Below are positions 1 through 64,000 of a stretch of 64,000 nucleotides of DNA, piece by piece; the first letter of the stretch is position 1; every line of letters starts with the position of its first letter. Position numbers and translations under genes: made by a program. The stretch lies in the NCBI GenBank assembly GCA_001464455.1, contig LNEI01000013.1, forward strand, positions 1-64,000, given 5' to 3'. Below the pieces are notes generated by a model. The model was given only the letters and a program-made list of their open reading frames with translations. It had not been told where the DNA came from and made no database searches. The stretch comes from Acidobacteria bacterium Ga0077534. GTDB lineage: Bacteria; Acidobacteriota; Blastocatellia; Pyrinomonadales; Pyrinomonadaceae.

Positions 1-1577
1 CCCGCCGGGCTGTTGTCCGTGATATTTACCGCTGCTCCCGTGTAGCTAACCGTCGTTCCGCTTCCCGGAGGAGGCGTCGGCGTTGCCGTCGGGGTTGGCG
101 TTGGGGTTGGGGTTGCACAAGCACCTGCGGTCGTGGTCTCTAGGGTGATGTCATCAACCAAGAAGTTCGAAGTTCCGCTTCCGGCCGGATTGTTGTATTC
201 AAACCTAATAATGTGTGAGCCACCGTTGGCTACGCTTGCCGGAAGAGCAACAACTCGTTCCGTGTAAGCCGCTTCGGCAGTGGCAGGTTCCGTGATCGTC
301 TGGACGGTCACGCCATCAACCTTAACGACGAGCGTCGCATTGAACGGGGTTGCCACTGCGCTCACTCTCAACCAATACTTCAAAGTTGGGTTTGTACCAA
401 CCGGGATAACGCGGGTTTGCTGGAGGGTGCCTGCCTCAGCAGCCGATGTTCCACCGAACCATGCTAGGTAGGTGCCATTTCGCGGCGGCCCGTTGGCTCC
501 ACAAAACGCAACGCTGCAAAGCGATGAATCAAAATTCGTCGAGGTCGACGGCCAGTTCGGGTTTGTAATAGCTGTCGCTCCGGTCACACTTGCTTCCAAA
601 CCTGGGTCAACAAGAGCCTGTACAAGACAGCCGCCAGGCGATGGACTCGGACTCGGCGTTGGAGTTGCCGTCGGTGTCGACGTTGGGGTCGGTGTAGGCG
701 TTGGCGTTGCCGTCGGAGTTGGCGTTGGCGTTGGCGTTGGCGTTGGCGTTGGCGTCGGAGTTGCGGTCGGAGTTGGCGTCGGCGTCGGAGTTGCCGTAGG
801 TGTCGGCGTTGGTGTCGGCGTTGGTGTCGGCGTTGCCGTCGGAGTTGGCGTTGGAGTTGGCGTCGGCGTTGGCGTAGGAGTTGGCGTCGGCGTTGCTGCC
901 GCGGCCGGTGTGTAAGCCAGCGTGTCTACGCCGATGATATTGGAGTTGTCACCGTCCGGGCCGCCGTCCTCTACAAAGTAACGGAGGGCAAAACGACCGC
1001 TTACAGGGCCTGCAAGTCCCGATATCGTCGCGGTGAACTGCGTCCAAGTCGTGGGATAAGACCCCGAATACGTCGGATCGATATCGACCAAAAGCGTTGT
1101 AAAATCACCAACACCAAGTGCCCCTGAACCAACATTCGTGCTCGCGCCGTTCGTAGAGAGCCTGAGTTGCAAGCGATCGGGAAAATTATTGTTTGGTGTT
1201 CTAGTGAAGAATGAGATCGTATCCCCATTATTAAACGTGCGAACCGGGCCAAACAACCAGTTACTGATGGTCCCTATCCCTGTAGTGCTATTGAAATTAA
1301 CTAATATAAAGGAGTTTGGAGCACCCTGATGGGCAGACGGAAATGCAGTGCCTGGGGACCCCTGGGTCCAGTTAGCAGCTCCCAAAGGATCGCTGGCATT
1401 CTGCCGTGCCCATCCGTTGGCAAGCAGTGTGTCAAGGCTAGCAAAGTCTTCATTGATCGCCTGAGCGGAAGTCGAACTAACCGTTGCAAAAAACAACAGA
1501 CTCCCGACAAACAGCGTTATCGCCGCAAGCCTTAGAGCTGCCTGGTTCCAAAATCGACAAGTGGCACTATTCTTCAT
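1..1577 (-). CDS. Secreted multidomain protein with Thr-Pro linkers (C-terminus cut by window edge)
   Basis: The minus frame is open from an ATG at 1577 to the left edge, about 525 codons. Residues 1-38 form a signal peptide with a long hydrophobic core ending near SAQA. Residues about 40-220 resemble a choice-of-anchor J type beta-sandwich (motifs [15 protein letters not shown] and [11 protein letters not shown]). A Thr-Pro linker follows at about 224-310, then a second beta-sandwich (about 311-484, ending in [12 protein letters not shown]), a second short Thr-Pro linker, and the start of a third domain that resembles the beginning of a P-domain ([17 protein letters not shown]). The domain architecture fits a secreted or surface-attached adhesive or binding protein. 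No enzymatic motif was seen and the specific function is unknown. The domain names are by resemblance only. Confidence 0.75.
648..900 (-). repeat. Thr-Pro-encoding hexamer repeat
   Basis: A degenerate tandem hexamer (ggcgtt/ggcgtc/ggagtt on the plus strand) encodes alternating Thr-Pro, with occasional Ala, on the minus strand. It is the linker between two beta-sandwich domains of the secreted protein. A shorter copy lies at about 68-118. On the plus strand the same bases read as Gly-Val repeats, which is not a gene. Confidence 0.9.
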
Positions 1578-1937
1578 AAAAATACAATATCTCCCGAGGT
1601 TACTGAACGGCTGCTGGAAGCAATGCCGAGACCATGATGGTTAGTTTTAAATACTGAAACCCTTTCACATTACGTCAGACGGTAGTGAATGTCAACTTAT
1701 CTCAGTCTGGAATCACCAGAAAACCCCTATCAAAATGATCGGAATTAGTACGGTCACAGCTTCGTATACAGAAGTTTTATCGAGAAAAAGAAGCATGGAT
1801 ACCTGGTTTATCTATCATCGGAGCTCCACTTCTGGCCTGAGCTTCTTGTTTCGGCAGCCGGCTGAACACAGAAACACCTTCCTTTCGAGAAGGAATTGAG
1901 CTAAACTGTTCCAATAGGCACTGCAAACACTAGACTT
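1578..1937. other. Divergent intergenic region with a small inverted repeat
   Basis: This region lies between the secreted Thr-Pro protein and the ECF sigma gene, and no ORF in it is credible. An inverted repeat TTCCTT-TCGAG-AAGGAA sits at 1879-1895, about 42 bases before the sigma factor ATG, and could be an operator or leader hairpin. The rest is AT-richer than its neighbours and presumably holds the promoters of both genes, which I could not place. Confidence 0.4.
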
Positions 1938-2504
1938 ATGGCTGTGAGCGAAAACTCAGAGATCACGAGAATTTTGCACGCGTGGAATAACGGTGACGAA
2001 GATGCGAAAGAAAGGCTTTTGCGCTTTGTTTACGACGAATTGCGTCGCCAGGCACGTTTTCTAATGTCACGTGAAAGGGCGAACCACACGCTGCAGCCAA
2101 CCGCGCTGGTTCACGAGGCATTTGTGAAGCTTGGCGATGCATCGGGGGTCGTCTGGGAGAGCCGGGCCCACTTCTTCGGCGTAGCATCACGACTAATGCG
2201 CCAGATCCTCGTAGATCACGCCCGCATGCACGCGAGCGAGAAACGCGGGAAAAATCCTATTCATTTCTCTACCGACGAGATCGATCTTCCGATCGACGAA
2301 CGAGCAGATTCAATCTTGGCGATCGATGAGGTGCTGAATCGTTTGGGCTCTCTAGACGGGCGTCAGGCTAGGATCGTCGAAATGAGATTCTTCGGTGGGT
2401 TAACGAACGCTGAAATTGCCGAGACCCTCGACATCGGTGAGCGAACAGTGGTTCGTGAATGGCAATCAGCCCGCCTCTGGTTATATCGGGAACTCAACCG
2501 TTAA
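1938..2504 (+). CDS. ECF-family RNA polymerase sigma factor
   Basis: This 188-residue protein has the two sigma-70 regions of an extracytoplasmic-function sigma factor. Region 2 covers about residues 10-90 (LQPTALVHEAFVKL, then SRAHFFGVASRLMRQILVDH), and region 4 with its helix-turn-helix covers about 130-185 (ARIVEMRFFGGLTNAEIAET). The sequence is of the subfamily commonly encoded next to Ser/Thr kinases in Acidobacteriota and Planctomycetes. The next gene, 71 bases downstream on the same strand, is exactly such a kinase, so the two probably form one signalling unit in which the kinase modulates the sigma factor. No anti-sigma factor gene is visible. Targets are unknown. Confidence 0.93.
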   Translation: MAVSENSEITRILHAWNNGDEDAKERLLRFVYDELRRQARFLMSRERANHTLQPTALVHEAFVKLGDASGVVWESRAHFFGVASRLMRQILVDHARMHASEKRGKNPIHFSTDEIDLPIDERADSILAIDEVLNRLGSLDGRQARIVEMRFFGGLTNAEIAETLDIGERTVVREWQSARLWLYRELNR

Positions 2505-2575
2505 TAGAAAAGATTGGCACGCTTTTCCTCCAAATAACGCATTCACAACAAAGAGGGAATCTTCGGTGGACGCTT

Positions 2576-5326
2576 ATGCAGTTAGATAATTGGAGTTTGA
2601 TCAAAGAAATAGTCGCAGACGTGCTCGAGTTGCCTGTCAACGAACGCCTGTCTTATCTTGACGGCCTCTCGGTCTCGAACGAGATTCGTCTCGAAATAGC
2701 GTCTCTAATTGCCTTTGAGGAGGAAGCCGCAGATCTAATGCAGCTTTCGGCTGTTGAATTGTCGAAGGATTTTATCGAGGCCGATGAGTTTTCATTAGCG
2801 GGCCGAGAGATCGGGCCATACCGGGTAGTTTCGGAGCTCGGTCACGGCGGTATGGGAGCCGTCTATCTGGCAGAACGAGTCGATGGGAAGTTTGAGCAGC
2901 GTGTCGCTTTGAAGCTCTTGAAACGAGAACTTAACACGTCCGCTCTAAGGCGGCGTTTTGAGCACGAGCGAGAGATACTTAGCAAGCTTGAGCACCCTAA
3001 CATCGCTCGATTGCTTGATGCCGGATCTACAGATGACGGAATTCCCTATCTCGCGATGGAATTCATCGATGGCGTCCCGATCGATCAGTATTGTGCTCGC
3101 GGCCCAAGAGAACTTAATGAGCGGCTCGAATTGTTTAGGCAAGTGTGCTCGGCTGTCGATTTTGCTCACAAAAACCTGGTCGTTCACAGAGACTTAAAAC
3201 CATCGAATATTCTTGTCACTGCCGATGGAACTCCTAAACTGCTTGATTTCGGCATCTCGAAGATACTCTCTGAGAATACTTCGGACGCAGAGACAGTGAC
3301 ACGGCTTGGAGTGATGACTCCGGGTTACGCATCACCTGAGCAGTTGAGAAGCGAAAGCGTTACAACTTCGACGGATGTTTATTCGCTCGGCATTGTCCTA
3401 TATGAACTGCTGAGTGGCCATCGCCCTTTTGAGACTAACGAGTCGAATCTTGAGGAGGTTTATCGTGCCGTCCTCGAGACCGATCCACCATTGCCCTCCT
3501 TACGTGCAGAAACTGGGCGGATGAATACTGATCAAGCCCCGGACAAGCCAAAGGAGCCGAATGACTCAAAAACACTCCCAGACCTTACTAGGATCACGAA
3601 AGCACCAATAGTTAGCATCAAACCACACCAACTCCGTGGCGACCTCGACAACATCATATTAAAGGCTCTTAAAAAGGAGCCGGAACGTCGCTACCCTTCC
3701 CCCGAGAGCTTTTCCGAGGATATTCGACGCTATCTGGCGGGACTTCCGGTTTCGGCTCGGCCCGATACCTTCGCCTATCGAGCAAGTAAGTTTGCGGCCC
3801 GAAACCGGCTTTCAGTTTTCGCCGGAACGCTCGTCGTTTTAGCCATCCTCGGTGGCGGAGCAACCACTCTTTGGCAAGCGCGTATCGCACAGATCGAAAG
3901 CGAAAAAGCTGAGAAGCGTTTCCTGGACGTACGTGGACTGGCAAATTCATTTCTGACCGAATTTTCCCCCCTTATTGAGAACCTTCCCGGAACTACCCCG
4001 GCCAGAAAGCTTTTGGTAACGAGGGCTCTCGAATATCTCGACAAATTGTCGATCGAATCCAACGATGACCCCCAACTTCTACGCGAACTTGCGACAGCTT
4101 ACGAAAAAGTTGGCGATGTGCAGGGCAATCCTTACAATCCAAACATCGGCGACGTGAAAGGAGCTTTGCAGAGCTACGAAAGAGCTCTCTCGATAAGAGA
4201 GGGTCTCAGGGATCGCAACCTTATAGGTGCCATGGATGCCGCAGACGCCGCCCTATTTGAGAAGCTCGGCAGCCTTCACTCGAACGGTGGCGATCACGAA
4301 AAAGCCGTTACGTTCTATGAGCAAGCCCTTGTCCTTCGACGAGCAATTCTGAATACAAACCCGCACGACTACGATGCACGCGTGCTGCTTGCAAGAGCCT
4401 TGCGCTCGCGAGGATTGATACCTTTTTTTGAGGGCAACAACAAGATCGCCATCGAATATTACAACGGGGCTCGTGAGATCTATGAACAGCTTATTCTGGA
4501 ACGGCCTGCCGATGACCGAGTCGCTTTAGACCGCGGCTACATCTTTATCGCGATCGGCGAGGCTTACGGGTGGGACGGAGAATTCGCTCTTGCGGGAGAT
4601 AATCTGCAAAAAGGCCTGGATTTTATTGTTCCTTTGGCTGAAAAATATCCTAGTGACATCAGTTTCCAGAGAACGCTGAACCTCTCCTACAATAAACGTG
4701 CGGAGAACTATGAGGATACCGAAAAGTTTGATCTGGCGGTTGTTCACTACGGGAAAGGGATAGAGATCGCAAAGCGATCCTTCATATCAGATCCAACAAA
4801 CTTTCAGGCCAAACGCGATGTCGCTCTAGGTTACAAAAAAATGGCTCAGGCTCTTGACGGAGACGGAAAGAGTCGCGAGTCGGAAGAGAACCTGATCTTC
4901 GCATTGGAAACGTTTATTGAATTAAGCCACGCCGATCCAAATAACTCAGAAGCTTTGTACGACGTTGCAAATACGCGGTTTTCGCTCGGGGAAACTTACG
5001 TCACGCTAAAAGATCACCAAAAAGCCCTCGACACATTTCTCACCGCGAAGGAGGAATTTCAGAGGGTTTTGACAATGAACCCTGATAGCCCCTATGCAGT
5101 TCGCATGTCAACCTACAATTTTGATCGAATTGGGAAATGCTATGTCGCATTGGCTAGCTCTAAGAAAGATAGCTCAGAGTTTTTGCGGGTATCTCTCGAG
5201 TATTTCAAAAGAGCATATGCAAGCTTTGAAAAAATGAAGGCAGACGGCAAGATCGGCGATTACGACCTTAAGGCCATGCCTGAAATGGAAGCAAACATCC
5301 GAGAACTGGAAAAAAAGGTCTCCTAG
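2576..5326 (+). CDS. Membrane Ser/Thr protein kinase with C-terminal TPR region
   Basis: The protein is 916 residues long. A Hanks-type kinase domain spans about 80-390: glycine loop LGHGGMGAVY, ATP-binding Lys in VALKLLK, catalytic loop HRDLKPSN, DFG as LLDFGISK, and PGYASPEQL. One transmembrane helix follows (about 425-445, VFAGTLVVLAILGGGATTLW). The C-terminal 450 residues are TPR-like helical repeats, probably periplasmic. A longer frame opens upstream, but the ATG at 2576 is preferred because earlier starts overlap the sigma gene and add residues unlike the family. The acidic N-terminal segment (1-75) precedes the kinase as in related ECF-partner kinases. It likely senses a signal through the TPRs and phosphorylates regulators, possibly the upstream sigma factor. 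Confidence 0.92.
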   Translation: MQLDNWSLIKEIVADVLELPVNERLSYLDGLSVSNEIRLEIASLIAFEEEAADLMQLSAVELSKDFIEADEFSLAGREIGPYRVVSELGHGGMGAVYLAERVDGKFEQRVALKLLKRELNTSALRRRFEHEREILSKLEHPNIARLLDAGSTDDGIPYLAMEFIDGVPIDQYCARGPRELNERLELFRQVCSAVDFAHKNLVVHRDLKPSNILVTADGTPKLLDFGISKILSENTSDAETVTRLGVMTPGYASPEQLRSESVTTSTDVYSLGIVLYELLSGHRPFETNESNLEEVYRAVLETDPPLPSLRAETGRMNTDQAPDKPKEPNDSKTLPDLTRITKAPIVSIKPHQLRGDLDNIILKALKKEPERRYPSPESFSEDIRRYLAGLPVSARPDTFAYRASKFAARNRLSVFAGTLVVLAILGGGATTLWQARIAQIESEKAEKRFLDVRGLANSFLTEFSPLIENLPGTTPARKLLVTRALEYLDKLSIESNDDPQLLRELATAYEKVGDVQGNPYNPNIGDVKGALQSYERALSIREGLRDRNLIGAMDAADAALFEKLGSLHSNGGDHEKAVTFYEQALVLRRAILNTNPHDYDARVLLARALRSRGLIPFFEGNNKIAIEYYNGAREIYEQLILERPADDRVALDRGYIFIAIGEAYGWDGEFALAGDNLQKGLDFIVPLAEKYPSDISFQRTLNLSYNKRAENYEDTEKFDLAVVHYGKGIEIAKRSFISDPTNFQAKRDVALGYKKMAQALDGDGKSRESEENLIFALETFIELSHADPNNSEALYDVANTRFSLGETYVTLKDHQKALDTFLTAKEEFQRVLTMNPDSPYAVRMSTYNFDRIGKCYVALASSKKDSSEFLRVSLEYFKRAYASFEKMKADGKIGDYDLKAMPEMEANIRELEKKVS

Positions 5327-5353
5327 CCATATCCCCTTTGAACTAAGAAGTTA

Positions 5354-5384
5354 GCCTCCTCGAACCGACCCGCGGCGAGGAGGC
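5354..5384. terminator. Stem-loop between convergent genes
   Basis: GCCTCCTCG and CGAGGAGGC form a perfect 9-bp stem with a 13-base loop between the convergent kinase and M28 peptidase genes. There is no good T run on either side, so intrinsic termination is likely but not certain. Confidence 0.55.
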
Positions 5385-5431
5385 ATCACTATATATTGAT
5401 CACCGATCTATGGGTCAACACCAGAGCGTTA

Positions 5432-7102
5432 CTATCGGGGCGTTGGTGTCGGCGACGGGCTTGGTGCTCCCGGAAGTGCCGGCATCTCGCCTGCCTTGAA
5501 CCGTGGTAATAAGTCCGGTCGGGTCGCCAGATGATAGACCGCAGCCGCGACAATGATCGCCGATTTCTTCACGTCGTCCTCAACGATCCTTTCGTAGGTG
5601 TCAAGATTCGTATGCCAGGTATGGGACTGGTACTCGACGGGATCCTGTTGGACACCGATCCCCGGAAGGCCGGCCTGATTGAACGAGGTATGATCACTTC
5701 CGCCAAGGTTTCGGCTGCGGGTTGAAACAGCACCAAAGAATCCATAATCCTCGAACGACTTTAGGGCCTCCCGCAGCACTGCCGACGCTTCTGAAGGGCC
5801 GAAGACGCTCATTCCTCTCGCCTTGCCTGTACCGCTGTCGATGTTGAAATACCCTCCGAATTTGTTGTACTTGGCGGTTGGATTCTCAGCGGTTCCAAAA
5901 TGCTGTTTGACGTACGCCTGAGAGCCAAGAAGTCCCTGTTCTTCGCCGCTCCACAGGACGACGCGAACCGTTCGATCCATTTTTAGGTCAAGAGCTTTTA
6001 GGATACGGGCGGCCTCCATCATGATCGCACAGCCGATGGCGTTGTCGGTCGCCCCGGTGGCCGAGTGCCACGAATCAAGGTGCCCGCCGAGCAGGATGAC
6101 CTCATCCTTCTTGCTGGTACCCACCAATTCGCCGACGACATTGTAGCTTGTCACGCCATCTGGCACGGTTCGCGTACGGATGTCGAATTCGAGCCGGACA
6201 GGAGTGCCTTTTCCGAGCAGCCTGTGAATGCGTCCAAAATCTTCGTTACGCATAACGATGGTTGGCACAGTTTTAGAGACGTCCCAAGATGGTTGTTGGA
6301 TATTGAAAGCTCCGAATGCCCTGATCTGGCCATGTTCGCGGCCAGCATCGTTCACGCGAAGAGCGACGCCGCTATCGAGAAGGAACTGGTTAAGCTGAAG
6401 TGCTACCTGCTGTGCCGGAAGAGCACCCGGCTTTGGTTGCTGCTGCTGTCCGCCGCCACCGAAAGGAGGCCCGCCGGGACCGCCAGGTCCTGCCAGAGCT
6501 GCACATTCCTGCGGGGTTTTGGTTGGATCCATACGGCACTTCATTACGGCGTCAGCGATCCGTTTTGAAGGAGGATTGAAGTTGACCGGGACGACGGCGG
6601 GGTTGCCGATAAGCACGATCTTCCCGCTCACATCTGCCCGCACTGAGTTGAAATAGTTCGTTAACTCTTCCTGCGTCGGGCGATTTGGCAGGATCATGCT
6701 GTAAGCATCAGTGATGATCGTTCCCTTGGTCGAAGGCGTCCACGCCAGCACCTCGAAGGTCAGCGTGTCCTGCACAGGCTTGTTCATTAGCCCAACGGCT
6801 CGTTCTACGACCCAGCCCGGGCGGCCGAACTCCCATGGTTCAAGCGTCGTGTTCTGGAACCCCCACGACTGCATCTCACGAGCCGCCCATTTTGCCGACG
6901 CAACATGATTCGGCGAACCTGTAAGCCTCGGACCATAAACGTCCGAAAAATAATGGAGCGTATTCATGATCTTTGAATTCTCCATTCCTTCCTTACGGAT
7001 CGCCGCATTTACATCCGCCTGAGCAAAAACAGCCGATGGAACTACAAACGACTGAACCAGAATCAAAACTAACGCCGCATTGAGCAGCCCGCGAAATTTC
7101 AT
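5432..7102 (-). CDS. Secreted M28-family zinc metallopeptidase
   Basis: This 556-residue protein has a signal peptide (residues 1-28, ending AVFAQA). The M28 catalytic domain carries the expected zinc-site motifs: [14 protein letters not shown], the [10 protein letters not shown] segment with the catalytic Glu pair, a NIDSGTG segment and LGGSDHTSF. An inserted PA-like domain probably occupies about 130-290, and it contains a Gly/Pro/Gln-rich low-complexity stretch. The C-terminus is a short Ser-Thr-Pro tail. The family comprises exported aminopeptidases and carboxypeptidases that digest peptides outside the cytoplasm, and the exact specificity is not readable. The gene is monocistronic, with a 500-base upstream region that holds a candidate direct-repeat site and a dispersed repeat. 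Confidence 0.92.
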
Positions 7103-7262
7103 ATGATCAAACAGGGCCGGATGTTCCGAACCCAGATTTCCTCTCGATTTTTTTGAAGTATTTTGGTCAAAAGCGACCGATATTTAAGTCGATTTGATGA
7201 CTAATACCTTACCACCACCTAAAAGGTTTCACGAAAGCCGAACGCCGTTATGAGCCAGTGCT

Positions 7263-7292
7263 GTAAGACAATGTATGACAATTAACGAAATG
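7263..7292. promoter_or_regulatory. Candidate 10-bp-period direct repeats upstream of the M28 gene
   Basis: Three consecutive 10-mers (GTAAGACAAT, GTATGACAAT, TAACGAAATG) lie about 160 bases upstream of the M28 peptidase start. The third unit is identical to the first unit of the clearer repeat array at 61491-61520. OmpR-type winged-helix regulators bind direct repeats of about this period. This is a weak, by-eye candidate. Confidence 0.3.
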
Positions 7293-7362
7293 TCCGCTGC
7301 AATGATAATTCCGTATGCTGTTGCGTCACTTAGGTTTAGTCGTTCTCGACATTGATATTTGG

Positions 7363-7395
7363 CTTGTCCCATTTCCCACTACCTCAGCGCGCGCA
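7363..7395. repeat. Dispersed 33-bp intergenic repeat, copy 1
   Basis: This copy shares an almost identical 32-33 base word (core TCCCATTTCCCACTACCTCA followed by GCGCGC) with two copies at 34403-34434 and 34493-34525. All three are intergenic. The rest of the 7103-7603 gap is AT-rich with no gene seen. Confidence 0.85.
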
Positions 7396-7513
7396 CCGTT
7401 TCCGCACCCGTATATTCTTAAAAGATCGCCTATTATAATATCATAATTCGCATAGACGGAATTTCGTCCTCTCTATGATACACCGCCGTCACGAATGGTT
7501 GGCTCAAATGAAG

Positions 7514-7574
7514 ACAAAAAAGAGTGAAACCCCGCGAAAAGACGTAAAACATTCACGCACTTCTCGCAGGGTTT
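7514..7574 (-). terminator. Intrinsic terminator of the lectin-like gene
   Basis: Arms AAACCCCGCGAAAAG (7527-7541) and CTTCTCGCAGGGTTT (7560-7574) pair with two mismatches. On the minus strand the stem is followed by a T run (A run at 7515-7520). It lies 30-90 bases past the stop of the 7604-8440 gene. Confidence 0.7.
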
Positions 7575-7603
7575 ACTATTAGTAACGACGATAATCGACC
7601 CCA

Positions 7604-8440
7604 TCAACGACCGGTATTTACATACTGAATGCAGTCGCCCTGGTTCTTGAAAGCTGTTCCATTGGCTCGGAAAACGTTACGCCAGCCGCCGTTCTTGCAT
7701 TGGTTTGCATCCCTCGCTACAGGAACGGGGTTACTCCAGTGAGCCGTGTACGGTGCAAGTATCTCTCCCGCAATGGCCGTATGGTCGAAGTTATAGGCCT
7801 GGAACATAACTTCCTTAAACCCAGCCGATCCACCCGTGTTCGTGTCGACGAATACCAGGTTTCCATTAACGTAGTAATTGATTGATGAGTCGGCTAGGAG
7901 TTCGATTGAAAAATTGGTCCATTCGCCAAAATTCACCGCATTGCCTAGATCAACCCACGCCGCTCCATCCCAGACCCGATAGCGCGGCAAGCCGCCATAG
8001 TTGGTAAAGCCAATGATCGGATAAGCACTTATCACCGCAGAACCGTTAACCATCGTACCCCATATATCCGTTCGAACGTGGCCGTTTGAGCTATCAGCCC
8101 AAGAGGCCGGAACAAACAGATCCGCAGAAAGGCTCGATCCAGGACCTTGAGAAGGTGTAAATATGAACTTTCGTCCCTGCGTTGCATAGAACAAATCCTG
8201 AAAAGGGCCTGGCCGTGAAAACTGGCCGGTACTGCTGTCTATTCCGATCCCGAGAACATTCGAATGACCCTGAAACAAGCCGATGTTAGAAAACGATGCT
8301 GGTTCGTATCTATCGGTTACCCACCCCGCGGGTAGCGTAGAAAAATTCGGCACGATGTTAATTGCCAGAGCGGGCGACACCATTGCTATCGAAACGATAG
8401 CAGCAGCGATACCGAAACATAAAAATCGTATTCTCTTCAT
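7604..8440 (-). CDS. Secreted protein, lectin/LamG-like, unknown function
   Basis: A 278-residue protein with a clear signal peptide (1-26, ending SPALA). The middle resembles a concanavalin-like jelly roll, with segments such as WTNFSIELLADSSINYYVNG of the kind seen in LamG-type folds. The C-terminus has a short Cys-containing module (CKNGGWRNV then FKNQGDCIQYV). I recall this as a recurrent C-terminal tail in exported proteins of soil bacteria, and its two cysteines probably form a disulphide. No catalytic residues were recognised. The gene stands alone with its own terminator, divergent from the downstream TPR gene. The ATG at 8440 is the only sensible start because it heads the signal peptide. 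Confidence 0.75.
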   Translation of the reverse strand: MKRIRFLCFGIAAAIVSIAMVSPALAINIVPNFSTLPAGWVTDRYEPASFSNIGLFQGHSNVLGIGIDSSTGQFSRPGPFQDLFYATQGRKFIFTPSQGPGSSLSADLFVPASWADSSNGHVRTDIWGTMVNGSAVISAYPIIGFTNYGGLPRYRVWDGAAWVDLGNAVNFGEWTNFSIELLADSSINYYVNGNLVFVDTNTGGSAGFKEVMFQAYNFDHTAIAGEILAPYTAHWSNPVPVARDANQCKNGGWRNVFRANGTAFKNQGDCIQYVNTGR

Positions 8441-8753
8441 ATCCTTTCCTCCGTTTCATCGATTTATGACGAAAGGTCTCGTCTCAGCGACGCTTTCATT
8501 TAAAATCGAGAGTTAGTTTCCAACAACACTCGCCTGAAATCCCCAGAGCGGCAGAATTACCGCGCGTCTGAAGGGGCAGTTCAGGTCGTTACACGAAATA
8601 CACTAAAAAATTGTCCTGCAACCGTATATTAAGCAGGCCGGCTTGTCAACAGTTTTTTTGCGGAGGCAAAAGCCATTAGAATGCGGTTCTCGAGAGCTGT
8701 TTCGCTAAATTTTCGGTTGGATTCGTCCTTTTTACGTCGTAAAGTGCATAGAT
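8441..8753. other. Divergent intergenic region, no gene seen
   Basis: 313 bases separate the lectin-like gene (minus) from the TPR gene (plus). The promoters of both must lie here, but I could not assign boxes with confidence, and no repeat or RNA structure stood out. Confidence 0.4.
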
Positions 8754-9449
8754 ATGAGAAGTGCTTACTTATTTATCGTAGCGGCGGTCTTGTTAACTTT
8801 CACATTTGATTCGCAGGTCCTTGCCCAGAGTCCGGCTGACGAATATTTCAACCGGGCGGTTGATCGGCAGAAGGATGGCGATCAGAAGGGAGCGATCGAG
8901 GATTATACGAAAGCGATCGAACTGGAACCGAACGATCCGGCACCGTACATAAATCGGGCGGCGGTTCGGCGGTCGCTTGGCGATCTGGACGGAGCGTACA
9001 AAGACCTTTCGATGGCAATTCGGCTCGATCCTGCATCCGGCTCGGCATACATGAATCGTGGCGTCGTTCAGAAACAGAAAGGACAGATCGAAGCGGCCAT
9101 AGCCGACTTTTCAAAAGCGATCGAGCTCGCTCCGACCAACTTCTCGGCCTACTACAACCGTGGAACTGCCCGTCGCGAAAAGGGAGATCTTTCAGAAGCG
9201 ATAGCCGACCTCACGAAAGTGATCGACGCTAATCCCAGACACGCCCGGGCATTGATGAATCGCGGCCGGGCAAAGCTTTCGCTTAAGGATACTGAAGGAG
9301 CGGTCGTAGATCTTACCGCCGCAGTTGGCGCCGACCCCAAGCTGGTAGACGCCTACAAAGCTCGTGCTACTGCATATCGAGCTCTAAAAAAGCCGGAACT
9401 CGCAGAGATCGATGAACGCAGGGCGGACGAAGTCGCAGGTTCCAAATGA
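8754..9449 (+). CDS. Exported tetratricopeptide repeat protein
   Basis: The protein is 231 residues, with a signal peptide (1-24, ending VLAQS) and then five or six consecutive TPR units of 34 residues. Recurrent elements are AIEDYTKAIELEPNDPAPYINRA, AIADFSKAIELAPTN and AIADLTKVIDANPRHA-type helices. TPR proteins are interaction scaffolds, and the signal peptide places this one in the periplasm or outer envelope. No enzymatic domain is attached and no partner is suggested by the neighbours. It ends only 3 bases from the stop of the convergent amidohydrolase pseudogene. Confidence 0.88.
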   Translation: MRSAYLFIVAAVLLTFTFDSQVLAQSPADEYFNRAVDRQKDGDQKGAIEDYTKAIELEPNDPAPYINRAAVRRSLGDLDGAYKDLSMAIRLDPASGSAYMNRGVVQKQKGQIEAAIADFSKAIELAPTNFSAYYNRGTARREKGDLSEAIADLTKVIDANPRHARALMNRGRAKLSLKDTEGAVVDLTAAVGADPKLVDAYKARATAYRALKKPELAEIDERRADEVAGSK

Positions 9450-9452
9450 GGA

Positions 9453-11128
9453 TCAAAACTTCTTCTCAAATACCACTTTCCCGCCCAACAGCGTAGTCAT
9501 GACGTTGATCTTATGAAGATCAGATGCGGGGATGCCGAATGGGTCTCGGTCGAGAACGATGATGTCAGCAAGCATGCCGGCGGCAATTCGTCCTTTTGTT
9601 TTCTCTTCAAAAGAAGCATAAGCTCCGCTCGCCGTATACGCAGTAAGGGCGGTCGCGACCGGAACGCTCCATTGTTTTAGCCAGCCGTTGGCGGGTTTTC
9701 CTTCGATGGTTTGGCGATTGACTGCATTGAACAATCCTCGCCAAGGGCTGATGCTGATCGCTGCGGGAAAATCGCTCGAAAATATCAACTTGACGCCTGC
9801 GTCCTCAAAGGCTCGCCAGGCGAACGCACGGCTCGTCCGATCAGCTCCGATATTGTCTGACCAGACGTGGATCGTCGCAGGGTCCGCATGTATCGGCTCC
9901 ATCGAAGCGATCACACCCAGTTCCTTAAATCTCGCAATATCCGAAGCCTGGATGGTTTCGATGTGCTCGATCCTGAAGCGCGAATCGCGTCGGCCGTTTA
10001 CCCTTATCGCATTTTCGAATGAGTCGAGTGCCATGCGAACGCCACGATCGCCGATCGCATGAATATATATCTGCAGGCCAGCCTTATCCGCCATCCGCAC
10101 TACGTTGTTTAGCTGCTCTTGCGTGTACGAGGGCGACCCGGAAGTTTCGGGCTTATTTGTATATGGCTCGAGCATCGCGGCCGTGTAAGATTCGACGACG
10201 CCGTCGACCATTATCTTTATCGCTCCGACGCGAAGCATCGGCGACGCATATTTCCTTGCAGCCTCAGCGATCTTGTCAATATCGGCCTGCGTCGTTTGCG
10301 GACTAACGCTGAACGCAACAGAGGTTCGTAAACCAAGTTCGCCCTTCTCAAGCAAACTAGCGTACAACTCTGTTTCGCTTGGGCCGCCATGGGCATTTGA
10401 ATGCTCGTTATGCCGAGCGACAAGGCGTTTTGGAAACCGCGTCGCAACGCATCGATCTGCTGTTCACGGGTCGCCGGCGGAACCTTCGCCCTGACCAAAC
10501 GCATCGCTCCTTCCTTAAAGACACCGGTCGGTTCGCCTTTTCCATCGCGGACGATCTCGCCAAAGCCGGTGAACTCCGTAGCCTTTGTCACTCCGCCGAG
10601 TTCGAGTGCTTTGCTGTTTGCCCAGCCCGTGTGACCGTCATAGGCAGACAGGAAAACTGGACGATCGTTTACGACGGCGTCGATATCGCCCTTGTGAGGA
10701 AGCCGGGCATTTGGGAAGATCGCGTATTGCCATCCGAAGCCGGTTATCCACGGAGCATTGGGATTTTCGGCCGCAAATTTGCGGATCGCAGCCTGTGCTT
10801 CTTCGAGCGTGGTGGCGGATGTGAGATCGACTTGCGTCGCTGTCAGCGAGGCTCCCAGGAAATGAACATGCGAATCGTTTATCCCGGGCATCGCAAATTT
10901 ACCGGCGAGGTCGACGACTTTAGTTTGCGGCCCGCGAAGCCTCGACACTTCACTATCCGAGCCCGCAGCGATGACCTTGTCACCCTTGATCGCGATCGCC
11001 GAAACAATTTTCTGGGCCGATTCGGCCGTCCAAACCTTGCCGTTGAGCATTACGATGTCAGCACTCTGAGCACCGACTGAGTAGCAGGCGACAACAATCA
11101 ATAGAGCAAGCCGGATGACGATCTTCAT
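9453..11128 (-). pseudogene. Secreted YtcJ-type amidohydrolase, broken by a one-base frameshift
   Basis: Two overlapping frames together make one amidohydrolase family-3 protein of about 557 residues. The N-terminal half (from 11128) has a signal peptide, the metal-binding NDSHVHFLG motif and the family motif GWANSKALE. It runs to GITSIQ near 10397 and then loses homology. The C-terminal half resumes in another frame as AHGGPSETELYASLLEKG and continues through IHAIGDRG, RIEHIETI and SSDFPAAISIS to the end. Family members usually read GITSIQDAHGG here, so one base of an Asp codon appears to be missing near 10396. It is either a genuine recent pseudogene or an assembly error. If intact it would be an exported metal-dependent hydrolase of unknown substrate. 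Confidence 0.85.
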
Positions 11129-11140
11129 AAATTTAATTAG

Positions 11141-11171
11141 AAAAAGGGGAACGGCATAAACCGATCCCCTT
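11141..11171 (-). terminator. Intrinsic terminator after etfA
   Basis: On the minus strand, GGGGATCGG and CCGTTCCCC form a 9-bp stem with one mismatch and a 6-base loop, followed by TTTTT. It lies 26 bases past the etfA stop. Confidence 0.75.
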
Positions 11172-11196
11172 CAAAACCAACAGAATGGAAACGGAT

Positions 11197-12165
11197 TTAA
11201 CCCTTTGCCTTCTTTACCTCTTCGATCAAGACGGGAACCGCATCGAAAAGATCTCCGACGATACCGTAGTCAGCGATGTCAAAGATCGGGGCTTCCGAGT
11301 CTTTGTTGATCGCGACGATCGTGCCCGCGTTCTTCATCCCGACTATATGCTGGATCGCACCCGAGATGCCGAGGGCTATGTAGACCTTCGGAGCCACCGT
11401 CTGTCCGGATGAACCGATCTGACGATCGATCGGAAGCCATTCGCTGTCGCAGATCGGACGCGAAGCCGCAAGATCGGCCCCCAGAACATCGGCAAGCTGC
11501 TGTGCGAGAGCGATATTTTCCTGCGACTTGATACCGCGACCAACGGCGACGATGATGTCACTCTTGGTAAGGTCAACGGTCGCCTTTGCTTCCTGAAACG
11601 GAGCTTCGGCCGTCATACGAATGTCCCCGACCGTGACGCCCATCGTTTCGACCGCAGCACTTCCCTTTTCTGCACTGTCGCCGCGAAACGCTCCGGACTG
11701 GAACGTGACGAAATAAGGCGCGTCGCCGCCGATCGTCACATCAGCATCAAGCTTTCCAAGGAAGATGCGACGCGTCAACATCAACTTTCCGCCCTCAGCT
11801 TTATAGCGAATGCAGTCGCCGACGACTTCGCGACCGAGCCGGGCCGCAACCTTCGGTGCGAAATCACGGACCTGATAGGTGTGCGACATCACGATGTACT
11901 GCGGATCTGTCGCCTTTATCACATGCTCCCATGCGTCAGCGTAGCCGTCCGGCGTGTACGTTCCAAGCTTTTCATTCTTTGCGACGATAACCTTTTCAAG
12001 GTTATAGCCCGCGATATCCTGAGCCAGCGAGCAATCCTTGTCACAAGGCAGAACAGCGGTCACACCGAGGCCGAGATCTTTGCCGATGGCCTGAGCAGCG
12101 GCGATCGCCTCGAGCGAGGTCTTATTTAGTACGCAATCTTTGTGTTCGATAAATACGAGGATCAT
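11197..12165 (-). CDS. etfA: Electron transfer flavoprotein alpha subunit
   Basis: This 322-residue protein is full length for ETF-alpha. The N-terminal domain (1-190) carries the pseudo-nucleotide-binding fold ([11 protein letters not shown]). The C-terminal domain carries the FAD signature: [20 protein letters not shown], then [20 protein letters not shown] and [20 protein letters not shown]. It overlaps etfB by four bases (ATGA), so the two are translationally coupled. ETF accepts electrons from acyl-CoA dehydrogenases and passes them to ETF:quinone oxidoreductase during beta-oxidation. An acyl-CoA dehydrogenase is not encoded in the window. Confidence 0.97.
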
Positions 12166-12938
12166 ATAGCGCGCACCTCCGTTTTAAGCTTCTCAACCAA
12201 TTCGACCGCACCCGCTTTAGCGTCGCCGTTGCCGAGCATCTGAGTTTGCTTCGTTTTCAGAGGCATATAAACTTTTTGAATTTGAGCCGCCGAAGCAAAG
12301 CTTTCGATCGTCGGCGTCACTTCGCGAACCTCTTTGCTTTTCGCCGCCATGATCCCCTTAAGCGAAGCGTAACGGATCTGCGAAATGCCTGACTGGATCG
12401 TCAGTAGCGACGGAAGAGTGTATGTAAACCATTGATACCAGCCGCTTTCCAGCTCACGCTTCACACGGAGCGTATCGCCGAGGCTTTCGCGATCGACCTC
12501 GATCACGATGGTCGCGTGCGGAATGCCGAGGAGTTCGGCGAGGATCACGCCGGTCTGGCCGTAGCTCGCGTCGTCGGACTGGAGGCCGGTAAATACAAGA
12601 TCAGCATTCTCTTCGCGGATCGCGTCGGCGATGGCTTTGGCGATCTGGTAGGCCGAAAGCGATTTTGCATCGTCGACAACCACGTGGATCGCACGATTTG
12701 CCCCACGGGCTAGTGCGTCTTTTATCACGGTCTTTGCCGACTGCGGACCGAGCGTACAAACGACCACTTCGCCGCCGCCCTTTGCCTCGACCGTCCTCAA
12801 AGCCTCTTCGAGCGCATAGCCGTCAGACTCATTCGTCTGCTGAGCCACATCCGTCTCGTTTATCCATTTTTCGTCACCAGCGATGCGCAGTACAGCATCT
12901 TTGTTGGCGACCTGTTTCATTAAAACTATTATCTTCAT
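12162..12938 (-). CDS. etfB: Electron transfer flavoprotein beta subunit
   Basis: ETF-beta, 258 residues from the ATG at 12938 (MKIIVLMKQVANKDAVLRI, matching the usual family start). It has the AMP-binding DDASYGQTGVILAELLGIPH segment and the ETF-beta region LESGWYQWFTYTLPSLLTIQ. An upstream ATG at 12965 would add nine residues, but that codon lies inside a palindromic operator and is not a plausible start. The gene is the first of the etfBA pair. A FadR-like operator sits 8-27 bases before the start, which implies repression relieved by long-chain acyl-CoA. Confidence 0.96.
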   Translation of the reverse strand: MKIIVLMKQVANKDAVLRIAGDEKWINETDVAQQTNESDGYALEEALRTVEAKGGGEVVVCTLGPQSAKTVIKDALARGANRAIHVVVDDAKSLSAYQIAKAIADAIREENADLVFTGLQSDDASYGQTGVILAELLGIPHATIVIEVDRESLGDTLRVKRELESGWYQWFTYTLPSLLTIQSGISQIRYASLKGIMAAKSKEVREVTPTIESFASAAQIQKVYMPLKTKQTQMLGNGDAKAGAVELVEKLKTEVRAI

Positions 12939-12945
12939 ATTAGAA

Positions 12946-12965
12946 ATGAATGAGCATTCATTCAT
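12946..12965. promoter_or_regulatory. FadR-like TetR-family operator in front of etfBA
   Basis: ATGAATGAGCATTCATTCAT has perfect 8-bp arms around a 4-base centre. It closely matches the TGAATGA-N4-TCATTCA operator known for Bacillus FadR (YsiA), a TetR-family repressor that controls etfBA and beta-oxidation genes there. A possible -10 box (TATATT on the minus strand, 12968-12973) abuts it, with TTTTGA 16 bases further upstream, so a bound repressor would cover the start site. No TetR gene is in the window. Confidence 0.75.
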
Positions 12966-13017
12966 AGAATATAGGAAAAAGCCCTAACCTCAAAACCCCT
13001 CGCAGCGAGCAATGGTT

Positions 13018-14259
13018 TTATTCTGTAAACCGTTTGAATACCAGACACGCATTCGTTCCACCAAATCCAAAGTTATTTGATAGAGCATACTCGATGCTAG
13101 CGTCGCGTGCAGCGTTCGGCACGTAGTCGAGATCGCAGTCCGGGTCGGGGAATTCGTAGTTTATTGTTGGCGGAAGTTTGTTCTCCATCAAAGCCTTGAC
13201 CGAGAAAACGGCTTCGAGACCACCTGCAGCACCGAGAGCGTGACCGGTCATTGATTTGGTTGAACTCACCGGAATGTTGTAAGCGTTTTCGCCGAAAACC
13301 TTCTTGATCGCAAGCGTTTCGAACTTGTCGTTGTAAGGCGTCGAGGTGCCGTGGGCATTGATGTAGCCGATCTTGTCAGGTTCTATACCGGCGTCTTTAA
13401 GTGCACGTTGCATGACGCGGATAGCTCCCGAACCGGATTCGTCGGGCATCGTAACGTGAAAAGCGTCACCGCTCATCCCGTATCCGACGATCTCAGCGAG
13501 AATATTTGCCCCGCGAGCCTTGGCGAACTCAAGCTCTTCCAAGATCATAATGCCCGCCCCCTCACCGATGACAAAACCATCCCTTTCGAGATCGAACGGC
13601 CGAGACGCGCGCTTGGGATCGTCGTTTCGCGTCGAAAGAGCACGCATAGAAGCGAAGCCGGCCACAGACATCGGCGTTATCGCACTTTCCGCGCCGCCGC
13701 AGATCATTGCGTCGGCATCGCCGCGTTCGATCAGGCGAAAACTATCGCCGATCGCGTGTGCTCCGGCCGAACAAGCGGTGGCGGTCGCGGAATTTGGCCC
13801 TTTAGCCCCGTGACGAATAGAAACGTTTCCCGAAGCGAGATTGACTATGGCCGAAACAATAAAGAAGGGCGAAACACGGTCCGGGCCCTGATTCAGAAGC
13901 TTTTCGTGCTCGCGTTCAATTGCCCAGAAATCACCGATGCCGGAACTGATATACGTTCCGACCATTTCCGCGTTCGAATCGTCGATCACGAGTCCGCTGT
14001 TCTTAACGGCTTCGTCGGCAGCAGCGATCGCGAAGTGCGTAAACGCACCCATCCGCCGAGCCTCTTTCTTTTCCATGAAGTTAAGCGGATCAAAATCTTT
14101 GACCTCACACGCAAACTTCACAGAATAGCCTTCGGCATCGAACTTCTTAATATAATCCGCGCCGTTCTTGCCTTCCATGAGCGCAGACCAAGTGCTCGGC
14201 ACGTCGTTTCCAACTGCCGTCACCAATCCGAGTCCCGTAACTACTACTCGACGTTTCAT
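13018..14259 (-). CDS. fabF: Beta-ketoacyl-ACP synthase II
   Basis: A 413-residue condensing enzyme with the KAS II catalytic triad: Cys163 in ATACSAGAHAIG, His in INAHGTSTPYND, and His in STKSMTGHALGAAGG. The C-terminus ends with the usual NNFGFGGTNACLVF. It elongates acyl-ACP with malonyl-ACP in cytoplasmic type II fatty-acid synthesis. It is the last gene of a minus-strand fab run (yceD-rpmF-fabH-fabD-acpP-fabF). A long inverted repeat separates it from acpP by 89 bases. Confidence 0.97.
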   Translation of the reverse strand: MKRRVVVTGLGLVTAVGNDVPSTWSALMEGKNGADYIKKFDAEGYSVKFACEVKDFDPLNFMEKKEARRMGAFTHFAIAAADEAVKNSGLVIDDSNAEMVGTYISSGIGDFWAIEREHEKLLNQGPDRVSPFFIVSAIVNLASGNVSIRHGAKGPNSATATACSAGAHAIGDSFRLIERGDADAMICGGAESAITPMSVAGFASMRALSTRNDDPKRASRPFDLERDGFVIGEGAGIMILEELEFAKARGANILAEIVGYGMSGDAFHVTMPDESGSGAIRVMQRALKDAGIEPDKIGYINAHGTSTPYNDKFETLAIKKVFGENAYNIPVSSTKSMTGHALGAAGGLEAVFSVKALMENKLPPTINYEFPDPDCDLDYVPNAARDASIEYALSNNFGFGGTNACLVFKRFTE

Positions 14260-14270
14260 ATAAATAGGTA

Positions 14271-14328
14271 GTTGATCGTCGCTTGTTCATCAATGGAAAA
14301 CCCAGGATGCAACGAAGCGACGATCAAC
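14271..14328. repeat. 14-bp perfect inverted repeat between acpP and fabF
   Basis: GTTGATCGTCGCTT (14271-14284) and AAGCGACGATCAAC (14315-14328) are perfect inverse complements around a 30-base loop, followed by related ATCAAC words up to 14347. In the fab transcript this would form a stable hairpin between acpP and fabF. It could act as a partial terminator or RNA-processing site that raises acpP mRNA over fabF, or it may be a dispersed repeat. There is no T run. Confidence 0.7.
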
Positions 14329-14348
14329 GGTCAAGCATCAACGATCAA

Positions 14349-14588
14349 CTAAGCAGCTTTGTGCTGCTCGACGTAAGCGTACGCATCGCGAACACCCTGG
14401 ATCTTTTCAGCATCTTCGTCGGGGATCTCGATGTCGAATTCCTCTTCGAAACGCATGACAAGTTCCACAAGGTCGAGCGAATCGGCACCGAGGTCTTCGA
14501 TGAATCGCGCATTTTCAGTAACTTCCGCTTCGTCAACACCAAGTTCGTCAACGATTATCTGTTTGATCTTATCCTGTATCTCTGACAT
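14349..14588 (-). CDS. acpP: Acyl carrier protein
   Basis: A 79-residue acidic four-helix protein with the phosphopantetheine attachment Ser37 in the invariant [12 protein letters not shown] motif. It carries growing acyl chains as thioesters in fatty-acid synthesis. The length and motif match the family exactly. It sits 14 bases downstream of fabD and upstream of fabF. The usual fabG is not found between fabD and acpP. Confidence 0.98.
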
Positions 14589-14602
14589 ATAATTCTCCTG
14601 TT

Positions 14603-15532
14603 TTATAGCGTCTCTAAAGTATTTCTTAAACTCTCGGTATTTTCAATGTTAGCGTAAACCGATTCCCTGTTGATCTGTCTTACCAATCCGGTCAATACCT
14701 TTCCCGGGCCGATCTCGATAAACTTTTCGATGCCCCCCGACGACATGTTGTTTATTGTCTCAAGCCATCGGACCGGCGATGATACTTGAGCGGTCAATTT
14801 CCCCGCGACAGCCGCAGATGCAATGTTGCTCGTCGCATCGACGTTATGAAAAACGGGGAACTCAAAATCACCGTAACTTATTTCTGCGAGATCTTCCGCG
14901 AGCCGCTCTGCGGCCGGTTTCATTAACGCACAATGGAAGGGAGCCGAGACATTTAGTCTAATAGCCCGTTTTGCTCCTTTTTCTTTCAAGATCTCGCAGG
15001 CACGGTCTATTGCAGCAGAGCTTCCAGCAATTACCACCTGCGACTGCGAATTGATGTTCGCCGGACTGCATATCTCGCCTTGTGCAGCCTCCAAACATCC
15101 CGCCTCGACCGTTTCAACATCGAGCCCAAGGATCGCGGCCATCGCTCCGACGCCGACCGGAACTGCTTCCTGCATATACGTTCCGCGTTTGCGTACGGTT
15201 CGGACTGCGTCAGCAAAATCCAGGACGCCCGCCGCAACTAGAGCCGAATACTCGCCCAAACTGTGTCCTGCGACCGCTGCAGGTTTCGGCAAGCCTTCCG
15301 CTAATGCCACTCGACACGCTGCGACTGAAACCGTCAGGATCGCTGGCTGCGTATTTGCGGTCAGTTGCAAGTCCGCTTCTTCACCCGAAAAACACATTTC
15401 CGACAACGGGAAACCTAACGCTTCGTCGGCTTCCCTGAAAACATCGCGAGCAGCCGCAAAATTATCATGAAGGTCCTTTCCCATTCCGACAGATTGGCTG
15501 CCTTGACCTGGAAAAATGAATGCAGTGCCCAT
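14603..15532 (-). CDS. fabD: Malonyl-CoA:ACP transacylase
   Basis: 309 residues. It has the [14 protein letters not shown] start, the nucleophile Ser91 in the [14 protein letters not shown] elbow, the catalytic His in [17 protein letters not shown], and a late [14 protein letters not shown] motif. It loads malonyl groups from CoA onto ACP for fatty-acid elongation. The gene is 55 bases after fabH and 14 bases before acpP, in the same direction, consistent with one operon. Confidence 0.97.
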
Positions 15533-15587
15533 AGCCGCTCTATCAGAGCCCCCAATCGCGGGGTATCTGGACCGAAATCCCTAACCT

Positions 15588-16568
15588 CTAAAACCTGATC
15601 ACAGTTCCGCCCCACGTAACACCGCCACCGAATGCGGTTAGCAGCACAAGCGATCCTTCTTTGATTCTGCCTGATTGAATACACTCATCCATCGCAATGG
15701 GGATCGACGCAGACGAGGTGTTACCCATTTCCGCGATATTCGAGTAAACCTTTTCGTCGGGCACACCCAATCGCGATGCAACCGCGTCGGTAATTCGCTG
15801 ATTTGCCTGATGAGGTATTACGATATCGACATCATCAACGCCATAACCCGCTTTCTCAAGCATTTCAGCCGATATGTCGGCCATCGAGCGGACAGCAACC
15901 TTGAAAAGCTCATTGCCTTTCATTTTGAAGAAGTGCTCGCGATTATCGATGGTTTCGTGCGTCGTGCCGAGTTTGGTTCCGCCGCCTGGAGCATAGAGCT
16001 GCTCCTCGTAACGGCCGTCGGATCTGATCTTTGTGGCGAGAATACCTTTTCCTTCAGCGACGGGCCCCAGAACAGCCGCACCAGCACCGTCACCGAATAT
16101 AACGCAGGTGCCACGGTCTGTGTAATCGACGTACTTGGTCAGAACTTCAGCTCCGATCACGAGGGCATACTTGATCTGCCCGGTACGGATCATCGACTCG
16201 ACCATCGTGATGCCGTAAAGAAAGCCCGAACAGGCCGCGAAGACGTCCATTCCAGCTGCATTCACCGCGCCGATCTGAGCCTGAATGAGAGCCCCGGTCG
16301 AAGGCATGATCTGATCAGGTGTAGTTGTTGCGCAGACGATAATATCGATGTCTTCAGGCTTGAGTCCCGAACGCTCAAGCGCCTGCAAAGCGGCCCTGGA
16401 CCCGAACTGCGAAGTGTACTCGTTCTCAGCGGCTTTGTGCCGCTGCTTGATACCGGTTCGGGTAGTTATCCACTCGTCGTTAGTGTCGACGAGTTTCTCC
16501 AGATCGGCATTCGTTAAAATACCCTCCGGAAACGCATGCCCCATCCCGATAATTCCAGCGTTGACCAT
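15588..16568 (-). CDS. fabH: Beta-ketoacyl-ACP synthase III
   Basis: This 326-residue initiating condensing enzyme has Cys113 in VFAACSGFLYGI, His in VIPHQANQRI and Asn in NIAEMGNTSSASIP. It condenses an acyl-CoA primer with malonyl-ACP. It follows rpmF directly. In many bacteria plsX lies between rpmF and fabH, and here it is missing from the cluster. The start ATG at 16568 gives the standard N-terminus (MVNAGIIGMGHAFP). Confidence 0.97.
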   Translation of the reverse strand: MVNAGIIGMGHAFPEGILTNADLEKLVDTNDEWITTRTGIKQRHKAAENEYTSQFGSRAALQALERSGLKPEDIDIIVCATTTPDQIMPSTGALIQAQIGAVNAAGMDVFAACSGFLYGITMVESMIRTGQIKYALVIGAEVLTKYVDYTDRGTCVIFGDGAGAAVLGPVAEGKGILATKIRSDGRYEEQLYAPGGGTKLGTTHETIDNREHFFKMKGNELFKVAVRSMADISAEMLEKAGYGVDDVDIVIPHQANQRITDAVASRLGVPDEKVYSNIAEMGNTSSASIPIAMDECIQSGRIKEGSLVLLTAFGGGVTWGGTVIRF

Positions 16569-16633
16569 ATAAAGTTGCAGAGTTTATGTGTTACAGAATT
16601 TCAAACAACTCGGCAACATCGCAACTCTGAAAA

Positions 16634-16819
16634 CTATTCAGTTTCTTTTACGTCGATGATCTTACGGCCCTTGAAAACACCCGTTTTCAGGTCAATACGG
16701 TGCGGGACCTTTGCCTCGCCGGTATCTTTGTCAAGATAGAACTGCGGGGTGTTCAATGAGTCGTGCGCTCGACGCGTACGCGTTCGGGAATGTGAATGTC
16801 GTCGTTTAGGATTTGGCAT
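16634..16819 (-). CDS. rpmF: 50S ribosomal protein L32
   Basis: A 61-residue basic protein with the L32 pattern: MPNPKRRHSHSRTRTRRAHD at the N-terminus and HRIDLKTGVFKGRKIID at the C-terminus. The zinc-binding cysteines of some L32 forms are absent, as in the Cys-minus (E. coli-like) type. It is three bases downstream of the yceD-like gene and upstream of fabH, which is the conserved yceD-rpmF-fab order. Confidence 0.96.
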   Translation of the reverse strand: MPNPKRRHSHSRTRTRRAHDSLNTPQFYLDKDTGEAKVPHRIDLKTGVFKGRKIIDVKETE

Positions 16820-16822
16820 AAT

Positions 16823-17338
16823 CTACCTCAAATTCTTTAGTGCGGCCCAACGCGGGTCTATGTCACCTTCGTCGCACTTACAATCTAACAAATTGCGGTT
16901 CGTACCGCATTTTGGGCAAAGCCCCTTGCAGTCATCGCTGCAATAAACCTGTTCGGGCAGGCTGAGAAGCAATTGCTCCCTTACCACTTCCCTGAGATCG
17001 ATCCGGCCGTCGAGAACCAGCGACTCGTCCAGCGCCGCGTCTTTGACCTCGACCTCGCTCTCGCTGTCTTCTTTCGAAGCGTCGACAAAGATTGCTTCGA
17101 AATCGAGATCAGCCGGAGTTGTGACGTTTTCAAGACACCGTGTGCATTCGAGGCGGATAATGGTGCCGATCCGGCCCCGGATGTACACCTTCTCGTCTTT
17201 GCTGAACACATCCGCGTCAAGTGTCGCAACCGAAACTAACTCACCTTCGCCATCAAGCTCGACATCGTCTGGAGTGAAGCTCTCTTTCAAGGCTTTAGGC
17301 AAAACTCCTACACTGGCCAGTTCGATAATCATTGTCAA
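16823..17338 (-). CDS. YceD/DUF177 family protein
   Basis: A 171-residue protein of the family linked to 23S rRNA accumulation, almost always encoded just before rpmF. The C-terminal half has a possible zinc site with paired cysteines (CSDDCKGLCPKCGTN, then CKC), and the middle has the LECTRCLENV cysteine pair. It is translated just ahead of rpmF with a three-base gap. The molecular role is inferred from E. coli YceD, not from this sequence. Confidence 0.93.
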   Translation of the reverse strand: MTMIIELASVGVLPKALKESFTPDDVELDGEGELVSVATLDADVFSKDEKVYIRGRIGTIIRLECTRCLENVTTPADLDFEAIFVDASKEDSESEVEVKDAALDESLVLDGRIDLREVVREQLLLSLPEQVYCSDDCKGLCPKCGTNRNLLDCKCDEGDIDPRWAALKNLR

Positions 17339-17432
17339 CGTCTGCCCCCTTGCGTCCTCTACGTCGCAAAAGGCAAAAGTATGATTATAGCGACTCGCGG
17401 CAACCTGTCAAACAAAAGAACTGTTACATGTT

Positions 17433-18494
17433 TTATATACTGGCTGACCCTACCGCTTGTTGAACTGAACTGAACCCATGCTCCCGCAGTTTGGCTGCCA
17501 GCCCGGTGAGGACATCGTCGGCGAATCTTGGCCCGCCGTAGACGAAGCCTGTATAAGCCTGAACGAGCGACGCTCCTGCGGCGATCTTTCGAAAAGCATC
17601 TTCGGATGTGAATATGCCGCCGACGCCAACGATCGGGATCGTTCCTCCTGAATACCGGTAGATCTTCGAAATGACCTCATCTGAGCGGCTCGCCAGCGGT
17701 TTGCCGCTCAATCCTCCCGCGCCTAATGCCTCGACATCCCTCGTTTTAAGACCTTTCCGTGAGATAGTCGTGTTGGTGGCGATAATGCCGTCGACTCCAT
17801 ACCTTCGACAAACATCTACACAGGACTCGATCTCTGCGTCGATAAGGTCAGGAGCGATCTTAACAAGCAACGGCTTGTGACCAAGCTGGTCATTTCGACG
17901 CTGCAGAGCGGAAACTAATTCATCCAAACTATCGGCCTGCTGCAATTTGCGTAGGTTTGGCGTGTTGGGGGACGAGATGTTGACAGCTAGGTAATCAGCG
18001 ATCGGATGGACCACATCAAAACTCGCGAGGTAATTCTCAACCGCTTCTTCGTTCGGAACATCTTTGTTCTTGCCAATGTTCACGCCAACTACGCATCTTC
18101 GCTTTAGCTTACGCAATCGCTCCGCAACAACCTCAGCTCCTTCATTGTTGAAACCCAAGCGATTGATCAGGGCCTGATCTGCCGGCAGACGAAACATCCG
18201 CGGTTTCGGATTCCCCAGCTGCGGTCGAAAAGTAACAGTCCCAACCTCGACAAAACCAAAACCGAGTTGTGCCAACTGATCTACGACGACGCCGTTTTTG
18301 TCGAATCCGGCTGCCATACCTAGCGGATTCGAAAACTTCAGTCCGAAAAGTTCCGTTGGCTCAAGCCAATCGGGCTCCTTTTGATAAAACGGAGCGGCGA
18401 GTCCAAGTTCGAGGGCTTTGATCCCAAGTTCGTGCGCTGTTTCAGGTTCTGCCCGAAAAAGAATAGGCCGGATTATTGATGAGTAAAAGGACAT
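17433..18494 (-). CDS. pyrD: Dihydroorotate dehydrogenase (quinone), class 2
   Basis: 353 residues with the class 2 N-terminal membrane-associating helices (SSIIRPILFRAEPETAHEL) and an FMN barrel. Motifs are the PLGMAAGFDKNG start strand, the catalytic Ser in VNISSPNTPNLRKLQ, KIAPDL, TNTTISR and VGVGGIFTSEDA. It oxidises dihydroorotate to orotate at the cytoplasmic membrane using quinone. It abuts the Uma2-like gene (stop and next start are adjacent) and lies near pyrR-pyrB-pyrC on the opposite strand, so most of the pyrimidine pathway clusters here. Confidence 0.96.
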   Translation of the reverse strand: MSFYSSIIRPILFRAEPETAHELGIKALELGLAAPFYQKEPDWLEPTELFGLKFSNPLGMAAGFDKNGVVVDQLAQLGFGFVEVGTVTFRPQLGNPKPRMFRLPADQALINRLGFNNEGAEVVAERLRKLKRRCVVGVNIGKNKDVPNEEAVENYLASFDVVHPIADYLAVNISSPNTPNLRKLQQADSLDELVSALQRRNDQLGHKPLLVKIAPDLIDAEIESCVDVCRRYGVDGIIATNTTISRKGLKTRDVEALGAGGLSGKPLASRSDEVISKIYRYSGGTIPIVGVGGIFTSEDAFRKIAAGASLVQAYTGFVYGGPRFADDVLTGLAAKLREHGFSSVQQAVGSASI

Positions 18495-19085
18495 CTAGGA
18501 GGGAAACTCGATCCGGTCATAAAGTTCTGAGAGTAATATCTCGCATTCGACTACATCGAGCCTCAGTACAGCATCCAACCCGTCAACCTCGACCTTTTTC
18601 CAGCCCGACGCTTTTGAATACTGCTCGACATGCGGCCCGTTCTGAGAGATCAAGACATAATCCTCAAGGCTCGCGATATTGTTTGTGTAACGAAGAAATT
18701 TCTCCCCACGGTCGTAGCTCTCAGTCGATGGAGACAACACTTCGAAGATGACGGTCGGATTTGTCACGACGTCAGAAGTCTTGTCATGGTAGGTCGGTTG
18801 GCCGCAGACGATTATCAGATCAGGATACGAAAACAGTCCCGCTTCGTTCGTCGCGACCTTCATATTTGGCGAATAGCCCCGACATTTCTTGCCCCGAAGT
18901 TGCCCGTAGATCGATCCGTAGAGATTGAAACATATAGTGCTATGATTCGGGCTTTCGCCCGCCATTGCGTGGACGCTGCCATCGATAAATTCGTGCCTTT
19001 CCTGCGCAAAACGTTCGAATCTCAAATAGTCCGCGTCTGAAAAAACTGGATGTGTGCCTGATCGTGCTAGAGCCATTTCATTCAC
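18495..19085 (-). CDS. Uma2-family (DUF820) putative restriction-endonuclease-fold protein
   Basis: 196 residues. The family has a PD-(D/E)XK nuclease-like core, seen here as YPDLIIVCG followed by PTVIFEVLSPSTESYDRGEK. The N-terminus RFERFAQERHEFIDGSVHAMAGES is typical. Uma2 proteins are abundant in cyanobacteria and Acidobacteriota, and their biological role is unsettled. The first Met (19085) and the second (19076) are both possible. Its frame overlaps the leader of the divergent pyrR, and it runs directly into pyrD, so it may be co-transcribed with it. Confidence 0.88.
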   Translation of the reverse strand: MNEMALARSGTHPVFSDADYLRFERFAQERHEFIDGSVHAMAGESPNHSTICFNLYGSIYGQLRGKKCRGYSPNMKVATNEAGLFSYPDLIIVCGQPTYHDKTSDVVTNPTVIFEVLSPSTESYDRGEKFLRYTNNIASLEDYVLISQNGPHVEQYSKASGWKKVEVDGLDAVLRLDVVECEILLSELYDRIEFPS

Positions 19086-19173
19086 CTACGCCATTCTCGA
19101 TTCTAACTCAAAACTCGCTAATTCTTATCATACTTTGAGGTTTTCGTATTCCTTTGTTACGATTTCCCTTCAA

Positions 19174-19737
19174 ATGGCAGACGAACTTAATCTTGTAGAA
19201 AAATCGCGGATCATGGACTCGACAGCGATCAAAAGGGCACTCCGCCGCCTGTCGACCGAGATCGTCGAGTCGAATCACGGCGCCGAGGAACTCTATATTG
19301 TTGGCATTCGCCGCCGCGGCGTTCCGCTGGCCGAGCGGGTTGTTAATAAGATAGAGGCCATCGAAGGCCATCGACCGCTTTACGGTATTCTCGACATTAC
19401 GCTCTACCGCGACGACCTTTCGACCGTCGGTGCCAACCCGATCGTAAACAGAACCGAGCTCGAACACGATATCGACGGCAAGATCGTCGTCCTCGTCGAT
19501 GACGTACTGTACACGGGCCGAACGATACGCGCCGCAATGGATCAGCTAATGGATTTCGGACGCCCCAAAAAGGTTCAGCTTGCTGTTCTCATTGATCGCG
19601 GAACAGAGCATCGAGAATTGCCGATCCAGGCTGATTTCGTTGGTAAAAAAGTTCCAACGAAACAGACGGAGATAATTAAGGTAATGCTAAAGGAATTCGA
19701 CGACGTCGAGGCGGTTGGAATTTTCGAGAAACCGTAG
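19174..19737 (+). CDS. pyrR: PyrR bifunctional pyrimidine regulator / uracil phosphoribosyltransferase
   Basis: 187 residues from the ATG at 19174. The PRPP-binding loop VVLVDDVLYTGRTIRAAMD is intact, as are IVGIRRRGVPLAERV and DITLYRDDL. In Firmicutes PyrR binds the pyr mRNA with UMP and causes attenuation. The frame opens further upstream (19054), but that extension overlaps the Uma2 gene start and is not homologous. It leads pyrB and pyrC. A terminator hairpin follows immediately, which would suit attenuation, though I do not see a clear PyrR-binding consensus. Confidence 0.95.
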   Translation: MADELNLVEKSRIMDSTAIKRALRRLSTEIVESNHGAEELYIVGIRRRGVPLAERVVNKIEAIEGHRPLYGILDITLYRDDLSTVGANPIVNRTELEHDIDGKIVVLVDDVLYTGRTIRAAMDQLMDFGRPKKVQLAVLIDRGTEHRELPIQADFVGKKVPTKQTEIIKVMLKEFDDVEAVGIFEKP

Positions 19738-19744
19738 ATTTCGG

Positions 19745-19773
19745 ATCGCAGGCCACTAGCCTGCGATTTTTTT
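19745..19773 (+). terminator. Terminator/attenuator hairpin between pyrR and pyrB
   Basis: ATCGCAGGC and GCCTGCGAT form a perfect 9-bp stem with a 5-base loop, followed by seven T. It lies 8 bases after the pyrR stop and 40 bases before pyrB. Confidence 0.85.
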
Positions 19774-19786
19774 GTTTAGTGTAAAC

Positions 19787-19803
19787 GCAGGCTGCCAGCC
19801 TGC
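19787..19803 (+). repeat. Second GCAGGC hairpin before pyrB
   Basis: GCAGGCT-GCC-AGCCTGC is a 7-bp hairpin ending 9 bases before the pyrB ATG. Its arms share GCAGGC/GCCTGC with the preceding terminator, so the two structures could exchange partners. It could also be a dispersed palindromic repeat. Confidence 0.7.
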
Positions 19804-19812
19804 AGTCCGACG

Positions 19813-20811
19813 ATGGAAAAACCATTTCGACGCAGAGATCTACTCGGAATCCGCAATTTGTCGGCGGAGGAGATAGTCGGCATTCTAGACACGGCTGAAA
19901 ACTTCAGCGAGATATCTAATCGCGAGGTTAAAAAGGTTCCTGCCCTTCGCGGCAAGACCGTCATAAATCTTTTCTTCGAGGCATCCACCCGAACAAGAAC
20001 TTCCTTCGAACTCGCCGCGAAACGCCTTTCCGCCGACGCCGTAAATATCAGCGTTGCATCGTCAAGCGTTAGCAAGGGCGAGACACTGATCGATACGGCT
20101 ATGAATCTGGACGCAATGGCCCCGGATTGCATTGTGGTGCGTCATTCATCAGCCGGAGTTCCTCATCAGCTCGCGAAAGTGAGCCGTGCCGCGATCGTAA
20201 ACGCCGGTGACGGAGCCAACGAACATCCGACCCAGGCTCTGCTCGATGCGATGACCATCCGCGAGCACAAAAAGCAGATCGAAGGTCTTGAAGTCGCCAT
20301 TGTCGGCGACATTCTCCACAGCCGTGTCGCCCGCTCGAATATCCATTTGCTCACCAAGATGGGAGCCAAAGTTAGAGTCGCGGGGCCGGGAACCCTAGTT
20401 CCAAAGGATTTTCAACATTTGATCGATGTGGAATCCCAGAGTGACGGGACAAGTCCAAAATCCAAAATCCAAAATCCAAAATCCTTAGTCGTCTGCGACC
20501 ACGTCGAAGACGCCTTAGATGGTGCCGACGTAGTCATGATCCTTCGCATACAACGCGAGCGTCAGGACTCTGCTTACTTCCCAACCCTGCGCGAATACTC
20601 GATCCACTACGGCCTGACAAACGAACGCCTCGAAAGAGCAAAAAAAGACGCGATCGTCCTCCATCCGGGACCGATGAACCGCGGCATCGAGATCGCTTCC
20701 GAGGTCGCCGACAGTTCGCGTTCTCTTATTTTGGATCAGGTGAAGTACGGTGTCGCGGTGAGAATGGCGGTCTTATATCTAGCAACTGGCGGCTCGGTTG
20801 TTAAAAGTTAA
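19813..20811 (+). CDS. pyrB: Aspartate carbamoyltransferase catalytic subunit
   Basis: 332 residues with the carbamoyl-phosphate site [24 protein letters not shown] in the second domain, and [12 protein letters not shown] near the C-terminus. It makes carbamoyl-aspartate in pyrimidine synthesis. It is a little longer than usual because a tandem heptamer repeat encodes residues about 214-224 ([10 protein letters not shown]) in a loop before [15 protein letters not shown]. The frame and all catalytic motifs are intact, so the enzyme is probably active. The next gene, pyrC, starts four bases after its stop. Confidence 0.96.
20454..20484 (+). repeat. In-frame heptamer repeat (TCCAAAA)4 inside pyrB
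   Basis: Four perfect copies of TCCAAAA and a partial fifth. The peptide register is S-K-I-Q-N-P-K. The same heptamer in the same register lies inside the lysA-like gene at 52544-52578. It resembles the short tandem heptamers of cyanobacteria, but here it lies within coding sequence. Confidence 0.95.
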
Positions 20812-20815
20812 TTTC

Positions 20816-22099
20816 ATGAAATTATTGATCGCAAACGGCCATCTTATCGATCCGGCCGCACAAGAAAATACCGGGATGTCGGTTCTCATAGAGGACGGTA
20901 AAGTGACCGCGTGGATCAAACCTGGTGAAGGCGTTCCCGAGGGCTGCGAGGTTTTCGATGCGAGCGGGATGCTTGTGGCTCCGGGTTTTATCGACATGCA
21001 TGTGCATCTGCGTGAACCGGGCCAGGAGCATAAGGAAACGATCGCGAGCGGGTGTGCTGCGGCGGTTGCGGGTGGTTGGACGAGCGTTTGTCCGATGCCG
21101 AATACGAATCCGGTCAACGATAACGCCGCGATCACGCGGTATATGATCGAGCAGGCGGAACGTGCCGGCTTGGCTAATATTTTCCCGATCGGGGCGATCA
21201 CAAAGTCTTCCGACGGAACTGAACTCGCCGAAATGGGCGAGATGAAATCAGCCGGAGCAGTCGCTGTGTCGGACGACGGCCGGCCGGTGCCAAATGCGGG
21301 AATGATGCGGCGGGCAATGCAGTACGCACGAGACTTCGACCTGCCGGTGATCGATCACTGCGAGGACAAGTCGCTATCGTCCGGCGGCGTAATGCACGAG
21401 GGCCGTGTCTCTCTGCTGCTCGGACTTAAAGGAATGCCAGCACTCGCGGAAGACATTGACGCCGTTCGCGACATTATCCTTGCGAAGGATACAGGTGCGC
21501 ATATCCACATCGCCCACGTTTCAACCAAAGGGGCTGTTGAGGCCGTTAGACACGCAAAGAACGAAGGGATCAACGTTACATGTGAGGTAACACCGCATCA
21601 TTTTACGCTGACGGACCGTGCGGTCGAGGGTTACGACACGAACACCAAAATGGCCCCGCCGCTTCGAAGCCAGGAGCATCTCGAGGCCATTATCGAAGGC
21701 ATTAAGGACGGCACTATCGACTCCATCGCGACCGACCACGCACCGCATCACGCAGACGAAAAGGCCCTCGAATACGACCGTGCCCCGATGGGCATCACAG
21801 GCCTTGAGACGGCTATCGGCCTCGCGTTTAACGAGCTGGTTCACAAAGGCGTGATCGGCCTCGCCCGGCTCGTTGAGATGTGCTCAACAAACCCAGCAAA
21901 GATCTTCAGGCTCGAAGGACGAGGAACCCTCGCCACCGGTTCGATCGCCGATGTTACAGTGATTGACCCGAGCCGAGTTTGGACTTACACTAATGCCGAA
22001 TCGCGGTCAAAATCGAGAAATTCGCCATTCGATGGTTGGCAGTTTCAAGGCGGAGTTGCTGCGACCTTTGTGGGCGGCAAATTGGTATACAAGATCTGA
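20816..22099 (+). CDS. pyrC: Dihydroorotase, class I
   Basis: 427 residues from the ATG at 20816, four bases after pyrB, so probably translationally coupled. It has the metal-binding [20 protein letters not shown] motif, the NTNPVNDN segment, [15 protein letters not shown] and the catalytic Asp in [12 protein letters not shown]. It cyclises carbamoyl-aspartate to dihydroorotate. An ATG 18 bases earlier overlaps the pyrB stop and is less likely. In many bacteria class I PyrC of this type partners PyrB. Confidence 0.96.
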
Positions 22100-22115
22100 T
22101 CTGCGGAGGGTCAAG

Positions 22116-22763
22116 ATGAGACGTTTTATGTTCCTGCTTGGGGCGTTACTCACTATCGGTTGCTCAAGCTCAGCAGATGCCCCGCTAAACAATGCCGTTC
22201 CGCCAGTCGCCGAGCGAAAGGCATCGACGCCCGTAAGAGCCGACTCGCCTGTGCCTGGCCTCCCTACTTCGGTTCCGGCGAACAGTACGTATACGGATCT
22301 AAACGAAAAGTCATGCAAAGAGTTAACGCCAGCCGCCGATGACGACGGAGTGATCTACAAGGGTGAATGTCCTGGCACAGCCGGCTTTAAGGTCACAAAC
22401 TTGTCGACAGATCATACACAGGGCTTGGTCATCACCGACCCGACTGGCAGGTCGCATAAAGTTGACTTTCGCGGGCCGCTCGGGACAGCGGCGGACGTTT
22501 TCCTCGGAGATAAGATCGAGTGGCGAACAAAGGCTACGGAACAAGGTACTATGCCGTACGCGATCATCGTCCGTGTGAACGTTCAAAAAGAACCGGGAAA
22601 CTCTGAAAAACAAGATTCAAATCTTGCGGTAGCAAAGATAACAAACGATATGATTTGCGTAACTGACATCGTCCCGCCTTCGCAAAAGGACCAAAATATG
22701 AGGGCTCGCGAGCTTTCCGACACGGCCACAAACCGTCAGTGTATGAATACGAAGCTGAAATAA
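22116..22763 (+). CDS. Putative lipoprotein, paralogue of the next gene
   Basis: 215 residues from the ATG at 22116, which has a good ribosome-binding site (GGAGGG five bases upstream). The N-terminus is a lipoprotein signal (FLLGALLTIGC), then a Pro/Ser-rich spacer to about residue 55. The folded part has KGECPGTAGFKVTNL, DKIEWRTK and MICVTDIVPPSQK. These align with the following gene, so the two are tandem paralogues (one lipid-anchored, one free). Function is unknown. It follows pyrC by 16 bases and might be read through from the pyr operon. Confidence 0.82.
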   Translation: MRRFMFLLGALLTIGCSSSADAPLNNAVPPVAERKASTPVRADSPVPGLPTSVPANSTYTDLNEKSCKELTPAADDDGVIYKGECPGTAGFKVTNLSTDHTQGLVITDPTGRSHKVDFRGPLGTAADVFLGDKIEWRTKATEQGTMPYAIIVRVNVQKEPGNSEKQDSNLAVAKITNDMICVTDIVPPSQKDQNMRARELSDTATNRQCMNTKLK

Positions 22764-22778
22764 GGCTTAAAGGATAAC

Positions 22779-23294
22779 GTGAAATACTTACCATTGATCG
22801 CAGTTGCATTTTCCCTCTTCGCGGGAACTGTTTTCGCTCAGAACAAGTCCATCTACACTAGTACCAAGACTGGAGCCTGTAAAACTATCAAGTCGTCGAG
22901 CGAAGGAACCGGCTCATACATCGGTGAGTGTCCGGGCGTCGGAGGCTATAAGATACGACTCATCGAGGGCGATATTCGTCAGACTCTCGATGTCGTAGCT
23001 CCCTCTAAAAAGAAATTCGAACTAAACTTCTGGAACTACTACTCGAGTTTTTCTTCGGTCGGCGAAAAGCTAGAGTGGCGTACTAAAAACGGAGTGCCGG
23101 TTGCATTGATCGCCCGCTATAATGTTGCTGACCCTGAAGGCGTCAAGCCAAGTACGTCCTATTTGATGATCTCAAAGATCGGCAGGACGAGTTCGTGCGT
23201 GACGGACGTGGTGCCTCCTGGGGCGAAGCAGAACGAAGAAGCGAGAAAACTCGCAGATCTAGCGACGGAAAAACCCTGTAAATCGACAGAATAA
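22779..23294 (+). CDS. Exported protein of unknown function, paralogue of the previous gene
   Basis: 171 residues, GTG start (22779) preceded by AAGGA. It has a signal peptide (1-20, ending TVFAQ). The core matches the preceding lipoprotein: SYIGECPGVGGYKIRLIEG, GEKLEWRTK, VALIARYNV and SSCVTDVVPPGAKQNEEAR. Four cysteines are conserved between the pair. No known family was recognised. The 15-base spacing implies co-transcription with its paralogue. Confidence 0.82.
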   Translation: MKYLPLIAVAFSLFAGTVFAQNKSIYTSTKTGACKTIKSSSEGTGSYIGECPGVGGYKIRLIEGDIRQTLDVVAPSKKKFELNFWNYYSSFSSVGEKLEWRTKNGVPVALIARYNVADPEGVKPSTSYLMISKIGRTSSCVTDVVPPGAKQNEEARKLADLATEKPCKSTE

Positions 23295-23306
23295 AACCTT
23301 ACAGCT

Positions 23307-24101
23307 ATGGAATTTTTGACTGATCCCAATGTTTGGATCGCATTTGCCACCCTCACCTTACTTGAGCTTGTGCTCGGCATCGACAACGTAGTTTTCATAT
23401 CGATCCTCGCCGGAAAGCTCCCGGCCGAGCAAAGAGCGAAGGCACGATACCTCGGGCTTGGGCTTGCCTTTCTCATGCGACTGATCCTTCTATTCTCATT
23501 GAGCTGGGTTATCGGCCTCGTTGCTCCATTGTTTACTGTTTGGGGCCAGACGGTATCTGGGAAGGACCTCGTTCTGCTGATCGGCGGGCTTTTCCTCATC
23601 GCAAAAGCCACGCACGAGATCCACAACTCACTTGAAGGTGAAGAGGGTACGGTAGTAAAAAAGGGCTTTGCTAGCTTCTCGGGCGTGATCGTTCAGATCG
23701 TGCTTTTAGACATCGTTTTTTCACTTGATTCAGTCATTACGGCAGTCGGGATGATCGGCGATCAGTACGGGCCTAATGGTATCTGGATCATGATCGCAGC
23801 CGTGCTTATATCTATTGGTGCGATGATGGCGTTTGCCGGCCCGATCGGCGAGTTCGTCCATCGACACCCGACCGTCAAGATGCTCGCCCTGTCTTTCCTG
23901 ATCTTGATAGGCGTGATGCTAGTCGCCGAAGGCTTCCATCAGAAAATACCGAAGGGTTACATTTATTTCGCAATGGCCTTCTCGATCTTGGTCGAACTGC
24001 TCAATATGAAGCTGCGTAAGAAGTCTGATGCCCCAATCGAGTTGAAGGATCCATATAATGCGGGCGACGAACCGCCCCCAGCAACACCGCAAGCGGCATA
24101 A
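23307..24101 (+). CDS. TerC-family integral membrane protein
   Basis: 264 residues, about seven membrane helices. Family signatures are LELVLGIDNVVFISILAGKLP in the first helices and VQIVLLDIVFSLDSVITAVGM in the middle. These acidic residues inside membrane helices are conserved in TerC/Alx proteins, some of which export manganese or are linked to tellurite resistance. The C-terminus is a hydrophilic tail. It is 12 bases downstream of the exported protein gene and ends before a terminator. The substrate is not determinable here. Confidence 0.93.
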   Translation: MEFLTDPNVWIAFATLTLLELVLGIDNVVFISILAGKLPAEQRAKARYLGLGLAFLMRLILLFSLSWVIGLVAPLFTVWGQTVSGKDLVLLIGGLFLIAKATHEIHNSLEGEEGTVVKKGFASFSGVIVQIVLLDIVFSLDSVITAVGMIGDQYGPNGIWIMIAAVLISIGAMMAFAGPIGEFVHRHPTVKMLALSFLILIGVMLVAEGFHQKIPKGYIYFAMAFSILVELLNMKLRKKSDAPIELKDPYNAGDEPPPATPQAA

Positions 24102-24121
24102 CGCCTGCTTATTGCCTTCAG

Positions 24122-24165
24122 AAATGCCGTCGATGTTGACTTTGTCAGCAATTGACGGCATTTTC
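24122..24165 (+). terminator. Intrinsic terminator after the TerC gene
   Basis: AAATGCCGTC pairs with GACGGCATTT, with an inner TGTTGAC/GTCAGCA stem, followed by TTTT. It ends only five bases before the ATG of the next gene, so that gene's promoter must overlap or lie upstream of it. Confidence 0.75.
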
Positions 24166-24170
24166 TTGTT

Positions 24171-25766
24171 ATGCGAAAAACGACACTTCTTCTGCTGGTT
24201 TCCCTTCTTCTATCGTGCGTCCCTATGGCTACAGCTCAGACGGACGCGAGATTTGACCTGGTTATAATAAATGGCCGTATCGTGGACGGTTCCGGTAACC
24301 CCTGGTTTCGGGGCTCAATTGCTATTAAAGACGGAAAGATCGTGGAAATTGGACGTTTTGAGCCTTCTGCCGGTAAGAAGGTCATCGACGCAAAAAATCA
24401 GATCGTTGCCCCCGGCTTCATCGACGTTCACGCACATACTGAAGATATTTATAGCAATCCAAAGGCTGAGAATTTCATCCGAATGGGTGTAACCACGCTC
24501 GTTACCGGCAACTGCGGTGGTTCGGCTCTTGATATCGGCGAGTTTCTCGGGACCATCAATAGGACGCCGCTCGCGGTCAACATATCATCGCTAATCGGCC
24601 ACAATACCGTTCGGACAAAAGTGCTTGGCCTCGAAAATCGTACCCCAACGCCCGCTGAGCAGCAGCAGATGAATGAGCTGGTTGAGAAAGCAATGAAGGA
24701 CGGTGCTGTAGGATTTGCCACCGGCCTGATCTATCTGCCTGGCACCTTCTCTAAAACCGAGGAAGTTGTCGAACTGGCCAAGTCATCGTCAAAATATGGC
24801 GGGATCTACGCCAGCCACATTCGCGACGAGGCGAACGAAGTTGAGAAAGCTATTTCGGAAGCTATAAACATTGGAGAACAGGCAAATATGCCCGTCGAGA
24901 TATCGCATTTTAAGATCGCGAGCGGGGCCCTTTGGGGCCAGACCGCGAGGACGATCGGCCTCGTCGAGGCGGCTCGTAAACGCGGTGTTTCCGTGACGGT
25001 CGATCAGTACGCATACCCGGCGTCTTCTACGTCGCTTGATTCTAGACTGCCGAGCTGGGCGATCGCGGGAGGACGGGAAGAAGGCAAAAAACGCATGGCC
25101 GACCCTGCGACTCGAAAAAAAATAGCCGCCGATGTAAAAGAAGACCTGAAGAAGAAAAAGTTCAAAGACCTAAGCTACGCGTTCGTCGCCAGCTATCGAA
25201 CCAACCCCGAATACAACGGCAAGAACATCAAAGAGATCACGAAGCTCGCCAAGGGAAAGGACCATCTAGACTCGCAGATCGAGCAATTTATTGAGATGTA
25301 TGAAAAAGGCGGGGCTCAGATGGTCTATCAGGCGATGAACGAGACAGATGTTCAGGCGATCATGCGGCAGCCGTTCACGATGATCGCCTCAGACAGCGGC
25401 GTACGCGCCTTTGGTTCGGGCGTTCCGCACCCGAGAGGATACGGCAACAATGCCCGTGTCCTTGGCCGATATGTTCGAGAGCTAAAGATCATCACTCTCG
25501 AAGATGCGATCAGAAAAATGACATCGCTACCGGCTCAAACCTTTGGTTTCACAGACCGTGGCCTGCTTCGCGAGGGAATGGCCGCTGACATCGTCATATT
25601 CGATGAGAATACGGTTGGCGACAAGGCAACATTCGTCCAGCCGCATCAATACGCGGTTGGATTTTCGAGCGTGATCGTCAACGGTCAGGTTGTCTTTGAA
25701 AGCGAACAGATGACCGGCAAGATGTCAGGAAGGGCATTGTTCGGTCCCGGGAAAACCAGAAATTGA
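24171..25766 (+). CDS. Exported D-aminoacylase / N-acyl-D-amino-acid deacylase family amidohydrolase
   Basis: 531 residues with a signal peptide (1-22, ending MATAQ). It is a member of the amidohydrolase superfamily of the D-aminoacylase type: metal motif GFIDVHAHTED, GHNTVR, the metal-bridging region YASHIRDE, EISHFKIAS, the catalytic Asp in MIASDSGV, and the closing GLLREGMAADIVIFD. It hydrolyses N-acyl D-amino acids or D-dipeptides in characterised relatives. The export signal fits a scavenging role in the periplasm. A D-amino-acid substrate would suit peptidoglycan peptides, but that is inference. Confidence 0.9.
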   Translation: MRKTTLLLLVSLLLSCVPMATAQTDARFDLVIINGRIVDGSGNPWFRGSIAIKDGKIVEIGRFEPSAGKKVIDAKNQIVAPGFIDVHAHTEDIYSNPKAENFIRMGVTTLVTGNCGGSALDIGEFLGTINRTPLAVNISSLIGHNTVRTKVLGLENRTPTPAEQQQMNELVEKAMKDGAVGFATGLIYLPGTFSKTEEVVELAKSSSKYGGIYASHIRDEANEVEKAISEAINIGEQANMPVEISHFKIASGALWGQTARTIGLVEAARKRGVSVTVDQYAYPASSTSLDSRLPSWAIAGGREEGKKRMADPATRKKIAADVKEDLKKKKFKDLSYAFVASYRTNPEYNGKNIKEITKLAKGKDHLDSQIEQFIEMYEKGGAQMVYQAMNETDVQAIMRQPFTMIASDSGVRAFGSGVPHPRGYGNNARVLGRYVRELKIITLEDAIRKMTSLPAQTFGFTDRGLLREGMAADIVIFDENTVGDKATFVQPHQYAVGFSSVIVNGQVVFESEQMTGKMSGRALFGPGKTRN

Positions 25767-25884
25767 ACTAAGCAGTTCCGTAATTTCCTGCAGTCTCCCA
25801 AATTATGGAACTCAGCACCTTCCACGGGCGTAACCAATGAACACCTATATAAATTCAAGGTATTTTATGCTGCATTAGCTAGTC

Positions 25885-27105
25885 ATGACCACAAACATAC
25901 ATCCACTGCCGCTCTCGGATCGTATCGAGGTCCTCGACATCCTTCGCGGCCTTGCTATAGGCGGCATATTGATCGGAAATATGCAGTGGTTTTCGGGCTA
26001 TCGAATGGGCTGGGAATCTATTTCGGCCGACGCAGCTTCCATTGACCGGGCAGTGAACTTCGCCGTTCACTGGCTGATCGAAGGCAAATTCTACTCGATA
26101 TTCTCATTCCTTTTCGGCTTCGGGTTCGCGATGCAGATCGCCCGTGCCGAAGAACGCGGAGATACAAAGGCAGCGATTTTCAAACGCCGTCTTTTCTGGC
26201 TTCTCGTTATCGGAGTGCTTCACGCATACCTTCTCTGGGCCGGCGACATCGTCAGCATCTACGCCGTACTTGGTTTTGTGCTGCTCTTGTTCCGGAAAAA
26301 AAGCGATCGGTCTCTTATCAAATGGATCGTCGCGTTAATGGCCATTCCGATAGTCTGGTACTCAGCCCTCTATATCCTGTTTATCTCTTTTGCACCGCCC
26401 GATGTTCAGCAGCAAATAGATGCAGGTCAGGCTGAGTTCTTCCAAAATGGGGTCGAGCAAGTTCGTAACAGCTCATATTTGCAGATCATTACCGGCTTCA
26501 ACCTCGACTACATCGTCGGCCGCTACGCCGGACTTATCTTCGACATGCGGCTGCCCAAGATACTAGCAATGTTTCTCATCGGGGTTTTAGCATATCGGCG
26601 AAAGGCGTTTGAAGATCGCATCCTGATTCGCAAAATGCTCGTGTTCGCCCTGCCGTTTGGCCTCGTGATAAACCTTGCGTTCGCCTACGTAGCCGGGAAA
26701 GAGGCCATGATGCCGCCTTCTCTCCCGGGCATAGCAGGAGTGATCTTATACGTCGTCGGCGTGCCGAGCCTAGCTCTTGGCATCGCGGCTTTGGTTGCTA
26801 CTGTATGGCAAAATGGAGCTGGTCGCTTCGTCCTGTCAGCACTCGCACCGGTTGGACGAATGGCACTGACCAACTACCTGCTTCAAACCGCGATCTGCGT
26901 AACCATTTTTTACGGTTACGGATTCGGCTATTTCGGAAAACTGATGCCATCCGAAGTAACTCTGATCGCCCTGGTCATTTTCTTATCCCAGATCATAACC
27001 AGTTCTCTTTGGCTAAAGTTTTTCGCGTATGGACCCGTTGAATGGATCTGGCGACAGCTAACCTACAAGAAGCGGCTTCCGCTCTGGAGATCGTCTGGAA
27101 ACTGA
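25885..27105 (+). CDS. DUF418 / YeiB-like membrane protein
   Basis: 406 residues with about ten membrane helices. It begins with the family's RIEVLDILRGLAIGGILIGNM motif, and the DUF418 C-terminal domain is recognisable as APVGRMALTNYLLQTAICV and WLKFFAYGPVEWIWRQLTY. The function of the family is not firmly known, and it is related to acyltransferase-3-like membrane proteins. The gene stands alone, 118 bases after the aminoacylase gene and convergent with the RluD gene. Confidence 0.9.
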   Translation: MTTNIHPLPLSDRIEVLDILRGLAIGGILIGNMQWFSGYRMGWESISADAASIDRAVNFAVHWLIEGKFYSIFSFLFGFGFAMQIARAEERGDTKAAIFKRRLFWLLVIGVLHAYLLWAGDIVSIYAVLGFVLLLFRKKSDRSLIKWIVALMAIPIVWYSALYILFISFAPPDVQQQIDAGQAEFFQNGVEQVRNSSYLQIITGFNLDYIVGRYAGLIFDMRLPKILAMFLIGVLAYRRKAFEDRILIRKMLVFALPFGLVINLAFAYVAGKEAMMPPSLPGIAGVILYVVGVPSLALGIAALVATVWQNGAGRFVLSALAPVGRMALTNYLLQTAICVTIFYGYGFGYFGKLMPSEVTLIALVIFLSQIITSSLWLKFFAYGPVEWIWRQLTYKKRLPLWRSSGN

Positions 27106-27127
27106 TCTTTGTGCGCTAGAACCATCG

Positions 27128-28051
27128 CTATCTTCTGTCCCATCCATCCATTGCGGACGTGAGCGAGATCTGCAAACCCGTCGAAGGATGCGGAAAACTG
27201 ATGGCATGAGCGTGCAAGCAAAGCCGCTCGAATTCCCTACCGCCTCGCATTTCATCGCCGACTATCGGGTGACCGATCAGTTCACAGTGAATACGCAGTT
27301 GATTCGTTCGTCCAGTTACCGGTTCGAGTTCAAGGAGAGTTGTGTCGGAGAATCGCTCACGCACCCAGAAACGTGATTCCGAGTGTTTTCCGTCCTCCTT
27401 GACGCTCCAGGACTTTAGCTCCGCAAAACGGCCGATCGGGGCTTCAATAGTGCCTTTATCGCGGTCGACGATACCCTCGACGAGAGCCAGGTATCGCTTT
27501 TCGACCCGCTTTTTCATCCAGTGATTGCACAAAATGCGGTGAGCACGAGGGTTCTTTGCGACGACTACCAGTCCGGATGTTTGCTTGTCGAGCCGATGGA
27601 CAAGGCCCGGCCTCACAACTGAGGATCCTCCGTTTTCAACCCCGCTTTGCGTCTGTGCATCTTCGTGTCTTTGCGTTGAAAACTCCCTATTCAGCCAAAA
27701 GACGAGAGCGTTTAGCAGCGTACCGGTGTTTTCGCGGTGGGAAGGATGGACCAGCATACCCGCCGGTTTGTTGACTACGATCAGGTCATCATCTTCGAAC
27801 ACGACATCAAGCGGAATATTTTCTGCCCGCATAGCGGTGCCCCGTGTGTGGTCGACCCGTATCTCAATAAAATCATTTGGCTTTAGACGGTAACCGATGT
27901 TTTCGTGACGCCCGTTGACCTCGCACGAGGCCTGTTTGACGAGGTCGCGAAGATACATCTTGCTCAAGCTTGAAAAATGGTTGAGAAGGAAATCCTCCAG
28001 TCGCCACTTAAAATGAGCTTTGCTTACAACTATGTGAACAGATTCGACCAC
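27128..28051 (-). CDS. RluD-type 23S rRNA pseudouridine synthase
   Basis: 307 residues with an N-terminal S4 RNA-binding domain (about 18-70) and a catalytic RluA/RluD domain. Catalytic Asp155 lies in the invariant HRLDKQTSGL motif, with VVNKPAGMLVHPS upstream and VTGRTNQLRIH near the end. It isomerises uridines in 23S rRNA. Between LNALVFWL and RPGLVHRL there are about 25 extra residues (121-146) encoded by a dispersed CGCAAAG-type repeat. Relatives that I remember have a much shorter link there. The frame is intact, so the enzyme is probably functional. Confidence 0.92.
   Translation of the reverse strand: MVESVHIVVSKAHFKWRLEDFLLNHFSSLSKMYLRDLVKQASCEVNGRHENIGYRLKPNDFIEIRVDHTRGTAMRAENIPLDVVFEDDDLIVVNKPAGMLVHPSHRENTGTLLNALVFWLNREFSTQRHEDAQTQSGVENGGSSVVRPGLVHRLDKQTSGLVVVAKNPRAHRILCNHWMKKRVEKRYLALVEGIVDRDKGTIEAPIGRFAELKSWSVKEDGKHSESRFWVRERFSDTTLLELEPVTGRTNQLRIHCELIGHPIVGDEMRGGREFERLCLHAHAISFPHPSTGLQISLTSAMDGWDRR
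27644..27678 (-). repeat. CGCAAAG-type repeat arm inside the pseudouridine synthase gene
   Basis: The coding strand reads AACGCAAAGACACGAAGATG and then CACAGACGCAAAG. This word family also makes the two intergenic palindromes at 34234-34320 and 42341-42420. Here it is translated as roughly STQRHEDAQTQSG. Confidence 0.8.
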
Positions 28052-28090
28052 GTTAAAATTCTAACGTCTCAAACCCCGCTGGCATAACCG

Positions 28091-28118
28091 AAAAAAAACG
28101 CCCGTTTGCCGACGGGCG
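28091..28118 (-). terminator. Intrinsic terminator of amt
   Basis: On the minus strand CGCCCGT and ACGGGCG form a stem with a short loop followed by eight T. It lies about 30 bases past the amt stop. Confidence 0.88.
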
Positions 28119-28147
28119 CCACGGAGTTAGGAACTTCGGGTTCTAAT

Positions 28148-29641
28148 TTAACCTGGTGTCGCCACCATTGCTTTATCGATCGTCACCTCTTCACCCTCAA
28201 AACCATTGACCAAGTCCGGTGGATTCGAATCGAGTTCGAAGGAATAGGCCGTCTCTCCGTGCTGTGAAGCATCGAGCCCGCTGATCTCATCGATCTCCGT
28301 TACACGAAGTCCGATGAGTAGATCCACGATCTTCAACACCACCAAAGTACCAACGGTCGCCAAGACAATGCCGATCCCGACACCGGCGAGTTGATTCAAG
28401 ACCTGCATCCAATTGCCATCGATGCCGCCTACCGGTAACGCTCCGCCTGCCGCGTCTTTGAATATCGGATTGATCGAACTCGTCGCCAGAACGCCGGTCA
28501 GTACCGCTCCGACAGTGCCGCCAACACCATGGATCCCGAAAGCATCGAGCGTGTCGTCATAGCCGAATATATGTTTAACCTTCGCGACCATGAAATAACA
28601 GGCCGCCCCCGATGCGAGGCCGATAAACAGGGCGGACATCGGCGTCACGAATCCAGCCGCCGGAGTGATCGCGACGAGGCCAGCAACAGCGCCCGAGATC
28701 GCACCTATCGCCGTCGGTTTGCCGCTCTTGAACCAATCGATCACCGTCCAGGCAAGCATCGCCGTTGCCGCAGCGAAATGCGTGGTTACAAAGGCGCTCG
28801 TCGCCAGCGAACTCGCCGAAAGAGCACTTCCAGCGTTAAATCCGAACCAACCGAACCAAAGCAAACCGGCGCCGATCAGGCTCAGTACCGAATTGTGCGG
28901 CGTGGTCGGCTCGTTTTTATAATCCAGCCGTTTGCCCAGATACAGGGCACAAACGAGTGCCGAGACTCCGGATGAGATATGCACAACTGTTCCTCCCGCG
29001 AAATCTAGAGCCGGGATCGTGCCGCCTAGAACTGCGTTCAGGAAGCCCCCCTTGCCCCATACCATATGAGCAAGCGGCAGATAAACGATGATCGTCCAGA
29101 GCGATGTGAAAGCGATCTTCGCGGGAAAACGTATTCGCTCGGCAAACGCTCCCGTTATGAGTGCAGGCGTAATTATCGCAAACATCAACTGAAAGATCAT
29201 GAACGTTTGCTGCGGTATAGTTGGGGCATAATCCACATTTGGTTCGGCTCCGACACCGCGTAAAAACGCGAAGTCCAGTCCTCCGATAAACGCATTGCCC
29301 TCGGAAAATACGAGGCTGTAACCGAAAAAGGCCCAGATAAGAGTAACGATGCCGACAGAGATCAGGCTTTTTAACATCGTCGAAAGGACGTTTTTCTGTC
29401 TGACGAGTCCTCCATAGAATAGAGCGAGCCCGGGAATCGTCATTAGCAGAACCAACGCACTGCACAGCAAAACCCACGCATTATCAGCCGAGCTCTGCGC
29501 AGCCGCAGCTGCCGATTCGAGTCTCTCTATTTTCTCGGAAAGTTCGTCTGCCAATGCTGCTTGGGTAAACAAGGGCACCATCGATATAGCGATCGCCGTA
29601 AGGATAGGCCTTGGAAAAATAGATCTGGTGTTTCTGAGCAT
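28148..29641 (-). CDS. amt: Ammonium transporter
   Basis: 497 residues from the ATG at 29641. There is a cleavable signal-like N-terminus and a short coiled segment (ELSEKIERLES), then the Amt fold of eleven helices: WVLLCSALVLLMTIPGLALFYGGLV, FAGGTVVHISSGVSALVCAL and FGIHGVGGTVGAVLTGV. It moves ammonium across the cytoplasmic membrane. A TTG codon at 29674 is also in frame, but a -24/-12 promoter lies at 29671-29685, which favours the ATG. The usual neighbouring PII gene (glnK) is absent. A sigma-54 activator is encoded divergently and glnE lies beyond, so this is a nitrogen-control locus. Confidence 0.95.
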   Translation of the reverse strand: MLRNTRSIFPRPILTAIAISMVPLFTQAALADELSEKIERLESAAAAAQSSADNAWVLLCSALVLLMTIPGLALFYGGLVRQKNVLSTMLKSLISVGIVTLIWAFFGYSLVFSEGNAFIGGLDFAFLRGVGAEPNVDYAPTIPQQTFMIFQLMFAIITPALITGAFAERIRFPAKIAFTSLWTIIVYLPLAHMVWGKGGFLNAVLGGTIPALDFAGGTVVHISSGVSALVCALYLGKRLDYKNEPTTPHNSVLSLIGAGLLWFGWFGFNAGSALSASSLATSAFVTTHFAAATAMLAWTVIDWFKSGKPTAIGAISGAVAGLVAITPAAGFVTPMSALFIGLASGAACYFMVAKVKHIFGYDDTLDAFGIHGVGGTVGAVLTGVLATSSINPIFKDAAGGALPVGGIDGNWMQVLNQLAGVGIGIVLATVGTLVVLKIVDLLIGLRVTEIDEISGLDASQHGETAYSFELDSNPPDLVNGFEGEEVTIDKAMVATPG

Positions 29642-29670
29642 ACATTTCGATATTGAGTAACCAATATACG

Positions 29671-29685
29671 GCAACCCGCGTGCCG
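29671..29685 (-). promoter_or_regulatory. Sigma-54 (-24/-12) promoter of amt
   Basis: The minus strand reads GGCAC-GCGGG-TTGCC (from 29684 down). It matches the conserved GG(-24) and GC(-12) with correct spacing against the consensus TGGCAC-N5-TTGCW; the base before GGCAC is C rather than T. The predicted start is near 29660, giving a leader of about 20 bases. Confidence 0.75.
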
Positions 29686-29703
29686 TCCCATCCGCGACGA
29701 CGT

Positions 29704-29719
29704 AATCATTGCAATGATT
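29704..29719. promoter_or_regulatory. 16-bp perfect palindrome upstream of amt
   Basis: AATCATTGCAATGATT is a perfect palindrome about 20 bases upstream of the -24 element of amt. It may be an operator or enhancer for the divergent regulator. A second inverted repeat AGTAAA-GCGG-TTTACT lies further out at about 29817-29832. Confidence 0.5.
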
Positions 29720-29910
29720 GTATTTATCACGACGGCGGTTTGGGTGACCTAGTTTACGCGTTTATTTTTTCGACATATTTGTGCTTTTTTACCATTCAAA
29801 CGACATTTTCGTGCCAAGTAAAGCGGTTTACTAGCGTTTTTGAAAGACTTGGCCCTACAATGGCTAACAGTCACACGCCATAATAGTAGTTGAACTACGT
29901 TTTTGTAAGA

Positions 29911-31419
29911 ATGCGAATAGATCATCTGGATTTCGTTTCAAAAGCCGCATCGACCCTGGCCGATTCCGATGGGATTCGTTCAGGCTCAGATATCGTTCTA
30001 GAACACGTTTCGCGTGCTCTAACCGCTCAAATCGGTTTCACTGCCCTGCGACGTCGGGACGGGGACATTGCCGAGATCGTATCGTCACGCGGGCTCGGAG
30101 CGGCGGACTTCAGGCGGCTCGAAGAGCGAATAATGAAAGCAAGCCTGTGGCGGATGCTCGAAATGGCCTCACCATTCGTGATCGACGACTTGGCCGAGGA
30201 CCCTGTGCTCAACTTCCTTGCTTTTGGTTCAGGGAGCAGAATGTTAGCGGCCGTGCCGATCTCGCTGCGAGGAGAGTCAGTCGGATTGGTGGCTGTCGGT
30301 TTTGCTCCCGGAGCCCCCGTTGCAGAGGATTCTGTTATCAAGCTTCTGCGTGCGATCGCGACGCTTTTTGCTCAGTCAATCAAGGCCGAGCGGGTCGTTA
30401 GCGAGGAGGGGCAGAAACTCATCGAGGAGAATTCCTATCTTAAGCAGGAACTCCGCGAGAAATATGACTTCAGCCATCTGATCGGGAATTCAAGCCCTAT
30501 GCGGCAGGTTTATGACCAGGTTGCTCAAGTGGCCCGTTCAAACGCGACGGTATTGCTACGAGGCGAGAGCGGTACCGGAAAAGAGCTGATCGCTCACGCA
30601 ATTCACTACAACAGCCTGCGCTCGAAGCGACCGTTCGTTAAGGTCAACTGTGCCGCTCTTCCCGAAGCCTTGATCGAAAGCGAGCTTTTCGGTTATGAGC
30701 CGGGCGCGTTCACGGGAGCTTCGAAGAGAAAAAAAGGCCGGTTCGAACTCGCTGATGGCGGAACCTTGTTCCTCGATGAGATAGGAGACTTGCCGCTCCA
30801 AACTCAGGTAAAGCTCCTCCGCGTCATCCAGGAGCGTGAGTTTGTGCGACTTGGCGGCACCGAAACTATCAGCGTCAACGTCCGCCTCATTACCGCAACA
30901 AACAAGAACCTGGAAGACGGCATAGCTGACGGCAGTTTCCGCGAAGATCTTTTCTATCGCATCAATGTATTCACCATTTTTCTTCCTCCTCTTCGTGAGC
31001 GAAAATCTGATATTTTACTGCTTGCTGAGCACTTCCTCGAAAAATACGAGCGAGAACACAAAAAGGCGGTTCGTCGTATTTCAACACCGGCGATCGACAT
31101 GCTGACCGCCTATCACTTCCCCGGAAATGTTCGCGAACTCGAGAACGCGATCGAACGTTCAGTGATCGTCTGCGACTCGAATGTGATCCACGGCCATCAT
31201 CTGCCGCCAACCTTGCAAACCGCCGAGGTCAGCGGGACGGAAACGCGGATAACACTCACGTCGGCAGTCGAGGCCTTCGAAGGCGACCTTATTCAAGACA
31301 CGTTAAAGTCGACCCGGGGAAATATCGCTAAAGCTGCGATCATGCTCGATTCGACCGAACGCATTCTGGGCTATAAAATAAAGAAGTACAAGATCGACCC
31401 GAAACGATTTAAGCGATGA
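29911..31419 (+). CDS. Sigma-54-dependent transcriptional activator with GAF domain (NifA-like)
   Basis: 502 residues from the ATG at 29911 (a TTG at 29890 is less likely). Domains in order are an N-terminal GAF sensor (about 1-165), a linker, an AAA+ sigma-54 interaction domain with Walker A GESGTGKE, the sigma-54 contact loop GAFTGA, Walker [12 protein letters not shown] and the sensor segment [12 protein letters not shown], and a Fis-type helix-turn-helix (about 440-500). There is no receiver domain, so it is ligand- or protein-controlled rather than phosphorylated. Divergence from amt and the sigma-54 promoter there point to nitrogen regulation. The HTH is slightly degenerate ([21 protein letters not shown]). 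Confidence 0.92.
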
Positions 31420-31454
31420 TGGCTGCCATGAGAGGCGGCTGAAAGTTGCCCTCT

Positions 31455-34199
31455 ATGCCCAGAATCGAACAATTGATCCGCGACCTTCCCGACCCCGATG
31501 CCGCACGCCGTTTTCTTAGCCAGCTCGAGCAGGAGAATCCAGCGGCTCACGCTAAGCTGTTAAAGAGCGAAGGGCTTTTATCTGACGTTCTCACTGTCGT
31601 TTCCTTCAGCCCATTGCTTGCCACGACGCTCCTCCAGAACCCTGAATATTTTTGGTGGCTTAACCGAAAGCGAGTCGAATCTCAGGTCCGCAGCAAAGAC
31701 GAATTGGTCGAATCGCTAGCCCGCTTCTCGCTGACGAATTCTCAAATCGAACCCCAGGTTCTCTATTCACGTTTCCGCCGTCGTGAGTTGATCCGCATCT
31801 ATCTTCGCGACATTCGCGGCCTTTCGACGATCGCGGAAATAACGGAGGAAATCTCGAACCTTGCCGACGCCATACTTGAAGCCGCTCTAAAAGAAGCTCG
31901 TCGTGAGATGGATAATCGTTATGGACTGCCGCAGGAAGCGGATGAAAAAGGCCGTGCCGTGAACGCAAAGTTCTGCATAATTGCTCTCGGTAAATTGGGC
32001 TCGAAGGAACTTAATTACTCATCTGACATCGACCTCCTTTTCATGTACTCGGGTGAAGGAAATACATCGGGTATCGGCAGCCGCGGGTCGGTTACGAATC
32101 GAGAATATTTCGTAAAACTCTCGGAATACATAGTAAAACTTGTCGGCCACCAGACTGGTGAAGGTGCGGCGTATCGCGTCGATCTTCGGCTCCGCCCTCA
32201 TGGGACGATGGGTGCGATAACGCAATCGCTTGGCGACGTTGCGAAATACTGCCGGACAGAAGCCCGTGCGTGGGAGCGGCAGGTCTTGATTCGGTCGCGA
32301 GCCTGTGCCGGCGATGTTGACCTGTTCAAGCAGTTCTTTTCTGAGGTTGAGGACCTTGTCTTCTCTAGGAGCGAGACGGTTTCGTCGGCACTCGCTAATG
32401 TAAGGCGTTCGAAAGAGCGGATCGACCTCGAAAACATTCTCAAACGTGGTTACGATGTAAAACTCGGCCGCGGCGGAATACGCGAGATCGAGTTTCTCGC
32501 ACAGGCTTTGCAGCTCGCCTACGGAGGACGAGACAAATGGCTCAGAAGTTCGCATACGCTCATAAGCCTTACACGCCTCGCCGACCGAAAACACCTGAGC
32601 GACACGGAACTGACCGAGCTTTCGGCAGCATACGCATTTCTTCGCCGAACTGAGCACGTGCTGCAAATGAAGAATGGTGTCCAGACGCATACCGTTCCTG
32701 ACGATCCTGAAAAACGAGCGGTTCTTGCTCGCCGGGTAATGTTTACCTATGGAGGTGATTTCGAATCGAGCCTGCAGCACCATACAGATAATGTTAGCCG
32801 TGTTTTCAAACGTGTTTTCGGCGAGATCGACGACGACACGGCCGCAGATATCGACATGACCGAGGTGCCTGACATTCAGGAGCGAACGATGTCGCACGTC
32901 ATGGCCTCGATAGAGAAATCGAACGTGCGGCTCGACGAGGTTGGTCTCGCTACAAATGTTCTTGACGAACTGACCCGTGTTTCGCCCCATTTTTCAGCGA
33001 TGCTCGCTGCGAACCCAGATCTGGCGGCGATGCTTCCCGACCCTGATGACGATCTCATCGAACCCGACTACGAAGCCGAAATGATGGATGCGGTTGAAGG
33101 CGAACGTGATTTCGGCGGTAAGCTTTCAGCCATGCGGCGAACCTGGGCTCGCTTCCTGCTCGAGATCGTCGTCCGCGATCTATTTCAAAAGATCACCATC
33201 CGCGAGGCAAAGCGGCTCCAGACTTTGCTGGCTGAGGCAAGCGTGGCCGCCGCCCTAAAGGCAGTTCGTTCCGAACTTTCGCACCGTTACCGTACGCATG
33301 AACTTCACCTCGATCTCGCGATACTGGCCCTTGGAAAACTCGGCGGTCGCGGCGTTGACTATGACTCCGATCTCGATCTGGTCGTCGTTTATTTCGACCC
33401 GACCGTTGACCGCCCTGCGCGCGAGAGTTCGCGATTTTTGCCCGGAGACCTGACAGCTGCCGAATTCTACAGCAAGGCAGTCGAGCTGTTTTCGACCGCC
33501 CTTTCCTCGATGACCCGCGACGGAAATCTCTACCGCGTCGACCTTCGTTTGCGGCCGTTTGGCACGAAAGGGATGAGTGCGATGCCCATCGACGCATTTC
33601 TCGCTTACATGAGCGAGACAGCCGCGATCTGGGAACTACTCGCCTTTGTAAAACTGCGGGCGGTCGGTGGCGACGAGAGTCTCGGGTTTACCGTCGAGCA
33701 TGAGACACGCCGATTGATACACGAACGGGCTCTAACCTTCGATGATGCCGACATGAAGTTGGAGATCCGCAGCGTTCGACATGCACTGCAGCATGAACGG
33801 TCGCGACTTAAGCGTGACTCGGATGTAGATATCAAGTACGGTTCCGGCGGCATGCTGGATATTTATTTTGCGATGCGTTATCTGCAGCTTCGCGACAACG
33901 TTCCTGATGAGGACGATGACCGGTCGACGTCGTTTATGCTGCAGCGACTGCACGAACACGGCTCGCTCAGCGACGAGGCTTATTCGACCATCATCAGCGG
34001 CTACGATTTCCTTTCGGCTCTTGATCATAATCTCCGTCTGACCGTCGGTCGCACGACCCGCGTTCCACTCGCCAATCACACAGCCCTCGCAAACATTGCC
34101 GAGCGAATGCTGCTTGATTCCGGATCGGATCTTCTTGAACAGCTAACGCTCCAGCGGCTCGCCATTAGAGATGTTTTTGACCAAATAACGAGCAGTTAA
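31455..34199 (+). CDS. glnE: Glutamine synthetase adenylyltransferase / adenylyl-removing enzyme
   Basis: 914 residues, the normal length. It has two nucleotidyltransferase domains with paired Asp motifs: GKLGSKELNYSSDIDLLFMY in the N-terminal (adenylyl-removing) half and GKLGGRGVDYDSDLDLVVVY in the C-terminal half. Each is followed by RVDLRLRP. It adenylylates and de-adenylylates glutamine synthetase according to nitrogen status, normally under PII control. Glutamine synthetase and PII genes are not in the window. It follows the sigma-54 activator by 35 bases and is probably co-transcribed with it. The ATG at 31455 is preferred to a TTG nine bases upstream. Confidence 0.96.
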   Translation: MPRIEQLIRDLPDPDAARRFLSQLEQENPAAHAKLLKSEGLLSDVLTVVSFSPLLATTLLQNPEYFWWLNRKRVESQVRSKDELVESLARFSLTNSQIEPQVLYSRFRRRELIRIYLRDIRGLSTIAEITEEISNLADAILEAALKEARREMDNRYGLPQEADEKGRAVNAKFCIIALGKLGSKELNYSSDIDLLFMYSGEGNTSGIGSRGSVTNREYFVKLSEYIVKLVGHQTGEGAAYRVDLRLRPHGTMGAITQSLGDVAKYCRTEARAWERQVLIRSRACAGDVDLFKQFFSEVEDLVFSRSETVSSALANVRRSKERIDLENILKRGYDVKLGRGGIREIEFLAQALQLAYGGRDKWLRSSHTLISLTRLADRKHLSDTELTELSAAYAFLRRTEHVLQMKNGVQTHTVPDDPEKRAVLARRVMFTYGGDFESSLQHHTDNVSRVFKRVFGEIDDDTAADIDMTEVPDIQERTMSHVMASIEKSNVRLDEVGLATNVLDELTRVSPHFSAMLAANPDLAAMLPDPDDDLIEPDYEAEMMDAVEGERDFGGKLSAMRRTWARFLLEIVVRDLFQKITIREAKRLQTLLAEASVAAALKAVRSELSHRYRTHELHLDLAILALGKLGGRGVDYDSDLDLVVVYFDPTVDRPARESSRFLPGDLTAAEFYSKAVELFSTALSSMTRDGNLYRVDLRLRPFGTKGMSAMPIDAFLAYMSETAAIWELLAFVKLRAVGGDESLGFTVEHETRRLIHERALTFDDADMKLEIRSVRHALQHERSRLKRDSDVDIKYGSGGMLDIYFAMRYLQLRDNVPDEDDDRSTSFMLQRLHEHGSLSDEAYSTIISGYDFLSALDHNLRLTVGRTTRVPLANHTALANIAERMLLDSGSDLLEQLTLQRLAIRDVFDQITSS

Positions 34200-34233
34200 G
34201 AATCACGGCAGTGTTCTCGAGCTGTGGCAGCCC

Positions 34234-34320
34234 TTCTTTTGCGTCTTCTTTGCGAACTTGGCGTCTTTGCGTGAGGAAAACACTGGATCGCACGCAAAGC
34301 CGCAAAGGACGCAAAGAAAA
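34234..34320. repeat. CGCAAAG palindromic repeat after glnE
   Basis: Left arm (34234-34273) with CTTTGCG words and right arm CACGCAAAGCCGCAAAGGAC onwards (34291-34320) can fold into a long imperfect hairpin. It may terminate glnE, as an A/T-rich stretch follows. The same family is at 42341-42420 and, as one arm, inside the pseudouridine synthase gene. Confidence 0.8.
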
Positions 34321-34402
34321 AATTGGGTAAAGCACCACAGATTTAGGACACAATTAAATTCTGCGAGTCTGCCAAAGCGTTAGCCGCCTAAATTTCAAAG
34401 AT

Positions 34403-34434
34403 CTGTCCCATTTCCCACTACCTCAGCGCGCGCA
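34403..34434. repeat. Dispersed 33-bp intergenic repeat, copy 2
   Basis: Nearly identical to 7363-7395 and 34493-34525 (shared core TCCCATTTCCCACTACCTCA then GCGCGC). It is separated by about 90 bases from copy 3, all within the 449-base gene-free gap between glnE and nagA. No ORF in this gap is credible. Confidence 0.85.
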
Positions 34435-34492
34435 TCTGCTCGACCTGCATCGCAATAACAATATCTTGGGGGCTCTGATTGTATGATTTGAG

Positions 34493-34525
34493 CTTGTCCC
34501 ATTTCCCACTACCTCAGCGCGCACA
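34493..34525. repeat. Dispersed 33-bp intergenic repeat, copy 3
   Basis: Third copy of the repeat, with a GCGCAC end in place of GCGCGC. The CTTG at its left end is shared with copy 1. Confidence 0.85.
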
Positions 34526-34648
34526 CATTCCCTCCTCTGTGGCCTCATCCTGGTGAGCCCAAAGCCACCGTACCTGACTGCTCAGAATTTTTAAATGCAG
34601 AAACGCCAGCTTTGCGGCAAAATGCACAAAACGGATCAAAGTGCGTAC

Positions 34649-35896
34649 TTATTGTGGGACTCTTTCGCCGCCGATAACCGTAAACGCTATTTTGCCTTCG
34701 GCGTCGAGAGCTACGAAGTCGGCTCGTTTTCCGGCATCGAGGGAACCTCGCTCGTCGTCCAGCCCAAGCAGGATCGCAGGATTTGTCGATGCCATTTTGA
34801 AGACATCGTTCCTGGAGAATCCGATTGAAAGCATCATCCGCACCGCGTCGTCCATTGCGATGACCGAGCCCGCGATGCTGCCGCGTTCGTTGCGAGTGCG
34901 GCCGTTCTCGACCGTGATCGTCTCGCCCCAGAGCCGAAATTTCCCGTCGCCGAGGCCCGTCGGAGCGACGGAATCGCTAATGAGCGAAACCTTGTCGGTG
35001 GATTTCGCACGGCAAGCAACGCCGAGCATTTCGGGATGAACGTGGATACCGTCGGCTATAATGTCGAACGTTACGCCGTCATTCGCAAGCCCCCAGCCCG
35101 CAACGCCGACATCGCGATGATGCACACCGGTCATCGCGTTAAAGAAGTGCGTCATATGACGTGCACCGGCAGCATAAGCCCGATCCAAAGTCCCAAGATC
35201 GGCCCGCGTGTGCCCGATCGAAACAACCCAACCATCCGCAACCAGGGCCTCAATGATCTCGATCCCACCCTCGACCTCCGGAGCCAATGTGGTCATATGA
35301 ACGCCGCATTTCAACATCGGCAATCCCGCAACTCCCCTCCTTACGAAGGAGGGGTGGCCGCCGCTTTGGGCGGACGGGGTGGTTCTCTCCGCCGCGTCCG
35401 CGTATAGCCCTTGCTCACGCGCGGGCTTTTGCATCTCACGCCGCCCACCGCCAACCGCCGATCGCCCACTCTTAAAATACTCCGGCCTTAGCGCTCCGCA
35501 CATCTTTTCGTTGGCAAAGACGCCCTCGTAATGAACCCCGACCGCCTGCGCGACCGGCTTTCCTTCCTGCACGATCATCAATTCATCGATCGCGGCGATC
35601 ACACGCTCATAATTCTCATCCGAATCCGGCACAAGCGTCGGCATCCAGGCCGTCACCCCCCGACCCGCCAAAAACCCCGCGATCTTCATAAGCCCATCAA
35701 CATCCGCCTCATTCACATCGATGCCAACCGCCCCGTGATTATGCACGTCAATGAATCCGGGCACGATCATCAAATGGTCGTCCCGATCGTCGATGAACTC
35801 AACCCTTGATATCAGGTCACCGCCTATCTCGATCGCCGCCGCCGCCAGGTCACCGCGGCTCGTCTGAATTTGCCCAACGAAAGCCTGCACATCCAT
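34649..35896 (-). CDS. nagA: N-acetylglucosamine-6-phosphate deacetylase
   Basis: 415 residues. NagA motifs are GFIDVHNHGAVGIDV (metal), VGVHYEGVFANEKMCGALRPEYF with the metal-ligand Glu, GVHMTTLAPEVEGG, SIGHTRA, THFFNAMTGVHH and the catalytic Asp in SLISDSVAPTG. It deacetylates GlcNAc-6-P, the product of MurQ. Residues about 143-190 are an extra low-complexity stretch lying between PEYF and LPMLKCGVHM and encoded by stacked palindromic repeats. Without it the length would be near 368. The frame remains open and all catalytic motifs persist. It is downstream of the TonB receptor gene but behind a strong terminator. Confidence 0.93.
   Translation of the reverse strand: MDVQAFVGQIQTSRGDLAAAAIEIGGDLISRVEFIDDRDDHLMIVPGFIDVHNHGAVGIDVNEADVDGLMKIAGFLAGRGVTAWMPTLVPDSDENYERVIAAIDELMIVQEGKPVAQAVGVHYEGVFANEKMCGALRPEYFKSGRSAVGGGRREMQKPAREQGLYADAAERTTPSAQSGGHPSFVRRGVAGLPMLKCGVHMTTLAPEVEGGIEIIEALVADGWVVSIGHTRADLGTLDRAYAAGARHMTHFFNAMTGVHHRDVGVAGWGLANDGVTFDIIADGIHVHPEMLGVACRAKSTDKVSLISDSVAPTGLGDGKFRLWGETITVENGRTRNERGSIAGSVIAMDDAVRMMLSIGFSRNDVFKMASTNPAILLGLDDERGSLDAGKRADFVALDAEGKIAFTVIGGERVPQ
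35334..35430 (-). repeat. Composite palindromic repeats inserted in nagA
   Basis: Two elements are stacked in frame. One is a hairpin CCCCTCCTT-ACG-AAGGAGGGG (35334-35354) with a GC-rich CCGCC...GGGCGG stem to its right. The other is a REP-like word at 35407-35430 whose minus strand reads AAAGCCCGCGCGTGAGCAAG. The latter is about 21/24 identical to the REP arm in the FAD oxidase gene (56953-56979). Confidence 0.85.
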
Positions 35897-35921
35897 ACCT
35901 CTAAATCTACCAATGAAAAAA

Positions 35922-35949
35922 GCCCGCGTCGAGATATCGACGCGGGCTA
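35922..35949 (-). terminator. Strong intrinsic terminator after the TonB receptor gene
   Basis: AGCCCGCGTCGA and TCGACGCGGGCT form a perfect 12-bp stem with a 4-base loop and six T on the minus strand. It separates the receptor gene from nagA, which begins 26 bases further on. Confidence 0.9.
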
Positions 35950-35970
35950 GTCCGTTTTTTATACCACTGA

Positions 35971-38900
35971 CTAAAAGTAAAGTTTCGCCGCAAGCTGGAT
36001 AACCCTAGGATCACGCCAGCTTACAACCTGTCCGAAAGTTGACGAACCATTACCGCCCTGAGCAACCGGCTGGGTCGTTTGACTCCAAACCAAGGTACTA
36101 AGGCCGCGAGGGTTCGTAATATTGAACACGTTGAATGCCTCACCGCGAATCTGGAGTCTAAAATTCTCTCCAAATCTGAAGTTCTTGGACATGGTCAAGT
36201 CTACACGCTTTGTAGGTGGTCCGTTGACAATTCCTCGAGCTCCATTTCCAACAACATTCGCGATCGGGCTATTGTTATTGATCGGGGTTATCTGGAAGCA
36301 CGAAGTATTAAACCATTGCTGCACTGTCTGAGCACCACCTACATTAGGATCACAAGTGACATTCGGACGGGCGACGGTAAGCGGTGGTGGGATCAAACCG
36401 AGTCCCGCCGGGTCAAAGGCCGAAACCGTAGGTGTAAAGGGTAACCCGGTCTGATACGTCGCTATTCCTGAGGCCTGCCATCCACCAAGTATCTTGCCCA
36501 CAAAACCTTCCTGCTTCTTGAAGAACGGAAGTTCATAAACATAGTTTATTGTTAGGATATGACGGCGATCCAACGCAGCTCGCCCTTTCTCAGACGCGAG
36601 ATCGTAAATGTTCTGTGGAGAGGTAGAGCGATCGTTCTGCGCATCAGTTAGATTTTTAGACCAGGTATAAGCAAGATTTATCTGAGAGGCACCATCGAAA
36701 CGCTGAGTGCCTGACACCTGCAAGCTATGGTAATTCGAGTTGTAACGAGGCTGGATCATCGTGATCGAACGATACCCTCTGTAAGGCCGAATCTGATCCA
36801 GCACAGCTTCCGCCGCCGCACTGAAGAATGCCTGATTTGGTAATTGACAAGGTGCAGTTGGCGTAGTCGAAGCTCCGACCGCACACTGCTTCGTGAGTGC
36901 CTCACCCGGACGGAGAAGATTCAGCTCATAGCCGCCGATGAGGTTGGTTCCCTTTGAACCATAATAGCCTGCCGATACAAGCGTCTTTCGTGACAACTGT
37001 CGCTGAAAATCAAACGACCAATGCTGCATGTAAGGCGTCTTCCAATCCGGCTGTACCGCACGTAGATTGTTGACCGTGTTAGACGCGATCACCGCACAAC
37101 CGTTCGGCACCGGATTGCTCAAGTTCGTTCCCACGACCTGACACGTCTGCTGATACGGAGGGTTGACGCCGATGATCTGAAGGAAAACACCATTTAAGAC
37201 CTGTTCATGGTAGATGCCGTAGCCAGTTCTAATGACCGAGGTGCCCTTGCTAAAAGGGTCCCAGGCGAGACCGATCCTAGGGGCAAAATCGCCCTTCGGT
37301 GCGTCAACCACATACTTTCCATAAGGCGAAGGAGTGGTCGTGCAATTTGGAAACGCAGGAACAAAGCCGACATTGGCGATCATTCCGTTGCAATAATTTC
37401 CTGATCCCGGGATACGGTTTCCCGCACCAGTCACTAAGGGTGCTGATGCCGTTGAAAACAAGCTCGGGACAAAATTCGTCAAGCGGCCATTCTTATCGTA
37501 AGGCGAACCAAAAAATGAATATCGTACGCCTGCGTACAGAGTCAGATTGCGACGAGCTTTCCACTCGTCCTGAGCAAATGCTTCGACCGTTTCCTGACGC
37601 AGGTCAGCAGTATAATCGAAGCTGGCTTGGGTAAACGTTACATTCGTACCCATCAAGAAGTTGGCCCAGAGCTGCTGGGTAGCATTACCGCCAGTCGGGA
37701 TGACGTTGGCGGTGCCACCAGGCGTGTTAAAGCCTGAAAATATGCCTTCATTATTACCAGCCAGAGCGTTTTCATTCTTCCTGTATTTCGAATAGATCAG
37801 ACCAAACTTCATACTGTGGTCGCCGACGATCCAAGTCATCGAGCCAGATGCGTTTGCCTTGTACGAGAAGTTGTCATAAGGACCGAAGCTCTGTAGAGCG
37901 CTAAATCCGTTACCGCTGATCGTGGGAACACGATCACGCGTAACCTGATAGGCAAGAGGAATGTTAATTGGGCTGCGATTAAGTGCCAACAACCCAATGT
38001 TATTGCTCAGGATAGCTCCGTAGCCATAAGTAAATCTGCCTTCGAAGATCAAACTCGAGGACTTCGCATAGGTTAGCTGAGCGGTGTGTGTGCGGCCGGG
38101 CGAATCGGTTGAGGTGGTTGAAACACCTGGGAGGCCAGAACCCGACGAGAAAAGCGAATTGGCATCGATCGTTGGGATAGTGTCTCTCTGATATCGATAA
38201 TACATCGACACCTTATCGTTGAAAGAATGATCGATCTTGAGAAGCTCCTGTCTAAAATCCGAAACACCGTCGGCTGGTGACACAAGCGTATTGGTTCCCG
38301 AATTCGGGAGGGGCAGCTGGTTGTAGATCAGGCTAAGGTACTGGGCAGCGGCCGGATTGATATTTGGCAACGTGCTGTTAGCCGGGAGAATTGAGGTACA
38401 AGTTGCTCCGGTAGCTTGCAAGCAGATCGGAACCGTGAAGAATGCATTGCGCTGATTCTGGTTAGGAACCGTCGAGGTAAGGGTCGGAAATCTTTTATCT
38501 TTACGCCATTCCTGCGAGAAGAAGAAAAACGTACGCTCGTACCTTCTAAAATAACCTTCACCGGGATCGGCTTCACCAAAATTGAGGAAATAGATCGGGC
38601 CACCGAGTGTCCAGCCAAAATTATTATATCGGAATGGCGGGCGTTTCGCCTTGCCATTGGCTTCACGGCCAAGAGGAGGCGTTACAAGATTGTTGATCTC
38701 AACCCTGTTCGCATTGAATTTTTCATTCCGAACAAACTCATAGGCACTGCCGCGAAAACGCGACGTTCCGCTTCGGGTAACGATGTTGACCTGACCACCG
38801 CCGCTTCGGCCTGATTCAGCAGGATACAGGGAGCGAAGGACCTTAAATTCCCCGATCGAATCAAAGCTCGGGTAGGCTTGGATCGTCAGATTTGAACCAC

Positions 38901-39534
38901 GATCGGTAACGTCGGCACCGTCGACCGTGAAAGTGTTCTGGCTTGATCTCGCACCATTTACAGAGATCGAAACGATATTGGCTTGGCCGTCAGGATTGGT
39001 CGTTCCAACGTAGACCTGATCGGAAAGATCGTTCGAAACTCCCGGGGCAAGTGTGACAAGCTGCACAAAATTACGGTTATTTGTAGAAAGTTCACGAACT
39101 TGATCGCCCGAAATAACTGTTCCACTCGTTGCGGACGTCAATTCGACGGCAACCGCATCAGCCTCAACCGTAACAACCTCCGAAATAGTTCCGGCCTGAA
39201 GCACGAAATCGACCGAGCGTCGTTGCCCTACATCGATCTTGACATTTGTCTGTACACTCCTTTTAAAGTTAGCGGCTTCGACCGAGATGCTGTAAGCGCT
39301 TGGGGAAAGGTTCGGTACCGAAAAGTCACCTTGCTCATTTGAAGTTACAGTTCGAACAACGACATTCTTCGCAGAATCGGTTACGGTAACCGTCGCTCCT
39401 GCGACGGCTGCACCATTAGCATCCCTGACACTACCGGCTAGGTTACCGGTGATTTCCTGCGCGATAATTATTGTGCTGAGACACGTTATGGCCACCATCG
39501 CTAGCAGGCCTGAGATCAAAGCTCTTGTACGCAT
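35971..39534 (-). CDS. TonB-dependent outer-membrane receptor, Oar-like with carboxypeptidase-regulatory domain
   Basis: 1187 residues. After a signal peptide (1-25, ending IIIAQE) comes a carboxypeptidase-regulatory-like beta-sandwich (about 28-110: LAGSVRDANGAAVAGATVTVTD), then a plug domain (VISGDQVRELSTNNRNFVQL) and a long outer-membrane beta-barrel ending in a Phe (QLAAKLYF). This architecture is abundant in Acidobacteriota and imports large substrates in a TonB-dependent way. The substrate is unknown. Its position between the AmiE-NamZ fusion and nagA suggests muropeptides or glycans, which is inference. It has its own terminator. Confidence 0.92.
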   Translation of the reverse strand: MRTRALISGLLAMVAITCLSTIIIAQEITGNLAGSVRDANGAAVAGATVTVTDSAKNVVVRTVTSNEQGDFSVPNLSPSAYSISVEAANFKRSVQTNVKIDVGQRRSVDFVLQAGTISEVVTVEADAVAVELTSATSGTVISGDQVRELSTNNRNFVQLVTLAPGVSNDLSDQVYVGTTNPDGQANIVSISVNGARSSQNTFTVDGADVTDRGSNLTIQAYPSFDSIGEFKVLRSLYPAESGRSGGGQVNIVTRSGTSRFRGSAYEFVRNEKFNANRVEINNLVTPPLGREANGKAKRPPFRYNNFGWTLGGPIYFLNFGEADPGEGYFRRYERTFFFFSQEWRKDKRFPTLTSTVPNQNQRNAFFTVPICLQATGATCTSILPANSTLPNINPAAAQYLSLIYNQLPLPNSGTNTLVSPADGVSDFRQELLKIDHSFNDKVSMYYRYQRDTIPTIDANSLFSSGSGLPGVSTTSTDSPGRTHTAQLTYAKSSSLIFEGRFTYGYGAILSNNIGLLALNRSPINIPLAYQVTRDRVPTISGNGFSALQSFGPYDNFSYKANASGSMTWIVGDHSMKFGLIYSKYRKNENALAGNNEGIFSGFNTPGGTANVIPTGGNATQQLWANFLMGTNVTFTQASFDYTADLRQETVEAFAQDEWKARRNLTLYAGVRYSFFGSPYDKNGRLTNFVPSLFSTASAPLVTGAGNRIPGSGNYCNGMIANVGFVPAFPNCTTTPSPYGKYVVDAPKGDFAPRIGLAWDPFSKGTSVIRTGYGIYHEQVLNGVFLQIIGVNPPYQQTCQVVGTNLSNPVPNGCAVIASNTVNNLRAVQPDWKTPYMQHWSFDFQRQLSRKTLVSAGYYGSKGTNLIGGYELNLLRPGEALTKQCAVGASTTPTAPCQLPNQAFFSAAAEAVLDQIRPYRGYRSITMIQPRYNSNYHSLQVSGTQRFDGASQINLAYTWSKNLTDAQNDRSTSPQNIYDLASEKGRAALDRRHILTINYVYELPFFKKQEGFVGKILGGWQASGIATYQTGLPFTPTVSAFDPAGLGLIPPPLTVARPNVTCDPNVGGAQTVQQWFNTSCFQITPINNNSPIANVVGNGARGIVNGPPTKRVDLTMSKNFRFGENFRLQIRGEAFNVFNITNPRGLSTLVWSQTTQPVAQGGNGSSTFGQVVSWRDPRVIQLAAKLYF

Positions 39535-39641
39535 ATTCTCTTTTTTCCTCTTATTCCTTGAATTCTACAAATTGCAATCCATAAAAATAATTTACGTTTA
39601 TGGAGTTTTATTCAAATTTTCGTTATCGGTACAGATCTGGG

Positions 39642-39655
39642 AATTCTCAAGAATT
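39642..39655. promoter_or_regulatory. Inverted repeat upstream of the TonB receptor gene
   Basis: AATTCT-CA-AGAATT has perfect 6-bp arms about 110 bases before the receptor start. The surrounding 39535-39728 gap is AT-rich and gene-free, so it is a candidate operator only. Confidence 0.35.
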
Positions 39656-39728
39656 ACGTGAAACCCTTGATACTAAATAAGTTGTTACGAAAATCTGAAA
39701 TTCTTGGGTTCTACTTACCCTAAACCAC

Positions 39729-42314
39729 TCATTTATAAAGCAAATATGATGCCCGACGACGGGTGAAATCCGGCGCTTTTGAGTTAACCGCTTTTTCGAT
39801 GTTCTCAGGCGTTTCGCCGCGTTTGACCATGTCAAGGATCTCAGCATTTACGAGCAATCTGCCGTAGCGGTCAGCCTGCCAGTCGGTGGGATAAAGTTTG
39901 CGCAGAGCGGCCGCGATCTCGAAGCCCATTTGGGTCGAATTGAGCGAGTTTCGGTCGGTGATGATGACGTTGACGCCGCCCAGCTGCTCGTCCTTGAATA
40001 CTGAGGCGTTGGGCTTGAATCTGATCGGGACGAAGCGAACACCTCTGATCGAACGGCCATTGAGGTATGCTGCAAGCTTCTGTCCGTCGAGCCATGGTGC
40101 TCCGATCACTTCGAAAGGCGTGTCGGTGCCGCGGCCGACGCTGAGGTTCGTGGTTTCGAGCAGGCCGATGCCGGGATACAGCGTTGCCTGGGTGAGCGAA
40201 CGCATATTAGGGCTCGGGTTTACCCAGGTCTGGCCCGTTTCGTCGAACCACATTGAACGCGACCAGCCTTCCATTTTGATGACTCTCAAGTCAGCACCGA
40301 TCTTTCGTTCGGTGTTCATCATCTGCCCAAGTTCGCCGATCGTTAGGCCGTAGCGGACGGGTGTTGTGTGGGCGGCGATGAACGAGAGTTTGTCTTCATC
40401 GGCAAGCGAGCCCTCGACCATTGTGCCGTTGATCGGGTTTGGACGGTCGAGGACGAAGACCGGCTTCCCTGCCTTAGCGGCCTCTTCCATCACGTTCTTA
40501 AGCGTTGCTGTGTATGTGTAAAATCTCGCTCCGATGTCCTGGATGTCATAAACAAACGCGTCGATCGTCGCCGTTTGCTCGGGCTTTGGCCGCCGCATTC
40601 CGTCTTTGTAGAGCGAGAAGATCGGCAGGCCTGTCTTTTCGTCCTTGCTATCGTCGATCTTTTCGGTATCAAGCTCGCCGCGGATGCCGTGTTCGGGGGC
40701 GAACATCGCGGTCAGCTTTACGTTCGGAGCTTCTTTGAGAATGTCGATCGTCTGCTTTCCTGCGAGATTGCGGCCGGTGTGATTTGTTACGAGGCCAAGT
40801 TTGAGGCCTTCGAGCTGTTTGAATTTGTCGCGTTCGAGGATGTCGATGCCGTTCAGGACGGGATTAAGACGAACTGGCGGAGCCGGTTGGAGACCGCCAA
40901 ACTCGAGTCGGCTAAACGGGCCTGCGGCCTCCACTTGAGCTTTAAACTTTGGAATTTGCGAAGCAATCGCGGAATTATAAGTACTCTCCGCCAGTCGATA
41001 AACCTCGATCGGCGTATCTTCGACGGCTGACGCCACAATCGTAGCCACCTTGGATCGCAGCGGCCCGACATCGCCTTTGCCGTCGGGGTGAACTCGGTTC
41101 GAGAGGAAGACGACAAAGGTTCCCGAAACCCTATCGATCCAAACGCTCGTCCCCGTAAAACCCGTATGCCCAAACGACCCAAGCGGAAACAGCTCGCCGC
41201 GATTCCCCGAGAACGAAGTATTAATGTCCCACCCAAGCCCCCGAGCATCGCCCGACTCGGAAACAACGATCGGCGCCGTCATCCGCGAAATAGTCTGAGC
41301 CGACATCACCCGCTTCCCATCCATCGTCCCGCCGTTCAAAAGCATCTGGCAGTAGCGAGCGAGGTCGTCAGCGTTGGAGAACAGACCGGCGTGTCCTGCG
41401 ACGCCGTTCATTCGAAAGGCGGTCGGGTCATGGACTTGACCTCGTAGCATTCTGTCACCCAACAATTGATCCCCTGCGAAAGTCCCTCCCAAATAGCTAT
41501 TTTGTCCTTTAATGTTTTCGGTCGGAGCGACTCGTCCCCTGTACTTCTGAAAGGGCGTAGGATCAATAATACTTTCGCTGTCTGGCCGATAACTGCCGTC
41601 GGACGTCAATAGGAACTGCTGAAAAAACGTAGTCTCACTCGTTGCGGTTGGAACGAAAATATTGGCTTTGGCAAAATACGAAAATTGCTCGACTAGAGCA
41701 ATCCGCCGAACAATCTCGCCCAGCACAATAAACCCAATATCCGAATAAACAAATCTCGTCCCCGGAGCGGCCCTAAGCTTTTCTTTTTTTAGAGCGGCGA
41801 GCATGCCTTCGCGGCCGGTCCATTTTTCGCCGAGGTCGAAATCGGGGCGGTAGCCGGAGGTGTGGGTGAGTAGCTGCTGGATGGTGACGCGTTTGGCTTG
41901 CGGGTCGTCGATGTCGGGGATGTACATCCCGACGGTGTCGTTAAGCCGCAGTTTGCCCTGCTCGACAAGGATCATGATCGACGTCGCGGTCGCGACCGGC
42001 TTGGTGAGCGATGCCACGTCAAAGATCGTATCGACCGTCATCTTCTCGACCGTCGGCACGAGTGAGCGGTTGCCGTATGCCTTGCGGAAAACGATCTTCC
42101 CTTTGTGGCCGACGAGAACGACCGCACCGGGCAACTTCTTTGCCGCGATGTCAGCCTCGACCAGAGCGTCGATCTGAGCGAGCTTCGTTCCATTCATTCC
42201 GACCAACTCGGGCTTGGCGACGGGTAAGCCCTGCGAAAAAGCGAGTTGAACCGCGAAGACGCAGAGACAGAGGGATATCCAAATAAATCTTAATTTTGAA
42301 CTTAACGCAAACAT
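39729..42314 (-). CDS. Fusion of AmiE-like serine hydrolase and NamZ-like exo-N-acetylmuramidase (DUF1343)
   Basis: 861 residues from the ATG at 42314, which heads a signal peptide (1-28, ending LAFSQ). The N-terminal half is a class C beta-lactamase-like hydrolase with S102-L-T-K105, a VYSDIGF Tyr motif, HTG in place of KTG, and the hallmark LRGQVHDPTAFRMNGVAGH. The C-terminal half (about 475-861) is DUF1343: LGLVTNHTG, MFAPEHGIRGE, DIQDIGARFYTYT, DRPNPINGTMVEG and YGLTIGELGQMMN. In Bacillus, AmiE (amidase) and NamZ (exo-muramidase) are separate genes of one MurNAc operon, and here both activities appear in one exported protein. A further 105 bases of open frame upstream are repeat sequence, not gene. 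Confidence 0.9.
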   Translation of the reverse strand: MFALSSKLRFIWISLCLCVFAVQLAFSQGLPVAKPELVGMNGTKLAQIDALVEADIAAKKLPGAVVLVGHKGKIVFRKAYGNRSLVPTVEKMTVDTIFDVASLTKPVATATSIMILVEQGKLRLNDTVGMYIPDIDDPQAKRVTIQQLLTHTSGYRPDFDLGEKWTGREGMLAALKKEKLRAAPGTRFVYSDIGFIVLGEIVRRIALVEQFSYFAKANIFVPTATSETTFFQQFLLTSDGSYRPDSESIIDPTPFQKYRGRVAPTENIKGQNSYLGGTFAGDQLLGDRMLRGQVHDPTAFRMNGVAGHAGLFSNADDLARYCQMLLNGGTMDGKRVMSAQTISRMTAPIVVSESGDARGLGWDINTSFSGNRGELFPLGSFGHTGFTGTSVWIDRVSGTFVVFLSNRVHPDGKGDVGPLRSKVATIVASAVEDTPIEVYRLAESTYNSAIASQIPKFKAQVEAAGPFSRLEFGGLQPAPPVRLNPVLNGIDILERDKFKQLEGLKLGLVTNHTGRNLAGKQTIDILKEAPNVKLTAMFAPEHGIRGELDTEKIDDSKDEKTGLPIFSLYKDGMRRPKPEQTATIDAFVYDIQDIGARFYTYTATLKNVMEEAAKAGKPVFVLDRPNPINGTMVEGSLADEDKLSFIAAHTTPVRYGLTIGELGQMMNTERKIGADLRVIKMEGWSRSMWFDETGQTWVNPSPNMRSLTQATLYPGIGLLETTNLSVGRGTDTPFEVIGAPWLDGQKLAAYLNGRSIRGVRFVPIRFKPNASVFKDEQLGGVNVIITDRNSLNSTQMGFEIAAALRKLYPTDWQADRYGRLLVNAEILDMVKRGETPENIEKAVNSKAPDFTRRRASYLLYK

Positions 42315-42340
42315 CTTAATTCTTCTTCGTTCTTCACGTT

Positions 42341-42420
42341 TTCTTGGCGTCTTTTGCGGTCTTTGCGTTAAACAAATATTTTTAACGCCAAGGCCGCAAA
42401 GATCGCAAATAAGTCGCAAA
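42341..42420. repeat. CGCAAAG palindromic repeat between lysR and amiE-namZ
   Basis: Left arm GGCGTCTTTTGCGGTCTTTG (from 42346) and right arm AACGCCAAGGCCGCAAAGAT (from 42383) fold into a long imperfect hairpin. It is of the same family as 34234-34320. It fills the gap in the minus-strand lysR to amiE-namZ order and extends a spurious ORF into the enzyme gene. Confidence 0.8.
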
Positions 42421-42435
42421 GGAGAACACTTGGAG

Positions 42436-43353
42436 CTACTTTCCAGCTTTTAACTTCTTTTCTCTTTCGACAAAACTCTCCTTGCACAACCGCACAAACT
42501 CTTTCGCAATCGGTGAGAAATAGCCACCGCGCAGACGGGCTAATCCAAGTTCCCAGTTGATCTCGGCGCCTTCGATCATCCATGAGATCAGGCGGCCTTC
42601 GCGGATCTCGTCGGCGATGGTTTTGGCTCCGGCGGTGCCGACGCCGAGGTTGTTTTCGACCATTTGGTTGATGGCTTCCTGGCGTGAGAGTTCCATGATG
42701 ACGTGCGGGCGGACGTTTGCGGCGTTGAAGAAATCGTCGATCATGCGGCGCGTATTGCCGCCGCGTTCGCCGAGGATCAGGTTTTCTCCAGCGAGGCCCG
42801 CCGCACTAATGTATTTTTCGTTCGCACGCGGATGTTTCGGATGAGCGATCGCTACGATCTCGTCGCTAAATAGCAGGTCGGTCGTGATCGACGAATTATC
42901 GACCGGCAGCGAAACGAAAGCTATGTCGATCTCGCCGTGCATTATCTTGTCGACGAGCGTCTGGCTCGTGCCGGCACTTACTGCGAGTTCGGAGTTGGGA
43001 AACTTCTCCCTCAGGCCCTGCAGGATCTTGGGCAGCTGCTGCGTGGCAAATTCCGCCGAAGCAGAGCCGATACGCAGACGGCCATGCTCGACGCCGCCAA
43101 GTTCGGCGATCTCAGCTAAAGCCGTATCGTGCTCGCGCAGAATTTTTCTAGCCCGGTCGAGCAGATACTCGCCCGCCTCGGTCAGGATCACGCGTCGCGG
43201 CGTGCGGGTAAAAAGCTGCAGACCGACCTCGTCTTCGAGCTGCCGGATCTGCATCGAGATCGCCGCCTGAGTGACGTTTACACGCCGTGCACCGGCTGTA
43301 AAAGTCTTTGCCTCAGCGATGGCTAAAAACGCCTTAAGCTGTCTTATCTCCAT
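42436..43353 (-). CDS. LysR-family transcriptional regulator
   Basis: 305 residues. It has an N-terminal winged helix-turn-helix (MEIRQLKAFLAIAEAKTFT, then VTQAAISMQIRQLEDEVGLQLF) and a periplasmic-binding-like effector domain (about 90-295). It lies between the amiE-namZ fusion (same strand, downstream) and the divergent sugar kinase, which is the normal position for a LysR regulator of both flanking transcripts. The effector is unknown, and a muropeptide sugar is a guess from context. A LysR-type inverted repeat is present in the shared 103-base intergenic region. Confidence 0.94.
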   Translation of the reverse strand: MEIRQLKAFLAIAEAKTFTAGARRVNVTQAAISMQIRQLEDEVGLQLFTRTPRRVILTEAGEYLLDRARKILREHDTALAEIAELGGVEHGRLRIGSASAEFATQQLPKILQGLREKFPNSELAVSAGTSQTLVDKIMHGEIDIAFVSLPVDNSSITTDLLFSDEIVAIAHPKHPRANEKYISAAGLAGENLILGERGGNTRRMIDDFFNAANVRPHVIMELSRQEAINQMVENNLGVGTAGAKTIADEIREGRLISWMIEGAEINWELGLARLRGGYFSPIAKEFVRLCKESFVEREKKLKAGK

Positions 43354-43404
43354 AGAAGAACCTGCGATTAGATTATCTTATTGACTACATAAAATCGACT
43401 AAAT

Positions 43405-43419
43405 TTGATTATATGTCAA
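43405..43419. promoter_or_regulatory. Candidate LysR-binding site between lysR and the sugar kinase
   Basis: TTGATTATATGTCAA has TTGA/TCAA arms and contains the T-N11-A pattern typical of LysR boxes. It lies 38-52 bases before the kinase ATG and 52-66 bases before lysR. Confidence 0.5.
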
Positions 43420-43456
43420 GTATGGCGAACAATGAAGCTGATTTTTTTGGTGCAAA

Positions 43457-44419
43457 ATGGCCCAGACTAGGAAGCGCGATCCAAAACTATACCAGCTCTA
43501 TCTGGGAGTCGACGGCGGCGGTACGAAAACCAACGTCGCGCTCATGAACGCCGCAAATGAGGTCGTCGCCGAAGGCTCGGGCGGCCCTTCGAACCCTTTG
43601 CGCGTCGGTGTCGAAACCGCAGTTAGCAACATCGCAAAGGCCATCGACGCAGCGTGCGACAGCGGCGGAGTTTCCCGCGGCGACATCGTCGCGGCGACTC
43701 TCGGACTGGCCGGAGTTCGACGCGAGGATATTCGCGAACGCGTCCGGGACAGCTTTGTTTCGAGATTTCGCGTCAGAAAATCCCTTGTCACTACCGATGC
43801 CGACATCGCTCTCTATGGCACGACGCTCGGCAAAGCAGGCCTGGTCGTGATCGCCGGAACGGGATCGATCTGCATCGGGATGAATGAAAAGGGAGAGAAA
43901 TTTATCGCCGGGGGTTGGGGACCGGTCGCGGGTGACGAAGGCGGCGGTCGCGGCATCGCGGGCGAAGCACTTCACGCCGTTGCAAAGGCCTCGGACGGCC
44001 GCGGCGAGCTTACAAAACTCAGCGAGCGAGCCGCCGAGTACTTTCGTGCATCAAACGTTGAGAACCTGATATCGGCGATCTACGCCCCGCAAATGGACAA
44101 CAGCCGAATCGCCGGGTTTGCAAAGCTGGTAGTCGAAACGGCTCAAGAAGGCGACAAGGTCGCTACCGACATTCTGCAGGATGCCGGGTTTGAATTAGGA
44201 ACAGCAGCCGTTGCGGTCATCCGCAAATTAGGCCTTGCAAAAAGCAAGATCCCGATCGGCTGCGTCGGCAGTATTTTCAAAGCTGGAGAGCTACTGACAA
44301 GACCCATGAACGCCATAATTCACCCGGTCGCCCCAAAAGCCTATTTGATCGAACCGCCGCTGGTTCCGGCACATGCGGCGGCGTTGATGGCGATGAGAAA
44401 TGGTAACGGAGTCAAATGA
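43457..44419 (+). CDS. BadF/BadG-family sugar kinase, probable MurNAc/GlcNAc kinase (MurK-like)
   Basis: 320 residues of the ASKHA fold: phosphate-1 motif LGVDGGGTKTNVAL, SNPLRVG, adenosine and phosphate-2 region VVIAGTGSICIGM, the WGPVAGDEGGGRGIAGEAL segment, and GSIFKAGELL. Family members include N-acetylglucosamine kinases and the MurNAc kinase MurK. Clustering with murQ, whose substrate is MurNAc-6-P, favours MurNAc kinase, but the sequence alone does not separate the two. It heads an eight-gene plus-strand run and overlaps the next gene by four bases (ATGA). Confidence 0.87.
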   Translation: MAQTRKRDPKLYQLYLGVDGGGTKTNVALMNAANEVVAEGSGGPSNPLRVGVETAVSNIAKAIDAACDSGGVSRGDIVAATLGLAGVRREDIRERVRDSFVSRFRVRKSLVTTDADIALYGTTLGKAGLVVIAGTGSICIGMNEKGEKFIAGGWGPVAGDEGGGRGIAGEALHAVAKASDGRGELTKLSERAAEYFRASNVENLISAIYAPQMDNSRIAGFAKLVVETAQEGDKVATDILQDAGFELGTAAVAVIRKLGLAKSKIPIGCVGSIFKAGELLTRPMNAIIHPVAPKAYLIEPPLVPAHAAALMAMRNGNGVK

Positions 44420-45324
44420 TGCTCAAATTATTCACGATTCTTCTTGCTCTCCTTATCTCTACAACGGCCTTTGGACAAACTACGAAAAAGGCAGAGGATT
44501 GGCAGACTTTTTCGCCTACTTCTGATGAATTCTCTGTCGAAACCCCTGTCAAATTGGAGTTGCTTAGCTCAAAAGAAAGGAGATCGAGACACTTCTTCGG
44601 AACAATCAGTGGCGTTTACCTTTATGTATTTTCTGATCCGCTTCAGTCGAAAGCCTATTATTCGATGGTTCGTGAAATTCTCCCGAAGCTAGGACATTCA
44701 GGAAACGGACTCCCCGTCGATGGGTCAGGAGCAAATGCCATTTCGTTTAAGGACGTCTTCGGGTACTGGCATAACTTGACGACGTTGCGGACTCCAACTC
44801 GTGTTTATGTGGCTCAGACCGTCGCTCTTGACGAGAATAGTGAATTGGCTTCGCGTTTCATACGATCATTCGGCCGCGGAGAAAGACCACTATTCACTAG
44901 CGAGCAACCGGATCCAGATCCGAAACCCGAAGTTTCCCCCATCGCACTATCAACTAGTAAAGGTGAAACTACCGCACAAAGATCTGGTACAGTTTACGGG
45001 TCGGGGTCGGGGTCAGGAACAGGTTCAGGCAGCCCAGCGGCTGCCGCTCCTGACCAAACATCTGCATTAAGAATCTTAAGTAAACCTAGCCCTGGTTACA
45101 CTGATCTAGCGCGTATCTACAATGTACAGGGGACTGTTATCGTTCGGGCAATGTTTCTCTCATCGGGTAAGATTGGCTCCGTCACAACCGTTACGCAACT
45201 TCCTTTTGGACTCACTTCGCAAGCCGTGGAGGCAGCCCGTCGTCTGACTTTTGTACCCGCTTATCGGGATGGCGTTGCTGTGAACGTTTCAAAACAAATC
45301 GAATACTCGTTTTCGCTCTTCTAA
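44416..45324 (+). CDS. Exported protein with TonB C-terminal domain
   Basis: 302 residues with a signal peptide (1-21, ending TAFGQ), an unassigned alpha/beta region (about 25-155), a Ser/Gly-rich spacer (about 185-215), and a TonB-C-like domain (about 220-302: GTVIVRAMFLSSGKIGSV, then AVEAARRLTFVPAYRDG). Unlike true TonB it has a cleavable signal instead of an N-terminal anchor. It is translationally coupled to the kinase upstream and ends one base before the murQ ATG. In Acidobacteriota such TonB-family domains are common on periplasmic proteins. Its role in the salvage operon is unknown. Confidence 0.8.
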   Translation: MMLKLFTILLALLISTTAFGQTTKKAEDWQTFSPTSDEFSVETPVKLELLSSKERRSRHFFGTISGVYLYVFSDPLQSKAYYSMVREILPKLGHSGNGLPVDGSGANAISFKDVFGYWHNLTTLRTPTRVYVAQTVALDENSELASRFIRSFGRGERPLFTSEQPDPDPKPEVSPIALSTSKGETTAQRSGTVYGSGSGSGTGSGSPAAAAPDQTSALRILSKPSPGYTDLARIYNVQGTVIVRAMFLSSGKIGSVTTVTQLPFGLTSQAVEAARRLTFVPAYRDGVAVNVSKQIEYSFSLF

Positions 45325-46227
45325 ATGCTGCCCGTAACCGAACAAGAAAACCACAAAACCGCAGCGATCGACCAAGCCTCGACGCTTGAGGCGGTGCGCT
45401 TGATCAACGACGAAGACAAAACAGTAGCTCTCGCGATCGAAAGGGTTCTGCCTGAGATCGCGGCGGTTATCGATCGGGTCGTAGAGCGACTGCAAGACGG
45501 CGGGCGGCTTTTTTATGTGGGGACGGGAACGAGCGGGCGGCTTGGTGTACTGGACGCGAGCGAGATACCGCCGACCTTTGGGGTTTCGTACGATCTCGTT
45601 CAGGGCATCATCGCGGGCGGCTATCACGCCCTTTACAAAGCTACCGAATCGAGCGAGGACAATCGCGAGGCAGGTCGCGACGATCTTAAAACGAGAGGCG
45701 TGACAGCAAAAGATGTTGTCATCGGCATCGCCGCCTCTGGCCGGACGCCTTACACGATCGGAGCGGTCGATTTCGCTCGCGAGCTTGGCTGTTTTACGGC
45801 CTGCATAACCTGCGTTCCGGATTCAGCTATTACCCATGCAGTCGATATTGCCATAGTCCCGGTCGTCGGCCCCGAAGCTCTCACCGGCTCGACGCGAATG
45901 AAAGCCGGGACGGCGCAAAAGCTCGTTCTAAACACCATCTCAACCGTCACCATGATCCGCCTCGGCTACGTCAAAGGCAACCGACTGACGAATGTGAAGT
46001 CGTCGAATATTAAGCTCAAGGAACGCTCACTGCGAATCTTAATAGCAGAGACGGGCCTTGACGAATTGGCTGGACGAAGTTTGATTAACGAGGCTGGCGA
46101 CGATTTGCGGGTAGCTCTTGTTATGGCTAAGTCAGGATGCCATGTCGACGATGCCCGACAAGCACTCGACGGTAGCGGATTCGTTGTAGAAGCGGCTGTC
46201 CGAAGCCTGAAAAGAACAACATCATGA
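45325..46227 (+). CDS. murQ: N-acetylmuramic acid 6-phosphate etherase
   Basis: 300 residues. It has an SIS-fold sugar-phosphate site with GTGTSGRLGVLDASEIPPTFG, the VVIGIAASGRTPYTIGA segment, GSTRMKAGTAQKLVLN and a C-terminal helical part (SGCHVDDARQALDGSGFVVEAAV). The enzyme cleaves the lactyl ether of MurNAc-6-P to give GlcNAc-6-P and lactate, the committed step of muropeptide sugar recycling. The start codon directly follows the stop of the TonB-C gene, and the stop overlaps the next start (ATGA), so translation is tightly coupled. Confidence 0.96.
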   Translation: MLPVTEQENHKTAAIDQASTLEAVRLINDEDKTVALAIERVLPEIAAVIDRVVERLQDGGRLFYVGTGTSGRLGVLDASEIPPTFGVSYDLVQGIIAGGYHALYKATESSEDNREAGRDDLKTRGVTAKDVVIGIAASGRTPYTIGAVDFARELGCFTACITCVPDSAITHAVDIAIVPVVGPEALTGSTRMKAGTAQKLVLNTISTVTMIRLGYVKGNRLTNVKSSNIKLKERSLRILIAETGLDELAGRSLINEAGDDLRVALVMAKSGCHVDDARQALDGSGFVVEAAVRSLKRTTS

Positions 46228-46643
46228 TTCGACTTGGTTTTCTGGCTACCGTTCTGTTTTGTTTTGGATGTCAATGTCCGAACTTGCCAGAGCTGTATTC
46301 TGTTGAGATTGTCTCGATTCCCGATCTCAAACCGAACGAGATTCGAATTGAGTTCACGCGCGATCTCTCCGAGTGCGTGAATGGCACTGCTCACAGAGGC
46401 TTTGCGAAACAGAATTTGCAAGTTGATGATGCCAAACTAAATGGCCAACCCCTGGAAGCAAAGCACTTTGAACGAAATGGCTACAATTGGGTGCAGTACA
46501 TACCAGAAACGCAACCTCAATTTCCTCAATACGAAGTCACATTCTCATTCGGTGGAAAACTATACGAAACCGACTATTCGAAAGCTAAAATACTCAAAGA
46601 CCGAATAGTTATTGAAGCCAAGCCTCATGTCGAACAAAAGTAA
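46224..46643 (+). CDS. Small putative lipoprotein of unknown function
   Basis: 139 residues. The N-terminus is a short hydrophobic signal with a lipobox-like VLFCFGC. The rest is a beta-rich domain containing FSFGGKLYETDYSKAKIL. No known family was recognised. It overlaps the murQ stop (ATGA) and precedes the unknown protein by nine bases. Base composition is a little AT-richer than its neighbours. It may be a periplasmic accessory to the salvage pathway or an unrelated passenger. Confidence 0.7.
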   Translation: MIRLGFLATVLFCFGCQCPNLPELYSVEIVSIPDLKPNEIRIEFTRDLSECVNGTAHRGFAKQNLQVDDAKLNGQPLEAKHFERNGYNWVQYIPETQPQFPQYEVTFSFGGKLYETDYSKAKILKDRIVIEAKPHVEQK

Positions 46644-46652
46644 TATCTGCCA

Positions 46653-47690
46653 ATGGATCAGACGCCGCGATACAGCCTGTTTTTCCTGACAGATAGCCCG
46701 CATTTTGACGAGGGCACGCTGGTCGAATTAGAAAACAATATTGTCTCCGCTGCGAGTCTCGATGCGACCTTCGGGCAGAAGTTCAACACGATCCCGGATG
46801 CCGATCACAAGCTTTTTGGCTACCGCCTGCTCGACCGCGGCGATGGGATTCCGGGCTTTGCCGCAGCGGGCGATGTAATTCCCTGCCCGCCGTTTGCCGA
46901 GAGCGTGCCGCCCGGGCGGTGTCCGGTGCAGATCACTTATCAACGGGTACTCAGCGATGCAGATCCGGCGTTTGATGACAATCCGAACAACATCGGCATC
47001 TTCAGCATCAACATTGATCAAAATCTGCATTGGCAGAAGATCGTCATTCCGCTGCCGGACAAATTTCCGGAGATCGTTTCGGTTACGCTGAAGAATACGC
47101 TCAAGAATGTCGAGGTGGACAGCTACGAATTCCCGAGGCTCGAGCAGTTAGAAAACGGCGAAGCCTACTGTCTGCACATCGGACATATCGGGCCGGGTTT
47201 TTACGAGATGGACATGCGGCTTGGGCGTTGGCGATATTTGCGGGTGAGATTTATCAAGTTTTTTCCGCCGGAATTCAGTGAACGTTACGAAGCGGTAAAG
47301 AATGCGCCGACCCACACCGAACCGACCTACCGTCCGCCGGAAACACTGCCGATTAATCTTTATCATTCCCATCCGGATGACCTTGAGTTCCCGGTCGAGA
47401 TGATGAACCACGCTCTGGAATTCGCAACGGAATGGGGACCGAACTTTCGCAAGCCCATCCACGAGCGAATGCGGTCGATCTACCCCGCACTGACCGATGA
47501 CGAGATCGACCGGCTGAAAGCGATAGCCGATGAAGCCGAATCGTTCATTTTACATCTCGCCGAAAACGAGCTAGCGGGCGAAATGACGGAGTATGAAATT
47601 GTGCCGTTAGCCGCGGAGCGTTTTCCGTGGGTCCATGAGGATCAACTCAATCGCATAAAAGGGATCGGCATGTTTTGGGCACGAAAATGA
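46653..47690 (+). CDS. Conserved-looking hypothetical protein in the muropeptide operon
   Basis: 345 residues, soluble, acidic, with no signal peptide or membrane segment. It starts MDQTPRYSLFFLTDSPHFDEG. Notable regions are a Pro/Cys-containing loop (VIPCPPFAESVPPGRCPVQ), an aromatic-rich beta region (FYEMDMRLGRWRYLRVRFIKFFPPE) and an all-helical C-terminus (about 250-345). I do not recognise the family. It sits between the small lipoprotein and the symporter on the same strand, in what looks like one operon, so a cytoplasmic role in sugar or peptide handling is possible. Confidence 0.75.
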   Translation: MDQTPRYSLFFLTDSPHFDEGTLVELENNIVSAASLDATFGQKFNTIPDADHKLFGYRLLDRGDGIPGFAAAGDVIPCPPFAESVPPGRCPVQITYQRVLSDADPAFDDNPNNIGIFSINIDQNLHWQKIVIPLPDKFPEIVSVTLKNTLKNVEVDSYEFPRLEQLENGEAYCLHIGHIGPGFYEMDMRLGRWRYLRVRFIKFFPPEFSERYEAVKNAPTHTEPTYRPPETLPINLYHSHPDDLEFPVEMMNHALEFATEWGPNFRKPIHERMRSIYPALTDDEIDRLKAIADEAESFILHLAENELAGEMTEYEIVPLAAERFPWVHEDQLNRIKGIGMFWARK

Positions 47691-47773
47691 ACGCGTATTT
47701 GACCAAGGCTATCAATTCACGATAAAAACTTCTTATCACTTTCCGCGTAAACTATCAGCGAATTTATTGATCG

Positions 47774-49285
47774 ATGCAAACACTCGACCTAGTTATAATC
47801 TTCGGCTACCTCATCGGCATCACTGCTTTTGGCATCTGGTACGCCGGGAAGCAGGAGACGACCGAGGACTATTTCGTCGGTGATCGCAACGTGCCCTGGT
47901 GGGCGATCGCAATGTCGATCGTCGCGACCGAGACAAGCACGATCACGTTCATTTCCGTGCCGGGGATCGCGTTCGCCAAGGGTGGAAACTTTGAGTTTTT
48001 GCAGCTAGTGATCGGCTATCTACTCGGGCGTGTTGTCATTTCGATAGTATTTATCCCGCTGTATTTCAAAGGCACTTTGCAGACGGTCTATCAACTGCTC
48101 GGTGAGCGATTCGGCGGGCGGGTCAAAATTCTGGCGAGTAGTCTCTTCGTAGTGATGCGAAATATCGCCGATGGTATTCGCCTGCTGTTGACAGCGATCG
48201 TTTTGGCTGCGGTTTACATAGCATTCCAGCCCGATGCCGATCCGACCACGATAATCGTTGGGTCGATCGTCCTGCTGGGCCTCGTGATGATCGTCTTCAC
48301 ATTCTACGGCGGAATGGAAGCCGTGATCTGGATCGAGGTCGTTCAACTCGTGATCTATATCGGTGGAGCGATCGCCGCAGCGGTTGTTTTGATCAGCAAT
48401 ATCGACGGCGGCCTGAGCGGAGCGATCGAGATCGGAAGCCAGTACAACAAATTCGGCCTGTTCGATTTCAACCTTGATTTTGCCAAAACCTACACATTCT
48501 GGGGCGGCGTGCTCGGCGGCTGTTTCCTGACAATGTCGACGCATGGTACCGATCAGTTCCTTGTTCAGCGTTACCTGTGTACCAATAAACCAAACGCCGC
48601 GATAATGGCCCTGATGACTTCCGGAGCCGTTGTGCTGGGACAGTTCATCGGGTTTCTGTTCATCGGCGTACTGCTTTTCGCGTTCTACGCTCCATACAAC
48701 ATGCCGGGTTACGAGGCGGCGACAGGTGCCTTTCCGTTTACCGGCGGCGACAAGGTTTTCCCGGATTTCATCACGCAAAAGATGCCGACCGGCCTTTCCG
48801 GCCTGGTCGTCGCCGCGATCTTTGCCGCGGCTCTTTCATCATCGCTTAACTCGATCGCGGCGACTGCGGTCAACGATATCTACAAGCCTTTTCGCAAGAA
48901 CGTCACCGATAAGCAGCTGATGAGGGTGGCGGGAATTTTGACCGTCATCGTCGGTATTATTCAGATAGCGATCGCGGTCAGTCTGCGAAACGCGGGTAGC
49001 TCGGCTCTGAGCATGGCACTCGCCGTCGCGTCGCTGATAAACGGCCCGATATTGGGCGTCTTTCTGGTCGGAGCGTTCATCAAACGAGCACGTGAGATCC
49101 ATGCTCTCATCGGCATGATCGTGAGCATCGGCGTAATGACATACGTGCTGCTTGCATCAAACAAATTTGTTCCCGGCCCAGTTATCGCCTGGCCGTGGTA
49201 CGCATTGATCGGCAGCTCGATCACGGTGATAGTCACTTTATTAGCTAGTTTTGTAATACCAAGTAATGAAGAAGTTTCAGATTAG
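47774..49285 (+). CDS. Sodium:solute symporter family transporter (SSS)
   Basis: 503 residues, about 13 membrane helices. SSS signatures are DYFVGDRNVPWWAIAMSIVATETST (the unwound first core helix) and GGCFLTMSTHGTDQFLVQRYL, and the sodium-site helix is AAIFAAALSSSLNSIAATAV. SSS members carry sugars, sialic acid or amino acids with sodium. Its coupling to the NagZ-like gene (20-base overlap) makes GlcNAc, MurNAc or a muropeptide sugar the likely cargo, which is inference. It replaces the PTS transporter (MurP) used in Bacillus, since no PTS genes are visible. Confidence 0.93.
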   Translation: MQTLDLVIIFGYLIGITAFGIWYAGKQETTEDYFVGDRNVPWWAIAMSIVATETSTITFISVPGIAFAKGGNFEFLQLVIGYLLGRVVISIVFIPLYFKGTLQTVYQLLGERFGGRVKILASSLFVVMRNIADGIRLLLTAIVLAAVYIAFQPDADPTTIIVGSIVLLGLVMIVFTFYGGMEAVIWIEVVQLVIYIGGAIAAAVVLISNIDGGLSGAIEIGSQYNKFGLFDFNLDFAKTYTFWGGVLGGCFLTMSTHGTDQFLVQRYLCTNKPNAAIMALMTSGAVVLGQFIGFLFIGVLLFAFYAPYNMPGYEAATGAFPFTGGDKVFPDFITQKMPTGLSGLVVAAIFAAALSSSLNSIAATAVNDIYKPFRKNVTDKQLMRVAGILTVIVGIIQIAIAVSLRNAGSSALSMALAVASLINGPILGVFLVGAFIKRAREIHALIGMIVSIGVMTYVLLASNKFVPGPVIAWPWYALIGSSITVIVTLLASFVIPSNEEVSD

Positions 49286-51539
49286 TTTTCTGCTGTTTTG
49301 TTTATTTGTCTCTGTGGCCGAGAACGCGGGCGCCCTCGCCCGCAACGCCGGTTCTTCCGGCGTGATTAGCTCTCGACATTTTCAACTTGAAAATACCCAC
49401 GACGCGTCAGGCCGCCGAAGCGGCGACCTTGCAGCCGAGGGCGGCCGCGTTCCCGGCAGACAGGTTCCGAGTTTTTGGCCGACAAAAAAGTCCAAAGACT
49501 TTGCAGCGAAGTTGGTCAAGAAAATGACCGTCGAAGAAAAAGTCGGCCAGCTCATTCACATCGGCATCAACGCAAGGTTTGCCAATCAGGAGAGTTTCTT
49601 TTTCAAGGATCTACGCAGACACATCGTTGACAATAAACTCGGCGGCATCATCTTTTTTGGAGCTCCGATCTACGAGACGACCCATATCGCCAATCGAATG
49701 CAGCAGGCGGCAAAGTATCCTCTGCTGATGTCGCTCGACGCCGAAACCGGCATCGGTATGCGGTTTGAAGACGCGACGAATTTTCCGTGGGCGATGGCAG
49801 TTGCCGCGACCGGCAATCCCGAATTCGCCCGTCGAATGGGCGTTGTAACGGGCCGCGAGGCGAAAGCCATCGGGATACGGCACGTATACGCTCCTGTTCT
49901 GGACGTTAATAACAACGCCGCAAATCCGGTGATCAACGTCCGAAGTTTCGGCGAAGATCCTGAGGATGTCGCCCGCTTTGGCGTGGCTTTTGCGCAAGGC
50001 ATCCAAAGCCAGCAGGTCATCGCGACGGCGAAGCACTTTCCGGGTCATGGCGATACTAATATCGATTCGCACCGAGGCTTGCCCATCATCGACCTGCCCA
50101 AATCGCGGCTCGATGCGGTCGAGCTTCCGCCTTTCAAGCGTGCTATAGACGGCGGGATCGGTTCGATCATGATCGCCCACATTGCCCTACCTCAGATCGA
50201 CAACGAGCAGGTCAAACCGCTCCCGGTCTACGGCGGCGGCGACGCCGAAGCGGGTTCCGAGATCGTCACCGGAGCAGCTACTATTCCAGCAACGCTCTCG
50301 GCCAAAGTCCAGACCGACCTCCTCCGCAAAGAAATGGGTTTCAAAGGCTTGATCGTCTCGGACGCAATGTCCATGAGCGGCCTGACGATCTATTTCACGC
50401 AGGAAGAAGCAGGTGTTCGGGCATTCCTCGCCGGCACGGATATTCTTGAAAAACCACACGATGTCGACGCGATGATCCGCGGACTCGTCGCGGCGGTCAA
50501 GAGTGGCCGCATTCCCATGACGCAGCTCGACGACTCGGTAAAACGCCAGATCGCATGGAAATACGAGCTCGGACTTTTCAAAGATCGAATGACGCCGATC
50601 GAACAGATCGACCGAATCGTTTCAAGCCCCGATGTCACCGCACTTGCTGACGAGGTCGGAGCCGCAGCGATCACGCTGGTCAGGCAAAACGCGGGCGATC
50701 TGCCGATTGACCGTTCGAAAAAGATCGCGGTCTTGGGCATCTCGAACGGCTTCGACGGCGGGCTTGTAATGAATCCGCTAACGTCGACACTTCGCTCAAA
50801 CGGCCTCAAATTTTCGCAAGCCTATCTACAGGAAAACTCGCTTGCCGCACAGACCGAAGCCGCCCGTAAAGCCGTTCGCGAAGCCGACACTGTCATCGTC
50901 GGCCTCTACGGCCGTGTGCGTTCCGGGGCTAAAAACAGCGTCGGTATCCCCGACAACGGAGCCACAATACTCCGCGAAGCCCTCGCCGCAAACAAAACCG
51001 TCATCGGCATCAGCTTCGGAAATCCGTACATCCTTAGCTCGTTCCCCGAGATGAAAAACTACCTCGTTGCCTACGGAGACATGGGCGGGCTGCAACGCGG
51101 AGCGGCAAAATCGATCCTCGGGCTACAGAACACGAGCGGAAAACTTCCGATTTCATTGCCGGGTTTGCATCCGCGTGGAACGGGGTTGCCTTTATCGATT
51201 GCCAAAGCCACCTCCCTACCCCGGCCCGCATTTCCCGCGGCAGCTCGAGCCGTTCGAGCCTTCGGGGAAGTTCCTGTTGCGGTGACGCTGGGCGACAATG
51301 GACAGGTTGTGACAGCCGAGGCGATTTCCGGACACGCATTATTGCGAGCGTTTGCCTTATCCGCGGCAAGACAAGCCAGATTTCAATTTGGGTCTACGGG
51401 CGACTCGCGGAATCTTGTTCTTATATTCAAGTTTAAGGACGAAGATGGCGTGGCTGAGCCCTGCTGCAACACTTATCCGTACGTCATCACCATAGTAGCC
51501 GACGAAGTATTCCTAGACACGGGTAAGAAAAATTCATGA
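49266..51539 (+). CDS. Exported NagZ-like GH3 beta-N-acetylglucosaminidase with TonB-C-like tail
   Basis: 757 residues. It has a signal peptide (1-18) and then a 50-residue repeat-encoded stretch (about 19-69) before the catalytic domain. The GH3 NagZ signature is AKHFPGHGDTNIDSHRGLP (256 onwards), with catalytic His269 on the mobile loop and nucleophile Asp366 in IVSDAMSM, then a second GH3 domain to about 635. The last 90 residues (about 660-750: AVTLGDNGQVVTAEAISGHA, then LSAARQARFQF) resemble a TonB C-terminal domain, an addition I do not know in NagZ. It removes terminal GlcNAc from muropeptides in characterised homologues. It is coupled to the symporter upstream and overlaps the next gene by four bases. 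Confidence 0.9.
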   Translation: MKKFQISFLLFCLFVSVAENAGALARNAGSSGVISSRHFQLENTHDASGRRSGDLAAEGGRVPGRQVPSFWPTKKSKDFAAKLVKKMTVEEKVGQLIHIGINARFANQESFFFKDLRRHIVDNKLGGIIFFGAPIYETTHIANRMQQAAKYPLLMSLDAETGIGMRFEDATNFPWAMAVAATGNPEFARRMGVVTGREAKAIGIRHVYAPVLDVNNNAANPVINVRSFGEDPEDVARFGVAFAQGIQSQQVIATAKHFPGHGDTNIDSHRGLPIIDLPKSRLDAVELPPFKRAIDGGIGSIMIAHIALPQIDNEQVKPLPVYGGGDAEAGSEIVTGAATIPATLSAKVQTDLLRKEMGFKGLIVSDAMSMSGLTIYFTQEEAGVRAFLAGTDILEKPHDVDAMIRGLVAAVKSGRIPMTQLDDSVKRQIAWKYELGLFKDRMTPIEQIDRIVSSPDVTALADEVGAAAITLVRQNAGDLPIDRSKKIAVLGISNGFDGGLVMNPLTSTLRSNGLKFSQAYLQENSLAAQTEAARKAVREADTVIVGLYGRVRSGAKNSVGIPDNGATILREALAANKTVIGISFGNPYILSSFPEMKNYLVAYGDMGGLQRGAAKSILGLQNTSGKLPISLPGLHPRGTGLPLSIAKATSLPRPAFPAAARAVRAFGEVPVAVTLGDNGQVVTAEAISGHALLRAFALSAARQARFQFGSTGDSRNLVLIFKFKDEDGVAEPCCNTYPYVITIVADEVFLDTGKKNS
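49326..49424 (+). repeat. Palindromic repeats in the N-terminal coding part of the NagZ-like gene
   Basis: Three small hairpins lie in frame after the signal peptide: GCGGGCG-CCCT-CGCCCGC (49326-49343), ACGCCGG-TTCTT-CCGGCGT (49345-49363) and GCCGC-CGAA-GCGGC (49411-49424). They encode a Gly/Ala/Ser-rich linker before the GH3 domain. Confidence 0.8.
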
Positions 51540-52963
51540 CATCTCACGTCTGGCAAATCGCCGGTCTTCTGGAAGATATCGACGGCCGACTCCATGTCGA
51601 TGGCAATGACGCCGTCACATTGGCGGAAAAACATGGTACGCCGCTGTTTGTGTTTAGCGAGAAACGCATTCGTCATAACATCGATCGGCTACGAAAGGTT
51701 CAGGACGTTATCGGCTGTCCGCTGAAGCTTTGTTATGCAGCGAAAGCGATGTCGACGATGGGCATTTTGCGGGCCGTCAGAGATGCCGGTTGCGATCTCG
51801 AAGTCAACTCCGGCGGCGAGCTTTGGAAGGCTTTGCAGGCCGGTTTCACAGGCGAGCAGATCAACTTTAACGGTAACAGCAAAGAAGTTTGGGAACTCGA
51901 ACTCGCGATCACAAAAGACATCTACGCCATCCAGGTCGATTCGCTCTACGAACTGTCGCTCATCGAAGAAACCGCCAAACGCATTGGCAAACGAGCCAAC
52001 GTCAGCCTCCGGCTCGTACCGGAGATCGCAAGCGATACGCATTCGGGCCTGCAAACCGCCCTCGTCACGTCGAAATTCGGCATGATGCCCGACGAAGCAT
52101 TTGCGGCATTTCGCGAACACCGCGATTCCCCGCACCTCGATATTTGCGGCATCCATCTCCACGTCGGTTCGCAAAACCCCGACCCGATCGTTTACACGCA
52201 AGCTCTCGAAATGCTATTCGCAGGGCTGAAACGCATCTTCAGCGAGACCGGGACAAAGCTGAAACACCTAAACATCGGCGGCGGATTTCCCGTCGATTAT
52301 CTGCGAGGACAAAGTGAGCTCGATCTTCGCGACGAGAATAAGCAAATGCTGGCCGCGAACTTCGAGCCCGCGACTGCTCTCGACTCGGCATGGCATGCGA
52401 TCCGTGAAAGCATCGGCTCTGAAAACGCCTCTCAGCTTTTTGAAGACCTGACGATCCTTCTCGAACCCGGCCGCAGTATCATCGCAGACACGGCGATTTG
52501 CCTGACTACGGTTAGGAACGCAAAGCAACGACCGAAACCAGAATCCGAAATCCAAAATCCAAAATCCAAAATCGAAAAAGATCACTGGCTCCTAACAGAC
52601 GCAGGTTTCAACATCCTGCTCTCGATGGAAACGTACAAGTGGTACTACCATCTGATCTCCGCCGAACGTGCTGACGAGCCGCACGATTTCCCCTACAAAC
52701 TCGCCGGCCCGCTGTGCGACGGCGGCGATGTGTATTTTGACCACGAGGGCCAAAACCGCCTGCCCGAATACCGCCTGCTTCCCCGCGACATCAATCCCGG
52801 CGATGTTCTCGCGTTGCTAAACTGCGGAGCATATTCGCTCGCCCAAGCGTCCCAATACAACGGTCGTTTCCTACCGCCGGTGATGCTGATCCGCGAAAAT
52901 GGCGAGGCCGAACTGATAAGAAAGCGCGATGATTTCAAAGACCTGATCAACAACGATCTTTAG
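51536..52963 (+). CDS. Diaminopimelate decarboxylase-like PLP enzyme
   Basis: 475 residues of the fold-III PLP decarboxylase family (LysA/SpeA-like). It has PLP Lys70 in LCYAAKAMS, EVNSGGELWKAL, the LHVGSQNPDP His, GGGFPVDY, LEPGRSIIAD, then GPLCDGGDVYF with the substrate-site Cys and NCGAYSLAQASQYNGR near the end. The motif set fits LysA best, and the exact substrate (meso-DAP or another diamine or amino acid) is not certain. It is longer than typical LysA (about 420), partly because of a heptamer-encoded insert at about 337-347. The stop of the NagZ gene overlaps its start (ATGA). A DAP decarboxylase here could convert DAP released from muropeptides to lysine. Confidence 0.85.
   Translation: MTSHVWQIAGLLEDIDGRLHVDGNDAVTLAEKHGTPLFVFSEKRIRHNIDRLRKVQDVIGCPLKLCYAAKAMSTMGILRAVRDAGCDLEVNSGGELWKALQAGFTGEQINFNGNSKEVWELELAITKDIYAIQVDSLYELSLIEETAKRIGKRANVSLRLVPEIASDTHSGLQTALVTSKFGMMPDEAFAAFREHRDSPHLDICGIHLHVGSQNPDPIVYTQALEMLFAGLKRIFSETGTKLKHLNIGGGFPVDYLRGQSELDLRDENKQMLAANFEPATALDSAWHAIRESIGSENASQLFEDLTILLEPGRSIIADTAICLTTVRNAKQRPKPESEIQNPKSKIEKDHWLLTDAGFNILLSMETYKWYYHLISAERADEPHDFPYKLAGPLCDGGDVYFDHEGQNRLPEYRLLPRDINPGDVLALLNCGAYSLAQASQYNGRFLPPVMLIRENGEAELIRKRDDFKDLINNDL
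52544..52578 (+). repeat. In-frame heptamer repeat inside the lysA-like gene
   Basis: TCCGAAA, three TCCAAAA and TCGAAAA in tandem. They are translated as [11 protein letters not shown], the same register as the pyrB repeat at 20454-20484 (shared I-Q-N-P-K-S). Confidence 0.95.
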
Positions 52964-53003
52964 GCCTGCAAGGCACGCATTTCCACTTTGCAGCATGAGT
53001 CGG

Positions 53004-54503
53004 CTAAACAGTCGCCTGAACTGCAAATCCACGCATTGCGATCTTTTCGTTTTCCTGGGGTTCGATGCCCGCTGAGGAATAGATCGCGGCTAGATTCGCG
53101 ATGGCGGCGGCGCGGCTGGTTTCGTCGCGGATCTGGGCGATGACGTTTAGGTTTTCGAGTGCGACTGCTCGGACCTTTTCGGGCTGTTCGAGGGCGACGA
53201 AGCGGTCGGCGATCTCGTTTAGCACCTCTGAGCGGGCTGAGAATTGCGGGACGGTTTCGGCGAGGCTTGCCGCTTCGTCGAGGATCTCGATCGCCGCTGG
53301 GGCGTCGTCGAGTTTTCGCTTGGCGTCCGCCATCCCTATCAGTGCCATCAGCCGGCTGGAATCGTCTTCTATCTGGCTCAGAGTGTCGCGAGCGAGAGCG
53401 TCCTGTTTCTTGATCGTCATGATCTGGGCGATCTGGACCAGGGCGTTCATCTGTTCGTTCGGGTCGGCATTCTCAAGGCCGGCTTCGACTGCTCTTTCAG
53501 GTTTCTCAAAGGCAGCAAACTGCGTCGAGATCGTCGTAAACAGGGCGTTTCTGGCCCGGCTGTCGCGGGTTTCGGTGTCACGCTGCGATCTGATTATCGC
53601 GTACGCTTCTTCGAGCGAATCGACAGCTTCGTCTTTCTCATCTTTCGCCCAGTAATATCGTGCAAACGCCAGCATCGCCGACGCCATCTGCGTTTTGTCG
53701 GTGACGAGGTCGAGCGTTCGATCGGCGAGTTCGATGCTGCCCGCGTTTAGAAAGCCCATCGCACACATGACCAGAAACCGTTCGCGATGTTGATTTGTGA
53801 GCGTTTCGGCGATCGATCTCGCCAGGTCGTACGTCTCGATTGCTTTATCGTTCGCCTTGGCGTCGAGAAAGACGTTGCCGAGTTCGCAGAGCGTACGGAT
53901 CTGCTCTTCGTCGTGCTCGATCTCGCCAGCTGCGGCTACGGCCTCTTCGATCGTGGCGATACCTTCCGCCGTCTTTCCGGCGTCGATCTGCGATGCTCCT
54001 ATCTGCTGCAGAGCAGAGACGCGAGCAGTCGGGAACTCTATATTTACGATCGTTTCCTCGGCCGCAACTTCGTTTCCTGCGGACGCTTCATGTACGGCTA
54101 TCGCGGCATCGACAAAATCGGAATGCCCCATCAGATCGCCCACCTCGGACGCACGCTCGATCTTGCCCTTCCCGGCGAGGATCAGACCGATCCGTTCAAA
54201 TGCCTGAGACTGCAGCCCATGATCCTCGATGGCATCGGCAAGCTGCAGCCCGTAATCCTCATCATCGATCTCGGCACACTTGACCGCGACCGCGATCAAA
54301 AACTTATCACGCGAATGCGGGTCGTCGATCGCATTGGCAAGCTCCGCCGCTAGGTCAACATCATTCTTCGCCAAAAACTGCGGAATGATCGCCTTCATCG
54401 CCTCAGCATGCCCATCGCCGCTCCTTATCCTCTCGGCAAGGTACGCGGCACAATCAAGCAGGTCGTTTTCGGCTCGTTCAATTGAAATAAAATGGTCGCT
54501 CAT
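53004..54503 (-). CDS. Large cytoplasmic TPR-like helical repeat protein
   Basis: 499 residues, strongly acidic, without a signal peptide. The whole length is made of helix-pair repeats. TPR-like units such as AEGIATIEEAVAAAGEIEHD, DKAIETYDLARSIAETL and DEAVDSLEEAYAIIRSQRD recur, with ALQQIG and ALVQIAQIMTI spacers. This suggests a scaffold for protein interactions. No catalytic domain or partner is evident. It is immediately upstream of the RAYT-type element and convergent with the lysA-like gene. Confidence 0.85.
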   Translation of the reverse strand: MSDHFISIERAENDLLDCAAYLAERIRSGDGHAEAMKAIIPQFLAKNDVDLAAELANAIDDPHSRDKFLIAVAVKCAEIDDEDYGLQLADAIEDHGLQSQAFERIGLILAGKGKIERASEVGDLMGHSDFVDAAIAVHEASAGNEVAAEETIVNIEFPTARVSALQQIGASQIDAGKTAEGIATIEEAVAAAGEIEHDEEQIRTLCELGNVFLDAKANDKAIETYDLARSIAETLTNQHRERFLVMCAMGFLNAGSIELADRTLDLVTDKTQMASAMLAFARYYWAKDEKDEAVDSLEEAYAIIRSQRDTETRDSRARNALFTTISTQFAAFEKPERAVEAGLENADPNEQMNALVQIAQIMTIKKQDALARDTLSQIEDDSSRLMALIGMADAKRKLDDAPAAIEILDEAASLAETVPQFSARSEVLNEIADRFVALEQPEKVRAVALENLNVIAQIRDETSRAAAIANLAAIYSSAGIEPQENEKIAMRGFAVQATV

Positions 54504-54505
54504 AA

Positions 54506-54534
54506 GTCAGAACCGCCTGCGTAAGCGGGCGGCA
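54506..54534. repeat. Left inverted repeat of the RAYT element
   Basis: Begins GTCAGAACCGCCTGCGTAAG. It shares the GCGTAAGC core with the REP words inside the FAD oxidase gene. Confidence 0.95.
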
Positions 54535-54547
54535 AAAAACTGGAGCA

Positions 54548-55087
54548 TCAAGTGCTCTCTCGAATATCATAAAGGTCACCGCTAAAAACTGATAGGTCAT
54601 CACCCTGCCCGTTAATCACATAACCACATGCCATCAGAACTTCATCGTCGTTCCAAAGGTAACGCTTACTACCCTTGTCAGACCACGGGCTATGCGAATA
54701 CGCCCAAACTCCGGCTTCCTTCAGTCTTCTCGTTGAGTATGCCTTAAGATCATTCAAAATCTTATCCGCCGAGGTTCCCGCAACCACTGCGTGAGCATGA
54801 TTGGTTCTGACGTTTTGGGCATGAAGGAGCCAGTTTCGGAAACAGCATACTTCGATGATCGTATTCTGAACGATCTAGCGAGCCTCAGCGTTTAAGATGA
54901 AAGGATCACTTTTTAGTTTAACAACCTGCTGCTGCTCTCTCACAATTCTTGATTCTGCGGTTCGCGTTCCAAACTTGTTATGGTTTTTATCGACCGAACC
55001 TCTCTCGTCACCGTGCAGCCATGTTCCGTATGTTCTGAATGTTATCAGATAGGCGAGCGGTGTGTCGGTGTCGTTCCATTTGGACAT
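54548..55087 (-). pseudogene. REP-associated (Y1/IS200-like) transposase, interrupted by an amber codon
   Basis: The reading frame is continuous from the ATG at 55087 to a stop at 54548, about 178 residues, except for an in-frame TAG at 54875-54877. The N-terminal half begins MSKWNDTDTPLAYLITFRTY and has GTWLHGDERGSVDK. After the stop the same frame continues with FRNWLLHAQNVRTNHAHAVV, which contains the HUH-type His pair, and then SHSPWSDKGSKRYLWNDDEV near the end. The sequence resembles a small family of RAYT-like proteins known in cyanobacteria and Acidobacteriota. A C-to-T change of a Gln codon would explain the stop. It is probably inactive unless the amber codon is suppressed. Confidence 0.85.
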
Positions 55088-55112
55088 AACGTTGAAAGTG
55101 TCGCCGCTTGAT

Positions 55113-55141
55113 TGCCGCCCGCTTACGCAGGCGGTTCTGAC
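55113..55141. repeat. Right inverted repeat of the RAYT element
   Basis: Exact reverse complement of 54506-54534. It ends one base before the HAD gene stop codon, suggesting insertion into or right after that gene's 3' end. Confidence 0.95.
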
Positions 55142-55831
55142 TCAAAACACCCGCCTGACAGTTTCCGGCATCCAGTCGCTCAGATCTTTAGCAACCGCTC
55201 CGGCACCGGCGGCGCGGAGTTTGTCGGCTGATACCGTGTTTGCCACGCCGAGGGCCGGCAGGTCCGCAGCGATAGCGGCTTTTACGCCGGGAACTGTGTC
55301 TTCGATAACGAGGCATTCGTCGTGCGTCATCGGCAGATGTCCCTTCGAAATTCGATAAAGATCGATCTGGTTGAAACCGGTGCGGTAGCATTCGGGGTTC
55401 GGTTTGTGGGTCGAAACTTCCTCGGCACCGACAATGACGGCAAAATGCGGTGCAAGCCCGGCTTTTTCGAGCACGTATTCGATCTGCGAAGTCCGCTCCA
55501 TGCTTACGACGCCGAGTGCAAAATCGTGCGAGGCCTTTTCGATGAAACTTTTTACTCCAGGAAAAAACGGCAGGTCGTCGCCGACTATCTCGCGCCATTT
55601 GCCAAATTTAGCATCGATGATCTCGGTCACTTTTGCCGGATCGACCCTCTTGCCCCGACGCTCATGAGCCGCATTTACGAAAGCGACATCGTTCATACCG
55701 TGCGACGCAGCGTAATCTTCCTCAGTAACCTCAACGCCCTCGGCCGAGAGCAGTTCTTGATAGATCCGCATCTGTATCGGCTCGTCGTCGATGATCACAC
55801 CGTTAAAATCGAAAAGAATTGCTTTGATCAT
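55142..55831 (-). CDS. HAD-superfamily hydrolase (beta-phosphoglucomutase-like)
   Basis: 229 residues. Motif I is ILFDFNGVIIDDE, with Asn in place of the second Asp of the usual DFDGV. That second Asp is the general acid in phosphatases, so the enzyme may be slower or mutase-like. Motif II is GVVSMERTS, motif III includes the Lys of THKPNPECY, and motif IV is LVIEDTVPGVKAA. It hydrolyses or transfers phosphate on a small substrate in the cytoplasm. Its stop codon directly abuts the RAYT element, so its last residues may have changed after the insertion. Confidence 0.9.
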   Translation of the reverse strand: MIKAILFDFNGVIIDDEPIQMRIYQELLSAEGVEVTEEDYAASHGMNDVAFVNAAHERRGKRVDPAKVTEIIDAKFGKWREIVGDDLPFFPGVKSFIEKASHDFALGVVSMERTSQIEYVLEKAGLAPHFAVIVGAEEVSTHKPNPECYRTGFNQIDLYRISKGHLPMTHDECLVIEDTVPGVKAAIAADLPALGVANTVSADKLRAAGAGAVAKDLSDWMPETVRRVF

Positions 55832-55840
55832 AATAAAGTA

Positions 55841-55918
55841 AGTTGCGAAGTTGCGGTGTTACGAAGTTTAAAGCTTGTATATTGCGGAAACTTCGCAACT
55901 TCGTAACCTCGCAACTTC
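55841..55918. repeat. Inverted repeat of AAGTTGCGA-type words
   Basis: Left arm AGTTGCGAAGTTGCGGTGTT (55841 on) and right arm AACTTCGCAACTTCGTAACC (55890 on) fold into a long imperfect hairpin. It lies between the FAD oxidase and HAD genes. It could end the oxidase transcript or be another dispersed palindromic repeat. Confidence 0.7.
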
Positions 55919-55921
55919 CAA

Positions 55922-57469
55922 CTATCCCAAATATTTTTCCTCAAACATATTCCCGCGTCCCAAGATAACGTTGGGGTCGAAGGACTTTTTGAGCTCGGCC
56001 ATTTCGTTCAGATATCGCTCGCCCATCATGGCCGCGAGGTATTTTCGCTTGAGCTTTCCGACGCCGTGTTCGGCCGAAACGGTTCCACCCAGCATTATCG
56101 CCTGAGCAACGCAGCGGCCATAAATGTGCCGAGCTTTTTCGGCTTCCGCATCGTCTTTCGGCAGCATGTTGGCGTGCAGATGACAATCACCAATGTGGCC
56201 AAAGATCACGTAATCGAGGCCGCTCGCATCAAGCGTCTGTTTATAGTATCGCAGAAACGATGGAAAGTTTTCGTCCGGCACCGCCATGTCTGTGCCGATC
56301 TTTCTTTGGCGGTTTCTGACGACGCGCTCGTTTACGGAAACCGGCAGAGCGTGGCGAAAGGCCCGCATTTTCTCGCGGTCAGGTTCGGTCGTCGTAAACC
56401 AGGAACGATCAATGTCGGCATTGTGCCGTTCGAGAAGTTCGTTCCACTGCTCAAACAGTGCGTCCTCGGTTTCCGCCGTTGTCTCCTGCTCAAAAAAGAT
56501 CGCCCCGGCTGCGTCGCCCGGCGTTTCAGGAAATTTCTCGGAAATAAAGCGAAGCGCGTTGCCGTCAAAGTACTCGATGAGCGACGCGTCAATATCGATT
56601 GCGACCGAGTCGGTTTTGTCAGAACCGGGAGCGGTAGCGACTAGGTTACGACGGGCCGCGAACGACCGCTGTCGCACCTCATCAACAAACCCCAACAACT
56701 CATTTGCGTCCCAAAAGAACACTACTCCGCTAAAAAACCCTTCCGGTTTCGGCAGCAGATCAAGTTCGACCTCCGTAATAACGCCCAGCGTGCCTTCGCT
56801 GCCGATGAACAGATCGATCAGGTCAAGCGGTTCTTCGTTGTAATACCCACTTACATTTTTGCGAACATCCGGGCGTTCGTAGGTCAATGGCGGAAGCCCG
56901 CTTTGCAGAAGCCCGCGCGTAAGCGAGAGCGATACATCGTACGTTCGTGTTTCGCCCTTGCTTACGCGCGGGCTTCCGCAATTGCGTTCGATCTGAACGA
57001 TCTCGCCGTCTGCCATCACGACCTGAAGCCGCCGCACGTAACGGCGGGTTGCCCCGTACTTAAAACTCCTCGCCCCCGAGGCGTTTGTCGCCACCGTTCC
57101 GCCGATCTGACAGCTCCATTCGGTCGGATCAGGCGGGTAGAAAAGTCCTTCGGCTTCGACGGCTTTTTGCAGATCAGCGAGTATGACCCCGCTGCCGACG
57201 GTCGCGACTTTTGTGTTTTTATCTATCGAGAGATGGTTCAGTTTTTCAAGCGAGATAACGACCCCGCCAAAAGGTATCGCACCGCCGACTGTTCCTGTTC
57301 GTGCTCCTGAGATCGTCACCGCCGTTCCGTCGTCGTTCGCTTCGCGTAGTATCGACGCGATCTCTTCGGCAGTTTCGGGAACAAAGAGCTTCTCAGCATG
57401 CCCGCCGGGCATGTTGCTCGCATCGGTCAAGTAGTTTTGTAGGTCGTCGGGCTGTGTTTTGACTTGCAC
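55922..57469 (-). CDS. FAD-linked oxidase of the GlcD / D-lactate dehydrogenase family
   Basis: 515 residues. The FAD-binding (PCMH) domain has GARTGTVGGAIPFGG and GTVATNASGARSFKYG, and the FAD-oxidase C-terminal domain has HIGDCHLHAN and SAEHGVGKLKRKYL. It oxidises a 2-hydroxy acid such as glycolate or D-lactate, possibly the lactate released by MurQ, though that link is speculative. Between VMADGEIVQIERN and DVRKNVSGYY there are about 35 extra residues (163-196) encoded by an inverted pair of REP-like words. Relatives go almost directly from the one to the other. The frame stays open. Confidence 0.9.
   Translation of the reverse strand: MQVKTQPDDLQNYLTDASNMPGGHAEKLFVPETAEEIASILREANDDGTAVTISGARTGTVGGAIPFGGVVISLEKLNHLSIDKNTKVATVGSGVILADLQKAVEAEGLFYPPDPTEWSCQIGGTVATNASGARSFKYGATRRYVRRLQVVMADGEIVQIERNCGSPRVSKGETRTYDVSLSLTRGLLQSGLPPLTYERPDVRKNVSGYYNEEPLDLIDLFIGSEGTLGVITEVELDLLPKPEGFFSGVVFFWDANELLGFVDEVRQRSFAARRNLVATAPGSDKTDSVAIDIDASLIEYFDGNALRFISEKFPETPGDAAGAIFFEQETTAETEDALFEQWNELLERHNADIDRSWFTTTEPDREKMRAFRHALPVSVNERVVRNRQRKIGTDMAVPDENFPSFLRYYKQTLDASGLDYVIFGHIGDCHLHANMLPKDDAEAEKARHIYGRCVAQAIMLGGTVSAEHGVGKLKRKYLAAMMGERYLNEMAELKKSFDPNVILGRGNMFEEKYLG
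56905..56979 (-). repeat. Inverted pair of REP-like words inside the FAD oxidase gene
   Basis: Arms at 56905-56931 and 56953-56979 are complementary with three mismatches. The minus-strand right arm reads GGAAGCCCGCGCGTAAGCAA. The arms share the GCGTAAGC core with the RAYT element ends, and the right arm is about 21/24 identical to the word in nagA. Confidence 0.9.
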
Positions 57470-57618
57470 ATTAGAACTTTATCCAAACCAGCAAAAAAAC
57501 GCTAAGGCAGACTCGTAGATGACGGTCAGGAGAATCATTAGATCGGTCGAATAAGCAAATAGTCACGCGAATTTGATTTCAAATCGCAAAGCAAATAACC
57601 TACTGAGACGTTTTAGCT

Positions 57619-58260
57619 ATGAATCCGAAGATCGACATTTACATGGCTGCCGGATGCGGCCGCTGTCCGCTGGGGAATACGCCGGACTGCAAGGTCCACG
57701 CCTGGACGAGCGAATTGAGTGCTCTTCGCGAGATCGTTCTCGATTGCGGACTGACCGAGGAACTAAAGTGGGGCGTGCCCTGCTACACGGACAATGGTAA
57801 GAACGTCCTCATCGTCAGCGCGTTCAAAGATTACGCATCGCTTAGCTTTTTCAAAGGTTCCCTGCTCACCGATAGCGAAAACATCCTCGTATCACCCGGC
57901 GAGAACTCGCAGGCCGCTCGTCTTCTAAAGTTCACGAATGTCGACCAGATCGCCGCGATCGAACCGGCGGTCAAGGCGCTTATACATGAAGCCGTCAAGG
58001 TCGAGCGGGCAGGGCTAAAGGTACAGTTCAAACCGATCTCCGAACACGATGTTCCCGCAGAACTTGTGCAGAGATTCGACGACGACCCGGCTTTCGAGGC
58101 CGCATTTAATGCGCTCACGCCCGGCAGACGCCGAGGCTATCTCCTACATTTCTCGCAGCCCAAGCAGTCCGAAACCCGCATCGCACGGATCGACAAATGC
58201 TCGCCCCAGATATTTAACGGAATTGGTTTGCACGACAAGTACAAGTCGATGAGCCGTTGA
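57619..58260 (+). CDS. YdeI / OmpD-associated family protein (DUF1801-like)
   Basis: 213 residues. The N-terminal DUF1801-like half contains LTEELKWGVPCYTDNGKNVLIV and FKDYASLSFFKGSLL, and the C-terminal half contains the LTPGRRRGYLLHFSQPKQSETRIARI motif of the YdeI (OmdA) family. Such proteins are linked to stress and bacteriocin protection, but the biochemical role is unknown. It is monocistronic and convergent with uvrB, 36 bases away. Confidence 0.88.
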   Translation: MNPKIDIYMAAGCGRCPLGNTPDCKVHAWTSELSALREIVLDCGLTEELKWGVPCYTDNGKNVLIVSAFKDYASLSFFKGSLLTDSENILVSPGENSQAARLLKFTNVDQIAAIEPAVKALIHEAVKVERAGLKVQFKPISEHDVPAELVQRFDDDPAFEAAFNALTPGRRRGYLLHFSQPKQSETRIARIDKCSPQIFNGIGLHDKYKSMSR

Positions 58261-58296
58261 GACCAAGCACGTTCATCGTTCGTCGAAAAGCAGCCG

Positions 58297-60285
58297 CTAT
58301 CGGTACTCCAGATCTCGCTCCTTCAAGTATTTGAGGCGATCGCGTATCTCAGCGGCGCGTTCGAATTTCATTTCTTTTGCGGCGAAGCGCATGTCGTTTT
58401 CAAGCTGTTGGATCGTTTCCTTCAACTGCTTTGGCGAATATTCCTCGATCGACTCGATCTCGAGTGGGACTTTGAAATAGTCAGCTTCATAGGCGGTAAC
58501 GAGAGTTGCGTCGATCGATTTTATGATGGTGGTCGGCGTGATGCCGTGTTCGGCATTGTAGGCTTCCTGTATCTCGCGTCGACGGAGCGTCTCGCTTATC
58601 GCGTAGTCCATCGACTTGGTGATTTTGTCGGCGTACAAGATAGTTCGTCCGTCCGAATTTCGAGCGGCGCGGCCCATCGTCTGGATCAGCGAACTTTGCG
58701 AACGCAGGAATCCTTCTTTGTCCGCGTCTAGGATCGCGACTAGCGAAACCTCCGGCAGATCGAGTCCTTCACGCAACAGATTGATACCGACCAACACGTC
58801 ATATTCACCACGCCGCAGATCGCGGAGGATCTTGATGCGTTCCAGCGTGTGGATGTCGCTGTGCAAATACGCCACTTTTACGCCAACCTCTGAGAAATAA
58901 TCGCTCAGATTCTCGGCCATGCGTTTTGTCAGCGTGGTCACGAGCACGCGTTCGTTTCGCTCTGCACGAATGCGGCATTCTTCGAGCAGGTCGTCGATCT
59001 GGCCCTTCACGGGGCGAACCTCGACATTCGGATCGAGCAAACCGGTCGGGCGGATGATCTGTTCGATCACTTCCCCGCCAACCTTCGTCAGTTCGTACGG
59101 GCCGGGCGTTGCCGACACGTAGATCGTCTGCCCGCGACGAGCCTCAAATTCTTCGAAGTTTAGCGGCCTGTTGTCTTTTGCTGAAGGCAGGCGAAAGCCG
59201 TATTCGACGAGTGTTCCTTTCCGCGACTGATCGCCCTTGAACATAGCACCAAGCTGCGGGATCGTCTGGTGCGATTCGTCGATGACCATCAGGGCGTTAG
59301 ACGGCAGATAATCAAGCAAAGTCGGCGGCGGCTCGCCGGGAGCCTTTCCGGTCAGATGGCGGGAATAGTTCTCGATCCCGCGGCAAAATCCCATTTCCTT
59401 GATCATCTCAAGGTCGTACATCGTCCGCTGATGCAGCCGCTGGGCTTCGACGATCTTGCCTTCTTTTACGAGATATTCCTCGTGCTGGTCGAGTTCCGCT
59501 TTGATCGTACCGACCGCGCTTTTGATCGTCGAACGGCTCATCACATAGTGGGTTTTCGGATAGATGGGGATCCGCGTTTCGTGCTTGCTGATAACCTCGC
59601 CGAGCAACGGGTCGATCGTGTAGATCGCGTCGATCTCATCGCCCCAAAACTCAATGCGATAGGCCTGGTCTTGATAGCTCGGATACAGTTCGACAACATC
59701 GCCGCGAACGCGGAAATTACCTCGGTCGAAGTCGACATTCACACGCTCGTACTGCAATTCTACGAGCTTCTGCAGGAATTCCTCACGTTTGAGCTGCATT
59801 CCCGGCTCGATAAATATTAGCATCCCGAAGTAAGCATCAGGATCGCCGAGACCGTAGATACACGAGACCGACGCGACCACGATCACGTCCGAACGCTCAA
59901 AGAGCGCACGCGTCGCCGACAGCCGCAAACGGTCGATCTCTTCGTTGATCGTCGCTTCTTTCTCTATGTATAGGTCGGAGGCGGGAACGTAGGCTTCGGG
60001 CTGGTAATAGTCGTAATAGGAAACGAAATACTCGACCGAATTCTCCGGGAAAAATGTCTTAAATTCCTGATAAAGCTGTGCTGCTAGGGTTTTATTGTGC
60101 GCCAAAACGAGCGTCGGCCGCTGCGTTTTCTCTATGACGTTCGCAATAGTAAAGGTCTTGCCGGAACCCGTGATCCCAAGCAAGACCTGATCCTGCGCAC
60201 CTTCATTTAGACCTTCGACCAGCTGACGGATCGCTTCCGGCTGATCGCCCTTTGGCGTGTTTTCACTTATGAGACGAAATTGCAC
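58297..60285 (-). CDS. uvrB: Excinuclease ABC subunit B
   Basis: 662 residues, full length. It has Walker A in [10 protein letters not shown], the damage-probing beta-hairpin [18 protein letters not shown], the DESHQ Walker B-type motif, helicase motifs including [15 protein letters not shown] and QTMGRAARN, and the C-terminal UvrC-binding UVR motif ([20 protein letters not shown]). It loads onto UvrA-marked DNA damage for nucleotide excision repair. uvrA and uvrC are not in the window. The start ATG at 60285 gives the expected N-terminus ([19 protein letters not shown]). Confidence 0.98.
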
Positions 60286-60477
60286 CCTTCAATTCTATGC
60301 TAGAATGCTTGCATTCACAAAAGGGTGCCTCGGCATATCTGCTTAAGTAGTCATGAGGTAATGTAGTCGATCAGTATCCGTGCCGATAATGATCTAAAAC
60401 CTTTTCCGTCGCCCGACAATTAATCTCACTTCCGACCCCGGGCAAAGCTTGCGCCTATGATAAATTCGTTTATGGTT

Positions 60478-61419
60478 TTATTCCTTGTATGCCTCGGAAT
60501 ATTTGTCGCTGTTTACGGGATTGCATCCAACTCCGAAACAACGCCTTAGTCCCCATCTTTTTCCGTTGTCAAAGGGAAACAAGTACGCCTCGCCAACATT
60601 CCCGTCCAGTTCTTTCCAGCTGAAAAAGAGTTTGTCCCCCTGCACGGTACCGGTGAAGGACCCTTTCGGATATCGGTCACCGGTGTAGTCCGAATATTTG
60701 CCAGTTACGCTGTTTCCGTTTTGTGTGATGGTGATAAACTCCCAACCGTAGGCACGCCATTTTCCAGCAAATGTACCGCCTCCGCCGCCCGGATTACCAC
60801 CACCACCGCCTCCGCCGCCTGACGACGCTCCTTTAACCCCCGAGTAGTGTCCGCGCGCTGCGGATCGGCCGGTAACCGCCGACATCAAGTAACACATTGC
60901 CGAATCATTTGGCGAATATGTGCCGGCCTGGATCCACGTAAAGCCTTTGCAGCTGCCATTGTTGATACAGTCGGATTGACAGGTTTCAAATGCGGGCCGC
61001 GCGTAGTAGCTTAGATTTGTACCCTGCAAGCTAACGTTGTCTTCCCGCTGTCCCATTCCACTTCCGCCGCCGAACGCTGTGTTTTTAACACCGGAAATGC
61101 AACAGCTTCGATATGGTACTGGATTCGGAACTGCGTTTTTCAGGAAGCATCGGGCCGGAGATCTCTCATACGGTTTTGTATAAGTGTACGCTCTGCAATT
61201 CGCGTCCCCCGCACACGCGTCGCGGCATAGTTCGTGGGCTGGGCGAACGAGATCAAAAGACCTATAATCGCTTCCGCCTCGGTCCACGTCGTATTCGACA
61301 CTAAAGTTTGATTGCCCTTCGACACCAAATGTCGCGAATTCGATCACTAGCGCCAAACCTAATGCCGCAGCCATTAATGCGATCGCCGCCATAGACGCCC
61401 GGTTACCTATTCTGAACAT
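60478..61419 (-). CDS. Exported protein with two PAN/Apple-like domains and a lipocalin-like C-terminus
   Basis: 313 residues. A signal peptide or anchor (about 1-35) precedes two Cys-rich PAN-like modules (about 38-115 and 120-195). Shared patterns are DLVRPAHELCRDACAGDANCRAYTY-type and PAFETCQSDCINNGSCKGFTW-type helices and a late Cys. A Gly-rich linker (about 200-218) leads to a small beta-barrel-like region (WRAYGWEFITITQNGNSVTG). PAN domains bind proteins or carbohydrates. It is divergent from the winged-helix/TPR regulator, with direct repeats in the shared intergenic region, so it is likely that regulator's target. The function is unknown. Confidence 0.82.
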   Translation of the reverse strand: MFRIGNRASMAAIALMAAALGLALVIEFATFGVEGQSNFSVEYDVDRGGSDYRSFDLVRPAHELCRDACAGDANCRAYTYTKPYERSPARCFLKNAVPNPVPYRSCCISGVKNTAFGGGSGMGQREDNVSLQGTNLSYYARPAFETCQSDCINNGSCKGFTWIQAGTYSPNDSAMCYLMSAVTGRSAARGHYSGVKGASSGGGGGGGGNPGGGGGTFAGKWRAYGWEFITITQNGNSVTGKYSDYTGDRYPKGSFTGTVQGDKLFFSWKELDGNVGEAYLFPFDNGKRWGLRRCFGVGCNPVNSDKYSEAYKE

Positions 61420-61490
61420 AATTTTCCTCCTGATTTGATAAGTGGGTTCTTTCTTACTTAGACAACTGTGGAGGACGAGTCGACAATTTG

Positions 61491-61520
61491 TAACGAAATG
61501 TGACGAAATCTAACGAAATT
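61491..61520. promoter_or_regulatory. Three 10-bp direct repeats between the PAN gene and the regulator
   Basis: TAACGAAATG, TGACGAAATC and TAACGAAATT are adjacent with exact 10-bp period. OmpR/PhoB-type winged-helix proteins bind tandem direct repeats of 10-11 bp, and the next gene encodes such a domain. They are 72 bases from the PAN-gene start and 86 bases from the regulator ATG. This is a good operator candidate for autoregulation and PAN-gene control. Confidence 0.65.
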
Positions 61521-61605
61521 TATCATGGCTTTCTGAGTCATACATTGGTTGCAATGAAGACAGGCTAGGGCTATGATTGCAGCGATATGCAGCGGAGACC
61601 GGAAT

Positions 61606-63888
61606 ATGGAGTCCGAAAAGCGCGCCACGTACAAGATTGGTAATGTTGAGATCGATCTGGCGAAAGGCACGGTTCGTCGCGGAGTTGCCGAGGTTCATTT
61701 ACGCCATAAGACATTTACCGTCCTCGCCTACCTACTCGAAAACCGGGGCCGAGACCTATCGAAAGACGATATCATTCGTGACGTTTGGCACGACACGGCT
61801 GTTGTGGACGACGTTCTTGTCCAGAGTGTTACAGACATTCGTCGGGCTCTCGGCGACGACACGAAGCAGCCACGGTTTATCAAAACCATTCCGAAGTTCG
61901 GCTATCGATTCATCGGAGAGCCGGATGCCGAGGCTAATGGAACCCCGCCAAAACATTCTTCGTCTTCCGCCTTTAATGGAAACCGAAACCGGTTAATTTT
62001 GTTGGGAGGTGCGATCATTGTGATTTCCGCATTGACCGCAGCATTTGTGATCCCGAGGGTTTGGAACAATTCGAGTGAAGTAATAACGCGTCAGACCGGA
62101 AAGAAGACGGTGATAGTGATGTTCTTCGATAATCAGACGAGGGACGAAGATCTTAACTGGCTCCGTGAAGGTCTTGCCGACATGCTTATCGCCGGCATAT
62201 CACGCTCGCCCAATCTAACGGTCGTTAGCCGCGTTCAGCTGCACACCTTTATCGACCGCAGCTCGTCAGAGAGTACATCGCTAGCGCTACCAAAGGCTCT
62301 AGAGATCGCCCGCAGAAGTGGAAGCCACGTCTTGATTACGGGAAGCTTTTTGCGTCTCGGCGAAAAACTTCGCATCGACGCTCACGGTTACGATACCGCA
62401 ACGGGAGATCTGCTTGCGAGCGAGACCTTGACAGCCGATAAGCCAGACCTGATCCTGACGGAGATCGACCTGATATCCTTGAAGCTAGTCAGAAGACTCG
62501 GAGGCTCTCAAAACGAGGAGCCACGGGGAGTATCCGGGGCGATGACAACAGACCTTGGGGCGTATCGGTACTACTCGCTTGCGGTAGAAAAGGCCCATGC
62601 TCTTCACAGCGACGAAGCTATCCGACTTCTTGAACGCGCGATCGCCCTCGATCCAGAGTTTGCTATGGCTCATGCCCGCATCGGATATACATACGCTGTC
62701 GCGGAAGGAAATGCCGAAAAAGGAAAAGCTCCGCTGGAACGAGCGTTTCAGCTTTCCGACCGTTTGACCCAACTCGATCGGCTAAATATCAATGCGTGGT
62801 ACGCGATCGCAAATCTCGATTATCCCGCCGCGATCGAATCCCTGCAGGAGATCATCGCGAAATATCCGCTTGAGACCGAAGCATATTGGCGGTCCGGCCG
62901 CCTGCTTCTCGGCGAAGAGCGTTACGACGACGCCGTAAATGTACTCAAACAGGGTCTTCTCGTAGATCCCGACGACAAGGACATGTATAACGCACTTAGC
63001 GTCACCTATCGTGATTCGCATCGTCATCAGGAAGCGATCGCGATGGCTGAGCGTTATCTTTTACTGGCGCCGAACGAACCAAACGCTTTCGACACCTTAG
63101 CCCTCGCTTTGCAGGCAAAAGGTGATTTGCTGCAGGCCGAAGAACAGTATCGAAAAGCTTTGGAGATCCAGCCGAATTTCGATGTAGCAGTCCTTCATCT
63201 CGCTAATCTCAAGTTTCAGACGGGTTTGTATTCTGAGGCAATCCGCCTCTACGAACGCTACTCGGAACTCGTTCGGTCGAACGGCGACAAAGCCTGGGCC
63301 CTAGGTCGAATCGCATGGGTGCACTGGCGGCTCGGCAATACGAATAAAGCACTCGCTGCATTAGAAAAAGAACAGAAACTAGATCCAAACGCTTTCTCGA
63401 TCGGTCTGCTTATCGCTATTGAACGCGGAGATCTGGCTTCTATCGCCCGACTCCGGCAGCGTCTGGATACCCAATCGAAGAGCAGTGAGCGGGGTCTTCG
63501 CCCATCGAAGCGACTCGAAGCTGTGATTCGAGGAAAACTCGCCTTATTTGTGGGCGATCGATCGACTGCTCTCAGCTATTTCAACGACGCCCTAAGGCAC
63601 AGGCCGCTTTTTTGGGACATAGCGGCACATGAGGACGCCCTGGCAGACGCCCTCGTTCAGCTCGAAGAATATACCGACGCCGCGATTGAATACGAGCGGA
63701 TCATCACTTTCAATCCAAACTACCCTTTCGCGACCTTCAAGCTGGCACATGTAGCTGAAAAGACGGGGGACCGAGTGAAGGCAGCAGAAAACTATCGGAG
63801 ATTTATTGAGAGCTGGAAAGAAGCCGATACGGCCATTCCTGAAATAGTCGCAGCAAAACGGTTCCTGCGCGGCTATAAGGCTCCATGA
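61606..63888 (+). CDS. CadC-like winged-helix regulator with membrane helix and TPR domain
   Basis: 760 residues from the ATG at 61606 (GGAGACC upstream), preferred to an ATG at 61573. The N-terminal OmpR/PhoB-type winged helix (about 8-105) has VRRGVAEVHLRHKTFTVLAY and DDVLVQSVTDIRRALGDD. A single membrane helix at about 125-150 follows (LILLGGAIIVISALTAAFVI). The rest is periplasmic: a TolB-N-terminal-like region (about 165-310), then TPR units such as AIRLLERAIALDPEFAMAHA and LLQAEEQYRKALEIQPNFDV. It is a one-component membrane regulator of a type expanded in Acidobacteriota, and DNA contact would be made from the cytoplasmic face. The signal is unknown. Confidence 0.92.
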   Translation: MESEKRATYKIGNVEIDLAKGTVRRGVAEVHLRHKTFTVLAYLLENRGRDLSKDDIIRDVWHDTAVVDDVLVQSVTDIRRALGDDTKQPRFIKTIPKFGYRFIGEPDAEANGTPPKHSSSSAFNGNRNRLILLGGAIIVISALTAAFVIPRVWNNSSEVITRQTGKKTVIVMFFDNQTRDEDLNWLREGLADMLIAGISRSPNLTVVSRVQLHTFIDRSSSESTSLALPKALEIARRSGSHVLITGSFLRLGEKLRIDAHGYDTATGDLLASETLTADKPDLILTEIDLISLKLVRRLGGSQNEEPRGVSGAMTTDLGAYRYYSLAVEKAHALHSDEAIRLLERAIALDPEFAMAHARIGYTYAVAEGNAEKGKAPLERAFQLSDRLTQLDRLNINAWYAIANLDYPAAIESLQEIIAKYPLETEAYWRSGRLLLGEERYDDAVNVLKQGLLVDPDDKDMYNALSVTYRDSHRHQEAIAMAERYLLLAPNEPNAFDTLALALQAKGDLLQAEEQYRKALEIQPNFDVAVLHLANLKFQTGLYSEAIRLYERYSELVRSNGDKAWALGRIAWVHWRLGNTNKALAALEKEQKLDPNAFSIGLLIAIERGDLASIARLRQRLDTQSKSSERGLRPSKRLEAVIRGKLALFVGDRSTALSYFNDALRHRPLFWDIAAHEDALADALVQLEEYTDAAIEYERIITFNPNYPFATFKLAHVAEKTGDRVKAAENYRRFIESWKEADTAIPEIVAAKRFLRGYKAP

Positions 63889-64000
63889 ATGGATGAACTC
63901 GAAGCTGCTCGTTTTTTCAGGTCCTCGTAGACGTCATTGAGGGCATCGCCGCGGGCGGCGTAGATGTCGGTTATTATCTTTTCGTCCGAAGGGCGAAATG
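63873..64000 (-). CDS. C-terminal fragment of an unidentified protein (cut by window edge)
   Basis: An open minus frame enters from the right edge and ends at TAG 63873-63875 with about 41 residues visible (PSDEKIITDIYAARGDALND then VYEDLKKRA). It overlaps the 3' end of the regulator gene by 16 bases on the opposite strand. The visible part is helical and charged, and I cannot name it. Confidence 0.45.
   Translation of the reverse strand, partial: FRPSDEKIITDIYAARGDALNDVYEDLKKRAASSSSIHGAL

Follow-up and report, generated by a model that had tools for sequence, protein, structure and literature searches.

We consider it likely that the unit at positions 54505-55142 of the window (the whole stretch of DNA that was analysed, 64,000 nt) is a class-3-like REPtron that was inserted specifically in this lineage and whose transposase gene is now interrupted by a stop codon, that transposase (RAYT) and repeat (REP) form a matched pair, and that inverted pairs of the repeat (REPINs) reside in frame inside core genes, where the copies have been filtered by reading frame. 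RAYT-type genes, the presumed movers of short palindromic repeats, have received little study, and REPs take their name from an extragenic location. The unit and the genes on either side of it are made up as follows.

54505..54535, plus strand: left terminal REP1 arm, 31 nt, with GTCAG at its outer end
55112..55142, minus strand: right terminal REP1 arm, a perfect inverted copy of the left arm
54551..55087, minus strand: class-3-like TnpA-Y1 (RAYT-like) gene, interrupted; PF01797 match below cut-off; H97, H99, Y156 and Q161 conserved
54875..54877, minus strand: in-frame stop codon (TAG, codon 71) that precedes the HUH and Tyr motifs
55142..55831, minus strand: HAD-family hydrolase gene (Pfam HAD_2), its stop codon directly adjoining the unit; present in 30/30 loci compared
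53004..54503, minus strand: TPR protein gene on the other side of the unit; follows the HAD gene in 30/30 loci compared

The original prediction held that exact inverted repeats bound a unit with a single gene, and this is confirmed, the repeat being 31 nt long; the two arms are 100% complementary, and approximately 1e-11 such pairs would be expected by chance. Within the window, the 8-mer GCGTAAGC is not enriched (5 occurrences versus 2.25 expected, matched by 7 of 100 shuffles). A longer REP1 pattern is found 6 times versus 0.97 expected, a count reached by none of 100 shuffles; four of these six matches come from the two ends of the unit, each read on both strands, while the remaining two carry two mismatches. 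The gene between the arms scores 20.3 bits against PF01797 (E 6e-4), and 21.5 bits (E 2.7e-4) when the TAG is read as Q, which is still below the Pfam cut-off of 23. The match is stronger in some relatives, and PF01797 (Y1_Tnp) is matched by 36 of 36 aligned members including the window copy at E ≤0.01 (best 1.2e-10), so that the description of the gene as HUH-transposase-like stands, more precisely as a RAYT-like gene framed by REPs. In the family alignment, H97 and Q161 are invariant and H99 and Y156 are conserved at 90% or above; the window copy reads NHAH and YVINGQ at these motifs, with G at the position of the published motif's E. When compared with solved structures, the family profile gave a weak best match to IS200-type transposases (E 0.044) and a single RAYT sequence gave no match, and PHROGs returned weak matches only. 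The genome (4.20 Mb in 32 contigs, 97.9% complete) was found to contain three RAYT genes, with the copies on contigs C11 and C27 being 53% and 41% identical to the window copy, respectively.

Named genomes scanned with a single RAYT sequence yielded no match, whereas the alignment-based scan did find relatives, encoded by at least 530 candidate stretches, of which the best 80 were examined. HxH is present in 80/80 and Y----Q in 77/80 of these, with an internal stop in 2/80. An inverted-repeat flank score of at least 40 was obtained for 67 of the best 80 of at least 530, with a median of 59; mismatched loci, used as a control, gave a median of 18 and a 95th percentile of 44. Going by their titles, we take 65 of the best 80 of at least 530 relatives to be of Acidobacteriota type, including Pyrinomonadaceae and Blastocatellia, and 14 to be Planctomycetota, with one labelled 'bacterium'.

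The TAG at codon 71, which the original prediction did not mention, is the sole in-frame stop of the window RAYT. Since it precedes H97/H99 and Y156, the truncated product is predicted not to be catalytic, and the interrupted gene is probably not an active REP source now. We consider it unlikely that the TAG is read through or reflects an assembly error, with the RAYT being active still: the frame is otherwise open, HUH, Y and Q are all retained and an internal stop occurs in just 2 of the best 80 named relatives, but the TAG is single and clear in an assembly that is 97.9% complete. Programmed recoding via recurrent internal stops was considered and rejected, as 30 of the first 32 RAYT loci lack an internal stop, the two with one being the window copy (codon 71) and L063 of G004 (codon 134). 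Among 40 further RAYT loci, L169 has a stop at codon 158.

The HAD gene occurs in 36 of 41 genus genomes including this one, and 30 loci were fetched, 29 of them from other genomes. The RAYT unit is present at the HAD-TPR junction in this genome only and is absent from all 29 other loci, in which the gap between both genes measures 11-542 nt; the unit is therefore probably an insertion of this lineage, made into what is probably a permissive junction. The proposed check for empty sites at the end of the HAD gene thus came out as anticipated. Moreover, the unit is not conserved at this site and its end sequence does recur in the genome, the two points on which the original prediction was most exposed. 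One other genome, G032, has at the same junction a 143-nt stretch with a REP1-type REPIN, for which a parallel insertion is the simplest reading. Apart from REPs, a small gene is present at the junction in G031, G010 and G020 (L084, L086 and L091). The one in G020 encodes a 23S rRNA intervening-sequence family protein (PF05635, E 7e-31), and the G031 and G010 genes look alike. By eye, the gaps of L073, L077, L078, L079 and L089 contain other palindromes, of CACAGAT..ATCTGTG or CGCAAAGAC..GTCTTTGCG types, which are perhaps another repeat class.

Judged by published motifs, the window unit resembles a class 3 TnpA-Y1 REPtron. In the part of Quentin et al. 2018 available to us (PMC6006769), class 3 comprises 24 proteins at most, of approximately 178 aa, with NHxH, Y----Q and a conserved N-terminal region; they occur mainly in Planctomycetes, Acidobacteria and Proteobacteria, have high-copy flanking structures and a CnGA foot, and are viewed as possible intermediates between IS200 and REPtrons. 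The family described here has the HUH and Y----Q motifs in an IS200-like domain of approximately 178 aa, with the window copy below the curated Pfam cut-off, and the best 80 of at least 530 relatives are mainly from the groups just named. REP1 is repeated in the host genome and has a 5' CnGA foot, its outer end GTCAGA holding CAGA. The foot is not general in the family, given that REP3, the repeat of the C11 RAYT, has CAGT in place of the CnGA of the class 3 set (PMC6006769, same part). That part of the paper also makes no mention of class 3 REPs within other genes, which is where many of the present ones are located. Class 2 RAYTs (TnpA-REP) are described there as having a Y---NP motif and a GT[AG]G foot, instead of the Y----Q and GTCAG foot seen here. 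As far as the accessible parts of PMC3116915, PMC8049555 and PMC8266576 go, class 2 RAYT/REPIN systems are alike in having an HUH transposase gene framed by REPs, a separate RAYT for each REP family and REPs arranged as inverted pairs, but differ in that REPs were counted in extragenic space (PMC3116915).

The exact inverted ends and the absence of the unit from the site in relatives would also fit an ordinary IS200/IS605-type insertion sequence that moves whole, with the REP1 words as solo ends or derivatives, and Y----Q is said to relate to class 1 (PMC6006769, in the part available). We nevertheless regard this as quite improbable. The genome has just three RAYT genes, of which the other two are only 53% and 41% identical and have their own REPs, and near-identical copies of the whole unit were not found in it. 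In addition, the NCBIfam IS200/IS605 model NF033573 scores 15.6 bits versus a cut-off of 55, and the dispersed REP1 and REP3 copies include, in the fetched stretches, 33 inverted pairs of 79-162 nt.

The RAYT search covered 60 genomes including this one and gave matches in 36. From 86 matches listed, 72 were used and 14, mostly fragments, were left out. Clear inverted REPs flank both sides of 68 of the 72 RAYTs (4 were dropped), and for these 68 elements RAYT identity and REP similarity are correlated with a Mantel r of 0.64, the highest value in 2000 permutations being 0.10; the earlier claim that RAYTs and REPs are paired is thereby borne out. The window RAYT groups in a clade with RAYTs of G013, G020, G023, G026 and G035 (support 98/93), all of which have REP1-type flanks even though they are just 56-61% identical to the window RAYT. 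Exact REP1 copies have a median of 8 in the 6 genomes with a REP1-type RAYT and of 3 in the 31 without one (one-sided p 0.020; G060-G063, which were not part of the RAYT search, were left out). REP1 copy number is thus only loosely tied to the presence of a REP1-type RAYT, and this counts against the main explanation; in G003, which has 35 REP1 copies, the search revealed no REP1-type RAYT. On the basis of pairing and co-distribution, REPINs may be mobilised by their cognate RAYT. As to location, the C11 RAYT (G000 C11:19696-21559, L136) immediately follows aroC, and in G033 its relative (C52:51341-54359) is located approximately 1.3 kb downstream of that gene, so that this REPtron may be an old fixed locus. 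Both flanks of the L047 RAYT (G030) carry, by eye, similar copies of one stretch, perhaps the 3' end of a gene.

REP1, from the window unit, is present in the genome as 28 exact 25-mers, and its variant pattern has 63 matches at ≤3 mismatches; recurrence of the unit's end sequence had been put forward as a check and is clear from these counts. REP3, from the sister RAYT on C11, has 64 matches at ≤3 mismatches (30 exact). REP2b (GCACGAAGTAAGG), from the C27 RAYT, has 68 at ≤2 mismatches (39 exact), and the REP2a pattern GCCCNCNCGTNAGNAAGGGC has 70 at ≤1 mismatch. The reversed control gave 0 matches for each of these patterns. The fetched stretches contain 23 REP1, 10 REP3, 36 REP2a and 19 REP2b inverted pairs, which, as two close inverted REPs dispersed over the genome, are REPINs. 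Two REP2a elements are located in window genes:

56904..56980, no strand assigned: 77-nt REPIN of family REP2a, located in frame within the FAD oxidase gene (55922-57469, minus strand)
35407..35432, minus strand: half-site of family REP2a, located in frame within the nagA-like gene (34649-35896, minus strand)

The words in nagA and the FAD oxidase had been considered to resemble the end word of the unit. They are genuine REPs, but belong to a different family, REP2a, which does not flank any of the genome's three RAYTs but is found around RAYTs L201, L202, L203 and L206 in relatives. The proposal that this element seeded the REP words, including those inside genes, consequently stands in part: REP1 does enter genes (LeuRS, AroC, ALDH, TrpE, MutS2 and more), but the nagA and FAD oxidase words have another origin in REP2a. 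Assignment of the FAD oxidase REPIN to the C27 RAYT was rejected, since the C27 flanks are REP2b (GCACGAAGTAAGG) and not REP2a (GCGCGTNAGCAAGG).

The REP1 table, compiled at ≤4 mismatches, has 42 places including a few REP3-like ones, and 11 of these are REP1 in frame in genes with a Pfam hit, encoding LeuRS, ALDH, XdhA, AroC, an ABC exporter, M1 peptidase (2), an S58 peptidase, MutS2, TrpE and terminase. For REP3 (31 places, among them one REP1 place and the RAYT flanks), 13 are in frame in such genes: UvrA, PurH, DnaE, MetRS, three TPR proteins, an ABC exporter, an Eco57I-type methylase, an A2M protein, MutS2 and M1 peptidase (2). A second REP3 batch adds MurC, a fourth TPR protein and a deiminase gene. 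REP2a (40 places, 11 later ones and the nagA half-site) occurs in Pfam-supported genes for the FAD oxidase, a YpdA-like reductase, a further Pyr_redox_2 oxidoreductase, a GT9 transferase and nagA. REP2b does so in 1 of 23 places, in a histidine kinase (the first 20 listed REP2b places were fetched). The REP3 peptides of the four TPR proteins (L223, L224, L231 and L324; G000 C16, C19 and C27) are near the N-terminus, and these proteins may be paralogues. A codon-usage filter for real genes proved too harsh, dropping the Pfam-matched GT9 transferase, XdhA and S58 peptidase, and Pfam was used instead. ORFs C18:519309, C18:140199 and C23:9271 have no Pfam hit and were not counted, and ORF C8:21297 was rejected as a host gene for the same reason; it contains what is presumably a tRNA-gene translation artefact.

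The extent to which the REPs in genes obey a reading frame was assessed on a hand-made list of elements whose host has a Pfam hit. In 25 of the 27 REP1/REP3 elements in Pfam-supported genes, every end is in one and the same proline/alanine/glycine frame (p 3e-6 versus a null of one half, which is our own reading, two of three frames per strand being stop-free in the consensus). The 5' arm then encodes S(E/V)PPAxAGG and the 3' arm PPAxAGG(S/T)D, with some substitutions. With the four TPR proteins collapsed into one, the result is 22/24 (p 2e-5). The exceptions are the XdhA REPIN, at one end, and the deiminase gene. REPs C15:11917 and C11:21581 near N-termini use other frames and probably precede the true gene starts; when they are counted in, the result is 25/29 (p 5e-5). 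Some shorter ORFs outside the Pfam test also use other frames (e.g., C8:66692). In the locked frame, the 5' arm admits only C or T as the variable base of GCGTNAGC, because A or G gives a stop. REPIN length points in the same direction, being 1 mod 3 for 12 of 13 same-family pairs in Pfam-supported genes versus 8 of 20 elsewhere (p 0.003, or 0.018 when the five related 121-nt REPINs described below are taken as one), in a test that is not independent of the frame test.

Mechanistically, the HUH/Y1 transposase would cleave REP hairpins formed by single-stranded DNA, close to the outer GTCAG foot, and the REPINs would be re-joined elsewhere in the genome. Insertions into genes would survive only if they keep the frame, avoid a stop and provide a flexible proline/glycine-rich loop, and such selection would give rise to both the frame lock and the recurrence of REPs in the same loops of several species. 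Homologues of three host genes were compared, with REP-peptide loops judged by eye. For AroC, 30 loci were used out of 38 genomes with a match, and for LeuRS 30 loci. The AroC loop has a REP peptide in 4/30 loci (G000, G006, G008 and G025), another repeat in G005 and G062, other long loops in 7 and a short stretch of 15-48 nt in 17, with the frame kept in 30/30. LeuRS has REP peptides in 4/30 loci (G000, G005, G062 and G036) and none in 26. The FAD oxidase has a REP2a-type peptide in 3 of the 26 loci covering the place (G000, G008 and G024), with 3 partial loci and 1 without a match left out. Relative to solved homologues, residues 283-320 of AroC (versus 1q1l), approximately 101-124 of YpdA (versus 7a7b) and 202-240 of PurH (versus 3zzm; the REP accounts for 229-238) are extra, and the FAD oxidase is approximately 44 residues longer than 7qh2 at the REP place.

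The return of REP peptides to the same loop of AroC (4/30) and LeuRS (4/30) could also mean that REPINs in genes are beneficial, e.g., as regulated or protective loops, and not merely tolerated. From the sequences compared here this seems very improbable: other repeat types are present in the same AroC loop (G005 and G062), which is expected of a tolerant site. The recurrence itself may be due to loop tolerance alone, given that both loops also contain non-REP sequence in several genomes, and this counts against the main explanation. The AroC and LeuRS loops do vary in length and sequence across the genus, but we give next to no credence to the in-gene stretches being linkers rich in proline and alanine whose likeness to REPs is due to chance or convergence, given that the DNA matches genome-wide REP families for which reversed controls have no match, the arms form inverted pairs, 17/30 AroC loci have loops of just 15-48 nt and the solved homologues lack the stretch.

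Five REP1 REPINs, in LeuRS, ALDH, AroC, the ABC exporter and an M1 peptidase, are exactly 121 nt long and have the same orientation to the host gene. They share a left arm in which CCCCC..GGGGG replaces CCGCC..GGCGG, two of them with one further change, and at 0-1 mismatch this variant arm has exactly five matches in the genome, which are these five REPINs. Their spacers have diverged, with only the ABC exporter and M1 peptidase pair being clearly alike (score 38; null maximum 24). The spacers of this pair also resemble that of C17:40015 (34 and 28), and the ABC exporter spacer that of C17:4476 (score 30). Both of the latter are REPINs with the ordinary arm outside Pfam-supported genes, so that the variant derives from the general REPIN population. 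By a rough estimate, random insertion followed by loss of frame-breakers would leave about half of the copies in genes, so that five of five is suggestive but not proof. A possible, if doubtful, reading is that the five form a REPIN subfamily adapted to life inside genes, which, as a mobile element of the RAYT-REPIN system that codes for linkers, spread from gene to gene via LeuRS, chorismate synthase, ALDH, the ABC exporter and the M1 peptidase; its marks would be the length of 121 nt (3n+1), the paired C/G swap that keeps the palindrome, the stop-free proline/glycine frame and the single orientation.

REPs in ORFs and RPEs (PMC3733652) and class 3 (PMC6006769) are already in print, as can be seen from the parts of both papers available to us. 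The former describes intragenic REPs of Opitutus terrae and others, together with Rickettsia RPEs, as REP singles or dimers within ORFs, which is the situation found here; dimers or groups within ORFs encode 20-30 residues, and many are in genes for DNA synthesis or repair (PMC3733652, in part). Those repeats differ in being of GTAG and CGTC families, the CGTC (RPE-like) ones without a transposase, and that part of PMC3733652 gives no account of one fixed frame or of a subfamily confined to genes. The present REPs share with RPE-like elements their in-frame residence in protein genes, a likeness in behaviour only, and we do not class them as RPEs. In the open-access literature, taken without supplements, we found no report of class 3 REPs inside genes, and none describing a fixed frame or a REPIN variant confined to genes. 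Core enzymes that contain two REP families, each with its own transposase type, in a near-constant frame constitute a natural experiment on how mobile DNA becomes protein. In addition, the at least 530 candidate stretches are a large set for a nearly undescribed transposase class, and the many RAYT-REP pairs can be used for working out a recognition code.

In one M1 peptidase gene (L138, L228 and L230; G000 C19:958-3367), REP1/REP3 elements have inserted at least four times, always in frame. The nagA gene contains, in frame at 35330-35395 of the window, a second palindromic repeat, which is GC-rich and encodes a peptide like SPPYEGGVAAASADGVV; this repeat is also in frame in an Eco57I-type methylase and XdhA (the hosts at L233 and L135), and the AroC loop of G005 and G062 has a related peptide.
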